Of a stretch of 64,000 bases of DNA, positions 1-64,000 are shown piece after piece (the first letter of the stretch is position 1; each line of letters opens with the position of its first letter). The stretch comes from Lachnospiraceae bacterium (GTDB taxonomy: Bacteria; Bacillota; Clostridia; Lachnospirales; Lachnospiraceae). The stretch is from NCBI GenBank assembly GCA_021771755.1, contig JAETOL010000001.1, positions 186,001 to 250,000 on the forward strand. The letters are read 5' to 3'. Below the pieces are notes generated by a model. That model did not search any database. It was not told where the DNA came from and worked only from the letters and a program-made list of their open reading frames with translations. The position numbers were made by a program, and so were the translations under genes.

Positions 1-189
1 ATTGCGCCACCACCATTGATTCATTATGCACAATGCGACGATTATATTGATGTTGCAGTTAAATTTGACCTATCCATCCAAGCAGCATACTATTCCATGT
101 GCTATTATCATAAGTGGCTACAATATGGTCCCGCTGATTACGAACCAGTCGAAATCCGAATGTTAGAATTATTTGGATTAGCTGCATAA
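1..189 (+). CDS. C-terminal end of a probable ImmA/IrrE-type metallopeptidase (partial)
   Basis: Frame 1 is open from the window edge to TAA at 187-189 and gives 62 residues beginning IAPPPLIHYAQCDDYID. The Ala-Pro-Pro block followed by an acidic Cys-Asp-Asp-Tyr stretch and a final Tyr-Gly-Pro segment resembles what follows the zinc domain in ImmA/IrrE proteins of integrative elements and phages. Those peptidases cleave repressors to induce their element. The HExxH zinc motif would lie outside the window, so the family call rests on the tail only. It is followed at once by a strong terminator and fits the mobile-element character of the first 9 kb. Confidence 0.5.
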   Translation: MAPPPLIHYAQCDDYIDVAVKFDLSIQAAYYSMCYYHKWLQYGPADYEPVEIRMLELFGLAA

Positions 190-202
190 CAATTAACCCT
201 TG

Positions 203-256
203 AAACTCTATATATTGTGTATTATAATAATGTATGTCACAATATATAGGGTTTTT
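203..256 (+). terminator. Intrinsic terminator after the ImmA-like gene
   Basis: An AT-rich inverted repeat (arms about 203-219 and 238-253, with CTATATATTGTG pairing CACAATATATAG) is followed by a run of Ts. It starts 14 bases after the stop codon at 189. Confidence 0.75.
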
Positions 257-288
257 GACTCAACAAAGAAAAGAGGTGAATTTAGCGT

Positions 289-669
289 ATGGAAGAATCC
301 CGGATGATTATTAAAAAAACAAACGAAGAAGTCACATTTTCTATAAAAGTTATCCATGATGCCTTACATAAACTGGTATATGAAATTGTAGAAAATGTTA
401 TTGATGAGCTTATTGATAAAGTCCATGAACATCTAATGAGCTTAATCGCTTTCATGCATGATTTCTTATATCACAGAACAAAGGAGGATCGACGCTCATC
501 CTGCTGCTCCCTGCACGCATATATAAAAGCAGTTTTATTCATTCCTATCGCCAAGTCAGCCACCTTATCATTTCGGAATTATTCATATCGACTCCGAAAT
601 GTGTATCTTCACCGTAACCAGATTCGTGGTCTGGATACCGATGATGCTGACAGTATGATATTCGCATAA
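289..669 (+). CDS. Hypothetical protein, helical N-terminus
   Basis: An ATG about 12 bases after AAGAGGTGAA opens a 126-residue frame. Residues 15-60 are charged and periodic (VIHDALHKLVYEIVENVIDE), consistent with amphipathic helices. The last 60 residues (after TKEDRRSS) have a different composition, rich in Ser, Cys, Arg and Tyr, and look less like a conserved domain, so the true protein may have been shorter and read on through a frameshift. No family is recognised. It lies between a terminator and a small gene in the accessory island. Confidence 0.4.
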   Translation: MEESRMIIKKTNEEVTFSIKVIHDALHKLVYEIVENVIDELIDKVHEHLMSLIAFMHDFLYHRTKEDRRSSCCSLHAYIKAVLFIPIAKSATLSFRNYSYRLRNVYLHRNQIRGLDTDDADSMIFA

Positions 670-710
670 CGTAACCCGCAAATATCACAGCAGCATTTGG
701 AGGTATTAAA

Positions 711-977
711 ATGCTTGAAGAATATATTAAAGATGCCATTGACGATGAAATGAAAGATTACCTGACTACCGAAACATACAAGCAACAAGGAGAAGAAATC
801 GAAAAACTTCTATATTCTCTGCGTTCCGAATTGACCCCGGATCAAGTTTCAACCTTAAACAGATTAGTAAATGTCTTGGGACAACAACATAGTGATTTTG
901 CTTCCGCCGCCTATCTTCGTGGTGTTGTAAGTGGAATTGCGTTAAAAAATAAAACACTGGGCAATAAAAGTGAATAG
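711..977 (+). CDS. Small helical protein, DUF6809-like, paralogue of the next gene
   Basis: The 88-residue product begins MLEEYIKDAIDDEMKDYL and is preceded by TTGGAGGTATTAAA, a good ribosome binding site. It aligns along its whole length with the convergent gene at 1026-1289: both start with LEEYIKDA-D-M-DY, have a central L-LLN-L segment, and end AS-AYL-GVV-GIAL. The pattern recalls the small helical DUF6809-type proteins of Firmicutes accessory regions, whose function is unknown; that link is from memory and weaker than the paralogy. The two genes share one bidirectional terminator, so they look like an inverted duplication that has diverged. Confidence 0.65.
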   Translation: MLEEYIKDAIDDEMKDYLTTETYKQQGEEIEKLLYSLRSELTPDQVSTLNRLVNVLGQQHSDFASAAYLRGVVSGIALKNKTLGNKSE

Positions 978-979
978 AA

Positions 980-1023
980 AAAAGCTGATGCACTACCTTC
1001 ATCAAGGTGTGCATCAGCTTTTC
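980..1023. terminator. Bidirectional terminator between the two paralogues
   Basis: AAAAGCTGATGCAC (980-993) pairs with GTGCATCAGCTTTT (1009-1022). The stem is flanked by As on the left and Ts on the right, so it can end transcription from both converging genes. Confidence 0.85.
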
Positions 1024-1025
1024 TT

Positions 1026-1289
1026 TCAAACAGATCTAATCTTCTTTTTGCACAACGCAATTCCTTCAACAACGCCCTGCAAATACGCTTCTGATGCAAA
1101 TGCTCCATCACATACCGATATTGCATCCAATAGCTGATTCAGTAAAATCATTTTTTCTGATGAAAGATTTTCTCTCATGTTCCGTAATAAATCATTAATT
1201 TGTTTCTTGTGTTCTTTATACTTTTCAGATTTTATGTAATCACTCATTGCCTCATCCGTAGCATCTTTAATGTACTCTTCTAACTCCAT
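1026..1289 (-). CDS. Small helical protein, DUF6809-like, probably SOS-regulated
   Basis: The 87-residue product begins MELEEYIKDATDEAMSDYI and is a clear paralogue of the 711-977 product. GGAGGTG lies about nine bases before the ATG. The promoter 90 bp upstream has a LexA box as its spacer (separate entry), so expression is expected to rise on DNA damage. It follows the LlaJI-type gene in the same direction but has its own promoter, starting 8 bp from that gene's stop. The function is unknown. The SOS link fits a role in the life cycle or induction of the surrounding element, which is inference. Confidence 0.7.
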   Translation of the reverse strand: MELEEYIKDATDEAMSDYIKSEKYKEHKKQINDLLRNMRENLSSEKMILLNQLLDAISVCDGAFASEAYLQGVVEGIALCKKKIRSV

Positions 1290-1374
1290 TGTTAATTTAC
1301 ACCTCCAATACCGGAACTATATTGATTGGTCTGCTTAACAACTCCCTGCCTGGTATTTCTGTAGCGATACTTTT

Positions 1375-1403
1375 ATTATACGAACATACGTTCTTTTTGT
1401 CAA
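1375..1403 (-). promoter_or_regulatory. Sigma-A promoter with a LexA (SOS) box in the spacer
   Basis: On the minus strand TTGACA (1403-1398) and TATAAT (1380-1375) are separated by exactly 17 bases. Plus-strand CGAACATACGTTCT (1381-1394) occupies this spacer. It matches the Firmicutes LexA/DinR operator CGAACNNNNGTTCG at all but the last base. A repressor there would block RNA polymerase directly. Confidence 0.85.
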
Positions 1404-1410
1404 TCCTTCA

Positions 1411-2892
1411 TCATAACATCAATTCACAAATATCCATATGTCTGCCCGTTAAATACAACTCATATAATCTGCCTGCCGGAATTTGTCGAATTTGTATGTT
1501 TTCTAATCCCAATCTTTCAAGCATAGCCATCTTTGCAATACCCTTTTTTACAATTTCATTATTCTCTGTTGGCATTAGGAAACAATTTCTCACTTTCGTA
1601 ATCCCATGTGCATCTATAAAATCTTTATACGCCAACTGATATAGATACTGTTTTGTAACATCCCCAACACTGGGATTCCCTCGAAGCGACTTTCCCTTCT
1701 CAAGTTGAATATTATAGTATTTTGCATCAAATATGATAAACCAATCTTTTCCATCTATACAAGGAATGCTAATCAAATCAGGAATCAATGTATCTGCTGC
1801 TTTAGCTTCTGTATCAATACCCTGCCATATTGGCTTTTCTATAATATCAATCAACTTTTGATGTCTTTCTTTTTTCCCTTGATACTGTTCCGCAAGTGGT
1901 ACTGTCATGTTCAACTGTCCTAGTATCGTATTAAGTTTATTATCAAATACTTCTGCACATGCTTTTTCCCATACTGCGTGATATGCTGTCGTTCCATACA
2001 TACTGATACCATCATTTTCATCAAGCATCTTCCTATTCTGCGATACATATGCATACAATGTTTTTAGCAGTATTTGCCTATGGGTATTAAACTGAAGATT
2101 CAGCTCTTTGATAATTCTTTCAAGAATATATTCTCTATCCCCAAAATCATCCAATACTTCCTCAGATAATTCTATACTATCCATATCAAACAGTATATCC
2201 AACTGAGCATCTTGGAGCTGTCTAGAGCATTCTGTAAGTACACACTCATGCAATCTTTTGAAATAATCGGTATCATCTTCTACAGATTTACCCGTATACA
2301 ATTCCATATAATACGGACGGTTGTCCTCTATTAGTGCAAAACTTTCATCAATCGTTTTTCCCCAAAGAATATCTCCTTCTCCATTTATTTCTACAATATC
2401 TTCACTATTCGTATAAATACCATATTCATAGTAATCGTTTATAAGGAAAAGAATTACTGCAAGAATATTAAAGCTCCTATTCTCTCCGTCTCCATTAAAA
2501 ACATTGATAATCTGTTCTTCCGATCGGCTATATCGTTCCAATACTTTAAGAATCTGTTTCATCTCACCCAAAAGATCTTCATCTTTCTTTGATAATAAAT
2601 ATTTGGGATATACTTTGATGACACGACTTCCACAGGTAATAATTCCTACATATGTAAACACGTACAAACAATCTCCGCTTTCAGCCGTCTCATCAGTAAT
2701 TTCCACATCATCATCCATGAGATCTGACATTGCAAGCTGATCATCGGTATTTTTTACACTTTTCAAAACACCATAGGCTTTAAGGCTTTTTATAAATTTT
2801 TCCACTCCGTCTTCATCAAAAGAAAACTTACTTTTAAGATCATTTTTTGTATAACGTTTCTGTTCCCTGACATATTGTGAAACGACTTTCAT
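1411..2892 (-). CDS. LlaJI-family restriction endonuclease subunit (McrC-like partner)
   Basis: The 493-residue protein has an N-terminal part with segment CLYVFTYVGIITCGSRVIKV and a C-terminal nuclease-like block, LIPDLISIPCIDGKDWFIIFDAKYYN. The block carries a D...DAKY arrangement like the PD-(D/E)XK core, followed by GDVTKQYLYQLAYKDFI. This layout is that of LlaJI-type (PF09563) restriction subunits, which work with a McrB-like GTPase. The ATG overlaps the stop of the McrB-like gene by one base (ATGA-type), indicating translational coupling and an operon with the ATPase and methyltransferase upstream. It should cut DNA lacking the cognate methylation. The active-site assignment is inference; the family call is fairly secure. 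Confidence 0.8.
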   Translation of the reverse strand: MKVVSQYVREQKRYTKNDLKSKFSFDEDGVEKFIKSLKAYGVLKSVKNTDDQLAMSDLMDDDVEITDETAESGDCLYVFTYVGIITCGSRVIKVYPKYLLSKKDEDLLGEMKQILKVLERYSRSEEQIINVFNGDGENRSFNILAVILFLINDYYEYGIYTNSEDIVEINGEGDILWGKTIDESFALIEDNRPYYMELYTGKSVEDDTDYFKRLHECVLTECSRQLQDAQLDILFDMDSIELSEEVLDDFGDREYILERIIKELNLQFNTHRQILLKTLYAYVSQNRKMLDENDGISMYGTTAYHAVWEKACAEVFDNKLNTILGQLNMTVPLAEQYQGKKERHQKLIDIIEKPIWQGIDTEAKAADTLIPDLISIPCIDGKDWFIIFDAKYYNIQLEKGKSLRGNPSVGDVTKQYLYQLAYKDFIDAHGITKVRNCFLMPTENNEIVKKGIAKMAMLERLGLENIQIRQIPAGRLYELYLTGRHMDICELML

Positions 2893-5105
2893 TATATCTC
2901 ATCCCTTTGTTCATCATAGAAGTTTTCCTTAAAGTTTGATCCAAAAATACCCATCCCCAGTTTGTCAAAAGCATCACACACCGATGAATATTTGCTGCTA
3001 TTACATCCATCAAAAAATCTGTGTTTTCCTTGTTTTACTGCATCCTCATACAGATACATGATTACTTTGCTTTTAAACGCATCTACAAATTTATCAGAAT
3101 TAATAATCATTCCATTTTCATCAGATGCAATAATCTTCTTGGAAAGGAAAAATGGACCCATTAATTTGTCTTCATTAATTTTAAACTGTTCCGATGACAT
3201 TTTTGCATTAATGGCTCTGCGGAGAATATTCCACTCAACTGGCTCATCGCTTCCGGCCAGTTTTATTTTCCCAATACCAGAAATCTGATCTTCATTTTCA
3301 TTGATACCTAAATACTCAAAATTCCACCTTCTCTTAAACGCCGTATCCATTGGAAATACACCCTGATCAGCACTATTCATTGTAGACCAAATGAACATAT
3401 TATTCGGAATTCGTATTTTTTGATAATTATCAGGATTTCCACCTAGTTTATCTGCAAGATATCTTCTGATGTCTTCAGATGCTTGAATTTCATATTCGCT
3501 TACCCCTGTATCATCCCTATCAAGTAGTTGGAATACATCTCCGAATACTGCTGCCACCTTTGCCCTGTTAATTTCTTCAATCAGCAAAAGATGCGGCTGA
3601 GGATTATCTGTTCTTCCACTTCTTAACGCTTCTACATACATACGCATAAAAGGACCCGGAACAAAATCATATTTTATACTTTTTCCATCTATGTCCATGA
3701 CCGGCTTATATGTACCAACAAACTGTGAATAAGAGTAATCTGGATGAAATGTAACTCTTTCATATGATCCATCTGTATCCTTCAATAAATTATCACAATC
3801 TTTCTTTAATCCAAAGCTCTTTCCGGTACCCGGAGCACCAAATACTATACGATTTCTTTCATACTTTGATTTAAATTCAGTGTTGAAAACAAGCTCTGTA
3901 TATTCATTTTCCATCTCTGTAATGCCATCCTTTACATACGTTCCCCTTAATAAATCTACAACTGCAGATTTATAATCATTTAGTGTCCATATAGACATAG
4001 CTGTTTTTAGTGAATTATGCATATTAGATGATAATTCACTCCGACTAAGATTTTTCCTCAGCCATACCACTTTTCTATTATTTGTATAATCACTGTCTTG
4101 TTTTGGATTGTTACTATCATCATAATAATAATCTGATTCAACCCGACCGATATGAAACACAGAATGTTCAGCAAAAATTACATAATCTCCAATTTTCATA
4201 TCATATAGGAATCTCCATATCTGCCCGATATCTTGTCCTTTTCCTCTGTTATTCTTTTCAATTTTTGCATCATATAAAGCAGCTAATTCTTCTCGAGTAC
4301 TAATATTCGATAAATCTCCTAATCCAGACCATCCAATACAAATGTGAGGATTTTCTTCTGACAAAGCATCATTTTCCTTTTTTATGTGTATTCCGAATAA
4401 CCCATGATTAAATACTTCTTCATCTGTAACTGCATTTGTAATCGTTTCCAACTCTGTATATAATTTTTCATCGTTTACATACGCATATGTAATGGTTGCC
4501 ACATAGGACTGGCTTGCATTTACAAGATTTAAAACACTTAGTATAGGCGAAACATAAAAATCGTTTGTTCGTTCTATACCTTTCCCTCCTAACCACCATT
4601 TGTCATCAGAAACAAATCTATATAACAACTCACAATTTTTCTCAACGATATCTTCCTCTTGTCCTTCTTCTAATAAAAATGTTTTCGTAAGCTGCTTAAA
4701 CTGCTCTGACAAGTCACTTTCTTCTGTACTCTTCAAATTTTTATAAATTTCCTTTTTTTCAAGTACTTTTCCACTACTTCCTACAAAAGCATTTGCATTG
4801 CAATCTATTATTCGTTCTGTATAGCTTCTATATTTTATTATTTCTTTTATAAGTTCAACCGGATAAGTTGCAAGAACAAACCACTGATTTGGCAGATATA
4901 TTTTCAGCCCCGCTGAGGTTGTAATAATAGCTGTATTTTCCAAGTATTCTATAGTATTCCCCCCAGAAGCAATGTTGTCTGCAAAAGCCTTTTTAAATCC
5001 TTCACTTAATCCAACATCCTCATAATTAAAATTATTCTTTACTGCATTTTTTGTTTTTTCTACAAGTTTACCTAAATCTTGTAACATAATATTGCTGCTG
5101 CTCAT
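2892..5105 (-). CDS. McrB-like AAA+ NTPase restriction subunit with an EVE/PUA-like N-terminal domain
   Basis: The 737-residue protein has a C-terminal McrB-type AAA+ module: Walker A GAPGTGKS near residue 421, Walker B LLLIEEINRAK near 505, and the diagnostic TMNSADQGVFPMDTAFKRRW near 573. Such subunits use GTP or ATP to translocate and activate the partner nuclease. Residues about 250-370 contain GDYVIFAEHSVFHIGRV and NNRKVVWLRKN, which resemble an EVE/PUA-like base-reading domain found in front of many McrB homologues. The gene lies eight bases after the methyltransferase and overlaps the LlaJI-type gene. BsuMI of Bacillus subtilis and LlaJI combine the same families. Confidence 0.85.
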   Translation of the reverse strand: MSSSNIMLQDLGKLVEKTKNAVKNNFNYEDVGLSEGFKKAFADNIASGGNTIEYLENTAIITTSAGLKIYLPNQWFVLATYPVELIKEIIKYRSYTERIIDCNANAFVGSSGKVLEKKEIYKNLKSTEESDLSEQFKQLTKTFLLEEGQEEDIVEKNCELLYRFVSDDKWWLGGKGIERTNDFYVSPILSVLNLVNASQSYVATITYAYVNDEKLYTELETITNAVTDEEVFNHGLFGIHIKKENDALSEENPHICIGWSGLGDLSNISTREELAALYDAKIEKNNRGKGQDIGQIWRFLYDMKIGDYVIFAEHSVFHIGRVESDYYYDDSNNPKQDSDYTNNRKVVWLRKNLSRSELSSNMHNSLKTAMSIWTLNDYKSAVVDLLRGTYVKDGITEMENEYTELVFNTEFKSKYERNRIVFGAPGTGKSFGLKKDCDNLLKDTDGSYERVTFHPDYSYSQFVGTYKPVMDIDGKSIKYDFVPGPFMRMYVEALRSGRTDNPQPHLLLIEEINRAKVAAVFGDVFQLLDRDDTGVSEYEIQASEDIRRYLADKLGGNPDNYQKIRIPNNMFIWSTMNSADQGVFPMDTAFKRRWNFEYLGINENEDQISGIGKIKLAGSDEPVEWNILRRAINAKMSSEQFKINEDKLMGPFFLSKKIIASDENGMIINSDKFVDAFKSKVIMYLYEDAVKQGKHRFFDGCNSSKYSSVCDAFDKLGMGIFGSNFKENFYDEQRDEI

Positions 5106-5113
5106 TAGTTAAA

Positions 5114-6271
5114 TCACTCCTTAATTGGCAGAGTCTTCATTTCCTCTCTCATTCTTTTTGCTACAGCTCTAATCACAGGAACCGCAACTGAGTTTCCAAA
5201 CTGCTTATATGCTTGTGTATCTGATACAGTTATTATAAATTTTTCTGGAAATCCTTGTAATCGTGCACATTCTCTCGGAGTTAATTTTCTCGGATTTTCA
5301 CCAATACCTTGTTCGATTAAAATTTCACTTCCATCTTTATAATATCTTGCACTAATTGTATTAGTATACTCCGAATCTGCATTAAATAATGAATACCCAA
5401 AACCGTTTCCCTTTTTTTTATGTTCTTGTTTTCTTCGTTGATGACCTTCCCACAAAGCATCGCTTATAGTATATTTTTCATCAACATCATGTTCCAATAT
5501 ATCTCCAAGCCTTGTTTTTTCATATGTAGGAATAGGAAATTTAAATTCATAATTATCTACAATATCATAGTATTCTTTGTTAAATCCGACAATATATATT
5601 CGTTCCCTATTCTGAGGTACCCCAAAATCTCCAGCTCGCAATACTTCATAATTCACATAATAATTCAATGCATCTAAATGCTCAAGAATCACTTTTAATG
5701 TTCGTCCTTTATCGTGTCCTTTCAATTGTTTCACATTTTCCAACAAAAAAGCTTTCGGTTTTTTTTCTTTTAAGATTCTTTCAATCTCAAAAAACAAAGT
5801 CCCCCTAGTATCAGAAAATCCCTTTTTCAATCCTGCTTGCGAAAACGGCTGACATGGGAAACCTCCAAGTAGAATATCAAAATCAGGAATATCACACGCT
5901 TCTATCTGCGTTATATCCCCTGCTGGTTCTTCTCCAAAATTTACCCTATATGTCTTTTGTGCAAATTTATCCCACTCCGAAGTAAAAACACATTTTCCAC
6001 CTAATTCCTGAAACGGAATCCTTATTCCTCCTATTCCAGCAAACAAATCTATAAATTTAAATTCTGGTGTTTCATTATTTCCTTCAAATGGTGTTTTTTC
6101 TGCAAACTGTATAATTGTTTTATATTCTAATACTGATGGAGTAGATTCCCCATTTTCCCATCTTCGTAATGTTCTGTCTCCATTTCTTCCCATTCCAAGT
6201 GCATCGGCAAAATCTTTCTGTGTCAGTCCTAAATTCTTTCTCTTCGCCTTTATTGCTTCGCACATATTCAT
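5114..6271 (-). CDS. DNA (cytosine-5) methyltransferase with N-terminal XRE-type HTH
   Basis: The 385-residue protein begins with an HTH domain (residues 1-60, EAIKAKRKNLGLTQKDFADA). C5-methyltransferase motifs follow in order: I FIDLFAGIGG (73-82), IV GGFPCQPFS with catalytic Cys140, VI ENV (168-170), VIII QNRERIYIVGF (210-220), a target-recognition region about 235-325, IX RKLTPRECARLQGFP and X QFGNSVAVP. It protects host DNA from the adjacent restriction subunits. The HTH probably lets the enzyme repress its own promoter, a known device in C5 methyltransferases such as M.EcoRII and M.SsoII. Start: ATG with AGGAGATAT upstream. Only one methyltransferase is present although LlaJI itself needs two, so the target may be symmetric. 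Confidence 0.92.
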   Translation of the reverse strand: MNMCEAIKAKRKNLGLTQKDFADALGMGRNGDRTLRRWENGESTPSVLEYKTIIQFAEKTPFEGNNETPEFKFIDLFAGIGGIRIPFQELGGKCVFTSEWDKFAQKTYRVNFGEEPAGDITQIEACDIPDFDILLGGFPCQPFSQAGLKKGFSDTRGTLFFEIERILKEKKPKAFLLENVKQLKGHDKGRTLKVILEHLDALNYYVNYEVLRAGDFGVPQNRERIYIVGFNKEYYDIVDNYEFKFPIPTYEKTRLGDILEHDVDEKYTISDALWEGHQRRKQEHKKKGNGFGYSLFNADSEYTNTISARYYKDGSEILIEQGIGENPRKLTPRECARLQGFPEKFIITVSDTQAYKQFGNSVAVPVIRAVAKRMREEMKTLPIKE

Positions 6272-6360
6272 TATAATATCTCCTTTGTCTGTTTAGTAGG
6301 TCAATCTGTCCTCATTTTATCACATTTTACCAAAAATTAAAACTAATAATACCACAAATT

Positions 6361-6389
6361 TTGAGTTAGAACAATAACTTCTATATACA
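6361..6389 (+). promoter_or_regulatory. Promoter for the 6446 gene
   Basis: TTGAGT (6361-6366), a 17-base spacer and TATACA (6384-6389) lie 57 bases before the start codon. The 174-bp gap is shared with the divergent methyltransferase, whose HTH domain could bind here and co-ordinate both directions. Confidence 0.6.
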
Positions 6390-6445
6390 TTCCTTACTAC
6401 CAATGTTACAATATCTTTATTAAACCAGTAAGGGAGGTTCTTATA

Positions 6446-7171
6446 TTGCCATTCATAGATGATTTTAGAGATGTAAAAAATAAAATCCGTACTGACATTA
6501 CCCAGTCACAACTTATCTTTGATGAAACCATGAGGAGAAGTGGTTTCGCTACTTCAACTGCAAAAGTTCAATATGAGCATATTTATGAAATATTAGCAGC
6601 TCGTGATACAGTTCATGCCGATATAGTTTCAGCTGGACTTAAAGAAGATGTAAAAGTTACAGGAGCTGTTACCGAACTCCTTTGCAAGATAGCTCTTGAA
6701 GCAGGTGCCCCTAACAGATATGATACTCTTCCCAAGACTTGGGATTGGATTGGTGATTTTGCAATTATGGGGTCACCTTTCAATCTTTTTGTATCTGTTA
6801 AAAGTTACAAGGCCAAAGAACGTTTAATCGTCAGCGGAACAGGACAAAATGCTGCCCCTGTTGTTGGATTCGGATTATTTGATGATCCGACCGAATGGTC
6901 ACCTGACAGAGTTAAACAATATAAGCAGAGAGGGTTCATTGCTATATATATGCCAATATCACTATATGATAATCTTGCTGCAATGACCTCCCAAACCCCT
7001 GGACTTTCCCCTAGATTAGTTCGAAAATATTCAGAATCTAATGGATATCCTGCTACAAATATTAAAAATATATATGATCGGCCACTACTTCGTAAATTAG
7101 AAGATTTTGATGATGACATCGCAAATGTATGCATCCCAGGAAATTACACACTTAATCTTTCAAATTACTAA
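6446..7171 (+). CDS. Unrecognised protein of a restriction locus, possible PD-(D/E)XK-like nuclease
   Basis: The 241-residue product starts at TTG, eight bases after GGGAGGTTC. No family is recognised. Features compatible with a restriction-enzyme fold are an internal helix with TELLCK (Glu77), then WIGDFAIMG (Asp104), then a hydrophobic strand FVSVKSYKAKERL (Ser117-Val-Lys119). That spacing resembles the D-x(n)-(D/E)xK core with Ser replacing the acidic residue. It is divergent from a C5 methyltransferase and next to vsr, a position where type II endonucleases are often found. It could instead be an accessory restriction subunit. The nuclease idea is inference only. Confidence 0.6.
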   Translation: MPFIDDFRDVKNKIRTDITQSQLIFDETMRRSGFATSTAKVQYEHIYEILAARDTVHADIVSAGLKEDVKVTGAVTELLCKIALEAGAPNRYDTLPKTWDWIGDFAIMGSPFNLFVSVKSYKAKERLIVSGTGQNAAPVVGFGLFDDPTEWSPDRVKQYKQRGFIAIYMPISLYDNLAAMTSQTPGLSPRLVRKYSESNGYPATNIKNIYDRPLLRKLEDFDDDIANVCIPGNYTLNLSNY

Positions 7172-7180
7172 TATGGCATA

Positions 7181-7222
7181 AAGAAATGCAAGATCGATAA
7201 TCTTAACGCTCTTGCATTTCTT
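7181..7222. terminator. Hairpin between convergent genes
   Basis: AAGAAATGCAAGA (7181-7193) pairs with TCTTGCATTTCTT (7210-7222). The right arm overlaps the last codons of vsr. Neither side has a long T run, so its strength is uncertain. Confidence 0.5.
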
Positions 7223-7664
7223 CATCGGAAATCATATTATCAAAAATCGTTTCTTCAATTACTTTGATACACTCATCTGTTTTTTTCTTTATATCATTTC
7301 CCCAAAACCTTATAACTGTCCATCCCATAAATAACAGCTTTTTATTTATTTCATCATCATGTTCTCGATTTTTTCCAATCTTTTTTATCCAAAAATCTGA
7401 ATTTGATCCTTTTTCTAGTCGAGGTTTCAACACTTCCCAATCTTTTCCATGAAAAAATTCACTATCACAAAATATTGCAATTTTGTATTTAGTAAGAACA
7501 ATATCTGGTGTCCCCAGCAATTTTTTATAATTTTTTCTATATCTAATACCCCTTTTCCATAAGGCCTTTCTTAAAATGACTTCAATCGAAGTGTTTTTAG
7601 ACTTAATATTAACCATATTTTTATGCCTTTGCTCTGGCGTCAAACAATCCATAAGCTCCTCCAC
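7203..7664 (-). CDS. vsr: Very short patch repair (Vsr) endonuclease
   Basis: The 153-residue protein has the Vsr hallmarks: LTPEQRHKNMVNIKSKNTSIE at the start, LLGTPDIVLTKYKIAIFCDSEFFHG with the catalytic Asp of PDIV (Asp54) and His72, then FWIKKIGKNREHDDEINKKL and GWTVIRFWGNDI. Vsr nicks 5' of the T in T:G mismatches left by deamination of 5-methylcytosine, so it normally accompanies a C5 methyltransferase, here 1.4 kb away. The zinc-binding cysteines of E. coli Vsr (in HGCFWHHHHC and WECAL) are replaced by other residues, so this is the zinc-less Firmicutes variant. The gene converges on 6446-7171. Confidence 0.93.
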   Translation of the reverse strand: MEELMDCLTPEQRHKNMVNIKSKNTSIEVILRKALWKRGIRYRKNYKKLLGTPDIVLTKYKIAIFCDSEFFHGKDWEVLKPRLEKGSNSDFWIKKIGKNREHDDEINKKLLFMGWTVIRFWGNDIKKKTDECIKVIEETIFDNMISDEEMQER

Positions 7665-7708
7665 CCAAAAGAAATTACCTCTTTCGAAAAATGGTGTATT
7701 CTATAACA

Positions 7709-8635
7709 CTATTCCAAAGTTTCATACCATTTTTTAAACAGTTCCCGATGATTATACTTGTCATACCACTCTTTCGTCAACAACACTCTATATCGCCCAT
7801 ATTTTAATATGACTTTCTTAGGTGTATAGTATCTTTGCATACCATTTATGTAATGCGGCTTATCTTCACTTGGATCATATTCCTTAAAAAAAGCTATTCC
7901 AGAATTTTGTAAATTAAATAATTCTTTCTTGTTGCACTCTAATGGACTCAGCAATTTTTCCATCTGTTCATCCGAAAAAACATATCCCGCCTTCTCCAAA
8001 TTACGCATAGCTTGAAGAATAAAGTCACCTACTCCCCCAGAATCATCCGGTAGTTTGGGAATTGAAGTAAACTTCTTGCCACATTCATTATTACCTATAT
8101 TATCAAATTCTTCCATAAAATCATTTCTGGGTTCAAAAACTCTATAGCCTAAAACACCCAAAACCAGTTCGGATTGATCTATATATTCCTCTAATTCACT
8201 TTCTTTTTCTGCCGTCACTGTTCCTACGGTTGGTTCATTGGCATTTAGCACTTTAAATCGACCAGCTTCTAGTGCTTTATTATAAAAACGATTTTCTAGA
8301 TATGAAATGTCCGTTCTTCCTAGCGAATTATCTTGTCTTGTAAAGATTACAACTTCATCCCAGCAGTTCCTATATTTATCATTCTCATGATCAAGAATTC
8401 TTTGATGAATTCCTTTTCCATTTTTGCGAACTTCTGCCTGCCCCACATACACCATATCAGCTCCAAAAAGGAAGTATACTCCACTTTGATTAAATGCCTC
8501 TAAATTTTTACATTCTGATAATAAATTTCTCGGTATTTTATATGCAATTCCATTCCAATTAGATATTTTTGCCTGTATTTTCCCCGTAGCTTCCCCATCA
8601 ATCAAATATACATTAATACTTTTTCCTCTACCCAC
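7709..8635 (-). CDS. GIY-YIG nuclease family protein
   Basis: The 308-residue protein carries a GIY-YIG core: GVYFLFG (52-58), VYVGQAE (62-68), an Arg in GIHQRILDH (Arg79), WDEVVIFT, and the catalytic Glu in ISYLENRFYNKA (Glu114). The rest, with a C-terminal helical and basic region, resembles GIY-YIG proteins of unknown role found beside restriction systems. It lies 44 bases upstream of vsr in the same direction, so the two may be co-transcribed. It probably nicks or cleaves DNA and may be a further defence nuclease. Its target is unknown. Confidence 0.82.
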   Translation of the reverse strand: MGRGKSINVYLIDGEATGKIQAKISNWNGIAYKIPRNLLSECKNLEAFNQSGVYFLFGADMVYVGQAEVRKNGKGIHQRILDHENDKYRNCWDEVVIFTRQDNSLGRTDISYLENRFYNKALEAGRFKVLNANEPTVGTVTAEKESELEEYIDQSELVLGVLGYRVFEPRNDFMEEFDNIGNNECGKKFTSIPKLPDDSGGVGDFILQAMRNLEKAGYVFSDEQMEKLLSPLECNKKELFNLQNSGIAFFKEYDPSEDKPHYINGMQRYYTPKKVILKYGRYRVLLTKEWYDKYNHRELFKKWYETLE

Positions 8636-8715
8636 TCAAACACTTCCTTTGTATGCATACTATTTTAAATTTTAGCAGCATTAAGTGTTGTGGTCAAGAC
8701 TGATATTCCTACCTT

Positions 8716-8997
8716 TTATATTTCTACTTTCGTCCTGCTCATTTCTATCTTACTACGCATATATGAATAGAAATTCCATATATTCGCTTTCAGAGAAAAA
8801 TCTTTTCTATATACAAATTTTGAATTATATTTTATCCCATGTCCCCGACACCATTGATAAATATCTTTCATTACCATCTGTTCTCCAGCATCAATTCTAT
8901 CTGTCAAATATGAGATTTTTACCATATCCTGTTCTGAATTGACATGCAAATAGAACCATACATTATAATATCGGATTGCCACAATCTTTTTTTCCAT
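8716..8997 (-). CDS. Hypothetical protein next to the island edge
   Basis: The frame can be read from GTG at 9090, but that codon has no ribosome binding site. ATG at 8997 is six bases after AAAGGGA and is preferred, giving 93 residues (MEKKIVAIRYYNVWFYLHVN...). The protein is rich in Tyr, Lys and Ile, with no recognised domain, signal peptide or membrane segment. It is the last island gene before the interrupted comEC. It may be a fragment of something larger. Confidence 0.4.
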   Translation of the reverse strand: MEKKIVAIRYYNVWFYLHVNSEQDMVKISYLTDRIDAGEQMVMKDIYQWCRGHGIKYNSKFVYRKDFSLKANIWNFYSYMRSKIEMSRTKVEI

Positions 8998-9178
8998 ACA
9001 TGTCCCTTTCGTAAAATAATATGTTTTCGCCAAATATTGTACATCTTTTGCCAAATTGTATTTAGTTTCGTTAAAAAGTTTTATTATCACTTACCCTATC
9101 AGTTCTGCAAATCACTCTCAGGTGCAAAACAAGGCGTAAAAGCACAATTAAAATATGTATTTTTTCTAAACTCACTGC

Positions 9179-9859
9179 TCACAAACGCCCATTTAAAGCC
9201 ATTCTTTCGCCTATTAGAAATACCCAACACAGAAAACAGACACCTGAAATCGCCAGAATATGGATCATCCCTGCCATCTGATAACGCATTTTCACCTCTT
9301 GGTCCAGATCTGTTTTTTCTCCCAGGAGCATTGCTTCAAAAATCGGAGCATCTTTTCCCGACGCGTCTCTGAGAATTTCAAGAACCTGTTCTTTCAGTTC
9401 CAGCAGTTTCTGGCGGTATCCGGAATATCCGGAACTTTTCTTTTTCAGCACTGCCTTTTTCATAAAATAATAAATATGCTGGCAGGAATGGTATTGTCTG
9501 GAATCAAATTCTCCCGGATTTCGAGGTGCTGCTACTGCTTCCAGGCGACCGGAAAAAACAGCAAATGTACCAGGCGGCAGATCTTCTTCTTTCTTTAAAA
9601 ATACTTTTACATTTTCAATGGGAATTTTTTCTGACCGAACGATCAGAAAGACTTGTTTTAAACAGACAGAAAAGGAGAACTCTGTGGTCTGATACTGCTG
9701 CACTTCCCCGCAGATCACAGCATTTGGATGCTTTTCGATGTAAGCCTGTACTGTATCCGGCAAAGGAACACCGCTTACCAGCGGTATTCCTGCCAGATCA
9801 GCAATCCACATACACAGCATCAGGATCAGACACACAAGGCATAATGGACGTCTTGTCAT
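9179..9859 (-). pseudogene. comEC: comEC N-terminal fragment, cut by the accessory island
   Basis: The 226-residue frame starts as a normal ComEC: membrane segment LCLVCLILMLCMWIADLAG, then the DUF4131/OB-like region ending LLGEKTDLDQEVKMRYQMAGMIHILAISG. In intact ComEC proteins, AISG is followed by LH(I/V) and the competence membrane core. Here the sequence changes to VCFLCWVFLIGERMALNGRL and stops. The break, near 9240, coincides with the switch from island-like AT-rich sequence to the core genome. The multi-helix channel and the metallo-beta-lactamase domain would lie beyond the left edge of the window if they survive. DNA-uptake function is expected to be lost. Upstream genes are the usual comEC neighbours. 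Confidence 0.85.
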
Positions 9860-9921
9860 TTGTCATCCCTTTCATAGAATTTTACGCTATTGTTCGCAGA
9901 AACAATCTTAAGGATTCAAGA

Positions 9922-10857
9922 TCAGGAATTGGGAGTTTCCTGCTGCACAAGTTCTTCGTTTTTTTGATAAAATGTATATAAAGGCATACTGGTCTTCAGA
10001 TTGCCCTCCATACTTCCTTCAATAGAAATCTGAACCTTATCCGCTTCGCAGGAATCCAGAAGGGAATTTACAACTGCATACAGCTGAACATTTTCAGCTA
10101 TGTCAGGTGCCTCCTCCTGAAATGCCCGATTCATGTCAATATAACAGATCCTGTCTGCAATGATCGCACTGAGCGCTACAGATGACTCAGGGATCACCGC
10201 ATAATGACCTTCCTCCATAGGGCCTTTCGCAAGCTGTTCCATGACCACACTTTCTTTTGGAAGTGTTCTCCGATAATAGATATTCCTTTTTTCCTTTACC
10301 AGCTTCTGCCCGCTCTTATCCGTAAAATATAAGGTAAAGGTATCGTATCGGTAACTATCCATATTCTTTCCGGAAAGCTCCAGGAAACTTTGTTTCGTCA
10401 TTTCCCCGATCTTATTATTGCGGGAATCTGTCAGTTCCTGTCCTTCCACAGTAAACCGAACTTTTTCAATCTCCGGAATCTGAAGGAACGTCATTACAAT
10501 ACCCGCTCTTGTAAGAACTTCTCTTGCCCTGCTCATTTCCTGATATCCGGAATTAAAATCGATCACCAGGGTACTGTCCTGAAAATCATAAGAATTAAGG
10601 ACAACACTTTCCGGAAGAAGCGCAAGGCCATCCTCCGGAGCTTTTTTGCTGCTGACATACTGCATCAGTTCTCTCAGCATATTTTCTCCGGTTTCCTCTT
10701 TGGGTTCATAAGCTTCTTTTTTCAAAGATGTTTCTGACTGGTTCAAATAATAGTAACTGTATTTATCCGGCTCTTTTTCCTGCACTTCAATACTGCATCC
10801 GGCAGCCGTAACACAGACAAAGACTGCCAGAAGAAGCATGCTGATTATTCTCTTCAT
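9922..10857 (-). CDS. GerMN-domain lipoprotein
   Basis: The 311-residue protein has a lipoprotein signal (VFVCVTAAGC, lipid-modified Cys21) and two GerMN/sporulation-type repeats. One is at about residues 60-165 (LALLPESVVLNSYDFQDSTLVIDF) and one at about 205-300 (MEEGHYAVIPESSVALSAIIADRICYIDMN). GerM-like proteins act outside the membrane in spore envelope assembly or peptidoglycan-related roles. It is the fourth gene of the minus-strand cluster comEA, response regulator, kinase, GerMN, comEC, and begins 11 bases after the kinase stop, so it is likely co-transcribed with the kinase. The exact role is unknown. Confidence 0.85.
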   Translation of the reverse strand: MKRIISMLLLAVFVCVTAAGCSIEVQEKEPDKYSYYYLNQSETSLKKEAYEPKEETGENMLRELMQYVSSKKAPEDGLALLPESVVLNSYDFQDSTLVIDFNSGYQEMSRAREVLTRAGIVMTFLQIPEIEKVRFTVEGQELTDSRNNKIGEMTKQSFLELSGKNMDSYRYDTFTLYFTDKSGQKLVKEKRNIYYRRTLPKESVVMEQLAKGPMEEGHYAVIPESSVALSAIIADRICYIDMNRAFQEEAPDIAENVQLYAVVNSLLDSCEADKVQISIEGSMEGNLKTSMPLYTFYQKNEELVQQETPNS

Positions 10858-10867
10858 CCGGCACCTC

Positions 10868-12289
10868 CTATGGAATATATGACAGAGGGATACGAACCGA
10901 GAAGGTTGTCCCTTCCCCTTCCCTGCTGAACACTTTGATCACGCCATGATGCATGGCAATGGTACTTCTGGTAATGGCAAGCCCCAGACCGGTACCTCCG
11001 ATTTCTCTGGAATGAGATTTGTCCACCCGATAAAATCTCTCAAAGATTCTGTCCAGAGAGTCTTCTGGTATTCCCATACCGGAATCCGCCACTGTCACAT
11101 AGAAATATTTATGGTCCGCATCAATAGAAACACGTACCCACCCATCATCTACATTATATTTGATGGCATTTTCGACCAGGTTGCTGATGGCAGATGTAAA
11201 TTTAATCTCATCTACATCGGCTTCCACAGGACGGAAACTGTCAAGGATCAGATCAATGCTCCTTTTGTCTGCAATAGGACGAAGCCGCTTCAGGATCTCC
11301 TCAAGAAGCTGATTAATATCCATATGCTGAATCGAAAGGTCTGCTGTCTTTTTGTCCATTTTTACCAGACTCAGAAGATCTGTGATGATACGGTTTTCTC
11401 TGTCGATCTCAGCTGTAATATCACGCATAAACTCCTGATAGAGTTCTTCCGGAACACCTTCCTGCCCTACCAGAGAATCTGCCAGGACTTTCATGGAAGT
11501 CATAGGTGTTTTCAGCTCATGAGACACATTAGAAACAAATTCCGACCTGGATTCATCCAATGTTTTCATCCGGCTCAGCATCTTATTAAAAGCATCTGTG
11601 ATAAGTTCTGTTTCCGTATAGTCTGGAACCGATATCTCATCATTCTGATATCCATCTGTAAGGTCTTCGATGGATTTGGTAACACGCGCCAGAGGCTTCA
11701 CAAGGATGGTAGACAGGATATAGGCAAAAAACAGCGAAAGAATAATGATGATAGCAATGATCAGGATCCCCTGATACTTCATATCCATCATCGTCGCTGT
11801 GATCTCTCCGCTGGAAATCGTAACCAGCATAGCTCCCTGCGTCTGCGGAACATCTGCACTTTTTATAGGGATCGCAATTTCCAGAACCTGACCGCTCTGC
11901 TGATACTCTGTCGGCTGACCGCTTTTAAAGCAGCGGATAATTTTAGGTGAGATCAGAGTTTTTCCTTCATCTACATGGTAAGTATCCTTTACGATCCGAA
12001 AATCCCGATCCACGATCAGAAGTCTTCCACCATAAATGTTAGACAATAACTCCAGCTTGCTGTTTACTGTTTCAGAGCTGGAGTCATTCAGATAATTTTC
12101 TTTGATGATCTGGTCACAGAGGATACTGCACTGAGTCCCCACTGTACTGGTTCTGGCTGTAATCGCCTGTTTTTCATAACTGCTGAGCATCATCTGCGTA
12201 ACGATCACACTGGGCGCGATTCCCAGAATCACCAGAATGATCATGATCCGGAAACGCAGGCTCTTAAAAAATCTTTTTTTCTTTTTCAT
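10868..12289 (-). CDS. Membrane sensor histidine kinase (WalK/PhoR-like)
   Basis: The 473-residue protein has a first membrane helix (IMIILVILGIAPSVIV, about 15-30), an extracellular sensor domain of about 140 residues, and a second helix (about 173-197). A HAMP segment, a HisKA domain with phospho-acceptor His257 in SNVSHELKTPMTS, and an HATPase domain (NLVENAIKYN, DSGMGIPEDSLDRIFERFYRVDKSHS, GTGLGL) follow. It autophosphorylates and passes phosphate to the response regulator encoded three bases upstream. The architecture matches WalK/PhoR-type kinases concerned with the cell wall or phosphate. Lack of a PAS domain makes a strict WalK assignment uncertain. Confidence 0.92.
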   Translation of the reverse strand: MKKKKRFFKSLRFRIMIILVILGIAPSVIVTQMMLSSYEKQAITARTSTVGTQCSILCDQIIKENYLNDSSSETVNSKLELLSNIYGGRLLIVDRDFRIVKDTYHVDEGKTLISPKIIRCFKSGQPTEYQQSGQVLEIAIPIKSADVPQTQGAMLVTISSGEITATMMDMKYQGILIIAIIIILSLFFAYILSTILVKPLARVTKSIEDLTDGYQNDEISVPDYTETELITDAFNKMLSRMKTLDESRSEFVSNVSHELKTPMTSMKVLADSLVGQEGVPEELYQEFMRDITAEIDRENRIITDLLSLVKMDKKTADLSIQHMDINQLLEEILKRLRPIADKRSIDLILDSFRPVEADVDEIKFTSAISNLVENAIKYNVDDGWVRVSIDADHKYFYVTVADSGMGIPEDSLDRIFERFYRVDKSHSREIGGTGLGLAITRSTIAMHHGVIKVFSREGEGTTFSVRIPLSYIP

Positions 12290-12292
12290 GGA

Positions 12293-12982
12293 CTACGCCT
12301 GGAAATAGTAGCCAACGCCCCATTTCGTGTGTACATATTTCGGCTCACTGGGATTTGCCTCAATTTTTTCACGAAGACGACGGATATGTACGTCCACAGT
12401 TCTCACATCGCCCGGATATTCATATCCCCACACAATGTTCAGCAGATTTTCACGACTGTAAACTTTATTCGGATTGAATACCAGAAGCTCCAGTACATCA
12501 AACTCTTTTGCCGTGAGATTGATCTCTTTTCCTCCGATAAACACACGACGGCTCTCACAGTCAAGCTTCAGATCACCGCTTTCAATACTTTTGGCTTTCT
12601 CTTTTTCTTCACTTTCTGAACGTGCGCGGCGCATGATCGCCTTGATTCTTGCTTTTACCTCCAGGATATTAAAAGGCTTGGTAATATAATCATCTGCACC
12701 ATATTCCAGTCCAAGGATCTTGTCCATATCCTCACCTTTTGCAGTAAGCATTACAATCGGAACATTAGAAAACTCCCGGATCTGCTGGCAGACCTCAAGG
12801 CCGTCCATCTTCGGAAGCATCAGGTCCAGAAGAATAATATCATAATGATTCTCTCTGGCCTTCTCCACAGCCTCTTCCCCATCGTAGGCGCAGTCCACTT
12901 CCATTCCGTCCTGTTCCAGATTAAAGCGAATTCCTTTTACGATCAGTTTTTCGTCATCTACCACTAACACTTTCCTGCTCAT
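12293..12982 (-). CDS. OmpR/PhoB-family response regulator
   Basis: The 229-residue protein has a receiver domain with acidic pocket VVDDEK and phosphorylation site Asp53 (LLDLMLPKMDG), a TAKGEDMDKILGLEYGADDYITKPF switch region, and a C-terminal winged helix (ARIKAIMRRAR linker; ENLLNIVWGYEYPGDVRTVDVHIRRLREKIE; VGYYF end). It is the transcriptional partner of the kinase three bases downstream. The strong similarity to WalR/YycF-type regulators comes from the winged helix. It follows comEA by 11 bases, so the cluster may be read as one unit. Confidence 0.93.
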   Translation of the reverse strand: MSRKVLVVDDEKLIVKGIRFNLEQDGMEVDCAYDGEEAVEKARENHYDIILLDLMLPKMDGLEVCQQIREFSNVPIVMLTAKGEDMDKILGLEYGADDYITKPFNILEVKARIKAIMRRARSESEEKEKAKSIESGDLKLDCESRRVFIGGKEINLTAKEFDVLELLVFNPNKVYSRENLLNIVWGYEYPGDVRTVDVHIRRLREKIEANPSEPKYVHTKWGVGYYFQA

Positions 12983-12993
12983 TTACTTTCTCC

Positions 12994-13629
12994 TTATTCT
13001 ACTGCAATTTTCTCTTTTATCTTTAAAAAAGTATTTTCTTTTATCCCCGGTACATCCATCAATTCCTCTATGGAAGAAAATCCTCCATGTTCTTCTCTGT
13101 ACGCCAGGATTGCCTGTGCCTTAGACTCTCCAATGCCACTAAGGGTCTGAAGAGCTGCTGCATCTGCGGTATTCAGATTCACTTTTCCATTTTCTGATAC
13201 CGGACTGTTTTCTCCGGCCTTTATTTCAGGAAAAGCTCCTTCTGCCGGAACCGCTCCGGCTTTTTCGGCTTCTTCCTTCGTAGGTACATAAATCTGCTGT
13301 CCGTCACTTAAAGGCTGAGCCTGATTGACACGGTTTCCCGCAGCCTCAGGAAGAAGACCTCCAGCTGCCTCCACAGCCTCATACACTCTGCTGTCAGGCG
13401 GCATACGATATACTCCAGGCTTTGTCACTGCCCCGCAGATATCTACAAAAATATCTTGCGGCGGTTGTGTGATCTCCGGCTCCGGTTCTTTTTCCGTTTC
13501 CAGTATCTCAGTCACTTTCTCACTGCTTTCCTTCTGCTCCTCCTCCAACAGGATCTCTGCTTCTTTTTTTCCACATCCGGATAAACCCGGAAAAATCATA
13601 AAAGTCAGAAGGATCAGCAACAGCCTCAA
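12994..13629 (-). CDS. comEA: ComEA-family helix-hairpin-helix DNA-binding lipoprotein
   Basis: The product has a lipobox (LSGC), an SLBB domain (FVDICGAVTKPGVYRMPPDSRVYEAVEAAGG) and a C-terminal pair of helix-hairpin-helix motifs (GKVNLNTADAAALQTLSGIGESKAQAILAYREEHGGFSS...VPGIKENTFLKIK). ComEA binds incoming DNA outside the membrane and hands it to ComEC, which is broken in this genome. The start is unusual: TTG at 13629 has no ribosome binding site, whereas AAGGAG (13675-13680) is placed for initiation at an in-frame ATC at 13665. That start would give a basic N-terminus (SKLKNNQKRNTL) typical of a signal peptide. Either a non-AUG start or a mutated start codon is possible. Confidence 0.88.
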   Translation of the reverse strand: MRLLLILLTFMIFPGLSGCGKKEAEILLEEEQKESSEKVTEILETEKEPEPEITQPPQDIFVDICGAVTKPGVYRMPPDSRVYEAVEAAGGLLPEAAGNRVNQAQPLSDGQQIYVPTKEEAEKAGAVPAEGAFPEIKAGENSPVSENGKVNLNTADAAALQTLSGIGESKAQAILAYREEHGGFSSIEELMDVPGIKENTFLKIKEKIAVE

Positions 13630-13755
13630 AGTATTCCGTTTCTGATTATTTTTTAGTTTACTGATATGGGGTCACTCCTTATCTGTTCCCCCGATACTCA
13701 TACTTGACCAATTCCTATTCTAACGAATTCCATCTGCTTTTACAATACCCAACTC

Positions 13756-14190
13756 TTATTTTTGCCATTTAAAGATCACGATACCAACAATGGCAACTGC
13801 CATTCCAATGGCTTTTCTCCACTGAAAAACAGCCTTTTCCACACCAAAAAGCCCAAACAATTCAATCACATATGCGATCAGCAGCTGAGATACCACGATC
13901 AGCATGGCTGCCCGGGCAGGCCCAAGGGACCCCATACTCTGGATAACTGTTACCGTAATAAAAGCGCCGATCACTCCACCCAGAAGGGTATATTTGTTTT
14001 CTACCTGCCACAAAGCTGAGATATGATCCCTCCCTGTAAAAAACCAGGCAGCCACACAGACTAAAAAAGCCGACAGCTGCACCCATCCTGTCGATACCCA
14101 AAGGCTGGTCTGCTTTGTCACCTCTGTGTTAAAGACTCCCTGAATACTCATCAATGCGCCGGAAATAAGAGCTGCTATAAATCCCCACAT
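13756..14190 (-). CDS. DMT-superfamily membrane protein (DUF606/YdcZ type)
   Basis: The ATG at 14190, after GGAGGGATTTTT, gives 144 residues (MWGFIAALISGALMSIQG...). The frame is open further upstream, but those residues are not part of the family and lack a ribosome binding site. Four to five hydrophobic helices are visible, with the family pattern ISGALMSIQGVFN near the start, GVIGAFITVTVIQSMGSLGPARAAM in the middle and AIGMAVAIVGIVIFKW at the end. DUF606 proteins are half-size drug/metabolite transporters of unknown substrate that likely work as dimers. It appears to be a single-gene unit. Confidence 0.85.
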   Translation of the reverse strand: MWGFIAALISGALMSIQGVFNTEVTKQTSLWVSTGWVQLSAFLVCVAAWFFTGRDHISALWQVENKYTLLGGVIGAFITVTVIQSMGSLGPARAAMLIVVSQLLIAYVIELFGLFGVEKAVFQWRKAIGMAVAIVGIVIFKWQK

Positions 14191-14214
14191 AAAAATCCCT
14201 CCATATATAGTAGT

Positions 14215-14243
14215 AAAAGAGGCCGGTATTTTAACCAGCCTCT
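14215..14243 (-). terminator. Terminator after the FeoB-associated gene
   Basis: Read on the minus strand, AGAGGCTGGT and ACCGGCCTCT form the stem (with one wobble pair), followed by TTTT. It separates the Cys-rich membrane protein gene from the DUF606 gene. Confidence 0.7.
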
Positions 14244-14306
14244 TGTTCATACTATCATCATATACGGAAAGTTTCTTTTTTATGCATCTATGCTTTATGA
14301 AGTTTT

Positions 14307-14468
14307 TTATTTTCCTGCGCCGCTGCAATGACCATTACATTTACCGGAGCAGCAGCCTCCGGAGGAACAGCCGATACATGTTTTTCCATTCTTTTTTGCT
14401 TTTATAATATACGCGGTCGCAGCACCTACCGTTAACAGCAGGATTCCTGCCACTACAAGATCTGCCAT
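14307..14468 (-). CDS. FeoB-associated Cys-rich membrane protein
   Basis: The ATG at 14468, after AAAGGAGTCCTCAT, gives 53 residues. There is one membrane helix (LVVAGILLLTVGAATAYII), a short basic stretch and a cysteine-rich tail (CIGCSSGGCCSGKCNGHC). This is the PF12669 type usually found next to feoB and thought to help ferrous iron handling. No feoA or feoB is seen beside it. The palindrome about 70 bases upstream (14537-14552) suggests iron control. Confidence 0.87.
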   Translation of the reverse strand: MADLVVAGILLLTVGAATAYIIKAKKNGKTCIGCSSGGCCSGKCNGHCSGAGK

Positions 14469-14536
14469 ATGAGGACTCCTTTCTTTTGCAGTTCTTCCAG
14501 ACTTTTCGTTTGTTAGTTTTACCAAACTTTATATCA

Positions 14537-14552
14537 GTTAGTATATGCTAAC
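14537..14552 (-). promoter_or_regulatory. Candidate DtxR-type iron box upstream of the Cys-rich protein
   Basis: GTTAGTATATGCTAAC is a 16-bp near-perfect palindrome (outer GTTAG/CTAAC arms). It resembles metalloregulator operators of the TTAGG-N-CCTAA class. A DtxR/MntR-family regulator is encoded at 28440-28817. The assignment is inferred from motif shape and neighbour function. Confidence 0.45.
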
Positions 14553-14643
14553 GTTTTTTGTTTGTCAATACTTTTTATATTCTTTTTTACATTCCAATCC
14601 TGGTTTTTGAATACAATAAAAAATAAAAACGAAAGGTAAAAAC

Positions 14644-15252
14644 ATGAAAAAACTATACAGCTATATCCGCGTCAGCACCAAAGACCAAAACGAAGACCGC
14701 CAGCTTCTTGCCATGGCCGAACTCCACATCCCCCGGAAAAATATCTTTATAGATAAGCAATCCGGAAAGGATTTTAACCGGCCGCAATATAAAAAACTTT
14801 TGCGTAAATTAAAAAAAGACGATCTTCTTTTTATTAAAAGCATCGACCGGCTCGGACGCAACTATGCAGAAATACTGGAACAATGGAGAATCCTTACAAA
14901 GGAAAAGAAAATTGATATTGTCGTACTGGACATGCCTCTTCTGGATACACGAAGGGGAAAAGATCTTATGGGAACTTTTTTAAGCGATATCGTTCTGCAG
15001 GTTTTATCTTTTGTGGCAGAAAATGAAAGATCCAGCATCCGGCAGCGGCAGGCAGAAGGAATTGCTGCTGCAAAAGCCCGGGGAGTACGGTTTGGCCGTC
15101 CGCCGAAACCATTGCCTTCAAACTTCCAGTATTTCTATTATCAATGGAAACATGGAATGATTACCGGAGCAGCTGCTGCCAGATCATGTGGAATGCCACT
15201 GTCTACCTTCCGCTATCACGCAGCTCTTTGGGACAGAAATATTTCATCATAA
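14644..15252 (+). CDS. Small serine recombinase (resolvase/invertase family)
   Basis: The 202-residue protein has the serine-recombinase catalytic domain: YIRVSTKDQNEDRQ with the nucleophile Ser in RVS, DKQSGKDFNRPQY, LLFIKSIDRLGRNY, and a LSFVAENERSSIRQRQAEGIAAAKARGVRFGRP hinge. A short C-terminal HTH follows (TGAAAARSCGMPLSTFRYHA). The family performs site-specific inversion or resolution through a Ser-DNA link. AAAGGTAAAAAC precedes the ATG. It stands alone with no partner mobile gene or obvious invertible segment within 1 kb, so it may be a domesticated or general resolvase. Confidence 0.9.
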   Translation: MKKLYSYIRVSTKDQNEDRQLLAMAELHIPRKNIFIDKQSGKDFNRPQYKKLLRKLKKDDLLFIKSIDRLGRNYAEILEQWRILTKEKKIDIVVLDMPLLDTRRGKDLMGTFLSDIVLQVLSFVAENERSSIRQRQAEGIAAAKARGVRFGRPPKPLPSNFQYFYYQWKHGMITGAAAARSCGMPLSTFRYHAALWDRNISS

Positions 15253-15284
15253 ATTTCCAATATTGCAGAAATGTGTATCTTTTT

Positions 15285-15311
15285 GTAAATTTTATCATAG
15301 CATAAAATTTA
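15285..15311 (+). terminator. AT-only hairpin after the recombinase gene
   Basis: TAAATTTTAT and ATAAAATTTA form a ten-base AT stem about 35 bases after the stop. The following sequence (TATTTTTTC) could act as a termination tract. A second small hairpin (ATACATC/GATGTAT) lies at about 15370-15389, upstream of the diguanylate cyclase gene. No known riboswitch consensus was found in this 210-bp gap. Confidence 0.4.
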
Positions 15312-15463
15312 TATTTTTTCTACCAAAGTTACATAATCATAAAAGCAAATCTTTATAAAATATCATTTATACATCGAAAAAGATGTATTTATTCAGCTAA
15401 AAACAAATTTACCAGAAGGTACACATTCTTGTAAATTTTAGAATATATCAAAAGGGGGACTCT

Positions 15464-16405
15464 ATGGATTTTATTAAAAAAACAGAAGAGCTTTGGCGTT
15501 CCTATTTTTTAGGGGACGAAAACGGAAATTATATAAAATCTGATTTTTTTGACGCAGACTGTGTGATCATCGGAACTGGACGACACGAATTCTATCAGAA
15601 TAAAGATGAGTTTTCACAAACCATAGATGATGAAATAAGGGAACGTAAGAACATTCGTTTCCAGATCAAGAATTTATGGTGTGAGCCAAAACAGCTTCGC
15701 CCGGATCTGATCCTTACTTATGGAGAGATTTTTGTTTTTGGGGAAAGCAATGACAAAAATATACGTATCCATATGGACAGCCGCTTTTCTATTCTTTATA
15801 ACCTTACAGAAAACGGCTGGAAAATCATTCATCTCCACCAATCCGTACCAAATCCTGAGCAAAAAAACGGAGAATATTATCCAAAGTCTCTGTCTGAACA
15901 ATTGGAAAGAGAAAAACGGAAAGCAGAATCTTTATCTTTGCTGGCCCAAAAAGACGGTCTTACCGACCTGATCAATTACCGAACATTTCAAAAATTATAC
16001 AAAAATCATCCTCTGAACAATACCTGGTTTTTTGTTGCTGATCTCGACTATTTCAAAAACATCAATGATACGTACGGACATGTGGAAGGAAACCGCATAC
16101 TAAGAGAAACTGCAGATATCTTAAAAAGTTCTGTACGATCCGATGACCTGGTATGCCGTATGGGCGGTGATGAATTCGTTCTCCTTTGCAGCGGTCTGCA
16201 GTCCTTAAAAAACGCAGAAAACTTATTAGACCGCATCCTTGCCAACATCGCCGGACTTCAGCTGCAAGGACACGCCCCTGTCAGTTTGTCTATTGGAGCT
16301 ACGTCCGTATGTGAAGGCGAATCCCTGGATGTTGTCTTCCGTCGTGCAGATCATGCTCTTTATGAAGTGAAAGCAAAAGGCCGGAATGGATGGCGGATCT
16401 GCTGA
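15464..16405 (+). CDS. Diguanylate cyclase with N-terminal SnoaL/NTF2-like domain
   Basis: The 313-residue protein starts after AAAAGGGGGAC. Residues 1-125 look like a SnoaL/NTF2-like sensor fold (FIKKTEELWRSYFLGDEN...WKIIHLHQSVP), followed by a coiled linker and a complete GGDEF domain (about 150-313). The active site is intact (GGDEF, 224-228). An RxxD inhibitory site (Arg215-Asp218) sits five residues before it, so the enzyme should make cyclic di-GMP from two GTP and be feedback inhibited. No membrane segments are present, so it is cytoplasmic. The ligand of the front domain is unknown. Confidence 0.9.
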   Translation: MDFIKKTEELWRSYFLGDENGNYIKSDFFDADCVIIGTGRHEFYQNKDEFSQTIDDEIRERKNIRFQIKNLWCEPKQLRPDLILTYGEIFVFGESNDKNIRIHMDSRFSILYNLTENGWKIIHLHQSVPNPEQKNGEYYPKSLSEQLEREKRKAESLSLLAQKDGLTDLINYRTFQKLYKNHPLNNTWFFVADLDYFKNINDTYGHVEGNRILRETADILKSSVRSDDLVCRMGGDEFVLLCSGLQSLKNAENLLDRILANIAGLQLQGHAPVSLSIGATSVCEGESLDVVFRRADHALYEVKAKGRNGWRIC

Positions 16406-16424
16406 CAAAATTTTATTATTATGC

Positions 16425-16470
16425 AAAAACAGATGTCCCCTGCTAATCTGACAGAGGACATCTGTTTTTT
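16425..16470. terminator. Bidirectional terminator between the cyclase gene and argD
   Basis: AAAAACAGATGTCC (16425-16438) pairs with GGACATCTGTTTTT (16456-16469), with As on one side and Ts on the other. The right arm reaches the argD stop codon. Confidence 0.85.
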
Positions 16471-17659
16471 ATATAAGACTTTTTTCTAATTTTTCGATCA
16501 TTTCATCAATTTCTTCTTTTCGGATCACCAGCGGCGGAACCATTCTCAGCACGTCGCTTCCCGCAGAGATCACCAAAAGACCATTTTCCAGTGCTTTTTT
16601 TACTATATTTCCTACGGGCATTCCCTGGATCACCAGCCCCTGCATAAAACCTTTTCCACGTCTTGCGGAAACGCAGGTATACTTATCCACAATTTCGTCC
16701 AGCTTCTCTTCCAGATACGGGGTAAGCTCCCGTACATGCTCCAGAATATGGTCTGACTCATAAATATCAAAAACCTTACTTACCGCAGCACAGACAAAAG
16801 GATTTCCTCCATAAGTAGTTCCATGATCTCCCGGTTCCAGAGAGGCTTCTGCCGCCTTTTCTCCAAGGACAAAGGCGCCTACCGGAACTCCGTTTCCAAG
16901 AGCTTTTGCACAGGTCATAATGTCCGGTTTCACACCATAGCCCTGCCATGCGAAATATTCTCCGGTACGCCCCATACCGCACTGAATCTCATCCAGGATC
17001 AGAAGAATATCATTTTCATCACAGAGTGCACGAAGCCCCTTCAGAAATTCCTCATCTGCAGGATAGATGCCGCCTTCTCCCTGTACGGTTTCCGTCAGAA
17101 TCGCACAGGTTTTCTCTGTGATCTGCGCCCTTACACTTTCCAGATCATTAAACTGCGCAAACTTCACTCCTCCGATCAAAGGCTCAAAAGGTTCTCTGTA
17201 ATGAGCGGTACCGGTAACGGAAAGAGCGCCCATGCTTCTTCCATGAAAAGAATGTTCCATGGCGATTACTTCATATCTTTCACCATTATACTTTTTAAAT
17301 CCGTATTTTCTTGCTGCTTTCAGAGCGCCTTCAATGGCTTCTGTGCCGCTGTTGGTAAAAAACGCCTTGCTCATGCCACTGGCTTTTACCAGTTTTTCTC
17401 CGGCCTGACTCATAGGCTCATTATAATAAAGGTTGGAAATATGAGTCAGCTTATGGATCTGCTCCACCAGCGCCTCATCATAACCCGGATAATGATACCC
17501 CAGCGCATTTACCGCAATTCCTGCTGCAAAATCAAGATATTCTTTTCCCTCTGTGTCATAGAGCCGGCAGCCTTCTCCTCTGTCAAACATCACCGGAAAG
17601 CGGTTGTAGGTGTGAAGAATACTTTTTTCTGCCTGTTCCATCTGTTCATACATGCTCAT
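16469..17659 (-). CDS. argD: Acetylornithine aminotransferase
   Basis: The 396-residue class-III PLP enzyme converts N-acetylglutamate semialdehyde and glutamate to N-acetylornithine and 2-oxoglutarate. The sequence shows [36 protein letters not shown], the PLP-binding [11 protein letters not shown] (Asp223), and Lys252 in [15 protein letters not shown]. It is the last gene of the minus-strand cluster argC-argJ-argB-argD and overlaps argB by 14 bases. Its length is normal for the family. Confidence 0.95.
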
Positions 17660-18542
17660 TGTAATATTTTTCGCCGTCCTCTCTTAAAATAGCAGTTCCG
17701 ATTCCCTTATTGGTAAATATCTCCAGAAGAAGACTGTGGGGAATTCTTCCATCCAGAATATGGACTCTGTTTACTCCGTTTTCTATGGCATCAATGCAGT
17801 TTTTCAGTTTGGGGATCATACCGCCTCCCACATATCCCTCTGAAATCAGTTTCTCTGCCTCATGAATATGCAGTTCTGAGATCAGGCTGGCCGGATCGCT
17901 CTGATCCTTGTATACACCCTCGATATCTGACAGGAACGCCAGTTTTTCTGCATGAACAGCCTCTGCGATCGCACAGGCCGCATCATCTGCATTGATATTA
18001 TAAGAATCATAATTTTCATCAAAGCCCACCGGGAAAATAATCGGCAGAAAATCCTGCTCCAGAAGTTCATGCAAAATTCTTGGATTTACTTCTTTCACTT
18101 CTCCCACATAACCGATATCCTCACCGCCGGACAGCTTTTTGGTGCATTTCAGAAGACCGCCGTCTTTACCACTGATGCCTACTGCGTCTACCCCCAGAGA
18201 TTCCACCAGGGTTACCAGTTCCTTATTTACCTTTGCAAGAACCATTTCGGCAATCTCCATGGTTTCCTTATCTGTCACCCGAAGTCCGTTGACAAATCTG
18301 GGTTCCATTCCCACCTTGCCGACCCAGCGGCTGATCTCCCTGCCGCCTCCGTGTACGATGATCGGCTTAAAGCCAACCAGCTTCAGAAGCACCGCGTCTT
18401 TGATCACGTTTGCCTTTAGTTCTTCGTCCAGCATGGCACTTCCGCCATATTTGATCACCACGATCTTTCTGTTGAAGCGCTGAATATATGGAAGCGCTTC
18501 AATAAGCACCTCTGCCTTGTCCAGATATTTTTGTTTTACCAT
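17646..18542 (-). CDS. argB: Acetylglutamate kinase
   Basis: The 298-residue amino-acid kinase phosphorylates N-acetylglutamate with ATP, the second step to arginine. Signature segments are [76 protein letters not shown] and [19 protein letters not shown]. These include the N-terminal region associated with arginine feedback inhibition in the cyclic pathway, consistent with argJ next door. It starts ATG after GAGGAAATAAA. Confidence 0.96.
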
Positions 18543-18593
18543 TTTATTTCCTCCTCGTTTTCTCTTTCATTCTCCATTTCCCGTTTTTAAAGA

Positions 18594-19817
18594 TCAGGAA
18601 CGATAATCTGCATTGATTTTTACATAGTCATAGGTCAGATCACAGCCCCATGCAGTGGCCGTACAGGTTCCCATCTTTACATCTGCGATAGCCGTCACCG
18701 CCTCTTCCGAAAGAATCCTGGTCGCTTCCTCCTCGCTGTATCCGATTGCCACACCGTTTTCAATGATCTTGATCTTTCCCGCCTTGCTTTCAAAGTAAAG
18801 ATCCACTTTTTCCGGATCAAACTGTGCTCCGGAATACCCCATGGCACAGAGAATCCTTCCCCAGTTGGCATCATGCCCGTATATAGCTGCTTTTGTAAGG
18901 GAAGATGTCACAACCGACTTACTTAACGTAACCGCCTGTTCCTTACTTTCCGCTCCGATGACCTTTACCTCAAAAAGAGCGGTTGCTCCCTCACCGTCAC
19001 CTGCGATCTTTTTTGCAAGGGTGGTATTTACATAATTGAGTGCTTCACAAAAAGCCTGATAATCTTCATTTTTTTCCGTGATCTCCGGATTTTCTGCCAT
19101 ACCGTTTGCCAGAAGAAGAACGGTATCATTGGTAGAGGTATCTCCGTCTACGGAAACCATGTTATAAGTATCCTGGACATTTTCGCTCAATGCCTCCTGA
19201 AGAAGCTCTTTGGAAATATTAAGATCTGTTGTAACAAATCCCAGCATAGTGCACATATTGGGGTGGATCATTCCGGAACCCTTGCACATACCACCAATGG
19301 TCACAGTTTTTCCTCCGGCTTCAAACTCCACTGCCACTTCTTTTTCTACAGTATCTGTTGTCATGATTGCTTTTGCCGCCTGATTTCCGGCTTCCGGACT
19401 TCCGTCCAGAACAGGAGCCATGGCTTTTACCCCATCTGCCAGCTTCTGAATCGGAAGCTGCATGCCGATCACCCCTGTGGAGGCTACCAGTACGCTGTTC
19501 TCACTGACACCAAGAGCTTCTGCTGCTGCCTTAGCCGTTTCTCTGCAGTATCCAAAGCCTTCCTCTCCGGTGCATGCGTTGGCGATTCCGCTGTTGCACA
19601 CGATCACCTGTGCCTCCGGCTGGTGATATACAATATTCTGATCCCATTTTACAGGAGCTGCTTTCACCACATTCGTAGTAAAAGTTCCCGCCGCTTTACA
19701 CGGCTTTTCACTATACACCATTGCCATATCGGTTCTGTTCTGATATTTGATACCGGCTGCTGTGGAAGCTGCCTGAAATCCCTTTGCTGCTGTTACACCA
19801 CCTGTTATGATCTTCAT
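18594..19817 (-). CDS. argJ: Bifunctional ornithine acetyltransferase / N-acetylglutamate synthase
   Basis: The 407-residue protein recycles the acetyl group from N-acetylornithine to glutamate. The conserved GGKTVTIGGMCKGSGMIHPNMCTMLGF contains the autoproteolytic site, where the new N-terminal Thr of the beta chain is the Thr in CTML. Most homologues have Ala-Thr, and here the preceding residue is Cys. Other family segments are VDGDTSTNDTVLLLANG and YGHDANWGRI. Its presence means the acetyl cycle operates, so argA and argE need not be present. Confidence 0.95.
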   Translation of the reverse strand: MKIITGGVTAAKGFQAASTAAGIKYQNRTDMAMVYSEKPCKAAGTFTTNVVKAAPVKWDQNIVYHQPEAQVIVCNSGIANACTGEEGFGYCRETAKAAAEALGVSENSVLVASTGVIGMQLPIQKLADGVKAMAPVLDGSPEAGNQAAKAIMTTDTVEKEVAVEFEAGGKTVTIGGMCKGSGMIHPNMCTMLGFVTTDLNISKELLQEALSENVQDTYNMVSVDGDTSTNDTVLLLANGMAENPEITEKNEDYQAFCEALNYVNTTLAKKIAGDGEGATALFEVKVIGAESKEQAVTLSKSVVTSSLTKAAIYGHDANWGRILCAMGYSGAQFDPEKVDLYFESKAGKIKIIENGVAIGYSEEEATRILSEEAVTAIADVKMGTCTATAWGCDLTYDYVKINADYRS

Positions 19818-19878
19818 AGTAAATGTCCTTTCTTATTTAATCGTTCTTCCCATCCAAAGCCGCTGTCTTATGCAAAGA

Positions 19879-20919
19879 TTACGGAACCATAGGAATCTGG
19901 CGAAGCCCTTCTGCTTCCTCGAATCCAAACATCAGGTTCATATTCTGTACGGCCTGTCCTGCCGCACCCTTTACCAGATTATCCATAGCTCCCATCATGA
20001 TGATCCTCCTGGTCCTGGGATCGATCTTAAAGTTTACATCTACAAAGTTACTTCCTTCCACCCACTTTGTCTGCGGACAGATATCTTTATCCAGAACACG
20101 TACAAACTGTTCCCTGTCATAATATTTATCATATGCCGCCTTTACTTCTTCATAGGTAACTTCTTTTTTCAGAGATGCATATGCGGTAATAAGAATTCCT
20201 CTGTTCATCGGGATCAGATGCGGAGTAAAATTGATCAGCACCTCTTCCCCGCAGGCATATCCCAGCTGATCTTCTATTTCCGGTGTGTGACGATGGCTCG
20301 CCACCCCATATGCCTTGATATTTTCATTGACCTCGCAGAAAAGATTATCAACTTTCGCGCCTCTTCCTGCTCCGGAGGTTCCGGACTTTGCATCAATGAT
20401 AATCGTAGAAGGATCAATGAGCCCTTCCTTCAGAAGCGGGTAAATAGAAAGTGTAGAACAGGTAGGATAACATCCCGGGTTGGCGATCAGCCTTGCCTTT
20501 TTAATCTCCTCTCTGTTGATCTCACAGAGACCATACACCGCCTCCTCAATAAACTCAGGAGATTTATGCCGGATCCCATACCACTTCTCATATTTTTTTA
20601 CATCCTTGATCCGGAAGTCTGCACTAAGGTCAATGACCTTTGCCCGGGAAAGAATCCCTTCATTTACAAGAGAAGCACAAAGTCCCTGCGGAGTTGCGGT
20701 AAATATCACATCTACTTCATCTGCAAGAGCTTCCATATTATCATCCATACATTTTGCATCTACCAGCTGAAAAAAATTCTGATAGATATCCGCATACTGT
20801 TTATCAATGTAGCTTCTGGATCCGTACCATGCCACTTCTACCTCTTTATGTCCCAGCAAAAGTCTTGCAATCTCATTTCCTGCATAACCTGTTGCTCCAA
20901 TAATACCAGCCTTTATCAT
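19879..20919 (-). CDS. argC: N-acetyl-gamma-glutamyl-phosphate reductase
   Basis: The 346-residue protein reduces N-acetylglutamyl phosphate to the semialdehyde with NADPH. It has an N-terminal Rossmann motif (AGIIGATGYAGNEIARLL), catalytic Cys150 in LIANPGCYPT, and the SGTSGAGR segment. It is the first gene of the argCJBD run, divergent from argG, with its own consensus promoter (20996-21024). AGGAGGAAAAGATT precedes the ATG. Confidence 0.96.
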   Translation of the reverse strand: MIKAGIIGATGYAGNEIARLLLGHKEVEVAWYGSRSYIDKQYADIYQNFFQLVDAKCMDDNMEALADEVDVIFTATPQGLCASLVNEGILSRAKVIDLSADFRIKDVKKYEKWYGIRHKSPEFIEEAVYGLCEINREEIKKARLIANPGCYPTCSTLSIYPLLKEGLIDPSTIIIDAKSGTSGAGRGAKVDNLFCEVNENIKAYGVASHRHTPEIEDQLGYACGEEVLINFTPHLIPMNRGILITAYASLKKEVTYEEVKAAYDKYYDREQFVRVLDKDICPQTKWVEGSNFVDVNFKIDPRTRRIIMMGAMDNLVKGAAGQAVQNMNLMFGFEEAEGLRQIPMVP

Positions 20920-20995
20920 AATCTTTTCCTCCTCTAATCCTCTGTCTGGATATCAACTTTTCACTTTATTCGATCAGTCTTGTAAAGATACAAAG

Positions 20996-21031
20996 ATTAT
21001 ACATCCTATTTGCATAATATGCAATATGCAT
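20996..21031 (-). promoter_or_regulatory. argC promoter overlapped by an ArgR-box-like palindrome
   Basis: On the minus strand TTGCAT (21024-21019), a 17-base spacer and TATAAT (21001-20996) form a near-consensus promoter. The plus-strand stretch 21011-21031 (TGCATAATATGCAATATGCA) contains overlapping TGCAT/ATGCA half-sites that resemble the AT-rich ARG boxes bound by ArgR/AhrC. They cover the -35 element, as expected for arginine repression. Confidence 0.65.
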
Positions 21032-21098
21032 TTTTTATAAATCCAATCTCTTTTTTGTAATTTTATTTGTTTTATATTGATTATATACTATTTAATGT

Positions 21099-21170
21099 CG
21101 AATATTTATGCGAACTTTTTTTACTTTTTTCTAATTTCCTATTGCATATTTATAAAAAATGTTGTATATT
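21099..21170 (+). promoter_or_regulatory. argG promoter region with ArgR-box-like sites
   Basis: TTGCAT (21143-21148), 16 bases, then TATATT (21165-21170) is the best promoter, about 86 bases before the argG ATG. Two AT-rich sites, CGAATATTTATGCGA (21099-21113) and TTGCATATTTATAAA (from 21143), look like ArgR half-boxes. Divergent control of argC and argG by arginine is therefore likely. Confidence 0.5.
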
Positions 21171-21256
21171 ATCCATTGTCAACCGAAACTACTTGTTTCT
21201 CGGAAATGAAAATATTGAAACTTCTATATAAAGTTAAAAAACGAGGAGGATTTATT

Positions 21257-22489
21257 ATGAAAGAAAAAGTTGTATTAGCATACTCAGGTGGTCTTGATAC
21301 TACAGCCCTCATCCCGTGGCTGAAAGAAACCTTTAATTATGATGTTGTCTGCTGCTGCGTAAACTGCGGACAGGGAAATGAACTGGATGGACTGGAAGAA
21401 AGAGCCCGCCTCTCCGGCGCATCTAAATTATATATTGAAGATATCGTAGATGAGTTCTGTGATGAATATATCATGCCATGTGTAGAGGCAGGCGCTGTTT
21501 ATGAGCATCAGTATCTTCTTGGTACTTCCATGGCTCGTCCGGTCATCGCAAAAAAACTGGTTGAAATCGCACGTAAGGAAAATGCCGTTGCCATCTGCCA
21601 CGGTGCAACCGGAAAAGGCAACGACCAGATCCGTTTTGAACTTGGTATCAAAGCGCTTGCTCCGGACATCAAGATCATTGCTCCATGGCGTATGACTGAC
21701 GTATGGACCATGCAGTCCCGTGAAGATGAGCTTGCATTCTGCCAGGCACACGGAATCAACCTTCCATTTGATGCACGTCACAGCTACAGCCGTGACCGTA
21801 ACTTATGGCACATCAGCCATGAGGGACTTGAGCTGGAAGATCCATCCCAGGCACCAAACTATGATGACATGCTTGTATTAAGTGTAACTCCGCAGAAAGC
21901 TCCGGATAAAGAAACAGAGATCACCATGACCTTTGAGGAAGGTATCCCGAAAACCCTCAATGGAAAAGCAATGAAAGTATCTGAGATCATCACAGAGCTG
22001 AACCGCATTGGCGGAGAAAATGGTATTGGTATCGTAGATATTGTTGAAAACCGTGTAGTAGGTATGAAATCTCGTGGCGTATATGAAACTCCGGGAGGAA
22101 CTATTCTGATGGCAGCTCATGACCAGCTGGAAGAACTGATCCTTGACCGTGATACCATGGAAGCCAAGAAGAAACTCGGAAGCCAGTTTGCACAGGTTGT
22201 CTATGAAGGAAAATGGTTTACACCGCTCCGTGAAGCGATTCAGGCATTTGTAGAATCCACACAGAAATACGTTACCGGCGAAGTAAAAATGAAACTTTAC
22301 AAAGGAAACATCATCAAAGCCGGAACTACCTCTCCATACAGCCTTTACAATGAATCCCTGGCATCCTTTACAACCGGCGACATGTACGATCACCATGATG
22401 CAGACGGATTTATCACACTGTTCGGACTTCCGCTGAAAGTAAGAGCTATGAAGCTTTTGGAAGTAGAGCAGAACAAAAATAATCAGTAA
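21257..22489 (+). CDS. argG: Argininosuccinate synthase
   Basis: The ATG at 21257 lies six bases after GAGGAGGA and gives 410 residues, the usual size. Upstream in-frame codons are AT-rich leader, not protein. The ATP-pyrophosphatase loop AYSGGLDTTALIPWL opens the protein. CHGATGKGNDQIRFELG and ARHSYSRDRNLWHISHEGLELEDP are further signatures. It joins citrulline and aspartate using ATP. argH is not immediately downstream; a structured repeat follows instead. Confidence 0.97.
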   Translation: MKEKVVLAYSGGLDTTALIPWLKETFNYDVVCCCVNCGQGNELDGLEERARLSGASKLYIEDIVDEFCDEYIMPCVEAGAVYEHQYLLGTSMARPVIAKKLVEIARKENAVAICHGATGKGNDQIRFELGIKALAPDIKIIAPWRMTDVWTMQSREDELAFCQAHGINLPFDARHSYSRDRNLWHISHEGLELEDPSQAPNYDDMLVLSVTPQKAPDKETEITMTFEEGIPKTLNGKAMKVSEIITELNRIGGENGIGIVDIVENRVVGMKSRGVYETPGGTILMAAHDQLEELILDRDTMEAKKKLGSQFAQVVYEGKWFTPLREAIQAFVESTQKYVTGEVKMKLYKGNIIKAGTTSPYSLYNESLASFTTGDMYDHHDADGFITLFGLPLKVRAMKLLEVEQNKNNQ

Positions 22490-22534
22490 AATTTATGAAA
22501 ATAGACGGAATATGATTTTTTGTCTGTAAATGAC

Positions 22535-22744
22535 ATGCAGGAGTGGATCCTTCTGTTACAAAAGCCAGTTCGAGACTTGGAAAATTCTAAGCTTCTGCTC
22601 CTTTGCAAAAAACAATCCCCCGAATGCTGAACTCGTCTGCGACTCAGACAACAGCATCCGGGGGAGCAATGCAAATACGCAGAGAGTAAGAATTTTGCTC
22701 CAAGTCTCTCAATGCTTATGAACCAGAAGGATCCACTCCTGCAT
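22535..22744. repeat. 210-bp imperfect palindrome with perfect 21-bp ends
   Basis: The first 21 bases (22535-22555, GTGGATCC in the middle) are the exact reverse complement of 22724-22744. Similarity between the arms continues inward (GAGACTTGG, AAAATTCT, CCCCCG-ATGCTG) to a small central hairpin (GTCTG/CAGAC near 22637-22649), so a single strand could fold end to end. Its broken minus-strand frames (MQEWILLVHKH, then ETWSKILTLC...) resemble spurious ORFs I recall from other Lachnospiraceae genomes, which suggests a dispersed repeat family. No transposase is present. Confidence 0.75.
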
Positions 22745-22759
22745 TACTTTTTCCAGACA

Positions 22760-23087
22760 GCAAATTTATATTCCTGAAGTTTGGCGGTTCTCAGACGGAG
22801 GAACCGCAGGGCGCAGCACTGCTAGCCAGCCTGCGGCTGGCAACCGGCCAGAGGCCGGAAGTTACCGAAAGGATTTCTGCTTGGCTGCTGCCCACATTCA
22901 GATGCAAAGAGAAAAAGGCAGATCATAGTGCCTTGCGAGGCTTCCGTGAGTAAGCCTGTGTTAGCTGCTGCCACCGAGCACGTTGTTTGAGCCGTCAGGT
23001 GAGTTCGTGCGAATGGCAGCAAATCAGCGCACAGGTTTACCAGGAAACGCAGCACAGCACATGATCTGCCTTTTTCTCATATGCATC
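22760..23087. repeat. Second structured segment of the same repeat, with several hairpins
   Basis: The segment contains three compact GC-rich hairpins: GCGGTTC/GAACCGC (22784-22807), GCCAGC/GCTGGC (22825-22841) and CCGGCC/GGCCGG (22844-22858). A long imperfect inverted repeat of about 187 bp follows, whose ends (GAAAAAGGCAGATCAT at 22911-22926 and its complement near 23061-23077) match well. Interior arms match in blocks. It is GC-richer than neighbouring intergenic DNA and has no believable coding frame. It could be a large structured RNA or a non-autonomous element. Bases 23088-23140 show nothing more. Confidence 0.65.
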
Positions 23088-23140
23088 GTCCGTGGGTGGT
23101 AAGAAGCAAAAATCCGTCCATCCCCACAAACAATATTTTT

Positions 23141-24295
23141 TTAGTCTTCAACTTTAATTTCTTTCTTTTTCAGCCTTTTGTATGTCCACTCCCGGAACAG
23201 TGCATAAAGCACCGATACCAGAGGAATGAAGATCAGCATGCCGACCACACCCAGAAGGCTGCCGCCAATGGTCACCGCCATCAGAACCCATACAGATGGC
23301 AGTCCCACAGATCCGCCTACCACATGAGGATAAATCAGGTTTCCTTCGATCTGCTGCAGGACAAAGAACAGGATCAGGAAAAGCAAGGCCTGCATAGGGC
23401 TTACCAGAAGGATCAGCAAAAAACTGATCGCACAGCCGATAAAAGCGCCAAATACAGGAATCAGCGCGGTAAAAGCAATCAGCACGCCTACCAGCATGGC
23501 ATAGGGGAACCGGAAAACCGTCATTGCCACAAAGAACATGGTTCCCAGTATCACCGCCTCGATGCACTGTCCGGTTACAAAGCCGGAAAAAATACTGTTT
23601 GCAAGGGAACTTACATGAAGGATATATTCCACGGTCTTTTTCGGGAAGATTGCATAAAAAGCTTTTTTTGTCTGCACAGTCAGACGTTCCTTCTGAAGAA
23701 GAATATAGCAGGCAAAAACAAATCCGATTCCCAGATTCATTGCCGTATTCACAATCCCCATGGTAACAGACACTGTAGAAGTAAGGATATTGTTCACTCC
23801 GTTCTGAAGAGCTGCAATCACAGCATCCAACGTTTTCTGAGGCTGAATCTCCAGTGATTCCGCCCATTCTGCAATGACTGAATCCTGTTTAAAGTTATTA
23901 TCGATCCACAGAGTCAGATTTCCGATTCCTCTTTCAATGTTTCGTCCCAGTCCCATAACTGTAGTTGCCAGTTCCGGGATCACAACCTGTCCTACAATAT
24001 AAATAGCCAGTGCAGCCACCAGGATCGCAAGAACAAGGCTGACAGGACGAGCTATTTTTTTGACCACCTTCGTATCTTTCCATTTGCCTCTGCCAAACAC
24101 GTTTTTCTCAATAAACTTCATGGGAACGTTCAAAACAAAAGCAATTCCCGCTCCCACAATAAACGGCAGGAACAATCCGATCACTTTCATGAGGAAATCA
24201 AGAACCACATTCAGATTCTGAAGCCCCACAAACAGAAGAACCGTAAAAAGGATCAGATACATACAGTTTTTCATGTTTTCTTTTTTAAATTCCAA
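23141..24295 (-). CDS. AI-2E family transporter
   Basis: The protein has about 384 residues if translation starts at TTG (24295), ten bases after GAGAGG. An ATG at 24319 is in frame but is almost at the predicted transcript start. It is a multi-spanning membrane protein with family features: an N-terminal helix pair (YLILFTVLLFVGLQNLNVVL and VIGLFLPFIVGAGIAFVLNVP), a central extracytoplasmic segment, and the C-terminal block FPYAMLVGVLIAFTALIPVFGAFIG followed by VVGGSVGLPSVWVLMAVTIGG. The family exports small molecules (autoinducer-2 or Na+/H+ exchange in studied members). The substrate here is unknown. Confidence 0.88.
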   Translation of the reverse strand: MEFKKENMKNCMYLILFTVLLFVGLQNLNVVLDFLMKVIGLFLPFIVGAGIAFVLNVPMKFIEKNVFGRGKWKDTKVVKKIARPVSLVLAILVAALAIYIVGQVVIPELATTVMGLGRNIERGIGNLTLWIDNNFKQDSVIAEWAESLEIQPQKTLDAVIAALQNGVNNILTSTVSVTMGIVNTAMNLGIGFVFACYILLQKERLTVQTKKAFYAIFPKKTVEYILHVSSLANSIFSGFVTGQCIEAVILGTMFFVAMTVFRFPYAMLVGVLIAFTALIPVFGAFIGCAISFLLILLVSPMQALLFLILFFVLQQIEGNLIYPHVVGGSVGLPSVWVLMAVTIGGSLLGVVGMLIFIPLVSVLYALFREWTYKRLKKKEIKVED

Positions 24296-24490
24296 AATTT
24301 CACAACCTCTCATTTCCATAGTATAATGATAAGAATAAGGCTCATACCCTTTGGTAAATTATGAAATTTATTCTAACACTTATGTCTGCTTCTTTCCAGT
24401 AAATTTCTTTAAATTTTATTTCTGGATATTTTGCACAAAATCCAGAACTGTTTTTTGTCATTTCCGACATTTTATTTTATTTGTTTTCAA

Positions 24491-24519
24491 TTGACAGAAA
24501 AATTAATTCCATATATAAT
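24491..24519 (+). promoter_or_regulatory. Consensus promoter of the guanine riboswitch operon
   Basis: Perfect TTGACA (24491-24496), a 17-base spacer and perfect TATAAT (24514-24519). Transcription should begin near 24526, about 23 bases before the aptamer. The preceding 170 bp shows no gene. Confidence 0.92.
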
Positions 24520-24548
24520 AAATATACAAGTCAATAAATATGCAGCAG

Positions 24549-24647
24549 CTTATATAAGTCCATAATCGGTTGGACGTCTCTACCAACTACCGTAATAGTT
24601 GCCTATAAGTTTTATTCAGGGTACCCAAAAAGGTAGTTGGTATTTTT
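24549..24647 (+). promoter_or_regulatory. Guanine-type purine riboswitch with overlapping terminator, predicted ON switch
   Basis: P1 is CTTATA (24549-24554) with TATAAG (24604-24609). P2 is GTCCA/TGGAC with loop TAATCGGT. J2/3 is TCTCTACC, P3 AACTA/TAGTT, L3 CCGTAA. The specificity base before the final TAT is C (24603), which pairs with guanine or hypoxanthine. The 11-base stretch TACCAACTACC (24581-24591), inside the aptamer, is exactly complementary to GGTAGTTGGTA (24632-24642), which is followed by TTTTT. Without ligand this makes a terminator; ligand binding locks the first strand in the aptamer and allows read-through. The same logic is known for the adenine switch of pbuE. Confidence 0.93.
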
Positions 24648-24689
24648 ATGCCCAAAAAATGCCCTGACTTCAGAAAGGAAGTGAGGTAA

Positions 24690-25973
24690 ATGAAACACGA
24701 AACTACTTTTGCTTTGAAAGGAAACATATGTTTCAGCGAAAGCTCAGATCAGATTTCTGTACATGAAAACTCCTATCTGGTCTGTGAAAACGGGGTTTGC
24801 GCCGGAATTTTCAAGGAACTTCCGGAACAGTATCATGGCATTTGTGTAAGAGATGCAGGAAACGCTCTAATCATTCCCGGACTGGCAGACATCCATCTCC
24901 ACGCTCCCCAGTACAGTTTCCGGGGAATGGGTATGGATCTGGAACTTCTGGACTGGCTGAATACCATCACCTTTCCGGAAGAATCTAAATATGCCGATTC
25001 CGACTATGCCCGAAAGGCTTATTCTATTTTTGTGGAGGATCTGAAAAAGAGCCCTACCACAAGAGCCAGCATCTTCGGAACTCTGCACGTAGAAGCAACA
25101 GAGCTTCTTATGGATCTTCTGGAAGAAACCGGTATGAAAACCTATGTCGGAAAGGTAAACATGGATCGCAACGGCCCGGATATCCTTCAGGAAAAAAGTG
25201 CCGCCGAATCCGCAGAAGCCACTCTTCGCTGGCTGTCGGATACTGCTGACAAGTACGAAAACACCAAACCGATCCTGACTCCAAGATTCACACCTTCCTG
25301 TACAGATGAACTGATGCAGAAACTGGCAGAAATCCAGAAAGAACATCATCTTCCTGTTCAGTCTCATCTGTCCGAAAACATGGGTGAAATTTCCTGGGTT
25401 CAGGAACTCTGTCCTAATACTTCTTTTTACGGAGAGGCTTATGAACAGTTCGGACTTTTCGGCGGTGAGGAATGTCCTACCATCATGGCGCACTGTGTGC
25501 ACTCTTCCGAAGCCGAAATAGAGCTTATGAAAAAACAGGGCGTGTATATCGCTCACTGTCCTCAGTCCAACACCAACCTTTCCTCAGGTATCGCACCTAT
25601 ACGAGATTATCTGGACAAAGGGCTTCGTGTCGGGCTTGGTACAGATATTGCCGGAGGCCATTCTCTTTCCATGCTCCGCGCCATTGCCGATGCCGTACAG
25701 GTATCCAAACTGCGCTGGCGTCTGGTAGACGACCGTCTGAAAGCACTTACTTTTGAAGAAGCCTTTTATCTGGCAACTATGGGCGGCGGAGAATTCTTCG
25801 GAAAAGTAGGAAGTTTCCAAAAGGGGTATGAATTTGATGCTGTGATCCTGGATGACAGTTTTTACCGTCATCCACAGCCTTTAAGCGTAAGAGATCGTCT
25901 GGAACGGCTTGTATATCTTTCTGATGATCGCTGCATAAAAGGAAAATATGTTTCCGGAAGGGAACTGTTTTAA
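24690..25973 (+). CDS. guaD: Guanine deaminase
   Basis: The 427-residue amidohydrolase turns guanine into xanthine and ammonia. Zinc-site signatures are IIPGLADIHLHAPQYSFRGMGMDLELLDWL (His69, His71), LPVQSHLSENMGEI, TIMAHCVHSS and GLGTDIAGGHSLSM. GGAAGTGAGGTAA precedes the ATG. It lies directly behind the guanine riboswitch and 27 bases before the permease gene, so guanine should induce its own breakdown. Confidence 0.96.
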   Translation: MKHETTFALKGNICFSESSDQISVHENSYLVCENGVCAGIFKELPEQYHGICVRDAGNALIIPGLADIHLHAPQYSFRGMGMDLELLDWLNTITFPEESKYADSDYARKAYSIFVEDLKKSPTTRASIFGTLHVEATELLMDLLEETGMKTYVGKVNMDRNGPDILQEKSAAESAEATLRWLSDTADKYENTKPILTPRFTPSCTDELMQKLAEIQKEHHLPVQSHLSENMGEISWVQELCPNTSFYGEAYEQFGLFGGEECPTIMAHCVHSSEAEIELMKKQGVYIAHCPQSNTNLSSGIAPIRDYLDKGLRVGLGTDIAGGHSLSMLRAIADAVQVSKLRWRLVDDRLKALTFEEAFYLATMGGGEFFGKVGSFQKGYEFDAVILDDSFYRHPQPLSVRDRLERLVYLSDDRCIKGKYVSGRELF

Positions 25974-26000
25974 TATCTTTCACAAAAAGGGGGTAGCATT

Positions 26001-27377
26001 ATGAAACTCGACAAAATCTTTCACTTAACGGAAAACCACACGGATGTAAAAACTGAGGTGATCGCCGGTATCACCACCTTTATGACGATGGCTTACATCC
26101 TGGCTGTAAACCCTAATATTCTGGAAGCTTCCGGAATGGACAGAGGCGCCATCTTTACTGCAACTGCACTGGCATCCTTTATTGCCACCTGCTTAATGGC
26201 TCTTTTATCCAATTATCCGTTTGTACTTGCTCCTGGTATGGGATTGAACGCGTACTTTGCATATACCGTTGTTCTTGGCATGGGTTACAGCTGGCAGCAG
26301 GCACTGGCCGCAGTTTTCGTAGAAGGTATGATCTTCATTCTTCTCTCACTGACCAATGTCCGCGAAGCGATCTTTAACTCCATTCCTATGAATCTGAAAC
26401 ACGCAGTTTCTGTAGGAATCGGTCTTTTTATCGCTTTTATCGGTCTTCAGAATGCCAAGATCGTAATCAACAACGATTCTACACTGGTAGGTATCTTTTC
26501 CTTTAAGAGCTCTGCTCAGAACGGAACCTTCAACTGCGAAGGAATCACCGTTCTTCTGGCTCTGCTGGGCGTACTGGTCACCGCAATCCTGCTTGTTAAA
26601 AATGTAAAAGGAAGTATTTTATGGGGCATCCTGATCACATGGCTTCTCGGTATCATCTGTCAGTTTACCGGACTGTATAAGCCCAACCCGGAACTTGGAT
26701 TTTTCAGTCTCCTTCCGGATTTTTCCAGAGGCATCAGCATACCAAGTATGGCTCCTACCTTTATGAAAATGGATTTCTCCATTGTATTTTCACTGGATTT
26801 CGTAGTGATCATGTTTGCGTTCCTGTTTGTCGATATGTTCGATACCCTTGGAACCCTCATTGGTGTTGCCTCCAAAGCTGATATGCTGAATAAAGACGGG
26901 AAACTTCCGCGTATCAAAGGCGCGCTCCTCTCCGATGCTGTTGGTACTTCTGTAGGTGCTATGTGCGGTACTTCTACTGTTACCACTTTTGTAGAGAGTG
27001 CTTCCGGTGTGGCAGAAGGCGGACGTACCGGTCTTACCGCTCTGGTAGCCGGACTTCTCTTCGGTCTTTCCCTGTTCCTGTCCCCGATCTTCCTTGCCAT
27101 TCCGGCCTTTGCAACGGCTCCGGCTCTGATCATCGTAGGCTTTATGATGCTTACCTCTATCACGAAGATTGATTTTGAGGACTATACAGAAGCGATTCCT
27201 TGCTTTATCGCTATTATCGCAATGCCATTTATGTACAGTATCTCTGAAGGTATTGCAATGGGTGTGATCTCCTATGTTGTGATCAACCTGATCTCAGGAA
27301 AAGCAAAAGAGAAAAAGATCAGTGCACTGATGTATGTATTAGCTGTACTTTTTGTACTGAAGTATATTTTCCTGTAA
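26001..27377 (+). CDS. NCS2-family purine permease (AzgA/PbuG-like)
   Basis: The 458-residue protein has about 12 membrane helices. Signatures of the AzgA-type hypoxanthine/guanine/adenine group are TEVIAGITTFMTMAYILAVNP, LAPGMGLNAYFAYTVV, FLFVDMFDTLGTLIGVASKA and GTSTVTTFVESASGVAEGGRTGLTALV. AAAAGGGGGTAGC precedes the start. It is co-transcribed with guaD under the guanine riboswitch, so it most likely imports guanine or hypoxanthine for catabolism or salvage. Confidence 0.93.
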   Translation: MKLDKIFHLTENHTDVKTEVIAGITTFMTMAYILAVNPNILEASGMDRGAIFTATALASFIATCLMALLSNYPFVLAPGMGLNAYFAYTVVLGMGYSWQQALAAVFVEGMIFILLSLTNVREAIFNSIPMNLKHAVSVGIGLFIAFIGLQNAKIVINNDSTLVGIFSFKSSAQNGTFNCEGITVLLALLGVLVTAILLVKNVKGSILWGILITWLLGIICQFTGLYKPNPELGFFSLLPDFSRGISIPSMAPTFMKMDFSIVFSLDFVVIMFAFLFVDMFDTLGTLIGVASKADMLNKDGKLPRIKGALLSDAVGTSVGAMCGTSTVTTFVESASGVAEGGRTGLTALVAGLLFGLSLFLSPIFLAIPAFATAPALIIVGFMMLTSITKIDFEDYTEAIPCFIAIIAMPFMYSISEGIAMGVISYVVINLISGKAKEKKISALMYVLAVLFVLKYIFL

Positions 27378-27390
27378 ATCCATAACAAAA

Positions 27391-27428
27391 CGGGAGGTCG
27401 GGATTATGCCCCGGCCTCCTCTTTTTTT
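27391..27428 (+). terminator. Terminator of the guaD-permease operon
   Basis: GGAGGTCGGG pairs with CCCGGCCTCC (one G-T pair) around ATTATG, followed by CTTTTTTT. Confidence 0.9.
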
Positions 27429-27438
27429 GTTTTTTTCA

Positions 27439-27467
27439 TTGTAAAGCATTCCCCACAATGCTATAAT
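27439..27467 (+). promoter_or_regulatory. lysO promoter with a palindrome in the spacer
   Basis: TTGTAA (27439-27444), a 17-base spacer and TATAAT (27462-27467). The spacer is AGCATT-CCCCAC-AATGC, continuing with the T of TATAAT into an 18-bp palindrome (AGCATT-N6-AATGCT), a likely operator for an unknown repressor. Confidence 0.75.
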
Positions 27468-27500
27468 GTTTTTTATATTGCGTATTGAGGAGAATTTCTT

Positions 27501-27788
27501 ATGAAAATATTTATCGTCATGGGTATCGGAATCCTGATCGGCAGATTTCTAATGATAGGAAAGTTAAAAAAATGGAATGAACGTCTCGCCATGCTGTGTA
27601 CCCTTCTTTTGATCTTTTCCATGGGCGTTATGCTGGGGCAGAAAGAAAACTTTCTCAGCGAGCTGTCCTCCCTGGGACTAAAAAGCTTCCTGTTTTTCCT
27701 GATTCCCACCATCGTTTCCATTATCCTTGTTTATGTCCTGACCAGACGTTTTATTGACAAAAAAGAGACAAAGGGGAAAGACCAATGA
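27501..27788 (+). CDS. LysO family transporter, N-terminal half (split gene)
   Basis: The 95-residue protein has three hydrophobic segments (IFIVMGIGILIGRFLMIG, LAMLCTLLLIFSMGVMLGQ, FLFFLIPTIVSIILVYVLTRRF). It corresponds to the first part of LysO (YbjE), the lysine exporter of E. coli (about 300 residues). The second part is encoded by the next gene, which starts inside the last codons (ATGA overlap). A two-gene arrangement is known in several Firmicutes. It probably exports L-lysine or toxic analogues; the substrate is not proven here. AGGAG precedes the ATG. Confidence 0.82.
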   Translation: MKIFIVMGIGILIGRFLMIGKLKKWNERLAMLCTLLLIFSMGVMLGQKENFLSELSSLGLKSFLFFLIPTIVSIILVYVLTRRFIDKKETKGKDQ

Positions 27789-28387
27789 TTGTTGTATTGA
27801 CATTTTTTGCCCTGATCCTGGGGCTTTTCTGCGGACTCTCCGGAACTGAATCCGAGATTATCCGCTTTATCGGCAAAAATTCTGATATGATCCTGTATGT
27901 TCTGATGTTTTCTGTGGGCATCAGTATCGGTATGCATAACGGGATCCTGAAAAAAATACGTCAGTATCACCTGAAGATTCTGATCATCCCGCTGGGTATC
28001 ACTGCCGGATCCATTCTGGGCGGAATCCTTTGTTCCCTGATCCTGAGAATCCCTGTAAACCAGGGCGCAGCTGTGGCAAGCGGTATGGGATGGTACAGCC
28101 TGGCAGGTGTCACCATCAGCCGTCTGGGGGGAGCAGAGCTTGGAAGTATCGCTTTTATGAGTAATCTCATGAGAGAATTTTTCTCCTTTTTCCTGATTCC
28201 CATAATCGCAGCAAAGCTGAATTACTGCACCTGTATCGCCCCGGCTGCCGCAACCAGTGAGGATACCACACTTCCGGTACTTCTGAAATATACAGATGAA
28301 GAAACGGTAGTTCTTGCCGTACTCAACGGAATGTTGTGCTCCTTCTTCGTACCGATCCTGATTACCTTTTTCTTTCACTTTAGCTAA
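27785..28387 (+). CDS. lysO: LysO family transporter, C-terminal half (split gene)
   Basis: The 200-residue membrane protein corresponds to the larger part of LysO: MFSVGISIGMHNGILKKIRQY, IIPLGITAGSILGGILCSLIL, GMGWYSLAGVTISRLGGAELGSIAFMSNLMREFFSF and a last helix MLCSFFVPILITFFF. It overlaps the N-terminal-half gene by four bases, so both are made together. Each half contains whole membrane segments, so this is a genuine split rather than a frameshift. Confidence 0.88.
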   Translation: MIVVLTFFALILGLFCGLSGTESEIIRFIGKNSDMILYVLMFSVGISIGMHNGILKKIRQYHLKILIIPLGITAGSILGGILCSLILRIPVNQGAAVASGMGWYSLAGVTISRLGGAELGSIAFMSNLMREFFSFFLIPIIAAKLNYCTCIAPAAATSEDTTLPVLLKYTDEETVVLAVLNGMLCSFFVPILITFFFHFS

Positions 28388-28402
28388 ATATCTGTAATTT
28401 AT

Positions 28403-28436
28403 AAAAAGACCGTTACCTTTCCGTAACGATCTTTTT
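28403..28436. terminator. Bidirectional terminator between lysO and the DtxR-family gene
   Basis: AAAAGACCGTTAC and GTAACGATCTTTT form a stem with one mismatch around CTTTCC, flanked by As and Ts. Confidence 0.85.
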
Positions 28437-28439
28437 TCT

Positions 28440-28817
28440 TTAATCAGGCTGTACATCCGCCATCATACGCTCTTTAATTCTTTCAAAACTTTCTTCGCTG
28501 ATATCATGCTCCATCTTACATGCATCGGCTCTCGCAATCTCCGACGGAACCCCCAGACTTTCCAGCATCCTTGTAAGGACTGTATGTCTCTCATAAACTC
28601 TGTTGGCAATCTCAGCTCCCTTATCGAGAAGAGTGACAGTCCCATAACGGTCCATTGCAATATATCCGTCCTCCCGCAAAAGTTTCATCGCATGACTGAC
28701 GCTGGGTTTGGAAACCGACAGCATTGAGGCAATATCCACAGAGCGGACACCATTGCCTTTTTGTGAAAGAACGAGGATCGCTTCCAGATAATCCTCCGCC
28801 GATTCTCTGATCTGCAT
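28440..28817 (-). CDS. DtxR/MntR-family metal-dependent transcriptional regulator
   Basis: The ATG at 28817, after GGGAGGTGTTTTT, gives 125 residues (MQIRESAEDYLEAILVLSQ). The in-frame ATG further up lacks a ribosome binding site. The winged HTH (VRSVDIASMLSVSKPSVSHAMKLLREDGYIAMDRYG) is followed by the metal-binding and dimerisation helices (ANRVYERHTVLTRMLESLGV, ADACKMEHDISEESFERIK). There is no SH3-like third domain, so it is MntR-sized. It represses metal uptake genes when bound to Mn or Fe. The promoter is at 28840-28868. A possible target is the palindrome at 14537. Confidence 0.93.
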   Translation of the reverse strand: MQIRESAEDYLEAILVLSQKGNGVRSVDIASMLSVSKPSVSHAMKLLREDGYIAMDRYGTVTLLDKGAEIANRVYERHTVLTRMLESLGVPSEIARADACKMEHDISEESFERIKERMMADVQPD

Positions 28818-28839
28818 AAAAACACCTCCCATTCCGCTT

Positions 28840-28868
28840 ATTCTATCATAAAAACTGACAGATTTCAA
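28840..28868 (-). promoter_or_regulatory. Promoter of the DtxR-family gene
   Basis: On the minus strand TTGAAA (28868-28863), a 17-base spacer and TAGAAT (28845-28840). Two direct copies of ACTGACAG (28855-28862 and 28868-28875) lie over and beside the -35 element and could be an operator. Confidence 0.65.
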
Positions 28869-28915
28869 CTGACAGCCCCTTCTTACAGCACTCTGTTACC
28901 GCAATTCAGCCAGGC

Positions 28916-29656
28916 TTATTTATCATCTCCGGTAAGGCGGAGCGTATCACGAATCTCCTCCACATCCATATCCAGGATCACCGCAAGTTCCCCAATACTG
29001 AATGCACTTTCGCCTTCCTCTTCATCTTCAGAAAGCTCCCGAACTGCATTTTCCAGCTTTTCTACCCTTGCCACCAGACTGTCATCCTCAAATTTTCTCT
29101 GGCTTTGTTCTTTGCAGGCATCCTGTATTCCTTTTTTCACCTGTTCCAAAAGCCATATCTCATCTCTGAGTTCTTCTCCAGCCATGCCAAGGGCCTGCAC
29201 AAGGCTCACATTGGCTTCCTGGATCAAATCTGCCAGAAAGATCTCCTCTGCATTCAGCTCCACTGCAAGTTCTGCCGCTTTTTTCATATATTTTGCCGCA
29301 AGTATCTGCCCTGCCTCACTGTTTCCCTCTGCCAGGCGTTCAAATAACCCTTCTGCCTCCGGAAAGCTCTCCTCCTCCGGCAGACCTTCCATATATTCCC
29401 TCAAATACGCTTCCTCCTCTGGTGTAAGAGGGATTTTTTTCTTTTCTGTCTCAGGATCCGGACCGTTTTCCATTCCTGTTCCTTCTATCATGCTCCCCTG
29501 ACCGGTAAGATATTTCAGAACACCGGCAAGCTGATCATGATTCAGATCCATTCCTGCAAGAGTTTCGCGAATCTGTACTGCCTGGATCGTATTTCCCTGC
29601 TCTTTTGCCAGAGTCTGCAATTTTTTTAACTTTTCCTGAAATTCACGGACGTCCAT
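28916..29656 (-). CDS. Truncated sigma-70-like protein lacking promoter-recognition regions
   Basis: The 246-residue protein is not annotated by any catalytic motif, but its layout follows sigma-70. Residues 1-60 (VREFQEKLKKLQTLAKEQGNTIQ...LNHDQLAGVLKYLTGQG) look like region 1.1. Residues 78-165 (LTPEEEAYLREYMEG...RLAEGNSEAGQILAAKYMKKAAELAVE...ADLIQEANVSLVQAL) look like regions 1.2-2.2. The last 30 (FSIGELAVILDMDVEEIRDTLRL) look like a region 3 helix pair. The DNA-melting and -10-binding segments (2.3-2.4) and region 4 are missing. It might bind core RNA polymerase without promoter recognition. Start: AAAGGAGAAAAAAA before ATG. The function is unknown. Confidence 0.75.
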   Translation of the reverse strand: MDVREFQEKLKKLQTLAKEQGNTIQAVQIRETLAGMDLNHDQLAGVLKYLTGQGSMIEGTGMENGPDPETEKKKIPLTPEEEAYLREYMEGLPEEESFPEAEGLFERLAEGNSEAGQILAAKYMKKAAELAVELNAEEIFLADLIQEANVSLVQALGMAGEELRDEIWLLEQVKKGIQDACKEQSQRKFEDDSLVARVEKLENAVRELSEDEEEGESAFSIGELAVILDMDVEEIRDTLRLTGDDK

Positions 29657-29793
29657 TTTTTTTCTCCTTTATGTGATAAAAGTAAATTTTTCTGTAGTCA
29701 GCTTTCTTAAACATTCCTATTATATCATCTCCGAAAGTTCTTTCCAACAAAAAACACGCTTTTCCCCGGCAGACTGGCAATCATAACTCAAGC

Positions 29794-31500
29794 TTATTTC
29801 TCAAGGCTTTTAATCAATGCAAGATTGTATTTTTCGTAAGGATTCAGAACATCGTCTTCTATTGTATCAAATTCTTTCGGTGTGTATTTTGGAACATACC
29901 AGGGCTGCGCATCAAAATATGCCTGCAACTCCGCAGTCTTAAACATCCTCCCGTATCTGGCATAAATTTCATTTCTCGCCAGACGAAGCTGCTCTCCGGT
30001 AAGATTCATCCGGATCAGCTGCTCTTCTGTCAGATACTCCGTGCTGCTGTTTGGCAGAATGTAATTTTCGGATACTGAATTATCTGCATTCGACGTCTGT
30101 GCATCTCCTGATCCCCGGTTCTTAAAAAGCGTGATTGCTTCCCAGTTTGCATAAACCACTTCATCATCCGGATGACCGTTCATTTCGTAAAAAGAGCCTG
30201 CAATATCTACTGTAAAGTATCCGCCTCTTCTGCCTGCCCCCATCAGCTTATTTGCATAGAAACGCCAGGGGCCTGCAGCCTCGCTTATATGAGTGTAATC
30301 GCCTATCTGATACACATTCCCGTTATCGTTCCCATAAATAGTGATTCCATATCCCAGATTGGGCACAAAAGTATCTGCATCCTGCTCAGGGAAACTATCT
30401 GATATAATCAGTATCGGCTCCTGATTTTCACCTGCCGGGAGAATCGCATAATACGCACCAACACCATTTGTTTTCAAAAACTCCTCATAAGGATTTTCTT
30501 CCGGGGTATCAGAAGGATCTGACTGTTCTGTCTCTGTAATCGTACACTCCTGTATTTCTCCTATCAATGGTGTGTGGTCCTCCAGATCGATCCAGAAGCC
30601 CTCAAGGTCACCCGATGGATTTTTCCACCATTCATTCACCACTGCTGCATCCAATCTGTCTCCACGGATCAGCCTTACCAGAGAATAACAGTATGGATCC
30701 TGGCTTACTGTGGAAGAAAAGGAAAAGCCGTCGCCTCCTAACTGCTCTGACTGAAATCCCAGCGCCTGATAAGCTTCAATCATATCTATGACATCCTGGC
30801 TGTAGTTGCCGCTATACAACGGTTCTGGATCCAGGTTAAACAGACAATCTGCCTCTAAGCCGGATCCTCCATAATACAGATCAGAAGTCTGTTCCATTTC
30901 TTTGAAGCAGTTTCCATCATAGGTATACCCTACAAAGTACCATTCATATCCTGTTGCCAGATATTTCGAAACACGGTTGCATTCATAAAAAAACTGATAC
31001 TGTCCATTCGCTTTTCTTAAAAACAGATTCCCTTCAAATCCGGCATGCCCCGACTCAGACATTGTTGTCATTTCATCCGGCATTCCCTGATAATCATATC
31101 GAACCAATTCGAACATGTCAGAAACGCTCCAGGAATCTTCCCGCTGCTCATACATAGACACTCTGACGCTTTTTCCCGTTTCCAGAATGTCCCCCCGTCC
31201 TTCATAAGTCACCGCCAGGATCTCATCCTTCTGGTCATTGTCAAAATCTCTCTTTAGGCATCCCAGAATCCCCTCTTCCTCCACAGATTTCAGAAATCTT
31301 CTGTCCTGTTCCATAATCATAGGAGTCTCTATCCTCTGCCCGCCAATATACGGCAGATTGGTAATCTGAGAGATTGTCTTGGTTCCATTCATCCAAATCT
31401 GGCTGTCCGTCTTTTCCTCAGCCTTGCACAAAGTTCCCCCGTTTCCTAATGTCAAAGCGCAAAGCAAAAATACTCCCAAAACATATTTTCTCTTTTTCAC
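29794..31500 (-). CDS. Secreted protein with C-terminal YARHG domain
   Basis: GTG at 31500 follows GGAGGAGAAAAAG and is preferred over the in-frame ATG at 31515, which has no ribosome binding site. This gives about 568 residues. The signal peptide is YVLGVFLLCALTLGNGG; the following Cys is not in a clear lipobox. A long beta-rich extracellular region with several W/Y-rich segments follows. The C-terminus is a YARHG domain (EQLIRMNLTGEQLRLARNEIYARYGRMFKTAELQAYFDAQPWYVPKY), an extracellular module of unknown function common in Firmicutes. No operon partners. Confidence 0.85.
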   Translation of the reverse strand: MKKRKYVLGVFLLCALTLGNGGTLCKAEEKTDSQIWMNGTKTISQITNLPYIGGQRIETPMIMEQDRRFLKSVEEEGILGCLKRDFDNDQKDEILAVTYEGRGDILETGKSVRVSMYEQREDSWSVSDMFELVRYDYQGMPDEMTTMSESGHAGFEGNLFLRKANGQYQFFYECNRVSKYLATGYEWYFVGYTYDGNCFKEMEQTSDLYYGGSGLEADCLFNLDPEPLYSGNYSQDVIDMIEAYQALGFQSEQLGGDGFSFSSTVSQDPYCYSLVRLIRGDRLDAAVVNEWWKNPSGDLEGFWIDLEDHTPLIGEIQECTITETEQSDPSDTPEENPYEEFLKTNGVGAYYAILPAGENQEPILIISDSFPEQDADTFVPNLGYGITIYGNDNGNVYQIGDYTHISEAAGPWRFYANKLMGAGRRGGYFTVDIAGSFYEMNGHPDDEVVYANWEAITLFKNRGSGDAQTSNADNSVSENYILPNSSTEYLTEEQLIRMNLTGEQLRLARNEIYARYGRMFKTAELQAYFDAQPWYVPKYTPKEFDTIEDDVLNPYEKYNLALIKSLEK

Positions 31501-31589
31501 CTTTTTCTCCTCCATCTATTTTCTAATAATCTAATTATAACATGTACATTTACACTTTCAAATATCAACAATCTATTAAGTGTCGCTCA

Positions 31590-31734
31590 TACCAAAAGAA
31601 ACACCCGGTAGGGGAGCTACCGGGTGTTTCGAGGGGAGTATAAATAATTAAATAAGGGGTTATGTAAAAAAAATTTTTGAAGGGTAAATTCTTTTTACAA
31701 CAACAATTATAATATAAATTGGAAAAAAAAGCAA
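31590..31734 (-). ncRNA. Candidate C-rich trans-acting small RNA with its own promoter and terminator
   Basis: On the minus strand TTGCTT (31734-31729), 17 bases and TATAAT (31711-31706) precede a region with no coding frame. It ends in a 14-bp perfect hairpin (arms 31598-31611 and 31617-31630) followed by TTTT, a terminator with this orientation only. The predicted RNA (from about 31699) is about 105 nt. It has a small 5' hairpin (GTAAA/TTTAC) and four pyrimidine motifs complementary to ribosome binding sites: ACCCTTC, TAACCCCTTA, ACTCCCCTC and the terminator loop CTCCC. Such C-rich unpaired motifs are typical of RsaE/RoxS- and FsrA-like Firmicutes sRNAs. No neighbouring minus-strand gene could use this terminator. 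Confidence 0.65.
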
Positions 31735-31745
31735 TATGATTTCAT

Positions 31746-31828
31746 GAATATTATTACAACTTTTTTAACATACTATAGGATGTCATAAACAAGTTGACAA
31801 ATACAGCCGGCATTTATCCGGCTGTATT
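31746..31828 (+). promoter_or_regulatory. Leader of the Asn-rich gene: possible sporulation promoter and hairpin
   Basis: GAATATT (31746-31752) and CATACTAT (31769-31776), 16 bases apart, resemble the sigma-E pattern (KMATATT and CATACAHT, usual gap 14-15), so the match is imperfect. Just downstream, AATACAGCCGG (31800-31810) pairs perfectly with CCGGCTGTATT (31818-31828), making a stable hairpin in the 5' leader. Confidence 0.35.
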
Positions 31829-31856
31829 CAACAGATTACACCAGGAGGTAATGAAA

Positions 31857-32045
31857 ATGGCAAAAAATTATGAGTCTGAAAACAAAACAATGAACAACAA
31901 CACAAACAAAACATCTGACAAAAACTCACAGAGTGCACAGAACTGTGGAAAGAACAGCACAAAAAACACCAGTAAAAACAGTTCCAAAAACAAAATCTCC
32001 AATGCCTATGATATGGAAGAAAACAGCTATTCTGACAGATACTAA
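31857..32045 (+). CDS. Small Asn/Lys/Ser-rich protein
   Basis: CAGGAGGTAATGAAA precedes the ATG at 31857, giving 62 residues (MAKNYESENKTMNNNTNKT...). ATG at 31851 would be too close to the ribosome binding site. The protein is low-complexity, almost without hydrophobic residues, with one Cys and an acidic tyrosine-containing tail (AYDMEENSYSDRY). The composition recalls small spore-associated or coat-type proteins of Clostridia, but no family is recognised. A leader hairpin and terminator enclose it as a single-gene unit. Confidence 0.7.
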   Translation: MAKNYESENKTMNNNTNKTSDKNSQSAQNCGKNSTKNTSKNSSKNKISNAYDMEENSYSDRY

Positions 32046-32100
32046 AGCAAACATCCACTGAACTACAATCGCTTCTCCCTTCTTATATGATGATGCAGAC

Positions 32101-32131
32101 AGGAGTGCCGCCGACCGCAGCACTCCTTTTT
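32101..32131 (+). terminator. Terminator of the Asn-rich gene
   Basis: AGGAGTGC (32101-32108) pairs with GCACTCCT (32120-32127), followed by TTTT. Confidence 0.85.
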
Positions 32132-32198
32132 GCGTATATATCCTCTTTGTACTCCTTTGATTTTTTCCGCATATGATAAAGAAAAAAGGAATGCCGTT

Positions 32199-32510
32199 AT
32201 GTTTCCAATTGAAACCATTTCTGCAAAAATGCTGGATTACTATGTGGGCCGGTCCGATACCCTTATTATAGATGTCCGCGAACCGGATGCTTACAGAAAA
32301 AGCCATATTCTGGGAGCTGTAAATCTTCCCTATCAGGAACTATCCTGCTGCAGGGATCTGCCCCGTGAAAAACTTCTGATCTTTTACTGTCAGAGAGGCG
32401 GCGCCAGCATGGCTGCAGCCCGCCTTTTTGTCCGGAAAGGATACCGTACCCGTTCTGTGATCGGCGGTTTTGAAGCTTATCGAGGAAGAAATCTTGTAAT
32501 TTTTTCCTAA
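32199..32510 (+). CDS. Rhodanese-like domain protein
   Basis: The ATG at 32199, eight bases after AAAAAGGA, gives 103 residues. A single rhodanese domain is complete: LIIDVREPDAYRKSHILGAVNLPYQEL, then the active-site loop YCQRGGASM with the catalytic Cys, and VIGGFEAYRG at the end. Such proteins carry a persulfide on that Cys and transfer sulfur. The loop R-G-G-A-S matches active members. It is a single gene with a terminator after it. Confidence 0.88.
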   Translation: MFPIETISAKMLDYYVGRSDTLIIDVREPDAYRKSHILGAVNLPYQELSCCRDLPREKLLIFYCQRGGASMAAARLFVRKGYRTRSVIGGFEAYRGRNLVIFS

Positions 32511-32526
32511 CCATGATAATGTAAAA

Positions 32527-32568
32527 GAGAAAAATTCCTTTTCAGAACAGGAAAGTAATTTTTCTTAA
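32527..32568 (+). terminator. Hairpin after the rhodanese gene
   Basis: AGAAAAATT (32528-32536) pairs with AATTTTTCT (32557-32565), with partial pairing of the inner CTTTTC and GGAAAG. Its T-rich right arm can serve as the termination tract. Confidence 0.6.
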
Positions 32569-32595
32569 AACTTCCATAATAAGGAGAACGCATTG

Positions 32596-33141
32596 ATGAA
32601 ATACATGTTTGCATCAGATATACATGGTTCGGCATATTATTGTCGCAAAATGCTGGATGCTTTCCGTCAGGAAAATGCACAGCGGCTGGTTCTTCTGGGC
32701 GATCTTCTCTATCACGGTCCCAGAAACGACCTCCCGAAAGAATATGCTCCCAAAGAAGTCATCGCACTTCTCAATCAAAACAAAAACCGGATCTATGCAG
32801 TCCGTGGAAACTGTGAGGCAGAGGTGGATCAGATGGTTCTGGAATTTCCGGTCATGGCCGACTACTGCATTCTTTCTATTGATGGCAGAACTTTTTATGC
32901 CACACACGGTCATACCTACAATCAGGATCATCTGCCTCCCCTTCAGGAAAATGATATCCTGATCCACGGCCATACCCATGTCCTGAGAGCAGAGCAGATG
33001 GACGGCTATATTCTTCTGAACCCCGGCTCTGTCTCCATCCCAAAAGAAGGAAATCCGCCCACCTACGCAGTGCTGGAAGGCAACTGCTTCACCATTAAAG
33101 ATTTTGACGGAAATACTGTCAGAGAAATGAGGCTGCCATGA
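32596..33141 (+). CDS. yfcE: YfcE-type metallophosphodiesterase
   Basis: ATG at 32596 lies nine bases after AAGGAG; a TTG just before it is in frame but less well placed. The 181-residue protein has the calcineurin-like metal motifs: FASDIHGS, LLGDLLYHGPRND, AVRGNCEAEVD, YATHGHTYN and IHGHTHVLRAE. E. coli YfcE hydrolyses phosphodiesters in vitro. It heads a tight plus-strand operon with an RNA methyltransferase, rdgB and a second phosphodiesterase. Confidence 0.93.
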   Translation: MKYMFASDIHGSAYYCRKMLDAFRQENAQRLVLLGDLLYHGPRNDLPKEYAPKEVIALLNQNKNRIYAVRGNCEAEVDQMVLEFPVMADYCILSIDGRTFYATHGHTYNQDHLPPLQENDILIHGHTHVLRAEQMDGYILLNPGSVSIPKEGNPPTYAVLEGNCFTIKDFDGNTVREMRLP

Positions 33142-34292
33142 AATATATGGAACTGATTGCTCCCTGCCATTTCGGCATGGAGGCTGTACTGAAACGGGAA
33201 ATCCTGGATCTCGGCTATGAGATCAGCAAGGTAGAAGACGGAAAAGTCACCTTTCTTGCCGATGCCGCCGGAATCCCCCAGGCGAATATCTTCCTGCGTA
33301 CTACAGAACGCATCCTTCTGAAAACAGGCGAATTCAAAGCCGTTACCTTTGATGAGCTTTTTGAAAAGACAAAAGCCATTCCCTGGGAAAACTATATCCC
33401 CAAAGACGGAAAGTTCTGGGTTGCCAAAGCAAACTCTGTAAAAAGCGCACTTTTCAGCCCCTCTGATATCCAGTCCATTATGAAAAAGGCTATTGTAGAG
33501 CGCCTCAAAGGCGTTTATGGCATTTCCTGGTTTCCGGAAGACGGCGCAAGCTTTCCAATCCGTGTTGCTTTTATGAAAGACGTTGTCACGATCGGCATTG
33601 ATACTTCCGGCGTATCCCTTCACAAAAGAGGATACCGCCAGATGACGGTAAAGGCCCCGATCACAGAGACTCTCGCCTCCGCACTTATCATGCTGACACC
33701 ATGGAACAAAGACCGTATTCTGGTAGATCCTTTCTGCGGAAGCGGCACTTTTCCTATCGAAGCAGCCATGATCGCAGCCGATATGGCGCCTGGTATGAAC
33801 CGTTCCTTCCTTTCCGAGGACTGGAAGCATATCATCCCGCGCAAATGCTGGTATGATGCCATAGAAGAGGCAAACGACCGGGTAAATCTGGATATCAGAA
33901 CAGACATCCAGGGTTACGACATTGATCCGGAAGCGCTGAAGTCTGCCAGATCCAATGCCAAAATGGCAGGAGTGGACAGGCTGATCCATTTCCAGCAGAG
34001 AGCAGTCAAAGATCTGAGCCATCCCAAGCCTTATGGTTTTTTGATCACCAACCCTCCTTATGGAGAGCGTCTGGAGGAAAAAGCCGCCCTTCCTCAGCTT
34101 TACCGGGAAATCGGCGATAGCTTTGCCCGTCTGGACAAATGGTCCATGTATCTGATCACTTCCTATGATAAAGCCGAAAATGACATCGGAAGAAAAGCAG
34201 ATAAAAACCGCAAAATTTACAACGGAATGTTAAAAACCTACTACTACCAGTTTCTGGGCCCCAAGCCGCCAAGGAGGAATGTAAATCCATGA
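33138..34292 (+). CDS. THUMP-domain 23S rRNA methyltransferase (RlmL N-half/YpsC-like)
   Basis: The 384-residue protein overlaps yfcE by four bases. The N-terminal ferredoxin-like/THUMP part (ELIAPCHFGMEAVLKREILDLGYEI) is followed by an SAM-dependent methyltransferase domain: LVDPFCGSGTFPIEAAMIAADMAPG, IQGYDIDPEALKSARSNAKMAG and catalytic LITNPPYGERL. This equals the N-terminal methylase of E. coli RlmL, which makes m2G2445 in 23S rRNA. Firmicutes encode it as a single-domain enzyme (YpsC type). Confidence 0.92.
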   Translation: MKYMELIAPCHFGMEAVLKREILDLGYEISKVEDGKVTFLADAAGIPQANIFLRTTERILLKTGEFKAVTFDELFEKTKAIPWENYIPKDGKFWVAKANSVKSALFSPSDIQSIMKKAIVERLKGVYGISWFPEDGASFPIRVAFMKDVVTIGIDTSGVSLHKRGYRQMTVKAPITETLASALIMLTPWNKDRILVDPFCGSGTFPIEAAMIAADMAPGMNRSFLSEDWKHIIPRKCWYDAIEEANDRVNLDIRTDIQGYDIDPEALKSARSNAKMAGVDRLIHFQQRAVKDLSHPKPYGFLITNPPYGERLEEKAALPQLYREIGDSFARLDKWSMYLITSYDKAENDIGRKADKNRKIYNGMLKTYYYQFLGPKPPRRNVNP

Positions 34293-34873
34293 AAAAAGTA
34301 ATTTTTGCCACAGGTAATGAAGGAAAAATGAAGGAGATCCGCGAGATCCTTGGAGATCTGGATATCGAGCTGCTTTCCCTGAAAGACGCAGGCATTACTG
34401 CTGATATCGATGAAAATGGAAGCACCTTTGAAGAAAATGCCATCATCAAGGCAAAAGCCATCTGCCAGCTTACCGGAGAGATCGTCCTTGCAGATGATTC
34501 CGGACTGGAGATCGACTACCTGAACAAAGAGCCTGGCATTTATTCTGCCCGCTATATGGGAGAAGACACCTCCTACCGGATCAAAAACGCCAGCCTGATC
34601 CAAAGACTGGAGGGAGTTCCCGATGAACAGAGAACCGCACGTTTTGTCTGTGTCATTGCCGCTGCTTTCCCTGACGGTACAGTAAAAACAGTCCACGCCG
34701 CTATGGAGGGAAGAATCGGTTATGAAGAAAAAGGGGAAAACGGCTTCGGCTACGATCCCATCTTTTATCTTCCGGAATATGGCTGCTCCTCTGCTGAAAT
34801 TTCCATGGAAGAAAAAAACAAGATCAGCCACAGAGGGAAGGCTCTGCGCGCTATTAAGGATGAACTTCGATGA
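34289..34873 (+). CDS. rdgB: XTP/dITP pyrophosphatase
   Basis: The 194-residue HAM1/RdgB protein shows IFATGNEGKMKEIREIL, ENAIIKAKAICQLTGEIVLADDSGLEIDYLN, YSARYMGED and GENGFGYDPIFYLPEYG. It removes pyrophosphate from XTP, ITP and dITP, keeping damaged purine nucleotides out of DNA. It overlaps both neighbours by four bases. Confidence 0.95.
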   Translation: MKKVIFATGNEGKMKEIREILGDLDIELLSLKDAGITADIDENGSTFEENAIIKAKAICQLTGEIVLADDSGLEIDYLNKEPGIYSARYMGEDTSYRIKNASLIQRLEGVPDEQRTARFVCVIAAAFPDGTVKTVHAAMEGRIGYEEKGENGFGYDPIFYLPEYGCSSAEISMEEKNKISHRGKALRAIKDELR

Positions 34874-35349
34874 GAATCCTTGTGGTCAGCGATACCCACG
34901 GCCGTGACGGAAATCTGGAGCGGGCAGTCTTAAGAGAGCAGCCCTTTGACATGCTGATCCACTGCGGCGATGTGGAAGGCCGGGAATTTTTTATCGAGGC
35001 ACTTGCCGAATGCCCCTGCACCATTGTCTCCGGAAATAACGACTTTTTCTCTGACCTTCCCAGAGAAGATGAGCTTTCCATTGCCGGACACCGGATCCTT
35101 ATCAGCCACGGTCACTATTATGGCGTATCTATGGACTTCTCCAGAATCGTAGATGAAGCACACTCCAGGAACTGTGACTGTGTATGTTTCGGGCATATCC
35201 ACCGTCCTGTCCTGGAAGAAATTGACGGAGTGCTTGTGCTGAATCCCGGAAGCCTTTCTTTCCCACGTCAGCGAAACCGCAAACCCAGCTATGCCGTGCT
35301 TGACATCAATGAAAATGGACATATCTCAGCAGAGATCCAATATCTGTAA
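34870..35349 (+). CDS. MJ0936/YfcE-family metallophosphoesterase
   Basis: The 159-residue protein has calcineurin-like motifs ILVVSDTHGRDGNLE, IHCGDVEG, IVSGNNDFFSDLP, LISHGHYY and CFGHIHRPVLEE. It is a distant paralogue of the yfcE product 2 kb upstream. The last gene of the operon, it overlaps rdgB by four bases and is followed by a strong terminator. Confidence 0.92.
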   Translation: MRILVVSDTHGRDGNLERAVLREQPFDMLIHCGDVEGREFFIEALAECPCTIVSGNNDFFSDLPREDELSIAGHRILISHGHYYGVSMDFSRIVDEAHSRNCDCVCFGHIHRPVLEEIDGVLVLNPGSLSFPRQRNRKPSYAVLDINENGHISAEIQYL

Positions 35350-35378
35350 AAAAGCCGGGGAAAATTCCCCGGCTTTTA
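35349..35378. terminator. Bidirectional terminator
   Basis: AAAAGCCGGGGAA pairs with TTCCCCGGCTTTT. It serves the plus-strand operon and tRNA-Leu on the other strand. Confidence 0.92.
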
Positions 35379-35381
35379 GAC

Positions 35382-35462
35382 TGCGGGCAACAGGACTTGA
35401 ACCTGCACGTCGTAGACACCAGAACCTAAATCTGGCGCGTCTGCCAATTCCGCCATGCCCGC
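35382..35462 (-). tRNA. tRNA-Leu (anticodon UAG)
   Basis: The 81-nt minus-strand gene begins GCGGGCATGGCGGAATTGG, a class-II tRNA with a long variable arm. The anticodon loop is TTTAGGT between CCAGA and TCTGG; the T-arm is GGTTCAAGTCC; the acceptor end is TGCCCGC-A. CCA is not encoded. It has its own terminator upstream and downstream, so it is transcribed apart from the other four tRNAs. Confidence 0.96.
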
Positions 35463-35515
35463 ATAAACATATGAAATTTTCTGTATCATCCGCAATAGCG
35501 GATGTATACATTAAG

Positions 35516-35544
35516 AAAAAAAGCATCTGTATTTCTACAGATGC
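35516..35544 (-). terminator. Terminator between tRNA-Lys and tRNA-Leu
   Basis: On the minus strand GCATCTGTA and TACAGATGC close a GAAA loop, followed by seven Ts. It ends the Pro-His-Gln-Lys tRNA transcript. Confidence 0.9.
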
Positions 35545-35546
35545 AA

Positions 35547-35619
35547 TGAGGCATCGGGGATTCGAACCCCGGACAACTTGATTAAAAGTCAAGTGCTCTA
35601 CCGACTGAGCTAATACCCC
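35547..35619 (-). tRNA. tRNA-Lys (anticodon UUU)
   Basis: The 73-nt gene starts GGGGTATTAGCTCAGTCGG. The anticodon loop is CTTTTAA between CTTGA and TCAAG; the T-arm is CGGGGTTCGAATCCCCG. CCA is not encoded. Confidence 0.96.
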
Positions 35620-35627
35620 ATAATGGA

Positions 35628-35699
35628 CTGGGCTAGTTGGATTCGAACCAACGAATGCAGCAGTCAAAGTGCTGTGCCTTACCGCTTGGCGATAGCCCA
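35628..35699 (-). tRNA. tRNA-Gln (anticodon UUG)
   Basis: The 72-nt gene starts TGGGCTATCGCCAAGCGG. The anticodon loop is CTTTGAC between CAGCA and TGCTG. The acceptor stem TGGGCTA/TAGCCCA is followed by discriminator G. Confidence 0.96.
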
Positions 35700-35709
35700 A
35701 AGGCGAAAG

Positions 35710-35784
35710 GGTGGATACAGGGATTCGAACCCTGGGCCTCCAGAGCCACAATCTGGCGCGCTAACCAACTGCGCTATACCCACC
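35710..35784 (-). tRNA. tRNA-His (anticodon GUG)
   Basis: The anticodon loop is TTGTGGC between CCAGA and TCTGG. The gene encodes the extra G at -1 opposite C73, characteristic of tRNA-His (GGTGGGTATAGCGCAG start). Confidence 0.95.
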
Positions 35785-35788
35785 ACAG

Positions 35789-35820
35789 CGTGCCTGAAGG
35801 GATTCGAACCCCCGACCCAC
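35789..35820 (-). pseudogene. 3' half of a tRNA (tRNA-Arg-like) fused to tRNA-Pro
   Basis: The minus strand directly after tRNA-Pro contains CGTGGGTCGGGGGTTCGAA, then TCCCTTCAGGCACG, i.e. a T-arm and an acceptor 3' strand. No D-arm, anticodon arm or 5' acceptor strand goes with it. The 3' end matches what I remember of Clostridial tRNA-Arg (GTGCCTG acceptor). It is a deletion remnant. Confidence 0.7.
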
Positions 35821-35894
35821 GGGGGTGACAGGATTCGAACCTGCGGCCTCCTGGTCCCAAACCAGGCGCTCTAGCCAAACTGAGCCACACCCCG
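35821..35894 (-). tRNA. tRNA-Pro (anticodon UGG) with altered acceptor end
   Basis: The gene starts CGGGGTGTGGCTCAGTTTGG. The anticodon loop is TTTGGGA between CCTGG and CCAGG; the T-arm is GCAGGTTCGAATCCTGT. The 3' acceptor strand reads CACCCCC then G, where CACCCCG then A is expected, so C1 faces C72. The altered bases belong to the fused tRNA-Arg-like fragment. Function may be impaired, or the join may be an assembly fault. Confidence 0.88.
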
Positions 35895-35936
35895 TAAACG
35901 GTATTTAATTTTCCGCGTTCGCTTGACGCAAGACAT

Positions 35937-35965
35937 ATTATATTATAGCCCCTTACAAAAGTCAA
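35937..35965 (-). promoter_or_regulatory. Promoter of the tRNA operon
   Basis: On the minus strand TTGACT (35965-35960), a 17-base spacer and TATAAT (35942-35937), 43 bases before tRNA-Pro. Confidence 0.88.
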
Positions 35966-36052
35966 CACCTTTTTTTAATTTTTTTAAAAATTTTTTATTT
36001 GTTGAAAAACCGCGAAAAACAGGGATTTTTCTGACCCCTTTCTGTATTTTCT

Positions 36053-36082
36053 TTTACAGAAGATCATACACTATGCTATAAT
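36053..36082 (+). promoter_or_regulatory. Promoter of the uracil permease gene
   Basis: TTTACA (36053-36058), 18 bases, TATAAT (36077-36082). No PyrR-type attenuator is visible in the short leader. Confidence 0.65.
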
Positions 36083-36125
36083 ATTTCCGATTACATCGTA
36101 TAGATACGAGAAAGAGAGGAAAAGA

Positions 36126-37376
36126 GTGGAAAAACAAATTATTCAAGTAGAAGATAAGGTACCTGTAAAGCTTTTGATTCCTTTAAGCATCCAGCACATG
36201 TTTGCCATGTTCGGAGCCTCTGTTCTGGTTCCCTTTATGTTTGGCATCAATCCTGCTATCGTGCTTCTTATGAATGGTATCGGAACACTTCTGTTTATCT
36301 TTATCACAAAAGGAAAGGCGCCAGCCTATCTGGGATCCAGCTTTGCATTTTTGTCCCCGGGTCTTCTGGTTGCGTCAAAATTCGGTTATGAATACGCACT
36401 GGGAGGATTTGTGGTACTGGGTATTGCAGGTATGGGCGTAGCTCTGATCATCCGCAAATGCGGAACCAACTGGATCGACATTGTGCTGCCTACCGCAGCA
36501 ATGGGACCGGTTGTGGCGCTGATCGGCCTGGAGCTTGCCGGAAGCGCTGCCAGTACTGCAGGACTTTTAGACGAAACGGTAAATATGAAAAATGTGATCG
36601 TATTTCTGGTAACCCTTGGTGTGGCAGTCTTCGGACAGATCCTGTTTCGAGGATTTCTTTCTGTCATCCCTATCCTGATCGCCATTATTGCCGGCTATGC
36701 TGCTGCAGGTTTCTGCGGGATCCTGGATTTTCAGGCGGTAAAAGAAGCTTCTTTCTTTGCCCTGCCCAACTTCCAGGCTCCACGTTTTCATATTGAAGCA
36801 ATCCTCACCATACTTCCCGCACTGCTTCTGGTAACCTCAGAACATATCGGGCATCAGATCGTAACCGGAAAGATTGTCGGCAAGGATCTCCTGAAAGAAC
36901 CGGGTCTGCATCGTTCTCTTTTTGCCGATTTCTTCTCCACTACTCTCTCCGGTCTCGTAGGTTCCGTACCTACTACCACCTATGGAGAAAACATTGGAGT
37001 TATGGCTATGACAAAGGTTTACAGTGTTCAGGTAATCGGAGGCGCTGCCGTTCTTTCGATCTGCTGTTCCTTTATGGGCAAGCTTGCAGCACTGATCAAT
37101 ACCATCCCCGGACCTGTGATCGGAGGAATTTCCTTCTTATTATATGGTATGATCGGAACCTCCGGTCTGCGAATGCTGGTAGACAATCATGTGGACTATG
37201 GAAAATCCCGCAATCTTGCACTGACTTCTGTCGTATTTATCGTAGGTCTTTCCGGTACCGCACTGAACCTTGGAAATGTAAAGCTGACCGGAATGGTTCT
37301 GGCATGTGTGGTTGCCATGATCCTCAGTCTTGTATTTTATGTGCTTGATAAACTTCATCTTACAAACGATCAATAA
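36126..37376 (+). CDS. uraA: NCS2-family uracil/xanthine permease (UraA-like)
   Basis: The 416-residue protein starts at GTG after GAGAGAGGAAAA. About 12-14 membrane helices are visible, with UraA-type signatures SIQHMFAMFGASVLVPFMFGI, GKAPAYLGSSFAFLSP, LLVTSEHIGHQIVTGKIVG (substrate-contacting Glu in SEH) and GSVPTTTYGENIGVMAMTKV. It is a proton-driven importer, most probably of uracil. It belongs to a different NCS2 branch from the AzgA-like permease at 26001. It is followed at 22 bases by the TagF-type gene, though a functional link is not obvious. Confidence 0.93.
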   Translation: MEKQIIQVEDKVPVKLLIPLSIQHMFAMFGASVLVPFMFGINPAIVLLMNGIGTLLFIFITKGKAPAYLGSSFAFLSPGLLVASKFGYEYALGGFVVLGIAGMGVALIIRKCGTNWIDIVLPTAAMGPVVALIGLELAGSAASTAGLLDETVNMKNVIVFLVTLGVAVFGQILFRGFLSVIPILIAIIAGYAAAGFCGILDFQAVKEASFFALPNFQAPRFHIEAILTILPALLLVTSEHIGHQIVTGKIVGKDLLKEPGLHRSLFADFFSTTLSGLVGSVPTTTYGENIGVMAMTKVYSVQVIGGAAVLSICCSFMGKLAALINTIPGPVIGGISFLLYGMIGTSGLRMLVDNHVDYGKSRNLALTSVVFIVGLSGTALNLGNVKLTGMVLACVVAMILSLVFYVLDKLHLTNDQ

Positions 37377-37398
37377 AAAGTTTTAAGGCGGTAATTTT

Positions 37399-39795
37399 AT
37401 GAGTTCATTCACTACAAAAGTAAAGAAAAAATTAAAAAACGGCACCTGGTATCCTTTTTATAACACCTTTTATGAAAAAATACCTGTTGATAAAAAAGAG
37501 ATCCTGATCGTTTCCAGAAGCGGTCTTGCCCTGGAAAGCAATATCCTGGCTATTTTAAAGGAGCTTTCTGCCCCGGAATATCAGGGATTCCGCAAGATTC
37601 TGGCAGTACAGAAGGATAAAAAAGAGCTGATCCGAAAAAAGCTGGAACGATATGGAATCAAGGTAGATGGATTTGTCTATACCTCAATGCCATCTTATTA
37701 TCACCATCTGGCCAAAGCCGGCTGGCTGATCAATGACACAACCTTTCCAGGCCGCTATATAAAAAAAGAAGGGCAGACCATACTGAACGTATGGCATGGA
37801 ACACCTCTGAAAAGAATGGCTCAGGATAACGAAGAAGAACGTTATGATGCAGGAAACGTCATGCGTAATCTTCTTCAGTCAGACTACCTGGTATTCCCTA
37901 ACCAATACATGGAAGAAAAAATGGCCGGCGCCACAAATCTGACCGAGCTTTATCAGGGAACCATTCTCCACGAAGGATATCCCCGCAACTGTATTTTCTT
38001 CCATCCGGAAAAAGGAGCTCTGCTGAAAGAAAACCTGGGATATTCCGGCATTCAGCTAAGCGTCTATATGCCTACTTTCCGTGGAAAAACCGACGCTGTG
38101 GAAAAAGAATCCTATGTTGCTCTTGTTAAGGATTATCTCAGCCGTATCGACCGGCAGCTGACAGACCGGCAGATCCTTCTGGTAAAGCTCCATCCTCTGG
38201 TACAGAGTCAGCTGGATACAGATTCCTATCAGCATATCCGTCCTTTCCCAACGGAATATGATACTTATGAGCTGCTGAATGCCTGTGACGTGCTGATCAC
38301 TGATTATTCCAGTGTTATGTATGACTTTGCTGTCACCGGCAGAAGGATCCTCTTGTTTGCCTATGATATGGAAGATTACCAGGGACATCGTGGAATGTAC
38401 GAAGATATTTCCACCTACCCCTTCCCGATTGTACGCACTCCGGAGGAGCTTACCGCCGAACTGAAAAAAGACTCCGGACATCCGGATGATGCCTTTCTTC
38501 AGAAATACGCTACATTTGAACAGGCAAATGCCACCCGAGATATCTGCCGTCATGTTCTTTTAGGAGAAAAAATCTGTCAGGAAATCACCATGCCCGGCAC
38601 CAAAAAGAAAAAAGTCCTTCTATACGCAGGAAGTCTTCAGCCGAATGGAATCACAACTGCTTTTTACAGTCTTGTACGTAATCTGGATCCAGAAAAATGC
38701 GACTACTATATCTCATATCGTTCCATTTCTCTCAAAGAGGATCCCAAACGGCTTCAGAGCGTTCCCGACGGTTATCATTTCTATCCTCTGGCCACAGAGA
38801 TGAACCTTGATGTGATAACTGCCATTGCACAGCTTATTTATCTGAAATTCGGCATCACTGCTTTTGGCATCGGAAAACGTCTGGATAAAGCTTATCAGCG
38901 AGAATGGAAAAAACATTTCGGCTGCGTCTCCTTTGACCATGTGGTGCACTATGACGGCTATGAAAATTATATGATCGCCCTTCTGGAAAAGGCACCGTGT
39001 ATCCGTACCATCTGGGCACATAATGATATGGAAAAATGGGTTGCCGAAAAGCATAATCCCAGTTTTTACCTTCTGCAAAAAGCATATGCCTCTTATGACC
39101 ATGTAGTTCCTGTAGGAGAAGATGTTCGTGCTTCTGCAGACCATATCGGAGGCCATCCGGAAAAAGTACGTGTTATTTCCAATATCATGGATTACCAGCG
39201 GATTCGGAACCTTGGACAGCTTCCTGTCTCCTTTGATCCGGAAACAGAATCCACGGTTCCCTTAAACAGACTTATGGAAATCCTTGAAAGTAATGATCGG
39301 AAATTTATCAATGTCGGCCGTTTTTCTTCCGAAAAAGGTCATGAACGTCTGATCCGGGCTTTTACACGATTCTGGAAAGAACATCCGGATACCTGGCTGA
39401 TCATCATGGGAAGCCGGGGGGATCTCTATGAGCATACTTGCGAACTGGCAAGATCAGCCGAAAGCAGCAGCCATATTATCCTCATCAAATACATGAGTAA
39501 TCCTATGCCTGTAGTCAGATCCTGTGATCTTTTCCTTCTGTCCTCCTTCTATGAAGGACAGGTTCTGGTGGTTCCTGAAGCGGATATTCTGGGAGTTCCT
39601 GCCGCTGCCTGTGACGTAAACGGAGCAAGAGCCTTTATCCAGAAGTACGGCGGAACCCTTCTTCCAAACAGCGAAGACGGACTGGTACAGGGAATGGAAA
39701 TGTTCCTTCGGGGAGAGATCCATACCATGAATGTAGATTACGAAAAAAGAAATCAGGAAATACTGCAGAAATGCGAAGAACTTTTTCAGGAATAA
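37399..39795 (+). CDS. CDP-glycerol glycerophosphotransferase (TagF-type) fused to a GT4 glycosyltransferase
   Basis: The 798-residue protein has two enzymes. Residues about 1-390 are a TagB/TagF-type poly(glycerol-phosphate) transferase: LINDTTFPGRYIKKEGQTILNVWHGTPLKRMAQD, YMPTFRG, LLVKLHPLV and VLITDYSSVMYDFAVTGR. Residues about 400-798 are a GT-B family-4 glycosyltransferase: INVGRFSSEKGHERLIRAF, LIIMGSRGDLYE and FLLSSFYEGQVLVVPEADILGVPAAACD. It has no membrane segments. It probably builds a teichoic-acid-like or phosphoglycerol-decorated surface glycan. The fusion is uncommon but not unique in Firmicutes. Confidence 0.9.
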   Translation: MSSFTTKVKKKLKNGTWYPFYNTFYEKIPVDKKEILIVSRSGLALESNILAILKELSAPEYQGFRKILAVQKDKKELIRKKLERYGIKVDGFVYTSMPSYYHHLAKAGWLINDTTFPGRYIKKEGQTILNVWHGTPLKRMAQDNEEERYDAGNVMRNLLQSDYLVFPNQYMEEKMAGATNLTELYQGTILHEGYPRNCIFFHPEKGALLKENLGYSGIQLSVYMPTFRGKTDAVEKESYVALVKDYLSRIDRQLTDRQILLVKLHPLVQSQLDTDSYQHIRPFPTEYDTYELLNACDVLITDYSSVMYDFAVTGRRILLFAYDMEDYQGHRGMYEDISTYPFPIVRTPEELTAELKKDSGHPDDAFLQKYATFEQANATRDICRHVLLGEKICQEITMPGTKKKKVLLYAGSLQPNGITTAFYSLVRNLDPEKCDYYISYRSISLKEDPKRLQSVPDGYHFYPLATEMNLDVITAIAQLIYLKFGITAFGIGKRLDKAYQREWKKHFGCVSFDHVVHYDGYENYMIALLEKAPCIRTIWAHNDMEKWVAEKHNPSFYLLQKAYASYDHVVPVGEDVRASADHIGGHPEKVRVISNIMDYQRIRNLGQLPVSFDPETESTVPLNRLMEILESNDRKFINVGRFSSEKGHERLIRAFTRFWKEHPDTWLIIMGSRGDLYEHTCELARSAESSSHIILIKYMSNPMPVVRSCDLFLLSSFYEGQVLVVPEADILGVPAAACDVNGARAFIQKYGGTLLPNSEDGLVQGMEMFLRGEIHTMNVDYEKRNQEILQKCEELFQE

Positions 39796-39813
39796 AACAG
39801 GGAGGAGCTTATC

Positions 39814-41946
39814 ATGAATTCCTATAACCAGAAATTTATTTCCGAATATCCCCTTGAAGTTTACCCTACCGGAGAGATTGCCGGTTTTCCCGTCAGTCCG
39901 GGAATGTTTGATCTGAACGGCGCTACACCGCTTCAGAACGGGGTGAATTTTACCATTCACACCTGCGGTGGAACAGCCTGTGAACTTCTGCTGTTCCACA
40001 ATGCGGAAGAAGAGCCCTTTGCCGTTCTTCCTTTTCCCGAGGCCTATAAGATCGGGGATGTATATTCCATGATCGTTTATGGTCTGGATATCCGGGATTT
40101 TGAATATGCCTACCGGGTGGACGGTCCCTGGGATCCGGATAAAGGCTTACTTTTTGACAAAAAAAATATCCTTCTGGACCCTTATGCCAAAGCGGTTTCA
40201 GGTCAGAGGATCTGGGGAACACACTGGGAACCTACCTACCATGCCCGTGTGGTAAAAGATTCCTTTAACTGGGGCGATATGCCGCAGTCACAGAGAGAGC
40301 TCAGCGATCTTATTATTTACGAGCTTCATGTAAGAGGATTTACAGAACATGAAACCTCCGGTGTCCAAAACCGCGGAACCTTTGCCGGACTGATGGAAAA
40401 GATTCCCTATCTGAAAGAACTTGGAGTCAATGCCGTTGAACTGCTTCCTATCTTTGAATTTGACGAGACCATGAATGCCCGGGAAGTAAACGGCAATCGG
40501 CTTCTGGAATACTGGGGCTATAACACCGTCAGCTTTTTTGCCCCCAATACCAGCTACACCTCCGTCAATGAGTACAACCGTGAGGGAACGGAACTGAAGA
40601 CTCTCATAAAGGCTCTTCACGACAATGGAATCGAAGTGATCCTGGACGTGGTATTTAATCATACTGCCGAGGGAAACGAACTGGGAAGAACCTTCTGCTT
40701 CAAAGGTTTTGACAATAATATTTACTATATGCTGACTCCTGACGGAAACTATTACAACTTCAGCGGCTGCGGAAACACCCTGAACTGCAACCATCCGGTG
40801 GTTCAGCAGATGATCCTGGAATGTCTCCGTTACTGGACTGTAAATTACCGGGTAGACGGTTTCCGTTTTGACCTGGCAAGTATCCTTGGCCGAAATGAGG
40901 ATGGTTCTCCTATGAACAATCCGCCTCTGCTCCGCACACTTGCCTCTGATCCTCTTCTGCGCAATGTCAAGCTGATCGCAGAGGCATGGGATGCCGGCGG
41001 CATGTATCAGGTCGGAAGCTTTCCTGCAAGCGGACGGTGGGCAGAATGGAACGGACGATACCGCGATTCTCTCAGAGGTTTTCTGAAAGGCGACTGCTGG
41101 CAGGCATGGGATGCCGCATGGAGTATTTCAGGATCCGGAGATCTTTATGGCGGCTACTATGACAACCCCAAAGGAAATTATGCCGGTTATAATTCCTGTG
41201 TCAATTTCCTTACCTGTCACGATGGCTTTACCCTGTATGATCTTTACGCTTACAATGACAAGCATAATGAAATGAACGGCTGGGATAACACCGACGGCTC
41301 CAACGACAACCGGAGCTGGAACTGCGGTGCAGAAGGCGAAACCAGCGATCCCGAAGTGCTGAACCTTCGTTACCGCATGATCCGTAATGCCTGCGCAGTT
41401 CTTTTGTGCAGTCGGGGAACTCCTATGTTCCTTGCCGGAGATGAATTCGGAAATACAAAATTCGGAAACAACAACAGCTACTGTCAGGATAATGAAATAT
41501 CCTGGCTGGACTGGAGTCTTCTGGAAAAAAACCGGGATCTTTTTGAATTTTTTAAATTCATGATCGCCTACCGAAAAGAACATCTTGTGATCCGCAAAAA
41601 GCTGCCCGACGCAGTCTGCGGTATGGACTCTCTGCACACACACAACATCAATGCCGAAGATATGACCATTCCAAGAGACGCGCGTACCTTTACTGTCAGC
41701 TTTGCCGGCTATGACAAAGAAAAAGGCAGAGACGATCTGGTGTGTATCTGTGTGAACACTTATTGGGAAGATGTAACGATTACTCTTCCGGATCTTCACA
41801 AACGAGGCGCCTGGTATTTAAGTGTCAATACCTATGGTGACGGCCAGGGAAGATATTTCTATCCCCGGGGACAGGAAACCAGAATTACTGGCGAATTCAT
41901 CATGCGGCCAAGAACCGTTTGTATCTTCACAGGCAGATCCTATTAA
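39814..41946 (+). CDS. glgX: Glycogen debranching enzyme / isoamylase-type GH13 (GlgX-like)
   Basis: The 710-residue protein has an N-terminal CBM48-like domain (GVNFTIHTCGGTACELLLFHN) and a GH13_11 catalytic barrel. The four conserved regions are DVVFNHTAEG, GFRFDLASILGR (nucleophile Asp), LIAEAWDAGGMYQVG (acid Glu) and FLTCHDGFTLYDL. It cleaves alpha-1,6 branches of glycogen or limit dextrins. GGGAGGAGCTTATC precedes the ATG. It lies 18 bases after the transferase gene. Confidence 0.94.
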   Translation: MNSYNQKFISEYPLEVYPTGEIAGFPVSPGMFDLNGATPLQNGVNFTIHTCGGTACELLLFHNAEEEPFAVLPFPEAYKIGDVYSMIVYGLDIRDFEYAYRVDGPWDPDKGLLFDKKNILLDPYAKAVSGQRIWGTHWEPTYHARVVKDSFNWGDMPQSQRELSDLIIYELHVRGFTEHETSGVQNRGTFAGLMEKIPYLKELGVNAVELLPIFEFDETMNAREVNGNRLLEYWGYNTVSFFAPNTSYTSVNEYNREGTELKTLIKALHDNGIEVILDVVFNHTAEGNELGRTFCFKGFDNNIYYMLTPDGNYYNFSGCGNTLNCNHPVVQQMILECLRYWTVNYRVDGFRFDLASILGRNEDGSPMNNPPLLRTLASDPLLRNVKLIAEAWDAGGMYQVGSFPASGRWAEWNGRYRDSLRGFLKGDCWQAWDAAWSISGSGDLYGGYYDNPKGNYAGYNSCVNFLTCHDGFTLYDLYAYNDKHNEMNGWDNTDGSNDNRSWNCGAEGETSDPEVLNLRYRMIRNACAVLLCSRGTPMFLAGDEFGNTKFGNNNSYCQDNEISWLDWSLLEKNRDLFEFFKFMIAYRKEHLVIRKKLPDAVCGMDSLHTHNINAEDMTIPRDARTFTVSFAGYDKEKGRDDLVCICVNTYWEDVTITLPDLHKRGAWYLSVNTYGDGQGRYFYPRGQETRITGEFIMRPRTVCIFTGRSY

Positions 41947-41986
41947 AATTGAATAAAAAGGGGATGTGAAAAAACAGTCTCTACGG

Positions 41987-42034
41987 AAAAGGAGATGTGA
42001 AAAAACTCAATCGAGTTTTTTCACATCTCCTTTT
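41987..42034. terminator. 22-bp perfect bidirectional terminator
   Basis: The arms 41987-42008 and 42013-42034 are perfect reverse complements around AATC, ending in CTTTTTC on the right. A partial copy of the left arm (GGGATGTGAAAAAAC) sits 30 bases upstream at about 41961-41975 and could pair with the same right arm. Confidence 0.92.
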
Positions 42035-42042
42035 TCTTGTTT

Positions 42043-43647
42043 TTACCAGATTTTTGAATCAACTGCTGCTCTTTCGATCTCCAGACCTTTCATATATCTT
42101 TCCATAAATACATTAAAGCCTTCTACTCCTGCCGGATCCGGATCCAGAGTGCTGCCTTCGTTTCCTGCAAACACTTTGTTATCCAGGTAGTCTTCCAGTG
42201 CTTCTCCTTCTTCTTTGTTGATCAGATAAGAAGCCAGAAGTGCAATACCCCAGGCGCCGCCTTCACCTGCCGTCTCCATTACGGAAACCGGTGCATTTAC
42301 TGCGTCTGCAAGGATCTGCTGACCTACACCCTTTGTCTTAAAGAGTCCGCCGTGTCCCAGAAGTCTGTCGATCTTTACGTGCTCTTTTTCCAGAAGAAGG
42401 TTCAAACCTACTCTCATCGCGCCAAGGCAGGTGTACAGATTCGTTCTCATGAAGTTTGCCAGAGTAAATCTGCTCTCAGGAGAACGTGCAAAGAGAGGAC
42501 GGCCTTCCTCAAAGCCTGTCATATGCTCTCCGGAGAAGTAGCAGTAGGACAGAAGTCCGCCGCAGTCTGCGTCCCCTTCCATAGCCTTGTTATAAAGGGT
42601 GCCGAAAAGCTTGTTCATATCCACTTCCATTCCCATTGCTTCTGCAAATTCCTTAAATACGTTCACCCATGCATTCAGGTCAGAAGTACAGTTATTGGAA
42701 TGTGCCATAGCTACCAGATCTCCTGCCGGAGTGGTAACCATATCGATCTCTTTATATGGTCTGGACAGTTCCTTTTCCAGAACGATCATGGCAAATACAG
42801 AAGTACCTGCAGAAACATTACCGGTTCTCTGTCTTACACTGTTTGTTGCCACCATTCCGGTTCCTGCGTCACCTTCCGGCGGACACATAGGAATGCCTGC
42901 CTGAAGTTTTCCGGACGGATCAAGAAGTCTTGCTCCGGCTTCTGTCAGGCAGCCTGCCGCCTCTCCGGCCACCTTTGCTTCCGGCATGATATCGCGAAGC
43001 TTCCATGGAAATCCATAAGGCTCCACAAGTTTATCAAACTTCTGTACCATTTCTTCGTTGTAATCTTTGGTTACCGGATCCACAGGGAACATACCTGCTG
43101 CATCACCGATACCCTGGATACGTTTGCCTGTCAGCTGCCAGTGTACATATGCTTCCAGCGTGCACATAAAATCAATATCCTTCACATGCTCTTCTTTGTT
43201 CAGGATTGCCTGATAAAGGTGAGCGATGCTCCATCTCTGAGGGATATTATACTGGAACAGCTCCATCAGTTCCTCAGAAGCCTGTGCCGTAATATTGTTT
43301 CTCCAGGTACGGAAAGGAACCAGAAGCTCTCCTGCCTTATTAAACGGCATATAGCCATGCATCATGGCGCTGACGCCAAGAGCTCCTACACTGGTCAGCT
43401 CTACGCCATATTTTTCTTTTACATCCTCTGCAAGAGCCTTGTAGCTGCCCTGGAGACCTGCGTGAATATCTTCCAGATGATAAGTCCAGATTCCGTTTTC
43501 CAGACGGTTTTCCCAGTCATAGCTTCCGGATGCAATCGGAACATTATTTGCATCCACGAGAACAGCTTTGATTCTGGTAGAGCCAAACTCAATGCCAAGA
43601 GCCGTCTTGTTGTTTAAGATCATTTCTTTTGTTTCATTTACACCCAT
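42043..43647 (-). CDS. FGGY-family carbohydrate kinase
   Basis: The 534-residue protein has an ASKHA fold: phosphate loop [16 protein letters not shown] near the start, [15 protein letters not shown], catalytic-loop segment [27 protein letters not shown] and C-terminal [42 protein letters not shown]. It phosphorylates a sugar or sugar alcohol (ribulo/xylulokinase-like); the substrate is not clear from sequence. It is 98 bases after the YjfF-type permease gene, so the imported sugar is its likely substrate. GGGAGGATTTACA precedes the ATG. Confidence 0.9.
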
Positions 43648-43745
43648 TGTAAATCCTCCCGGTTTTTAATCATATCATGCTTTTATTATAATATCCTTCC
43701 GGTGAAACATCAATCTTTATCTTCCTTTTTCGTTTTCCGCGCCGG

Positions 43746-44756
43746 TTATTTTTTCTTTTTTGCAGAAGCCAGTACAGACTGGATCACAATGAAGAAGCAC
43801 AAAAGAGCAGAAAGAACGATTCTTACCCACCAGCTGGAAAGTGTTCCCTGTGCTGTGATCAGACTGGAGATCGTACCCTTGATCAGAACACCGAACATGG
43901 TTCCGATAGGAGTTCCTACACCGCCGGAGAGGAGGGTTCCGCCGATAACCGCCGAGGAAATGGCGTCCATTTCAAGGCCCTTTGCCTGCTCAACAAATCC
44001 GGCACAGCTGTTCAGACAGAACAGGAAACCGCCAAGGCCTGCAAGAAAGCCATCCAGCACATATGCCTTGAACATGGTTTTCTTTACGTCCAGACCCATC
44101 ATCAGGGCACTCTGCTTATTGCCGCCAATGGCATAAAGCTTACGTCCGAATTTACGATATTTCAGAAGGATCGCACAGAGGATCACAACGATCAGAGCAA
44201 TCACAACCGTAGGCGGTATGTAAGCCGGGATGAATTTTCCTTTTTTATTGGTGGAGCCAAAAGGCATATAAAAACGGAAATTTGCCCATTTCAGGAACAG
44301 TTCGTTTTTAATGGCGATCATGTCTGTACTGATGATCGCAGTTAAGCCACGTCCAAAGAACATGCCTGCCAATGTTACGATAAAAGGCTGGATTCCCATG
44401 TAGGTTACCAGAAAGCCCTGCACGATTCCAAAGAGAAGACCGATTCCAAGGGCTACCAGAACTGCCACATAAGCGCTGGCTCCCTTGTTTTCCATCAGGT
44501 CCGCCATGACCATACATACAAGAGCGGTAACAGAACCAACCGAAATGTCGATTCCTCCTGTTATCATAACGATAGTAAGTCCGCAGGAGATCACAAGAAG
44601 TCCCGCATTTGATACAAACAGGTTCAAAAACATCTGAGGCTTCGCAAAGCCTTTATCAGCAAAGATTACCATACCTGCCACATACATAACGATAAACAGT
44701 GCGATTGTGATCAGCAGCAGGAAGCCTGTACTTGTCATTTTCTTTTTCTGTTTCAT
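43746..44756 (-). CDS. Sugar ABC transporter permease, YjfF-type
   Basis: The 336-residue protein has about ten membrane helices and belongs to the BPD_transp_2/RbsC family. It shows TIVMITGGIDISVGSVTALV, the GIVQGFLVTYMGIQPFIVTLAGMFFGRGLTAI block, and a GGTLLSGGVGTPIGTMFG segment typical of these permeases. It pairs with the YtfT-type permease whose stop it overlaps by four bases to form the channel. Confidence 0.9.
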   Translation of the reverse strand: MKQKKKMTSTGFLLLITIALFIVMYVAGMVIFADKGFAKPQMFLNLFVSNAGLLVISCGLTIVMITGGIDISVGSVTALVCMVMADLMENKGASAYVAVLVALGIGLLFGIVQGFLVTYMGIQPFIVTLAGMFFGRGLTAIISTDMIAIKNELFLKWANFRFYMPFGSTNKKGKFIPAYIPPTVVIALIVVILCAILLKYRKFGRKLYAIGGNKQSALMMGLDVKKTMFKAYVLDGFLAGLGGFLFCLNSCAGFVEQAKGLEMDAISSAVIGGTLLSGGVGTPIGTMFGVLIKGTISSLITAQGTLSSWWVRIVLSALLCFFIVIQSVLASAKKKK

Positions 44757-45838
44757 GCTTTCTGCCCTCCTTCTGCTACTGCGCCGGAAGCCTTTTTGCT
44801 TTTCAGTCCGGCGATAAATTTCTTAAACACCTCACTCTGGAGGGTTACAATAATGATGACAACGATCGCTTTGTATACAGGGAGCTGATCTGCCTTTACG
44901 TTCATTGCATAAAGGGTTGTAGTCAGAGCCTGAATGGTGTAAGCGCCGATCACAGAACCTACCAGGCTGAATTTTCCGCCTCCAAGGAAGTTTCCTCCGA
45001 GGGCAACTGCCAGGATGGCATCCATTTCCAGGTTCAGACCGATATTATTTGCATCTGCGGAATAAATACGGCTGGATGCAACGATTCCCGCAATACCTGC
45101 CAGAACACCGCAGATCACATAGGTAAGGAACTTGATCATCGTTGAGTTAAGACCCACCAGACGGGCAGCCTTACCGTTGATACCCACACTTTCAACGTAA
45201 AGACCAAGAGCTGTTTTTTTCAGAATCAGTGCAACAACCACAACCGTAGCAATGGCAAAAAAGATCGGGGTAGGGATCGGGCACTTACCGATATATCCAC
45301 CTGCCATTTTGTAGGAATCCACACGGATATAGGTGATCTGTCCGTTTGTAACAAGCTGTGCAATACCACGTCCTGCCGTATAAAGAATCAGAGTAGCGAC
45401 CATAGGCTGGATATGCAGCCTGGCTACCAGCAAACCGTTAAAGGCTCCGCAGAGAGCTGCTGCCAGAAGTGCGGCAACCACTGCCAGAATAATAGAATTC
45501 TGATACTGGGTGACAGAAGCCTGTCCGCCGGAAAGAATCTGGCAGCATACAGCAGCAGCCACTGCCATTACCGCACCAACACTGATATCCTGTCCGCCGG
45601 AGGCTGCTGTTACCAGAGTCATTCCTACAGCAAGGATCACAAGCTCGGATGCACGATTGATGACATCAATAATATATCCGTAAAGGACGCCGTTCCGAAC
45701 AGAAATATTAAAAAAGTCCGGAGTTTTTATCACATTGATCAGAAGCACAGCGATGAGACATATAATAGGAAGAAACAGCCTTGCTCCTGTAATCTTTTTT
45801 AACTTATCCTTATTCATTCTTATCGTCACCTCCTGCAA
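44753..45838 (-). CDS. Sugar ABC transporter permease, YtfT-type
   Basis: The 361-residue RbsC-family permease has ELVILAVGMTLVTAASGGQDISVGAVMAVAAAV, AFNGLLVARLHIQPMVATLILYTAGRGIAQLVTNGQ and LGGNFLGGGKFSLVGSVIGAYTIQALTTTLY. Its start overlaps the ATPase gene end by 29 bases, so it is coupled to it. Confidence 0.9.
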   Translation of the reverse strand: MQEVTIRMNKDKLKKITGARLFLPIICLIAVLLINVIKTPDFFNISVRNGVLYGYIIDVINRASELVILAVGMTLVTAASGGQDISVGAVMAVAAAVCCQILSGGQASVTQYQNSIILAVVAALLAAALCGAFNGLLVARLHIQPMVATLILYTAGRGIAQLVTNGQITYIRVDSYKMAGGYIGKCPIPTPIFFAIATVVVVALILKKTALGLYVESVGINGKAARLVGLNSTMIKFLTYVICGVLAGIAGIVASSRIYSADANNIGLNLEMDAILAVALGGNFLGGGKFSLVGSVIGAYTIQALTTTLYAMNVKADQLPVYKAIVVIIIVTLQSEVFKKFIAGLKSKKASGAVAEGGQKA

Positions 45839-47336
45839 TGGCCTTCATGATGCTGCTCTGGGACAGTTCGCTTTCTTCCAGTTCCCCTACCTTTTCACCG
45901 TCGCGGAGAACTGCCATACGGGAGCAGGTACGAAGCATTTCCTCTACCTCAGAAGAAATAAAGGTCACTGCCATTCCTTCATCTGCAAGATCCAGCACGA
46001 TCTTCTGGATCTCTGTCTTTGTACCGATATCAATACCTCTGGTAGGCTCATCCAGGATCAGGTATTCCGGATTTGTCAGAAGCCATCTTCCCAGGATCAC
46101 CTTCTGCTGGTTTCCTCCGGAAAGACTCTTGATCGGTGTTTCACGGCTGGCTGTCTTGATCTGAAGCATATCAATATACTTGTCTGCCGCCTCTTCCATT
46201 TCCTTACGGCTTAACGGATGGAACATACCGCGCTTTGCCTGAAGGGCAATGATGATATTTTCTCTTACGGAAAGATCTGCAATGATTCCTTCCGCCTTGC
46301 GGTCCTCGGGGAGATATGCCATACCAAGCTTCATAGCATCCAGAGGACTGTTGATCTTCACCTCTTTGCCGTTGACCTTCAGCTTACCGCTGTCCGCCTT
46401 GTCTGCACCGTAAATGGCACGTACCAGTTCTGAACGTCCGGAGCCAAGAAGTCCCGTAAGACCAATGACCTCACCCTTGTTGATCTTAATATTAAATGGC
46501 TTGATGGTTCCTTTATGTCCGATTCCTTCTGCTTCAATCACCGGAGTGGTTTCCGGAGTCTTTTTGCCTTCATGGGCACTCTTGATATCAGCCAGATCAT
46601 CAAAGTCCTTACCCATCATCTTTGCCACCAGCATGACACGGGGCAGATCTTTTGTTTCGTATTCCCCTACCAGCTCGCCGTTACGGAGAACCGTGATCCT
46701 GTCGCAGACTGCATAAACCTGCTCCAGAAAATGGGTAACAAAGATAATTCCTACTCCCTCGTCACGAAGTCTTCTCATCAGCACAAACAGCTTCTCCACT
46801 TCGTCATCATCCAGTGAAGAAGTCGGTTCATCCAGAATCAGTACCTGACATTTCATATCCACTGCACGGGCAATAGCGATCATCTGCTGGATCGCTACAG
46901 AGCACTCGTCCAGCATCTGTGTAGGCGGTACATGGATGTTCAGACTTTCCAGAAGCTTTTCTGAGCGTTCATTCATTTCCTTCCAGTTGATCATTCCCAG
47001 TTTACGAGGTTCACGTCCGATAAAAAGATTTTCTGCCACGGTCAGGTTCGGGCAGAGATTTACCTCCTGGTATACGGTACTGATACCGTTTTCCTGTGCC
47101 TCCTGAGGAGAATGGTTGACGATCTCTCCTGTTTTGCCATCCATATGGATCGTTCCGCTCTCAAATTCATGCACACCGGTCAGAACCTTGATCAGTGTAG
47201 ATTTTCCGGCTCCGTTTTCCCCCATCAGCGCATGGATTTCGCCTTTGCGCAAGGTAAAATCCACATGGGAAAGGGCACGGACACCGGTGAAATTTTTACT
47301 GATATCACGCATTTCCAGCACAACATTCTGTTCCAT
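45810..47336 (-). CDS. Sugar ABC transporter ATP-binding protein, YtfR/RbsA-type
   Basis: The 508-residue protein has two ABC domains. The first has Walker A GENGAGKSTLIKVL, a degenerate signature (DECSVAIQQMIAIARAV) and Walker B QVLILDEPTSSLDDD. The second has a degenerate Walker A (GLLGSGRSELVRA) with a good signature LSGGNQQKVILGRWL and YLILDEPTRGIDIGTK. This asymmetry is normal for sugar importers of the RbsA/MglA class. Confidence 0.94.
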   Translation of the reverse strand: MEQNVVLEMRDISKNFTGVRALSHVDFTLRKGEIHALMGENGAGKSTLIKVLTGVHEFESGTIHMDGKTGEIVNHSPQEAQENGISTVYQEVNLCPNLTVAENLFIGREPRKLGMINWKEMNERSEKLLESLNIHVPPTQMLDECSVAIQQMIAIARAVDMKCQVLILDEPTSSLDDDEVEKLFVLMRRLRDEGVGIIFVTHFLEQVYAVCDRITVLRNGELVGEYETKDLPRVMLVAKMMGKDFDDLADIKSAHEGKKTPETTPVIEAEGIGHKGTIKPFNIKINKGEVIGLTGLLGSGRSELVRAIYGADKADSGKLKVNGKEVKINSPLDAMKLGMAYLPEDRKAEGIIADLSVRENIIIALQAKRGMFHPLSRKEMEEAADKYIDMLQIKTASRETPIKSLSGGNQQKVILGRWLLTNPEYLILDEPTRGIDIGTKTEIQKIVLDLADEGMAVTFISSEVEEMLRTCSRMAVLRDGEKVGELEESELSQSSIMKAIAGGDDKNE

Positions 47337-47423
47337 ATTCTTTCCACCTGCTTTCCCTTAAAAAATAATTTTTACTGTAAAAAGCTCTATATCCTGCATT
47401 TTTTCCTGATTTTGAGCATAAAA

Positions 47424-47471
47424 GGAGCGTGGTCCACTGATCCGGGTTCTCCGAATTATGTACCACGCTCC
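47424..47471 (-). terminator. Attenuating hairpin between binding-protein and ATPase genes
   Basis: GGAGCGTGGT and ACCACGCTCC form a ten-bp stem; on the minus strand TTTTAT follows. It should let part of the transcription stop after the binding-protein gene, giving more binding protein than transporter. Confidence 0.75.
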
Positions 47472-47532
47472 GGATTCATTTTCTGTTATTCAGCGTTTCA
47501 GTTCTGCATACCCTCCCTTTCGGGATTATTCA

Positions 47533-48588
47533 TTAGTATGCACGTCCGTCGATGATCTCCTGTGTGATCGGTGTAACTGCATATTCAGCTTCTTCATCAA
47601 GGCTGTTTACTGCTGTTACAGAAGCAACTGCATCGTCTGCAGCAAAAATTTCTTCGTCTACATAGTTAAGTTTTTCAACTTCATTTCCTGCCTCAAGTTC
47701 TTTGATCAGAGCCTCTGCACGCGGTCCGTGAAGCGGGTTGCACTCTACGTCACATGCGATTCTGCCTGCCAGTGTCTCTGTAAGACCTGCATTTGTGGTA
47801 TCAAAGGAGATTACAAGGATTTCGCCATTTGCAATGTCGCTTCCTACTGTTTTACCAGCTGATTCAATTGCATCGATAGCGCCGAAAGCTTCGTTGTCGT
47901 TCTCACAGTATACAACATTGATGTTGTCATATTTTTTCAGCATGGACTCCATAACTTCCTGACCTTTTGCCTGTGTAAACTCACCGGACTGCTGCTCAAG
48001 AAGATCCCATCCATATTTTTCAACGCCTTCCTCAAGACCCTGGGAACGTCCGATCTGAGCGGTAGAGCCGATAGTTCCCTGGATGTCTACAATGTGGAGA
48101 TCTTCCGGAGCGATCTCTTTAGCAGTTGCGTATGCGTTCAGCCACTCAGCTGCTTTACGTCCCTCAAGGAGAGAGTCTGTTCCAATCCATGTTGTGTAGA
48201 GACTGTCGTCAGAAACATCTACCATACGGTCAACGATGATAACCGGAATTCCGGCATCCTTAGCTTCCTGAAGAACAGTATCCCAACCGGTCTCTGTTAC
48301 AGGAGCAAGAAGAATATAATCTACCTCCTGCTGAATGAAGTTACGGATTGCAGTCAACTGGTTTTCCTGTTTCTGCTGAGCATCATCAAAGATCAGTTCA
48401 TATCCGTTTTCCTCAGAAAATGTAGTCTTCATGGACTCTGTGTTTGCGGTACGCCAGTCAGACTCAGCGCCAACCTGTGAAAATCCGACTGTGATGGTAT
48501 CTTCAGCTGCATATACACTTGCTGTGGAACCTGCAAGTCCGGCCACCATTGCTGCTGTCATAACCGCTGCCATAATTTTTTTCTTCAT
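47533..48588 (-). CDS. Periplasmic-type sugar-binding protein, YtfQ-like
   Basis: The 351-residue protein has a signal peptide (KIMAAVMTAAMVAGLAGSTASVYA) and a Peripla_BP_4 domain. The start DTITVGFSQVGAESDWRTANTESMK closely matches YtfQ, which in E. coli binds galactofuranose. The rest has the usual IDIQGTIGSTAQIGRSQGLEEGV and VYCENDNEAFGAIDAIESAGK segments. It lacks a lipobox Cys, unusual for a Gram-positive binding protein, so anchoring is unclear. The promoter has TATAAT at 48640-48645 but a poor -35, consistent with activation by the adjacent two-component system. Confidence 0.9.
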   Translation of the reverse strand: MKKKIMAAVMTAAMVAGLAGSTASVYAAEDTITVGFSQVGAESDWRTANTESMKTTFSEENGYELIFDDAQQKQENQLTAIRNFIQQEVDYILLAPVTETGWDTVLQEAKDAGIPVIIVDRMVDVSDDSLYTTWIGTDSLLEGRKAAEWLNAYATAKEIAPEDLHIVDIQGTIGSTAQIGRSQGLEEGVEKYGWDLLEQQSGEFTQAKGQEVMESMLKKYDNINVVYCENDNEAFGAIDAIESAGKTVGSDIANGEILVISFDTTNAGLTETLAGRIACDVECNPLHGPRAEALIKELEAGNEVEKLNYVDEEIFAADDAVASVTAVNSLDEEAEYAVTPITQEIIDGRAY

Positions 48589-48656
48589 GTTTTGTTTCCT
48601 CCCTTTACATTTTTGTTCGGTGTTTTTTAAGATGTTTTTATTATAGCGAATACCGA

Positions 48657-48699
48657 AAAAAAGACCATAGATTTTTTTCGGAAAAATGTACGGTCTTTT
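48657..48699 (-). terminator. Terminator of the two-component operon
   Basis: AAAAGACCGTAC and TATGGTCTTTT form the stem on the minus strand, followed by more Ts. It lies between the kinase stop and the promoter of the binding-protein gene. Confidence 0.8.
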
Positions 48700-48744
48700 A
48701 TCATTTTTTTGGTTTTTTTTTAACAGATTAATTTTTTTATGATT

Positions 48745-50169
48745 TTAGTTTGATTTTTTATTATCCAGGTTGATTTTGTTCCCGATTCGGATCTCCACCA
48801 CGGTTCCCCGGCCTTCCTGAGAACGGATCTCCATTCCGTATCCTGCCCCATAATACAACCGCAGCCGTTCGGCTACTGCCGCCAGACCGAAACCTGCGCG
48901 CTCTCCCGTCCGTATGGAACGGCGGATTTCCTCCAGATGCTCTGCTGTCATTCCCTTCCCGTTATCTGTCACCCGCAGAATCAGATCCTCTCCGTCCTTT
49001 TCTCCTTCTATCAGTATTTTTCCTCCTCCCCTTTTGTTCTTGATACCATGATAAATAGCATTTTCCGCCAGAGGCTGGATAGACAGCTTGGGAACCATCA
49101 TTCCGTCAAATTCCTCCGGAATATCAATCTCAAATTCCAGAATGTCCCGGTAGCGTGACTGCTGAATCTCCAGATAACTGACAGTATGACGTTTTTCTTC
49201 ACTGAGAGGGATAATATCGTTTCCTTTTGACAAAGAAGTGCGGAAAAACACCGACAGACTGGAAATCATTTCCACTGCGTCATCCGGCATCCCACCTTCG
49301 ATCAGCCAGATGATCGTATCAAGCGTATTATAGAGAAAATGAGGGTTCACCTGTGCCTGAAGAAGCTGAAGCTGTGTCAGATGCTGCATCTCCTCTTCTT
49401 TTTTTACATTTTCCAGAAGCACCTGAATTCGCTCTGCCATCCTGCGGATGCCGGAATCCAGTTCCTCAATTTCCACACTGTCCGCCTGAACCTCCGGAAT
49501 TTCAAAATTCCCCCGTCCTACCTCCCGGACATTAGCCAGAATTTCTGTAACAGGTCTGGTAATGTCCCGGGAAAGGCGGAAAGAACGCCGCAGAAGAACC
49601 GCTATCATAATCGTAAGCAGAACCGCAAGGCCTCCCACCATTATATAAACCCCCCGGGTCATAGCGCCTTCCATTTTTACCAGATACATGGATTCCTGAT
49701 ATATAAAGTTCTGCATCTCCTCTACAATCAGACTGGTCAGAATACGGATGTTGTTATCCATAAAACCGATCCTTTCATCAAAGGTCTCTATTTCCGTGAG
49801 CTGCGGCATCCTCTTACGCAGATTTGTCATGTATCCCTCCAGACGCTCCAGACTGCGCCTGCTCTCATGATTCGTCGTATTCCCCTTCAGTTTTCCGATG
49901 GTTTCCTCTGCCTCATCTACCAGAGGCATCACCTCGGATAAATGCTTTGCCTCCATGGTTCCTACTGCAATGTAATACATTTCCAGGTCAAGATCATCCT
50001 TGAAATGAAGATTAAAGTTACTGCTAACTGCCAGGTTTTCCGAAAGGCGGTCATAGCTCGCCACATACTGTGCCATAATTCCCAGAAAAACCGCCAGAAG
50101 CGCCGCCATAGGAATCATGGTATTTATAAGTATTTTCTGAATTCTTCTTTCCAGCCTGACCTTCTTCAT
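48745..50169 (-). CDS. YesM-type sensor histidine kinase
   Basis: The 474-residue protein has an N-terminal membrane helix (TMIPMAALLAVFLGIMAQYVA), an extracellular helical domain, a second helix (YIMVGGLAVLLTIMIAVLL), HAMP, and a His_kinase domain with LLQAQVNPHFLYNTLDTIIWLIEGG, where His is the phospho-acceptor. A C-terminal ATPase follows (PLAENAIYHGIKNKRGGG, VTDNGKGM). It overlaps the response-regulator stop by four bases. YesMN-type pairs sense carbohydrates or their binding proteins and activate transport genes; the adjacent YtfQ-like operon is the likely target. Confidence 0.93.
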   Translation of the reverse strand: MKKVRLERRIQKILINTMIPMAALLAVFLGIMAQYVASYDRLSENLAVSSNFNLHFKDDLDLEMYYIAVGTMEAKHLSEVMPLVDEAEETIGKLKGNTTNHESRRSLERLEGYMTNLRKRMPQLTEIETFDERIGFMDNNIRILTSLIVEEMQNFIYQESMYLVKMEGAMTRGVYIMVGGLAVLLTIMIAVLLRRSFRLSRDITRPVTEILANVREVGRGNFEIPEVQADSVEIEELDSGIRRMAERIQVLLENVKKEEEMQHLTQLQLLQAQVNPHFLYNTLDTIIWLIEGGMPDDAVEMISSLSVFFRTSLSKGNDIIPLSEEKRHTVSYLEIQQSRYRDILEFEIDIPEEFDGMMVPKLSIQPLAENAIYHGIKNKRGGGKILIEGEKDGEDLILRVTDNGKGMTAEHLEEIRRSIRTGERAGFGLAAVAERLRLYYGAGYGMEIRSQEGRGTVVEIRIGNKINLDNKKSN

Positions 50170-51791
50170 CCTCTGTCCTCCCCTGCCTTCCGGTATTCGC
50201 TTGGAGTCATCCCCTGAGTCTTCTTAAACAGATAGCTGAAATAATGAGCGTCCTTATAACCCACCTCTGCTGCGATCTCACTGGACCGCTTGCCGGTGCA
50301 CCGGAGCATTTCCCTCGCATGGAGCATGCGAAGAGAGGTCAGATATTCAATAAACGTCTGACCCATATTCTGACTGAACAGGGCGCTGAAATGATTTGCG
50401 CTGATATTTGCCACCTGCGCAGCGGTATTCAGGGACAGTGTTTCATCCATATAGTGGGTATTTATGTATTCGATTGCGGAATTCAGGATGCTTTTGTTTT
50501 TACTTCCGGAGTTTTCATCCCGGAGTACGAGCGCCTTCTTTATGATCTCTTCTGCATACTTTGCCGCCAAATCCAGAGAGCGTGATCTTTCTTCCATCAT
50601 TTCCTCTGTATCCTGCACCTCCAGCTCTTCTATTTCACAGCCCAGCTTTTTCAGAAAGCCGAGGACTGAAAAACGTATATTCAGAATCACATAATTCCGG
50701 AATACCACAGATTCCATTGCTTCATGGCCGATGGCATGAAAGTAATCCTTTACAAAATCCTCTGTCTCATCCAGAAGACCGCTTCCCAGAAAGCGCTGCA
50801 AGACTGCCGGATTCATTGCATTGATGTCAATCTTTTTCAGATAGCGGCTGTTATCCTTCCTGTTTTCCTCCTGCTTCAGTTCCTCATAATAAAGAACCGG
50901 ATCGTCATATAAAAACCTGCGTGAAAAAGCTCTGGAAGCAGCATGATAGCTCTGCTTGATACTGCTGAGGCGCTCCACCGGCTGTCCGACTGCCAGAAAC
51001 CAGTCGCTTCCCTCTCCCAGGGTTTCCCTGATAAATTTCACACATTTCTCCGTATTCGCTGAAGGCTCACTTCTCAGCTCCTTCACAAGCACACCATAGC
51101 TGAAGGCGGCATTCCGGAACAGCATTGCATAGGGATTTCCCGAAAAAAACATTTCTATTTTTTCATGCTTCCTGGCCTCTCCTTCGGAATATGCCTCGGT
51201 TTCTCCCGGCCTCCTCCGTCCTGCTTCTGTGGTAAACAGAAGGATGTTATAGGTCTCTGCCGCAATATCCAGCCCCAGACGGTCAGCTCTTTTATAGAGC
51301 TCCCCCACATCCATTCCGCCGCTGATCAGCGCCTCAAAAAAATCCCGGCTGCTGTTTTTTTCATATTCCTGAATTTCTCTTCGAAACTTTTCATAATATT
51401 CCCGCTGTTCTTTTTCCTGCTCAAAGTGATTCCTGATCTCTGTAAGCCTCTCCAAAAAAGCATTTTTTGTAATCGGCTTCAAAAGATAATCCTCAACTCC
51501 TATGCCGATCGCCTGTTTGGCATAATTAAAATCATCATAACCGCTGAGGATCACAATCTTCATTCCAGGAAAGTCTTTTCTGACCATTTTGCTTAATGTC
51601 AGCCCGTCCATAAAAGGCATTTTTATATCTGTAATAAGCAGATCCGGATTCAGCTTACGGATCATGGGAAGAGCCACTTCCCCGTCCGGAGCCTCGCCTA
51701 CCAGTTCATATCCATACTGCTCCCAGGGTATCATTTTTTTGATATTTTCCCGGACCACAAACTCGTCTTCCACCAAAAAAGTTCTCAGCAT
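50166..51791 (-). CDS. YesN-type response regulator with AraC DNA-binding domain
   Basis: The 541-residue protein has an N-terminal receiver (TFLVEDEFVVRENIKKMIPW; phosphorylation Asp in DLLITDIKMPFMDGLTLSK), a long middle region and a C-terminal AraC-type double HTH (NTAAQVANISANHFSALFSQNMGQTFIEYLTSLRM; SSEIAAEVGYKDAHYFSYLFKKTQGMTPSEYRK). It is co-expressed with the kinase. The gap upstream (51792-52010) holds one copy of the 23-bp repeat and the terminator of the next operon. Confidence 0.94.
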   Translation of the reverse strand: MLRTFLVEDEFVVRENIKKMIPWEQYGYELVGEAPDGEVALPMIRKLNPDLLITDIKMPFMDGLTLSKMVRKDFPGMKIVILSGYDDFNYAKQAIGIGVEDYLLKPITKNAFLERLTEIRNHFEQEKEQREYYEKFRREIQEYEKNSSRDFFEALISGGMDVGELYKRADRLGLDIAAETYNILLFTTEAGRRRPGETEAYSEGEARKHEKIEMFFSGNPYAMLFRNAAFSYGVLVKELRSEPSANTEKCVKFIRETLGEGSDWFLAVGQPVERLSSIKQSYHAASRAFSRRFLYDDPVLYYEELKQEENRKDNSRYLKKIDINAMNPAVLQRFLGSGLLDETEDFVKDYFHAIGHEAMESVVFRNYVILNIRFSVLGFLKKLGCEIEELEVQDTEEMMEERSRSLDLAAKYAEEIIKKALVLRDENSGSKNKSILNSAIEYINTHYMDETLSLNTAAQVANISANHFSALFSQNMGQTFIEYLTSLRMLHAREMLRCTGKRSSEIAAEVGYKDAHYFSYLFKKTQGMTPSEYRKAGEDRG

Positions 51792-51917
51792 TTTTCATTC
51801 CTCCAACCTTATATTCCGTTTTATTTTATAACTTACATGAAAATGATACAAGGTATTTTTGAAGAACAGCCCGATTACTGTTCACCGCAGCGCTATCTGC
51901 AGACAGGCTCATTGAGT

Positions 51918-51940
51918 TTTATGGAAATTTAATATTTCAA
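51918..51940 (+). repeat. Left copy of a 23-bp direct repeat bracketing the oligosaccharide module
   Basis: The 23 bases beginning TTTATGG and ending ATTTCAA occur again, identical and in the same orientation, at 63896-63918. The centre GAAAT-TTAAT-ATTTC is itself an inverted repeat. A weaker match continues on both sides (CTG-TAT after it). Confidence 0.85.
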
Positions 51941-51951
51941 CTGCTATAACA

Positions 51952-51992
51952 AAACAGAAGATAAAACCTCTATCATGTCTTACCTTCTGTTT
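51952..51992 (-). terminator. Terminator of the GH3/ABC operon
   Basis: AAACAGAAG (51952-51960) and CTTCTGTTT (51984-51992) form the stem; the minus strand continues TTGTTATA. It lies 19 bases after the GH3 stop. Confidence 0.6.
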
Positions 51993-52010
51993 ACTCTATT
52001 GTTCTGTGTA

Positions 52011-54464
52011 TTATTTTTTAATTTTTTCTGTTACTGCGATAATTCGCCCTGCACATTGACGAACTTGTTGCTCTGTTAATATCCCTTTATTTAATGCTTC
52101 CCGAATATTTTTATCGTCATCAGGATTTCCCGGCATAATTACATCGTTTCCTGCATCTGCACATTTCCATGGAATACTTCCGTCTTCTGGCACAGTCGTA
52201 TTCCAATCTGACATAATTAATCCGTCAAATCCCCATTCCTCACGGGCAAGCGTTGTACAAAGTTCTTTACAATTCGCCGCATGAACACCGTTGATCAAAT
52301 TATATGATGTCATAATCGCTAACGGTTTACTCTTTTTTACTACAATCTCAAAACCGCGGAAATAAATCTCTCTGAGAGCTTTTTCTGATACTCTGACATC
52401 GACTCCCATTCGATTATCTTCCTGATTATTGCAGGCAAAATGTTTAATCGTTACGCCACATCCATTTTTAGACTGCACTCCTTTTGTTACAAAAGCTGCT
52501 GTGGTTCCTGATAATACCGGATCTTCTGAGTAATATTCAAAATTTCGTCCGCATAATGGATTCCTTTGAATATTCATTCCAGGAGCCAGCCATAAATCTA
52601 CATGAAATTCTTTCATCTCTACTGCTACAGCTTCCCCGAATTGTTTCATCAAATCCTTATCCCATGTCTGTGCGATTGCCGTGCCCACAGGAAATGCGGT
52701 ACAGAACTGATAATAAATATCTGCATTCTCATGGCGCTCCATTTCTTCCAGAAAGCCGTTTTCCAAAGATCCAAAGACGCCTGTACCATAAATATGTCCT
52801 GTATTTTTATCCGCCTCATAGCTCTGACGCAAACGCAAACCAGCCGGTCCATCTGCCATAATCAGTGAACTGATTCCATATGTTTCTTCTAATTCCTCTG
52901 TAGTCTCTCCTGCAGATCCCGGTACGCGTGTTCCCGCAGATCCAAGTGTGCTGGTTCCCTTGGTAATATTTCCATACAAAAGCGAAATCAAATCCTCAAC
53001 AGGCTGCTGGTCTGCATAATGTACTTTACATGCTCTTTTTTCTTCTCTCTTCGGTGCAAACGAAATTTCAGGTACAGAATGCTCGATTGCCATTCCAATT
53101 GCATCTTCCATCTTTTTCTTTGCGATTTCTGACGCTCCAAGCTCTTCAAACTTCTCTTTTGGTGTACAGACAGCACTATTTTCTTCCAAAACAGAACTTT
53201 CTTGAACTGTGATTATAGCTCCCAACTGTAAATCTGCAGACTGATTGCCTACCCATATACTGTATTTCCCTTTTTCCACAATCCAACAGTGATTATTCGC
53301 ACAGAAACCTGCCAGATTTTTCTGTTCCACAGTAACTGTAATCTTCTGTGATTCTCCCGGATTCAATAAATCTGTCTTCTCAAATCCCACCAATCTTCGG
53401 TATTCCCTTGCCTGCCCTGTCTGTGGTAAGCCTGCATATATCTGTACTACTTCTCTTCCAGCATAATGTTCTCCGGTATTTCTAACTTCCACATCAACCA
53501 GAATTTTGTCTGCCTCTACGCATATATCCCTAAATATGATTTTAAAAGTGGTATATGACAGTCCATAGCCGAAGTGAAACAGTGGCTTAACATCGAAACT
53601 GTCAAAATACCGATATCCTACATAAATGCCTTCTTTATATTCTTCGTATTCCAGATTCCCATTCAAATGACCGAATACATCTGCATACGGATAGTCTTCG
53701 TACCTTCTTGCCCAGGTTGCCGTCAGTTTTCCCTCTGGAACTGCTTTTCCCAAAAGGATATCTGCCACAGCATTCCCCCCCTGCTGCCCTAACTGGGAAA
53801 TATTCAAAACAGCTTTCACACATGAAGCTTTTTCAAGAATATCTGTAAGCTCTACCGGACCTCCGGCATTTAAAATAAGCGCAGTATCGATTCCCATTTG
53901 ATTGAGATACATAATATCTCTTTCTTCTTTTTCACTTAAATAATAATCTGCTTTTTCACACCTGCGGTCTTTTCCTTCTCCTGAAATACGACTGATTACA
54001 TATACAGCAGCATTTGCTTCCTCAACATCTGCTTTTTTTATTTCTCTGCCTTCTGGCAGCACAAATGGATTAGAAGCATACGCGTCAAAAGGATTCTCGA
54101 CTACTTTTGCATCTTCCAAAATTTTTTCTTTCCAACGAGCCCTTGCATCATCATAAATGCTACAATAATCCAACAGCCACGTTTCGCTTGTAAGTGTAAC
54201 CTTTGCCTCTTTTAATCCTTCGTAAATAGAAATATTTTCTCTGTTATTTACATCTCCTGAACCAATGCCGCCCTTCACAGTCTTTACTGCTCCCGCCCCC
54301 AGTAGAGCAATTTCTTCATTTTCTTTAAATGGAAGCAAGGCTTCATTCTTCAGGAGAACAATTCCTCTTGCCGCAAGTTCTCTCGCAAATTTCCCATGAG
54401 CAATTTCTCTTGCAGACGGCGACTGTAACAGTGTCCCGCTAAAATTCCTTCTCTTTTCTGTCAT
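52011..54464 (-). CDS. GH3 beta-glucosidase with swapped domain order
   Basis: The ATG at 54464, after AAGGAGAAAGAAA, gives 817 residues. The alpha/beta sandwich domain comes first (LLKNEALLPFKENEEIALLG, GIYVGYRYFD, PLFHFGYGLSYTTF), then fibronectin-III-like, and the TIM-barrel-like domain last (LIMADGPAGLRLRQ, LWLAPGMNIQRNPLCGRNFEYYSEDP, KHFACNNQEDNRM). The nucleophile Asp is in FDGLIMSDWNTT. Most GH3 enzymes have the reverse order; the swapped form is known from Ruminococcus albus and Butyrivibrio fibrisolvens beta-glucosidases. It has no signal peptide, so it hydrolyses imported beta-glucosides inside the cell. It is the last gene of the binding protein-permease operon. Confidence 0.93.
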   Translation of the reverse strand: MTEKRRNFSGTLLQSPSAREIAHGKFARELAARGIVLLKNEALLPFKENEEIALLGAGAVKTVKGGIGSGDVNNRENISIYEGLKEAKVTLTSETWLLDYCSIYDDARARWKEKILEDAKVVENPFDAYASNPFVLPEGREIKKADVEEANAAVYVISRISGEGKDRRCEKADYYLSEKEERDIMYLNQMGIDTALILNAGGPVELTDILEKASCVKAVLNISQLGQQGGNAVADILLGKAVPEGKLTATWARRYEDYPYADVFGHLNGNLEYEEYKEGIYVGYRYFDSFDVKPLFHFGYGLSYTTFKIIFRDICVEADKILVDVEVRNTGEHYAGREVVQIYAGLPQTGQAREYRRLVGFEKTDLLNPGESQKITVTVEQKNLAGFCANNHCWIVEKGKYSIWVGNQSADLQLGAIITVQESSVLEENSAVCTPKEKFEELGASEIAKKKMEDAIGMAIEHSVPEISFAPKREEKRACKVHYADQQPVEDLISLLYGNITKGTSTLGSAGTRVPGSAGETTEELEETYGISSLIMADGPAGLRLRQSYEADKNTGHIYGTGVFGSLENGFLEEMERHENADIYYQFCTAFPVGTAIAQTWDKDLMKQFGEAVAVEMKEFHVDLWLAPGMNIQRNPLCGRNFEYYSEDPVLSGTTAAFVTKGVQSKNGCGVTIKHFACNNQEDNRMGVDVRVSEKALREIYFRGFEIVVKKSKPLAIMTSYNLINGVHAANCKELCTTLAREEWGFDGLIMSDWNTTVPEDGSIPWKCADAGNDVIMPGNPDDDKNIREALNKGILTEQQVRQCAGRIIAVTEKIKK

Positions 54465-54474
54465 TTTCTTTCTC

Positions 54475-54524
54475 CTTAAAAACTCCCCCATTTTTCATAA
54501 TTACCTTATCAAAATGGGAGAGTT
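54475..54524 (-). terminator. Attenuator hairpin before the GH3 gene
   Basis: On the minus strand AACTCTCCCATTTT and AAAATGGGGGAGTT form a 14-bp stem with one mismatch, followed by TTT and the ribosome binding site AAGGAG. It may reduce GH3 expression relative to the transporter. Confidence 0.65.
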
Positions 54525-54554
54525 CATTACTATTACATGCTTTTTATTGTTCTT

Positions 54555-55400
54555 TTATCCCTTTACACCGCCAAGTGTTACTCCTGCAATAATATACTTT
54601 GATAAAAGCAGATATACCAGAATGATGGGTACGATCGCAACCATTATCATCATATATATCTTTGCCATATCAAAATTCATATAGTCCGCTCCACGTAAAG
54701 TTGCGATAAGCACCGGAACCGTCATTTTGTCCTTGGACTGCGTAACTAAAGCAGGAACAAAATAATTGTTCCAGGAACCTACGAAGCAGAAAATCGCCTG
54801 AACTGCAATTGCAGGTTTCATAATAGGAAGTACTATCTGATTAAACGTTCTGAATTCACCACTTCCATCAATCCTTGCGGCTTCCACCAGAGACAGAGGC
54901 AGCGAAGACTGAAGGTAACTGTACATGAAATAAAAAACAGCCGGAGATGCGATTGAAGGAATAATCAAAGGCAAAAGCGTGTCATACATTCCCATCTTTG
55001 TAATAAGACGCAGGAATCCCATTGCAGTCACCTGAGTAGGCATTACCAGAATCGCCATTATAAAAGTAAACGCTGCTTTTCTCAGTTTAAATTCATAGGT
55101 ATATAATCCATATGCAGTCATAGAAGAAAAATATGTACTAAGCGCCGCACTGCATGTGGATACCAGCAGACTGTTAAAAATTCCCTGTATCATTGGGAAT
55201 GTACCATCATTGACCACATTTTTCAGATTTTCCAGAAAATGTCCTCCCGGAAGTGCAGAAAAGCCTTTCTGAAGCTGTGCATGAGAACGCGTTGCATTTA
55301 TGATCAGTATATAGAAGAAAAACAGGCACATAAATGATAAAATAATCAGTAGAACATGTGCAACAATACTCTGCACTCTATTTTGATTCTTATTTTCCAT
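54555..55400 (-). CDS. Sugar ABC transporter permease (MalG type)
   Basis: The ATG at 55400, after AAGGAGGAGATAAA, gives 281 residues (MENKNQNRVQS); longer in-frame starts lack a ribosome binding site. Six membrane helices are seen, with the permease loop SLPLSLVEAARIDGSGEFRTFNQIVLPIMKPA (the EAA motif that meets the ATPase) and a final helix. It lies right after the MalF-type permease stop. No ATPase gene is in this operon, so a shared MsmX/UgpC-like ATPase elsewhere is expected. Confidence 0.93.
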   Translation of the reverse strand: MENKNQNRVQSIVAHVLLIILSFMCLFFFYILIINATRSHAQLQKGFSALPGGHFLENLKNVVNDGTFPMIQGIFNSLLVSTCSAALSTYFSSMTAYGLYTYEFKLRKAAFTFIMAILVMPTQVTAMGFLRLITKMGMYDTLLPLIIPSIASPAVFYFMYSYLQSSLPLSLVEAARIDGSGEFRTFNQIVLPIMKPAIAVQAIFCFVGSWNNYFVPALVTQSKDKMTVPVLIATLRGADYMNFDMAKIYMMIMVAIVPIILVYLLLSKYIIAGVTLGGVKG

Positions 55401-55401
55401 T

Positions 55402-56355
55402 TTATCTCCTCCTTCTTTCTTCCTTTTTTCTTCTTCTTTCAGCGGCCTTAGAACCATCCGGGTCATTATCGTTTGTCATTCTGTAAACAATAAAGCAGAG
55501 AATTCCACTGATTATAAACAGGTAAACCGACAGTGCTCCCGCCATACCGTAATTCTTTGACTTAAGATGGTTATTCAGGAACATAATCAGGGTCATAGAT
55601 GTACGATCTGGATTTCCCTGTCCATTTGTAAGAATCTGAGGAACATCAAACATCTGTAAACCTCCGATGATTGCCGTGATCAACGTATACGCAAGGATCG
55701 GACGAATCATTGGAAGAATGATATAGAAGAAACGTTTGATCGTATTGCATCCATCTAATTCAGATGCTTCAAAAACTTCTGTACTGATTCCCATAATAGC
55801 TGCCATAAGCATGATAGTTGTATTTCCAAACCACATAAGGAAATTCATGAATCCAATAAGCGACCTGGTTCCGAATACTGAGCCCATAAAGTCTATGCGT
55901 TCCGTGATTATCCCAAGAGACATCAAAATCGAATTCACCGGACCGTTTGTAGAAAACATGGTAAAAAACAACATGGCAAAAGCAGATGCCATAATCAGAT
56001 TTGGAAGATAAATGACTACCTTAAAAAACTGTTTTCCTCGAATTTTCAAACGTATATCAGTAAACCATACTGCCAGAGTCAGAGCTACAACAATCTGAGG
56101 GATAAATCCGATAACCCATAAAATCAGCGTATTCAAACCATACTTCAGCATATCAGACTGCAGTAACATTTTATAATTTTCAAGTCCTACAAAATTTGGT
56201 CCGATTTCTTTGATCCCTGAACGAAAATACTCAAAAAAACTGTACTTCACTGTATCAAACAAAGGAATCAGGGAAAATATAAAATAACATAAGAAAAACG
56301 GAAGGATAAAAAGATACCCCCATTTTGCATAGCTGAGACTTTTGCGTTTTTTCAT
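55402..56355 (-). CDS. Sugar ABC transporter permease (MalF type)
   Basis: The 317-residue protein has six membrane helices and the EAA loop MGISTEVFEASELDGCNTIKRFFYIILPMIRP. It is the partner of the next permease. It ends two bases before the ATG at 55400 and begins 65 bases after the binding-protein stop. Confidence 0.92.
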   Translation of the reverse strand: MKKRKSLSYAKWGYLFILPFFLCYFIFSLIPLFDTVKYSFFEYFRSGIKEIGPNFVGLENYKMLLQSDMLKYGLNTLILWVIGFIPQIVVALTLAVWFTDIRLKIRGKQFFKVVIYLPNLIMASAFAMLFFTMFSTNGPVNSILMSLGIITERIDFMGSVFGTRSLIGFMNFLMWFGNTTIMLMAAIMGISTEVFEASELDGCNTIKRFFYIILPMIRPILAYTLITAIIGGLQMFDVPQILTNGQGNPDRTSMTLIMFLNNHLKSKNYGMAGALSVYLFIISGILCFIVYRMTNDNDPDGSKAAERRRKKEERRRR

Positions 56356-56420
56356 ACCTCAAATATGCTCCTTTCCTTAAATTCCTGTGGGACACTCAAG
56401 TGTCCCACAGATTTATCTTA

Positions 56421-57779
56421 CTATTTTTCCGGCCACTGAACTTCTGTAATTTCCGGATAGCGTTCTTTTATCGCTGTTTCAAAATTAGATACTGCCTTTT
56501 CAAAATCGACTTTGTCATGGAAATAATCTGTAAAGGCATTCTGAATCAGTTCTACACATCCCTGATCGTAAGCAGAAAGCGGTGCAATCTGTATACTTTC
56601 CGCAACCGGTGCAAAATATTCAAATGGATTCTGTCCGCCAAGGAATTCAGATGCGAAATTCTCATCCGAGGTTGCATCCTGCATACCACTTCTTGTATTT
56701 GTGAAATCGGAATAATCCTGGGAAATCTTTAAAAGGATTTCTTTATTTCCTGTCAATGCCATAATAATATCTTTTACATGCCCCGGATTATCTGTTCCCT
56801 GGCATCCATGGATATAAGAGCCGCCCCAGTTATATTCCTGAGGTGGAGTTGTAACTGCCCAAGCGCCTTCTTCTCCATCCCAGTTAGGTTTAAGCACAAA
56901 ATCAATCCCCCATGCCGGGAGCAGAAAAGCAAATACTTTTGATTTTGAGCCCATTGCCTTATTCCAGTCAGCGTTAAACTGTCCTTTTACTGTTTCATCA
57001 ATATAACCTGCGTCCAGCCATTCTTTGGAGTCATTCACCCAATCCATAATTTTCTGGTCTACCCTGACTGTTGTTTCTCCAACTTCAACCCAGGATTTTT
57101 CAATGCTGTTACCATAGAGACGAAATGTGTCTGCATAGGAAGAAAACGTAAAATAACCTTTTTCTTTTAATACTTTGGCTGTTTCTTTCGTTGTTTCCCA
57201 ATCTTTCATCTTTTTGCCGATCTCAGCCGGATCATCTGTACCAAATACGTCTTTCGCAATATCGCGTCGATATACAAGAAGTCCAGGGCAGCACTGCCAT
57301 GTAGATCCTCTCTGTACTCCATTCTGATCAGACGCAGTTGTTTTTGTAAAATCATACTGATCTGCAAGATCTTTCTCTGGATCTATTCCAAGATCTGTCA
57401 ATGGAATGGCAACATCTGCATCTGCATCAACATATTTATTTACATAGTCTGTTTCAGATAAGAAAATATCAACTTTGTCATCTGCGGAGGCATCTGCCTG
57501 GTTCATCAATGCCTCATCCAGTTTCTGCTGATAAACTCCATCCTGGTTTGGATTGACAATCCAGTGAATTTCCGTTCCATCTTTCAATTTAGTCACTGTA
57601 CCATCTTTGGAAGTCTCTTTTACTTCCGGATAAACCGCTTCAACTCTTTCACGAAATTCATCATTCCAGGAATAGATATTAATAACCTTTCCCTCCTTCG
57701 CCGCCTGTACCGTTGCCGGTGCCATAGCCGTTACGGCGATCGATGCTGCAAGTAACATTACGATTGATTTTCTCTTCAT
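56421..57779 (-). CDS. Family-1 extracellular oligosaccharide-binding protein
   Basis: The ATG at 57779, after CAGGAGGAAAATAGA, gives 452 residues. The signal peptide is SIVMLLAASIAVTAMAPATVQA. The mature part begins INIYSWNDEFRERVE, and the core has the SBP_bac_1 pattern (VDIFLSETDYVNKYVDADADVAIPL, GSTWQCCPGLLVYRRDIAKDVFGTDDPAEI). No lipobox Cys is seen, as in the YtfQ-like protein. It is the first gene of the operon, under the ATATCA-N6-TGATAT site. It likely binds a beta-linked glucan fragment or similar disaccharide. Confidence 0.93.
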   Translation of the reverse strand: MKRKSIVMLLAASIAVTAMAPATVQAAKEGKVINIYSWNDEFRERVEAVYPEVKETSKDGTVTKLKDGTEIHWIVNPNQDGVYQQKLDEALMNQADASADDKVDIFLSETDYVNKYVDADADVAIPLTDLGIDPEKDLADQYDFTKTTASDQNGVQRGSTWQCCPGLLVYRRDIAKDVFGTDDPAEIGKKMKDWETTKETAKVLKEKGYFTFSSYADTFRLYGNSIEKSWVEVGETTVRVDQKIMDWVNDSKEWLDAGYIDETVKGQFNADWNKAMGSKSKVFAFLLPAWGIDFVLKPNWDGEEGAWAVTTPPQEYNWGGSYIHGCQGTDNPGHVKDIIMALTGNKEILLKISQDYSDFTNTRSGMQDATSDENFASEFLGGQNPFEYFAPVAESIQIAPLSAYDQGCVELIQNAFTDYFHDKVDFEKAVSNFETAIKERYPEITEVQWPEK

Positions 57780-57879
57780 TCTATTTTCCTCCTGTTTATT
57801 TTTGGAAGTATTCTCTCTTCCGTTTGTACTTAAACTATACACATTTTATGAAGTGCCTTATATTACATTAATTGTAAAA

Positions 57880-57897
57880 ATATCAAATTCATGATAT
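57880..57897. promoter_or_regulatory. Inverted-repeat operator ATATCA-N6-TGATAT (copy 1)
   Basis: ATATCAAATTCATGATAT lies between the divergent binding-protein and AraC genes. The same arms with N6 GATTTA recur at 63800-63817 before the GH94 operon. Confidence 0.75.
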
Positions 57898-57944
57898 AAT
57901 TCAAAAAGAATTTCTCGTCATTTTTCAGTCAAAGAGGTGTTTTT

Positions 57945-58718
57945 ATGAACTTATCAAAAGAATGGTATCGCAAAGAAGCTACTGTATATGAAGAAGAACA
58001 AACTCACCGCACAACCAACGAAGAAAATAATTTTTTTCAGGCAGTTTGCAACGGAAATCTTAATGCAGTACGAAAAAACTGCGAAGAAAAGCGTTTCCAG
58101 GCTTCCGATGGCGTCGGAGTTCTTTCACGCAATCCCGTCACAAATATGAAATACCACTTTGTCATTTCCGTTGCGTTAATAACAAGACTGTGCTCCAATA
58201 ACGGAATGGAAATGGAACAGGCCTTTCGTCTCAGCGATTTTTATATACTGAAACTCGACCGTCTTAACACTATAGAAGATATTGTTTTCCTTCACGATAA
58301 AATGGTACTTGATTTTACCGGAAAAATGCGGCTTCTCCGAAAAAATGCAGGAACTTCCAGACCAGTCACTCTCTGTCTTGATTACATTTACGTACATATT
58401 AAAGAGCGCATAACCATTGAAGATCTGGCTGCACATACCGACTTATCACCAAGCTACCTCTCCCGTCTTTTCAAGGAGGAAATCGGCATTTCTGTCAGCG
58501 ATTATATTCGCGAGCAGAAAATCGAAAAGGCTCAACATCTTCTTAAATTCTGTGACTACAGCCTGATCGACATTGCCAATTACCTCTCTTTCTCTTCTCA
58601 GAGCCATTTCATCCAAACTTTCCGAAAGCTGACTGGAATGACTCCGAAGAAATACCGGGATTTGAATTATTCTTCTGCATGGGAGCTGAAAGAATCTTAC
58701 AATAAATCAGAATCATGA
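57945..58718 (+). CDS. AraC-family transcriptional regulator
   Basis: The 257-residue protein has an N-terminal helical part (EENNFFQAVCNGNLNAVRKNCEEKRF; RNPVTNMKYHFVISVALITRLCSNNGMEMEQAFRLSDFYI) and a C-terminal double HTH (TIEDLAAHTDLSPSYLSRLFKEEIGISVSDYIREQKIEKAQHLL; IDIANYLSFSSQSHFIQTFRKLTGMTPKKYRD). GAGGTGTTTTT precedes the ATG. It is divergent from the transporter operon and converges on the first GH94 gene with a 6-bp overlap. It probably activates both operons when the sugar is present. Confidence 0.92.
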   Translation: MNLSKEWYRKEATVYEEEQTHRTTNEENNFFQAVCNGNLNAVRKNCEEKRFQASDGVGVLSRNPVTNMKYHFVISVALITRLCSNNGMEMEQAFRLSDFYILKLDRLNTIEDIVFLHDKMVLDFTGKMRLLRKNAGTSRPVTLCLDYIYVHIKERITIEDLAAHTDLSPSYLSRLFKEEIGISVSDYIREQKIEKAQHLLKFCDYSLIDIANYLSFSSQSHFIQTFRKLTGMTPKKYRDLNYSSAWELKESYNKSES

Positions 58719-60980
58719 CATTTTCAATTCAATTTCTGTCCATTCTGTAAGGAATTTTTCCGGAATATAATCGCCCTCCATTTGCTCTCCATTTACGAGC
58801 AGCTTGACGCATCCTGATTGCACGTGCTTTTCATTAGAAACCACAATATGCAAATGTTTTCCCCTGAAATCTTTTTCTATTTCAAATCCATCCCATTCTT
58901 CCGGGATGGACGGGGAAATTCTGAGTCCGTAAAAATCAGGACGGATTCCCATAATTCCCTCCACACAGCCTACCATAACGGTAGAAGCAGTTCCTGTCAG
59001 CCAGTGTACGTGAGAGCGACCGAAGTGTGGACTTGCCTTTCCCTCTGTAAACTGTCCATAGCAATATGGCTCCAGTTTTCTGATTTCCGCACGGTCATTC
59101 TGTGCTGCAGGAGCATTTTCTTTAAAATACATAAACGCTCTGTTTCCATGACCAAGAAGAGCTTCTGCAAGAATAAGCCAACCCTGAGACTGGGAGAAAA
59201 TCCCTGCGTTTTCCTTTGTTCCGGCGTTATAAATAACAGCAAGCGCACCGTCAAAGGCATATTTATGATATGGCGGATCCATCAGAATCGCCCCATATTC
59301 CGTATTCAGGTTTTCATAAACCTTTTCAAGGGCTTTCTCCGCCTGACTCTCAGATGCAAATCCACTGATTACAGACCAGCTTTGAGGGTTCAGCCACATA
59401 TTTGCTTCCGGCGCTTCCCTGTTTCCGATTACTTCACCCTCCTCAGTAAATCCTCTGATAAACCGATCTTCGTTCCAGCATAATTTATTCAGAATTCCCC
59501 CAAATTTCTCCTGCTTTTCTTCCAGATAGGCGATATATTCTGTATCTCCCTTATATTCTGCAAACTTTTTCAGAATCGTCATCGCCAGATAAAACTGTAA
59601 CGCTACAAAAGTAGATTCCCCGTTTTTTCCCAAACGAAGACAATCATTCCAGTCTGCATACAGACCTGCCGGCATTCCATGCGGTCCCATATGATTCAGT
59701 GAAAATTCAACAGCTCTCTTCAAATGCTCATAAACAGTACCCTCTCCTTTGTTTGCAAAAGGAATTACTTCATCCACAAATGAAAGATTTCCTGATTCTG
59801 AAATATATTTGTAAACTGTAGGGAATAACCACAATGCATCATCTGCACGATATGCAGGATGTCCAGTTTCCTTCACATAGGATGCGTCGTCCGGCGTATC
59901 CTCATGTCCTGCATTATGAGTAAACTTTACAAGAGGCAGTCCACCTCCATTATCCACCTGAGCCGACAACATGAAACGGATCTTATCCACTGCCATCTCA
60001 GGTGCAAGGTGTATAATTCTTTTTACCTGAAAATGAGATAACTTTCCGTGCCAGTATGCAATAATCTCCTCCAGTTCCCGGTTGCATACTTCCTCTGGAT
60101 ATTCATATCTTTCCATTATCGTTTTTGCTTCTTCATTATACTTCATGCCAAGTAAAAATGTCAGTGTCTTTTCCTCTCCGGGTTTCAGCATAATTTCTGA
60201 TGTCAGCGCTCCACATCCATTCTCATTGCAGCTTAACTCATTTCCAAGATTTCCATTTTCCACACCGACCGGATTTCCATATCCGTGATATCTTCCGAGA
60301 AATTTTTCTCTATCCCCGCAATATGAAGCAACTTCACTTCCTGCAAGTCCGAAAAATCTCTCCACAACAACTTTATCGTCTACGTCCTTTCCATCTTCAA
60401 TCCCATCCAGATTTCCATGAACCAAATGTCTGATTCTGTTTTCCTCAAAAAGCGTCCGTGTAATAAACTGGGAATACTGAAGATTCACCTGATCCTGCTC
60501 ATAATTGCTGTTATTTGTAAATTCGGCATATCCTGTAATACTCAGATTTCTGTCCTCTTCTGAATTATTCTTTAATTTTAAACACCAGACCTCATATTCC
60601 TTATCCAGAGGCACATAATAAAGCGCCTCTGTGTGAATTCCGACATAGTCTGCGCAAATTCTTGTATATCCTGTTCCATGACAGCATTTACTTTTGTAGT
60701 CTTCTGTATTCTTTCCAACCGGCTGCCAGGATGCTGACCAATAGTCTTTCCTATCATTGTCACGAATATAAATATAACGTCCCGGCTGATCAAAACTGTT
60801 AAATACATAACGAATAATGCGCCCGTCAGCTCCGGATTTTGCAAAGCTGTATCCTCCTGCATTGTTGGAAATTACTGCCCCGTATTTTGGCGATCCCAAA
60901 TAGTTTGCCCATGGGGCCGGAGTATCTGGTCTTGTTATTACATATTCTCTTCTTTCATCATCAAAATAACCATACTGCAT
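58713..60980 (-). CDS. GH94 phosphorylase (cellobiose phosphorylase-like)
   Basis: The 755-residue protein starts MQYGYFDDERREYVITRPDTPAPWANYLGSPKYGAVISNNAGGYSF, close to the cellobiose phosphorylase start. Catalytic acid loop: GLYADWNDCLRLGKNGESTF. Phosphate-binding and barrel segments include HNAGHEDTPDDASYVKETGHPAYRADDALWLFP and the end FGRSHVHWLTGTASTVMVGCVEGIMGIRPD. It cleaves a beta-glucoside with phosphate to give glucose (or GlcNAc) 1-phosphate plus the second sugar. The family also includes chitobiose and cellobionic acid enzymes, and it is shorter than the usual about 810, so the substrate is open. It is 26 bases downstream of the other GH94 gene. Confidence 0.9.
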   Translation of the reverse strand: MQYGYFDDERREYVITRPDTPAPWANYLGSPKYGAVISNNAGGYSFAKSGADGRIIRYVFNSFDQPGRYIYIRDNDRKDYWSASWQPVGKNTEDYKSKCCHGTGYTRICADYVGIHTEALYYVPLDKEYEVWCLKLKNNSEEDRNLSITGYAEFTNNSNYEQDQVNLQYSQFITRTLFEENRIRHLVHGNLDGIEDGKDVDDKVVVERFFGLAGSEVASYCGDREKFLGRYHGYGNPVGVENGNLGNELSCNENGCGALTSEIMLKPGEEKTLTFLLGMKYNEEAKTIMERYEYPEEVCNRELEEIIAYWHGKLSHFQVKRIIHLAPEMAVDKIRFMLSAQVDNGGGLPLVKFTHNAGHEDTPDDASYVKETGHPAYRADDALWLFPTVYKYISESGNLSFVDEVIPFANKGEGTVYEHLKRAVEFSLNHMGPHGMPAGLYADWNDCLRLGKNGESTFVALQFYLAMTILKKFAEYKGDTEYIAYLEEKQEKFGGILNKLCWNEDRFIRGFTEEGEVIGNREAPEANMWLNPQSWSVISGFASESQAEKALEKVYENLNTEYGAILMDPPYHKYAFDGALAVIYNAGTKENAGIFSQSQGWLILAEALLGHGNRAFMYFKENAPAAQNDRAEIRKLEPYCYGQFTEGKASPHFGRSHVHWLTGTASTVMVGCVEGIMGIRPDFYGLRISPSIPEEWDGFEIEKDFRGKHLHIVVSNEKHVQSGCVKLLVNGEQMEGDYIPEKFLTEWTEIELKMS

Positions 60981-61006
60981 TTTATTTTTCCTCCTTTTTG
61001 TACCTT

Positions 61007-63709
61007 TTATCTATCCAATACAATCTCTATTTTATGTACAGACTCATTATCAAGCGCTTTAATCGTACTTTTTTCGATAAAAGCTTCAAATTCCGTATGC
61101 TTTATTTCACTCTTATTACAGAAAGCTTTTCTGATGCGATAATCTCCATATTTTAATTTTTGTACATTATAATAAACAACCTCGAATTTCTTTTCTCCAA
61201 AAGTAAGTCTGATAATGGCACATCCTTCTTCGTCAAATTGCTCACGCATAAGCTTTGGACATACTGTTAAAATTCCCGTTCTGCCATGTACACCAAATAC
61301 CTCTGTTATCATTGTCATCATATACCAGCTTGCCGCTCCTGTCAGATAGTGATACATCCCCCTTCCTGTACTGTTAAAATATTCCGGTATCCCCGGATAA
61401 ATTTTACTGGTTTCAAAATTCAACGCAGTATCTGCCAATGTCTGAAGCGCTTTATATCCTTCTTTTACAAACCCTCTCTTATAAAGGGCATTGGCATACA
61501 TCACTGTCATATGTGAAAAAACAGCTCCGTTTTCTTTTTCGCCATATGCAAAGCCAAACATTCTTCCCATATCAAATTTTAATTCATGAAAATCTGTATT
61601 CAGTCTGTATCCGCCAATTTCTGGCTTGTAAAGATAATGATCTGCTCCTGCACAGATTTTTGAAATCTGACCTTTATCCGCAGTACCGCTCATTATTGCA
61701 AACACCTGCCCGGTAAGCATCATCCTCACGCCACTGTCAAAAAATCCTTCCACTGCATTTTTATTGTCATCATAATAACTGTTAAACCATCCTTCGCCTT
61801 CTTCTCCTTCAATCCACTCTTGCTTTCTGATATGCTCCATCATCCAATCCGCTTTACCGTTAAGATTTTTAATCAACTCTTTCACGGATATAAGCGACTT
61901 TCTACCGCTGCTGCAATGCCTGCTGCATTTCAGATATTTCTTCAAAAGCTTTTTCTTTTCTTCTGTATTTTCATATAATTCACACCCTTCTGCTAAAAGG
62001 GGAACTGCCTCTTCCATAAATTCTATCTTTTCATACCCTGACTGCTTTTGAAGCATTTCCAAGCACCGTGCCAGTTCTTTCATATTTCCCGCATAGGTAC
62101 AGGTAAATGCAACACTCTCTCCGTTGTTTGACGCCATATCCAAAGCATCATTCCAGTCTGCGCCTCTCAGCAACATTTCATTGTGTTCACCGACCTCATA
62201 AAATGCACATAAATGTTCAATGAGAAGATGTTCGAGTACCGTTCCCCTGTAAATTTCACCATCTTCTCTCCTCTGACACATTCCATATGTTTCACTCCAG
62301 TCTGCATCTATATCCTGTCCACGCATAGACTGTGCATCCTTAAAATATGTTTCCTCTTCCAGAAGAATTTCTATATCACCAGTCTGATCAATATAAAGCT
62401 TTGTCGTCATAAATGGCCAGACTGCGTGATCCATCCATACACGACTGATTCCATTTCTATCTGCAATAAAATTCCCCTGACCATGCCCTATAATTGTGGC
62501 ATTTGTTCCATCAATTCGAACTCCTCCGTAATTTTTCAATATCATAGTTCGAACATCTCCCGGTTCCATCAGCAACAACGACAGACAATCCTGCCACAAA
62601 TCTCTCCATCCTCTTCCGCCCCGTCCATAATCATGATGCGGTAAAAAAGAACATCCGTAAATTCTTCTAAGAAACGGCTGGAAGCTTACCCAACGCATAA
62701 ATAAATCAAATCTGTTGTTTCCGGTGTAATAAGAAACATTTACCTTATTTTTCCAATAGTTTTGTGTTTCCTCAAGAAGCAAGTCTGACTTTTCCGAATT
62801 CCCATATGCTTCAACGAGTCGATTTGCATCTTTTTCTTCCTCTGTAATTCCCGCAAAGATCACATACTCTGCAGTCTGTCCCGGCGTCAGAGTAACTTCT
62901 TCAAATTTAATCCCTCCCAGAGCTTCTTTCCCTTCTGCTGTCGCCCCCTCCGGCACTCCCGGATAATTCTCATATACTGATCTTGGATGTGTAAATGTTC
63001 CTCCTTCTCCAAGGAAACCTTCTGTTATAGGATAAAAGGATTCTGGTGCCAGACCATTTTCCATAACTCCCTGTACAAAGTAAATCTTATGATTCTTTCT
63101 ATGACTTTTTTCATCAAAAGACATAGTAGGCTTTACGAAAACCCCATATTTCCCCGTTTTGACTCTGTGAAGCATAGATGTAACATTTCTGTGATCACGA
63201 ATATTATCTGCACTTCTTCCATAAATCGGTATCGCTGCAATAAATGTTATTTTCCGGTTCGTTTTTGCCAGATTTTTAATTTTAATTTTAATAACCTCTG
63301 TATTTTCATTTACCGGCACAAATGACGTTATTTCAGATTTTAATTCATATTTATCAGACATCCTTTTTACTGTATGACTCATGAAACCCGCAGTAAGCTC
63401 ACTTTGCTCCTGTTTATCCGTAAACTTCAAATTTTCCGCCTCTGCAGAAGCCCCTGTTGCAGACCAGCATCCGATTCCCTCAATCACACACCAGAAGTTT
63501 CTTGTAGAACGGTTATTATGAAGATTCTCCACACTCACCGGTTCTAAAAGAAAGGTTTCCTGATCTATTTTGCTGTCACCTCCCATATTAGGAGTTACCG
63601 CACTTTTCAACCCTTTTTCTCCCGCTATCGGGAAGTAAAGTCCGCTGTAATTTTCAGGATTCTTAATTGTAAAAGCTCCATCTTCTCCTGTGAAGTGAAT
63701 TTTACTCAT
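61007..63709 (-). CDS. GH94 phosphorylase (laminaribiose phosphorylase-like size)
   Basis: The 900-residue protein is only distantly similar to its neighbour but has the GH94 core: HHDYGRGGRGWRDLWQDCLSLLLMEPGDVRTMILKNYGGVRIDGTNATIIG, catalytic LLRGADWNDALDMA, EGWFNSYYDDNKNAVEGFFDSGVRMMLTGQVFAIMSG and the end FNSTGRGMYHYLTGAASWYMMTMI. Its length (about 900) and the motif set are as in laminaribiose/beta-1,3-oligoglucan phosphorylases, which is suggestive only. It is the first gene of the phosphorylase operon, with ribosome binding site GGAGGGAAATCAG before the ATG. Confidence 0.9.
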   Translation of the reverse strand: MSKIHFTGEDGAFTIKNPENYSGLYFPIAGEKGLKSAVTPNMGGDSKIDQETFLLEPVSVENLHNNRSTRNFWCVIEGIGCWSATGASAEAENLKFTDKQEQSELTAGFMSHTVKRMSDKYELKSEITSFVPVNENTEVIKIKIKNLAKTNRKITFIAAIPIYGRSADNIRDHRNVTSMLHRVKTGKYGVFVKPTMSFDEKSHRKNHKIYFVQGVMENGLAPESFYPITEGFLGEGGTFTHPRSVYENYPGVPEGATAEGKEALGGIKFEEVTLTPGQTAEYVIFAGITEEEKDANRLVEAYGNSEKSDLLLEETQNYWKNKVNVSYYTGNNRFDLFMRWVSFQPFLRRIYGCSFLPHHDYGRGGRGWRDLWQDCLSLLLMEPGDVRTMILKNYGGVRIDGTNATIIGHGQGNFIADRNGISRVWMDHAVWPFMTTKLYIDQTGDIEILLEEETYFKDAQSMRGQDIDADWSETYGMCQRREDGEIYRGTVLEHLLIEHLCAFYEVGEHNEMLLRGADWNDALDMASNNGESVAFTCTYAGNMKELARCLEMLQKQSGYEKIEFMEEAVPLLAEGCELYENTEEKKKLLKKYLKCSRHCSSGRKSLISVKELIKNLNGKADWMMEHIRKQEWIEGEEGEGWFNSYYDDNKNAVEGFFDSGVRMMLTGQVFAIMSGTADKGQISKICAGADHYLYKPEIGGYRLNTDFHELKFDMGRMFGFAYGEKENGAVFSHMTVMYANALYKRGFVKEGYKALQTLADTALNFETSKIYPGIPEYFNSTGRGMYHYLTGAASWYMMTMITEVFGVHGRTGILTVCPKLMREQFDEEGCAIIRLTFGEKKFEVVYYNVQKLKYGDYRIRKAFCNKSEIKHTEFEAFIEKSTIKALDNESVHKIEIVLDR

Positions 63710-63799
63710 CTGATTTCCCTCCTATATTCATATCACACTGTATTTTATGATTTATGTTACAAAAAAAAATGGGAAATAAAAATCAAATTGATAGGAAAA

Positions 63800-63817
63800 A
63801 TATCAGATTTATGATAT
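63800..63817. promoter_or_regulatory. Inverted-repeat operator ATATCA-N6-TGATAT (copy 2)
   Basis: ATATCAGATTTATGATAT lies 91 bp upstream of the GH94 operon start codon. The arms are identical to copy 1, and the preceding AAAA stretch is also shared. The remaining part of this 280-bp gap holds the right 23-bp repeat and AT-rich sequence. Confidence 0.75.
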
Positions 63818-63895
63818 ATTTTTTCAATCTATTTTCTCAAAACCAAGATTAGCTTCCTCCTATTCCCACACAGTTTACCAAACATTTTGAAATGA

Positions 63896-63918
63896 TTTAT
63901 GGAAATTTAATATTTCAA
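63896..63918 (+). repeat. Right copy of the 23-bp direct repeat
   Basis: Identical to 51918-51940, same orientation, 11,978 bp apart. Here it is flanked by TTTTGAAAT (about 63886-63894) and ends with ATTTCAAAA, so this copy forms a longer inverted repeat than the left one. It lies in the gap between the GH94 operon and the next plus-strand gene. Confidence 0.85.
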
Positions 63919-63990
63919 AAACTGTTATGAATTCTTTCTGTATGATAAACTATTGATAACTAATGTTTATGATGATTTTGGGAGAAAAAA

Positions 63991-64000
63991 ATGACAGAAA
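63991..64000 (+). CDS. Start of a further gene (partial, MTE...)
   Basis: ATGACAGAA follows GGGAGAAAAAA, a good ribosome binding site, and runs off the window. No function can be inferred. Confidence 0.4.

Follow-up and report, generated by a model that had tools for sequence, protein, structure and literature searches.

Can a short, C-rich intergenic stretch in a gut bacterium be recognised as the gene of a regulatory RNA, and if so, how would such an RNA act? Members of the Lachnospiraceae belong to the most common bacteria of the human gut. A stretch of 64,000 nucleotides of genomic DNA (the window) comes from a host that we infer to be a gut bacterium of the Blautia group of this family. 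It contains a candidate small RNA (sRNA) gene on the minus strand, between a gene for a YARHG-domain protein and a gene for a small Asn-rich protein. A preliminary description of this locus had proposed a C-rich sRNA with anti-Shine-Dalgarno loops, acting as a global post-transcriptional regulator in Lachnospiraceae. Here, the architecture of the locus, its conservation, its resemblance to known RNA families, its candidate targets and its association with mobile elements are described, and the alternative explanations are weighed against each of these.

Architecture of the locus

Direct reading of the minus strand confirms the promoter TTGCTT-N17-TATAAT, and both hexamers are conserved in 31 aligned rows from the same genus (Table 1). 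The predicted start of the sRNA is at about 31699, and the positions of promoter and terminator give a predicted length of about 106 nt, in agreement with the earlier estimate of about 105 nt. The perfect 14-bp terminator with its CTCCC loop is present and is followed by TTTT. The four C-rich single-stranded motifs, including the terminator loop, are likewise present and are all unpaired in the predicted fold. The 5' hairpin of 14 bp, named P1, is an addition to the preliminary description. The locus had been said to be without a coding frame, which is borne out by shifts of single bases in the length of the core among relatives; a peptide-coding reading was rejected because of this variation.

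A generic promoter scan of positions 30600-32800 did not list the TTGCTT-N17-TATAAT site because its -35 element matches at just three of six positions. The same interval contains 5 promoter-like sites, compared with 5.1 in shuffles, and 1 terminator-like site, compared with 2.1 in shuffles; such counts are at chance level and therefore prove nothing alone. The case for the sRNA rests on the 14-bp stem, the fold and the conservation, which are above chance. A strong inverted repeat, AATACAGCCGG...CCGGCTGTATT, is found at 31800-31828 in the leader of the Asn-rich gene.

Table 1 Features of the sRNA locus in the window, and positions of the sRNA core on viral contigs
Feature	Position	Strand	Basis or remark
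YARHG-domain protein gene	29794-31515	minus	Pfam
Small Asn-rich protein gene	31857-32045	plus	without Pfam match
-35 element TTGCTT	31729..31734	minus	read directly; mean identity 0.946 in 31 aligned genus rows
-10 element TATAAT, 17-nt spacer	31706..31711	minus	mean identity 0.995 in 31 genus rows
Predicted sRNA, ~106 nt	31594..31699	minus	start and end inferred from promoter and terminator
Covariance model match	31593-31699	minus	model includes the window's own sequence
5' hairpin P1, 14 bp, loop ACCCUUCAA	31663..31699	minus	fold
Unpaired C-rich core CCCCUUAUUUAAUUAUUUAUACUCCCC, 27 nt	31633..31659	minus	most conserved long part
Intrinsic terminator, 14 bp perfect stem, loop CUCCC	31598..31630	minus	terminator scan, fold
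Terminator loop CUCCC	31616-31612	minus	unpaired in fold
TTTT directly after terminator	31597-31594	minus	read directly
CCC of 5' hairpin loop	31684-31682	minus	unpaired in fold
CCCC of core	31659-31656	minus	unpaired in fold
CUCCCC of core	31638-31633	minus	unpaired in fold
Core on viral contig L296	749-773
Core on viral contig L297	4274-4298
Core on viral contig L300	539-563
Core on viral contig L302	677-701
Core on viral contig L307	86-110
Core on viral contig L077	248-273

Structural conservation of the two hairpins

The predicted sRNA folds with an energy of -34.4 kcal/mol, compared with -12.8 (sd 2.2) for shuffled sequences, which corresponds to a z of -9.6; none of 200 shuffles is as stable. 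Covariation was measured in 44 diverse sequences chosen for a CCCTT motif in the 5' part, with the fold of the window as the structure. Changes on both sides are seen in 24 of the 28 pairs of the two hairpins, namely in 11 of the 14 pairs of P1 and in 13 of the 14 pairs of the terminator. Standard pairs occupy 90.3% of the cells in these sequences, compared with 74.4% in column shuffles, and fall to 49-58% when the structures are slid along the alignment. On each of five measures, none of 500 shuffles equalled the observed value. When RNAalifold was applied to 60 wider rows, the terminator was recovered and all 12 of its predicted pairs had changed on both sides. P1 was not recovered in this consensus because its sequence and length are too variable to be aligned.

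A set of 179 distinct rows was gathered by patterns that fix parts of the core and allow only A/T in the linker between its C-tracts. In all 179 rows, the 46 nt that follow the core give a fold at -10 kcal or better, and in 174 the preceding 46 nt, where the 5' hairpin is predicted, give one at -5 or better. The terminator loop contains CCC in 146 rows and the 5' loop does so in 97; for the A/U linker, just two sequences account for 163 rows. Since these rows were collected by patterns, the letters that the patterns fix gain no independent support from them; such support comes from the BLAST set from the genus, described below.

Distribution of the sRNA

When the 161-nt region was used as a BLAST query, 35 of 37 genomes of the same genus gave a match, the own genome included and a few matches being fragments. 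In the 31 aligned genus rows, 25 of the 27 columns of the core and all five columns of the terminator loop are invariant. Mean identity is 0.92-0.98 in the arms and loop of P1, 0.88-0.89 in the terminator arms and 0.835 in the promoter spacer, and it is 0.452 in the 26 bases beyond the terminator. Among 24 genomes from other families of the order, four gave a match. Two of these (G039 and G056) are true homologues by eye, with promoter, hairpin, core and terminator; the matches in G045 and G051 look like chance by eye.

The strict core pattern is found in 57 of 392 genomes of the order, representing 32 of 174 genera and four families, and its reversed control has zero matches in the same sample. 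A looser pattern, GGGGAGTATAAAN{5,14}WWAGG, is found in 180 of 397 genomes and 153 of 334 genera of the window's family, taken as Lachnospiraceae; its reversed control gave 15 genomes by hand count, and a few of the forward matches listed are visibly chance. The looser pattern leaves the middle of the core free, yet most among the matches listed carry TAATTAA. In a collection of species genomes, at least 119 core matches were obtained, and the titles among the matches listed name Lachnospiraceae, near relatives (Vallitalea and Petrocella are examples) or wider groups, for instance Clostridiales, Eubacteriales or simply 'bacterium'.

With a covariance model, divergent members were detected in four genera in which no sampled genome has the strict pattern, together with one or two distant members outside the order (G518 and G1434), where the searches used stricter filters and scored few candidates. 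In the class sample, 10 of 391 genomes matched at E <= 0.01; the own genome, one strict-core genome, four divergent Lachnospiraceae and G518 are convincing, and three are doubtful. In the order of G518, two of 69 genomes matched. In a phylum sample of 299 genomes, with filters that lose weak matches, the own genome alone matched. The covariance search and the alignment of relatives, which the preliminary description had named as its check, thus find the C-rich motifs and the hairpins kept in relatives. The stand-alone, conserved C-rich gene that it had placed in Lachnospiraceae is supported by promoter, terminator, fold and conservation together. Some genomes have more than one match: in G006 an additional, divergent copy is present whose 5' hairpin is short (L040:1537-1568), G009 and G403 have two matches each, and G931 has four pattern matches.

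Genomic neighbourhood

Around 176 loci, which are not fully de-duplicated, the recurrent neighbours of the sRNA gene are mostly upstream and on the opposite strand. They were named by resemblance to the window proteins at 32130-34873 and the Pfam domains found there. An RlmL-like methyltransferase is encoded near 71 of the loci (62 copies upstream and 62 on the opposite strand), a metallophosphoesterase near 54, a rhodanese near 53 and a Ham1-like protein near 32. At 169 loci, the first ORF upstream was classed as divergent (92 loci), co-directional (54) or absent (23). On the downstream side the first ORF is convergent at 102 of these loci and co-directional at 43, and 24 have none within 1 kb. 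From this pattern, the sRNA gene seems to be inherited in place and not to be the leader of one downstream gene. Because the nearest downstream ORF in relatives is mostly convergent, the terminator belongs to the sRNA unit, consistent with the earlier remark that its orientation serves no flanking gene.

The arrangement in the window itself could be taken for a cis-acting leader or attenuator, since the gene at 29794-31515 is downstream on the same strand, about 80 bases past the terminator, and the co-directional ORFs at 43 of the relatives' loci would be in keeping with such a function. However, this gene has a promoter-like site of its own, with 11 of 12 matching positions in a scan whose total is at chance, and the recurrent neighbours are upstream. 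A cis-acting leader is thus very improbable and was rejected because the downstream genes vary among relatives and are mostly convergent.

Two features of the surroundings may be added. An Asn/Ser/Lys-rich protein of the MAKNY type also adjoins the sRNA in locus L096. The minus strand also has five tRNA genes at 35382-35894, at a distance of a few kb from the sRNA, and tRNA clusters are also near the sRNA in L041 and L042, which are from other families.

Relationship to known sRNA families

A scan of the window with Rfam 15 identified five tRNAs and a purine riboswitch, and nothing over threshold at the sRNA locus. The riboswitch (24530-24625, plus strand) is ordinary and is located about 1.4 kb before a permease-like ORF at 26001-27377. 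In 14 further loci, from eight bacterial relatives (two outside the order) and six viral contigs, the same scan identified tRNAs only and no sRNA family over threshold.

The comparison with RsaE/RoxS that had been made for this sRNA holds for the layout but not for the sequence model. The window sRNA resembles RsaE/RoxS of Staphylococcus and Bacillus in being a Firmicutes sRNA of about 100 nt with its own promoter and terminator, in having hairpins around an open middle and in its four C-rich motifs, all unpaired in the fold. RoxS is reported to have four C-rich regions, and deletion of hfq to be without major effect on its control of ppnKB (PMC4409812); an evident need for Hfq is seen in neither RNA. 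However, the RsaE model (RF01820; gathering score 79 bits) gives no match at the sRNA locus up to E = 10, and its best match in the own genome, 24.8 bits, is elsewhere and below the cut-off. The window sRNA also belongs to another lineage, has an invariant A/U linker between its C-tracts, and its core is also found on viral contigs. Transcription of RsaE/RoxS is under the control of ResD/SrrA, and the mRNAs that it regulates belong to central metabolism.

The csRNA model (RF02379) matches the window sRNA over its full length with 31.3 bits and E = 0.02 for 331 bases searched, far below its gathering score of 57. The streptococcal csRNAs are reported to have two stem-loops and an unpaired region complementary to the SD and AUG, and to form a CiaR-driven set of several genes at variable locations (PMC3091779). 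The window sRNA shares their 5' stem-loop, unpaired C-rich middle and terminator, as seen in its fold and covariation, and may share their anti-TIR motifs, but it differs from them in giving one match in most genomes of its genus and in having recurrent neighbours. LhrC of Listeria, a Gram-positive sRNA reported to be multicopy and tied to LisRK, and FsrA of Bacillus, also a Gram-positive sRNA, were compared by sequence through the Rfam scans only. Both LhrC and FsrA use C-rich motifs, and FsrA is Fur-controlled.

A divergent csRNA or RsaE homologue, and hence a known family, would explain the full-length csRNA match and the common layout. Given how far the csRNA score falls short of its gathering value, the silence of the RsaE model at the locus and the outcome of Rfam at the 14 further loci, such a descent is improbable, and a known RNA family was rejected by the Rfam scans. 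The window sRNA very probably represents a genuine and apparently undescribed sRNA family, although of a kind that is already known. Narrow term combinations used on the open-access literature found no fitting sRNA described for Lachnospiraceae or Blautia.

Candidate targets and mode of action

Sequences complementary to the two core C-tracts occur two to three times more often at gene starts than within genes, with 5.0-7.0% upstream of starts compared with 2.1-2.5% inside genes (718 and 723 sites). The corresponding values are 5.4% and 2.9% for the complement of the terminator loop and 5.8% and 3.7% for that of the linker, and the complement of the 5' loop shows little enrichment (7.0% and 5.4%). 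However, in a test of pairing energy, 27 of 40 composition-matched shuffled cores preferred starts over coding sequence at least as much as the real core did. The fraction of starts bound at -11 kcal or better is 0.494 for the shuffled cores on average and 0.327 for the real core.

The extended match GGGGAGTAT-N(0-8)-ATG occurs once in the own genome. In 41 genomes of the genus it has 126 matches, compared with 66 for the reversed pattern (summed counts, in which a few matches overlap). The best candidate for a shared target is an AraC-like gene, named by eye, with AAAGGGGAGTATTTCATG in four of the 41 genomes, the own genome being without it, and other shared genes are common to two genomes each. 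A genus-wide shared target was not found among the extended matches of the 41 genomes, in which 20 places and 30 loci were compared. The loops are thus not borne out as anti-Shine-Dalgarno elements, since the real core fits gene starts no better than shuffled cores. A global anti-SD regulator is not supported by the energy test and was set aside on this ground.

Conservation of the A/U linker comes close to that of the C-tracts on either side, and plain SD pairing needs no such linker, so that a role in protein binding deserves consideration. In the main rival explanation, the C-rich motifs and the A/U linker would bind or titrate an RNA-binding protein, for which KhpA/KhpB, a cold-shock protein or another protein are candidates; CsrB-type RNAs, which have a different motif, may be compared. 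Such binding would account for the near invariance of the unpaired linker (163 of 179 rows, selected for an A/T-only linker), for a core that is not specially fitted to gene starts and for the repetition of C-rich motifs in the loops. Consistently, the own genome has open frames of 90 and 322 aa for two proteins with a KhpA/KhpB KH domain. However, the number of C-rich loops varies by genus, as in the 5' loop with CCC in 97 of 179 rows, and the repeat number is thus not fixed. Base-pairing sRNAs, too, typically have long conserved stretches that are unpaired, and no protein is tied to the motif. Protein binding is rather unlikely, although it is a serious contender, and base pairing with a selective set of mRNAs seems, by analogy with RsaE/RoxS and csRNAs, to be the likeliest mode of action.

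A profile search detected no Hfq in any of 299 genomes of the family, of which 246 have a completeness of at least 90% and a contamination of at most 5%, nor in any of 25 genomes of the same genus. Among 16 genomes from other families of the order, 7 do have Hfq, and G039, itself a carrier of the sRNA, is one of them. Lachnospiraceae appear to lack Hfq. Because Hfq is not detected in the family, the sRNA cannot depend there on a recognisable Hfq.

On balance, the locus probably encodes a stand-alone, C-rich regulatory sRNA of about 106 nt that is independent of Hfq and pairs with a selective set of targets. Such an RNA would be transcribed from its own sigma-A-type promoter and stopped by its own terminator. 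The 5' hairpin and the terminator hairpin would hold open the single-stranded core of 26-27 nt, in which CCCC and CUCCCC are exposed, and, in the window's genus, two further C-rich motifs would be presented in the hairpin loops. The C-tracts may then act as seeds for base pairing with G-rich segments of mRNAs, chiefly in or close to ribosome binding sites. Such a duplex would block translation or alter mRNA decay, as RsaE/RoxS and csRNAs do, and would form without Hfq. With its core in 153 of the 334 genera sampled in a family without detectable Hfq, this sRNA may offer a handle on sRNA control in Lachnospiraceae.

The sRNA gene as a putative integration site

Duplicated copies of the sRNA gene are associated with integrase-bearing elements in two genomes. 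In Blautia sp. MSJ-9 (L197), an intact sRNA gene and a second copy of core and terminator, at 172 and 19630, are separated by 19.5 kb, and a tyrosine integrase identified by Pfam adjoins the intact gene. In another Lachnospiraceae genome, two copies (L140:5423 and L180:7908) lie on one contig at a distance of about 42 kb. Next to the intact copy are genes that are phage-like by eye, the one tested being without a PHROG match, and a tyrosine integrase adjoins the truncated copy. Shorter pairs of copies are found in L096 (5912 and 7752) and in L020/L034, with no integrase seen between the copies. Core and terminator are retained in each truncated copy (L197, L180, L096 and L034), and the sRNA gene would therefore be re-formed on integration. 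Judged by these arrangements, the sRNA gene is a putative integration site, at which an intact copy and a 3'-half copy remain. One five-term combination used on the open-access literature returned nothing on sRNA genes as integration sites.

The truncated second copies that mark integrated elements in L197 and L140/L180 raise the question of whether the core owes its conservation to use as an attachment site by mobile elements and not to an RNA function. However, hosts do not preserve such sites for the benefit of invaders, and the promoter, the compensating hairpins and the neighbours are kept in loci without a visible element. Moreover, the truncated copies retain just the part that would restore the gene. 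We therefore give very little credence to conservation as an attachment site.

Six viral contigs carry the sRNA core (Table 1). In L296, a weak promoter-like site (8/12), a 5' hairpin, the core and the terminator are located directly before a portal gene. In L300, L302 and L307, core and terminator follow a small gene, which matches a phage transcription regulator in L302, weakly so in L300, and has no profile match in L307. In L300 and L307 a C-rich hairpin loop stands ahead of the core, as does a tRNA-like gene in L300 and L302. L077 has core and terminator without a 5' hairpin, and L297 looks like a host-type sRNA gene. No match to the L302 region was obtained in a collection of named phages, and named phages and plasmids gave short weak matches at most to the window sRNA.

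The unusual traits of this sRNA are its frozen unpaired core, its occurrence in a family without detectable Hfq and its copies on viral contigs. A bolder and decidedly doubtful proposal would combine them: the frozen core would not be a general anti-Shine-Dalgarno seed but the recognition element of a post-transcriptional hub in Lachnospiraceae, read by an RNA-binding protein or by one dedicated target set, Hfq would have been lost from the family, and phages would carry RNA copies of their own with this core and integrate while re-forming the gene. The viral copies and the use of the gene for integration may be relevant to phage-host relations.

Possible control of the promoter

The sequence TGTCGAA/TTCGACA, which we take to be the exact Spo0A box, is found in 10 of 96 non-redundant sRNA promoters. 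The number expected from shuffles is 0.5, with a maximum of 3 in 200 rounds, and that expected from the density of the box in other intergenic DNA of the named-genome loci is 0.55. The box is absent from the sRNA promoter of the window. Sites of the form TGTCGAA are located in or near the sRNA promoters of L065, L068, L092, L104, L115, L119, L144, L155, L158 and L196. This suggests, as a lead only, that the sRNA may be repressed at the onset of sporulation in some genera. Six of the ten boxes are between the two hexamers as placed by script, two are ambiguous and two are upstream.
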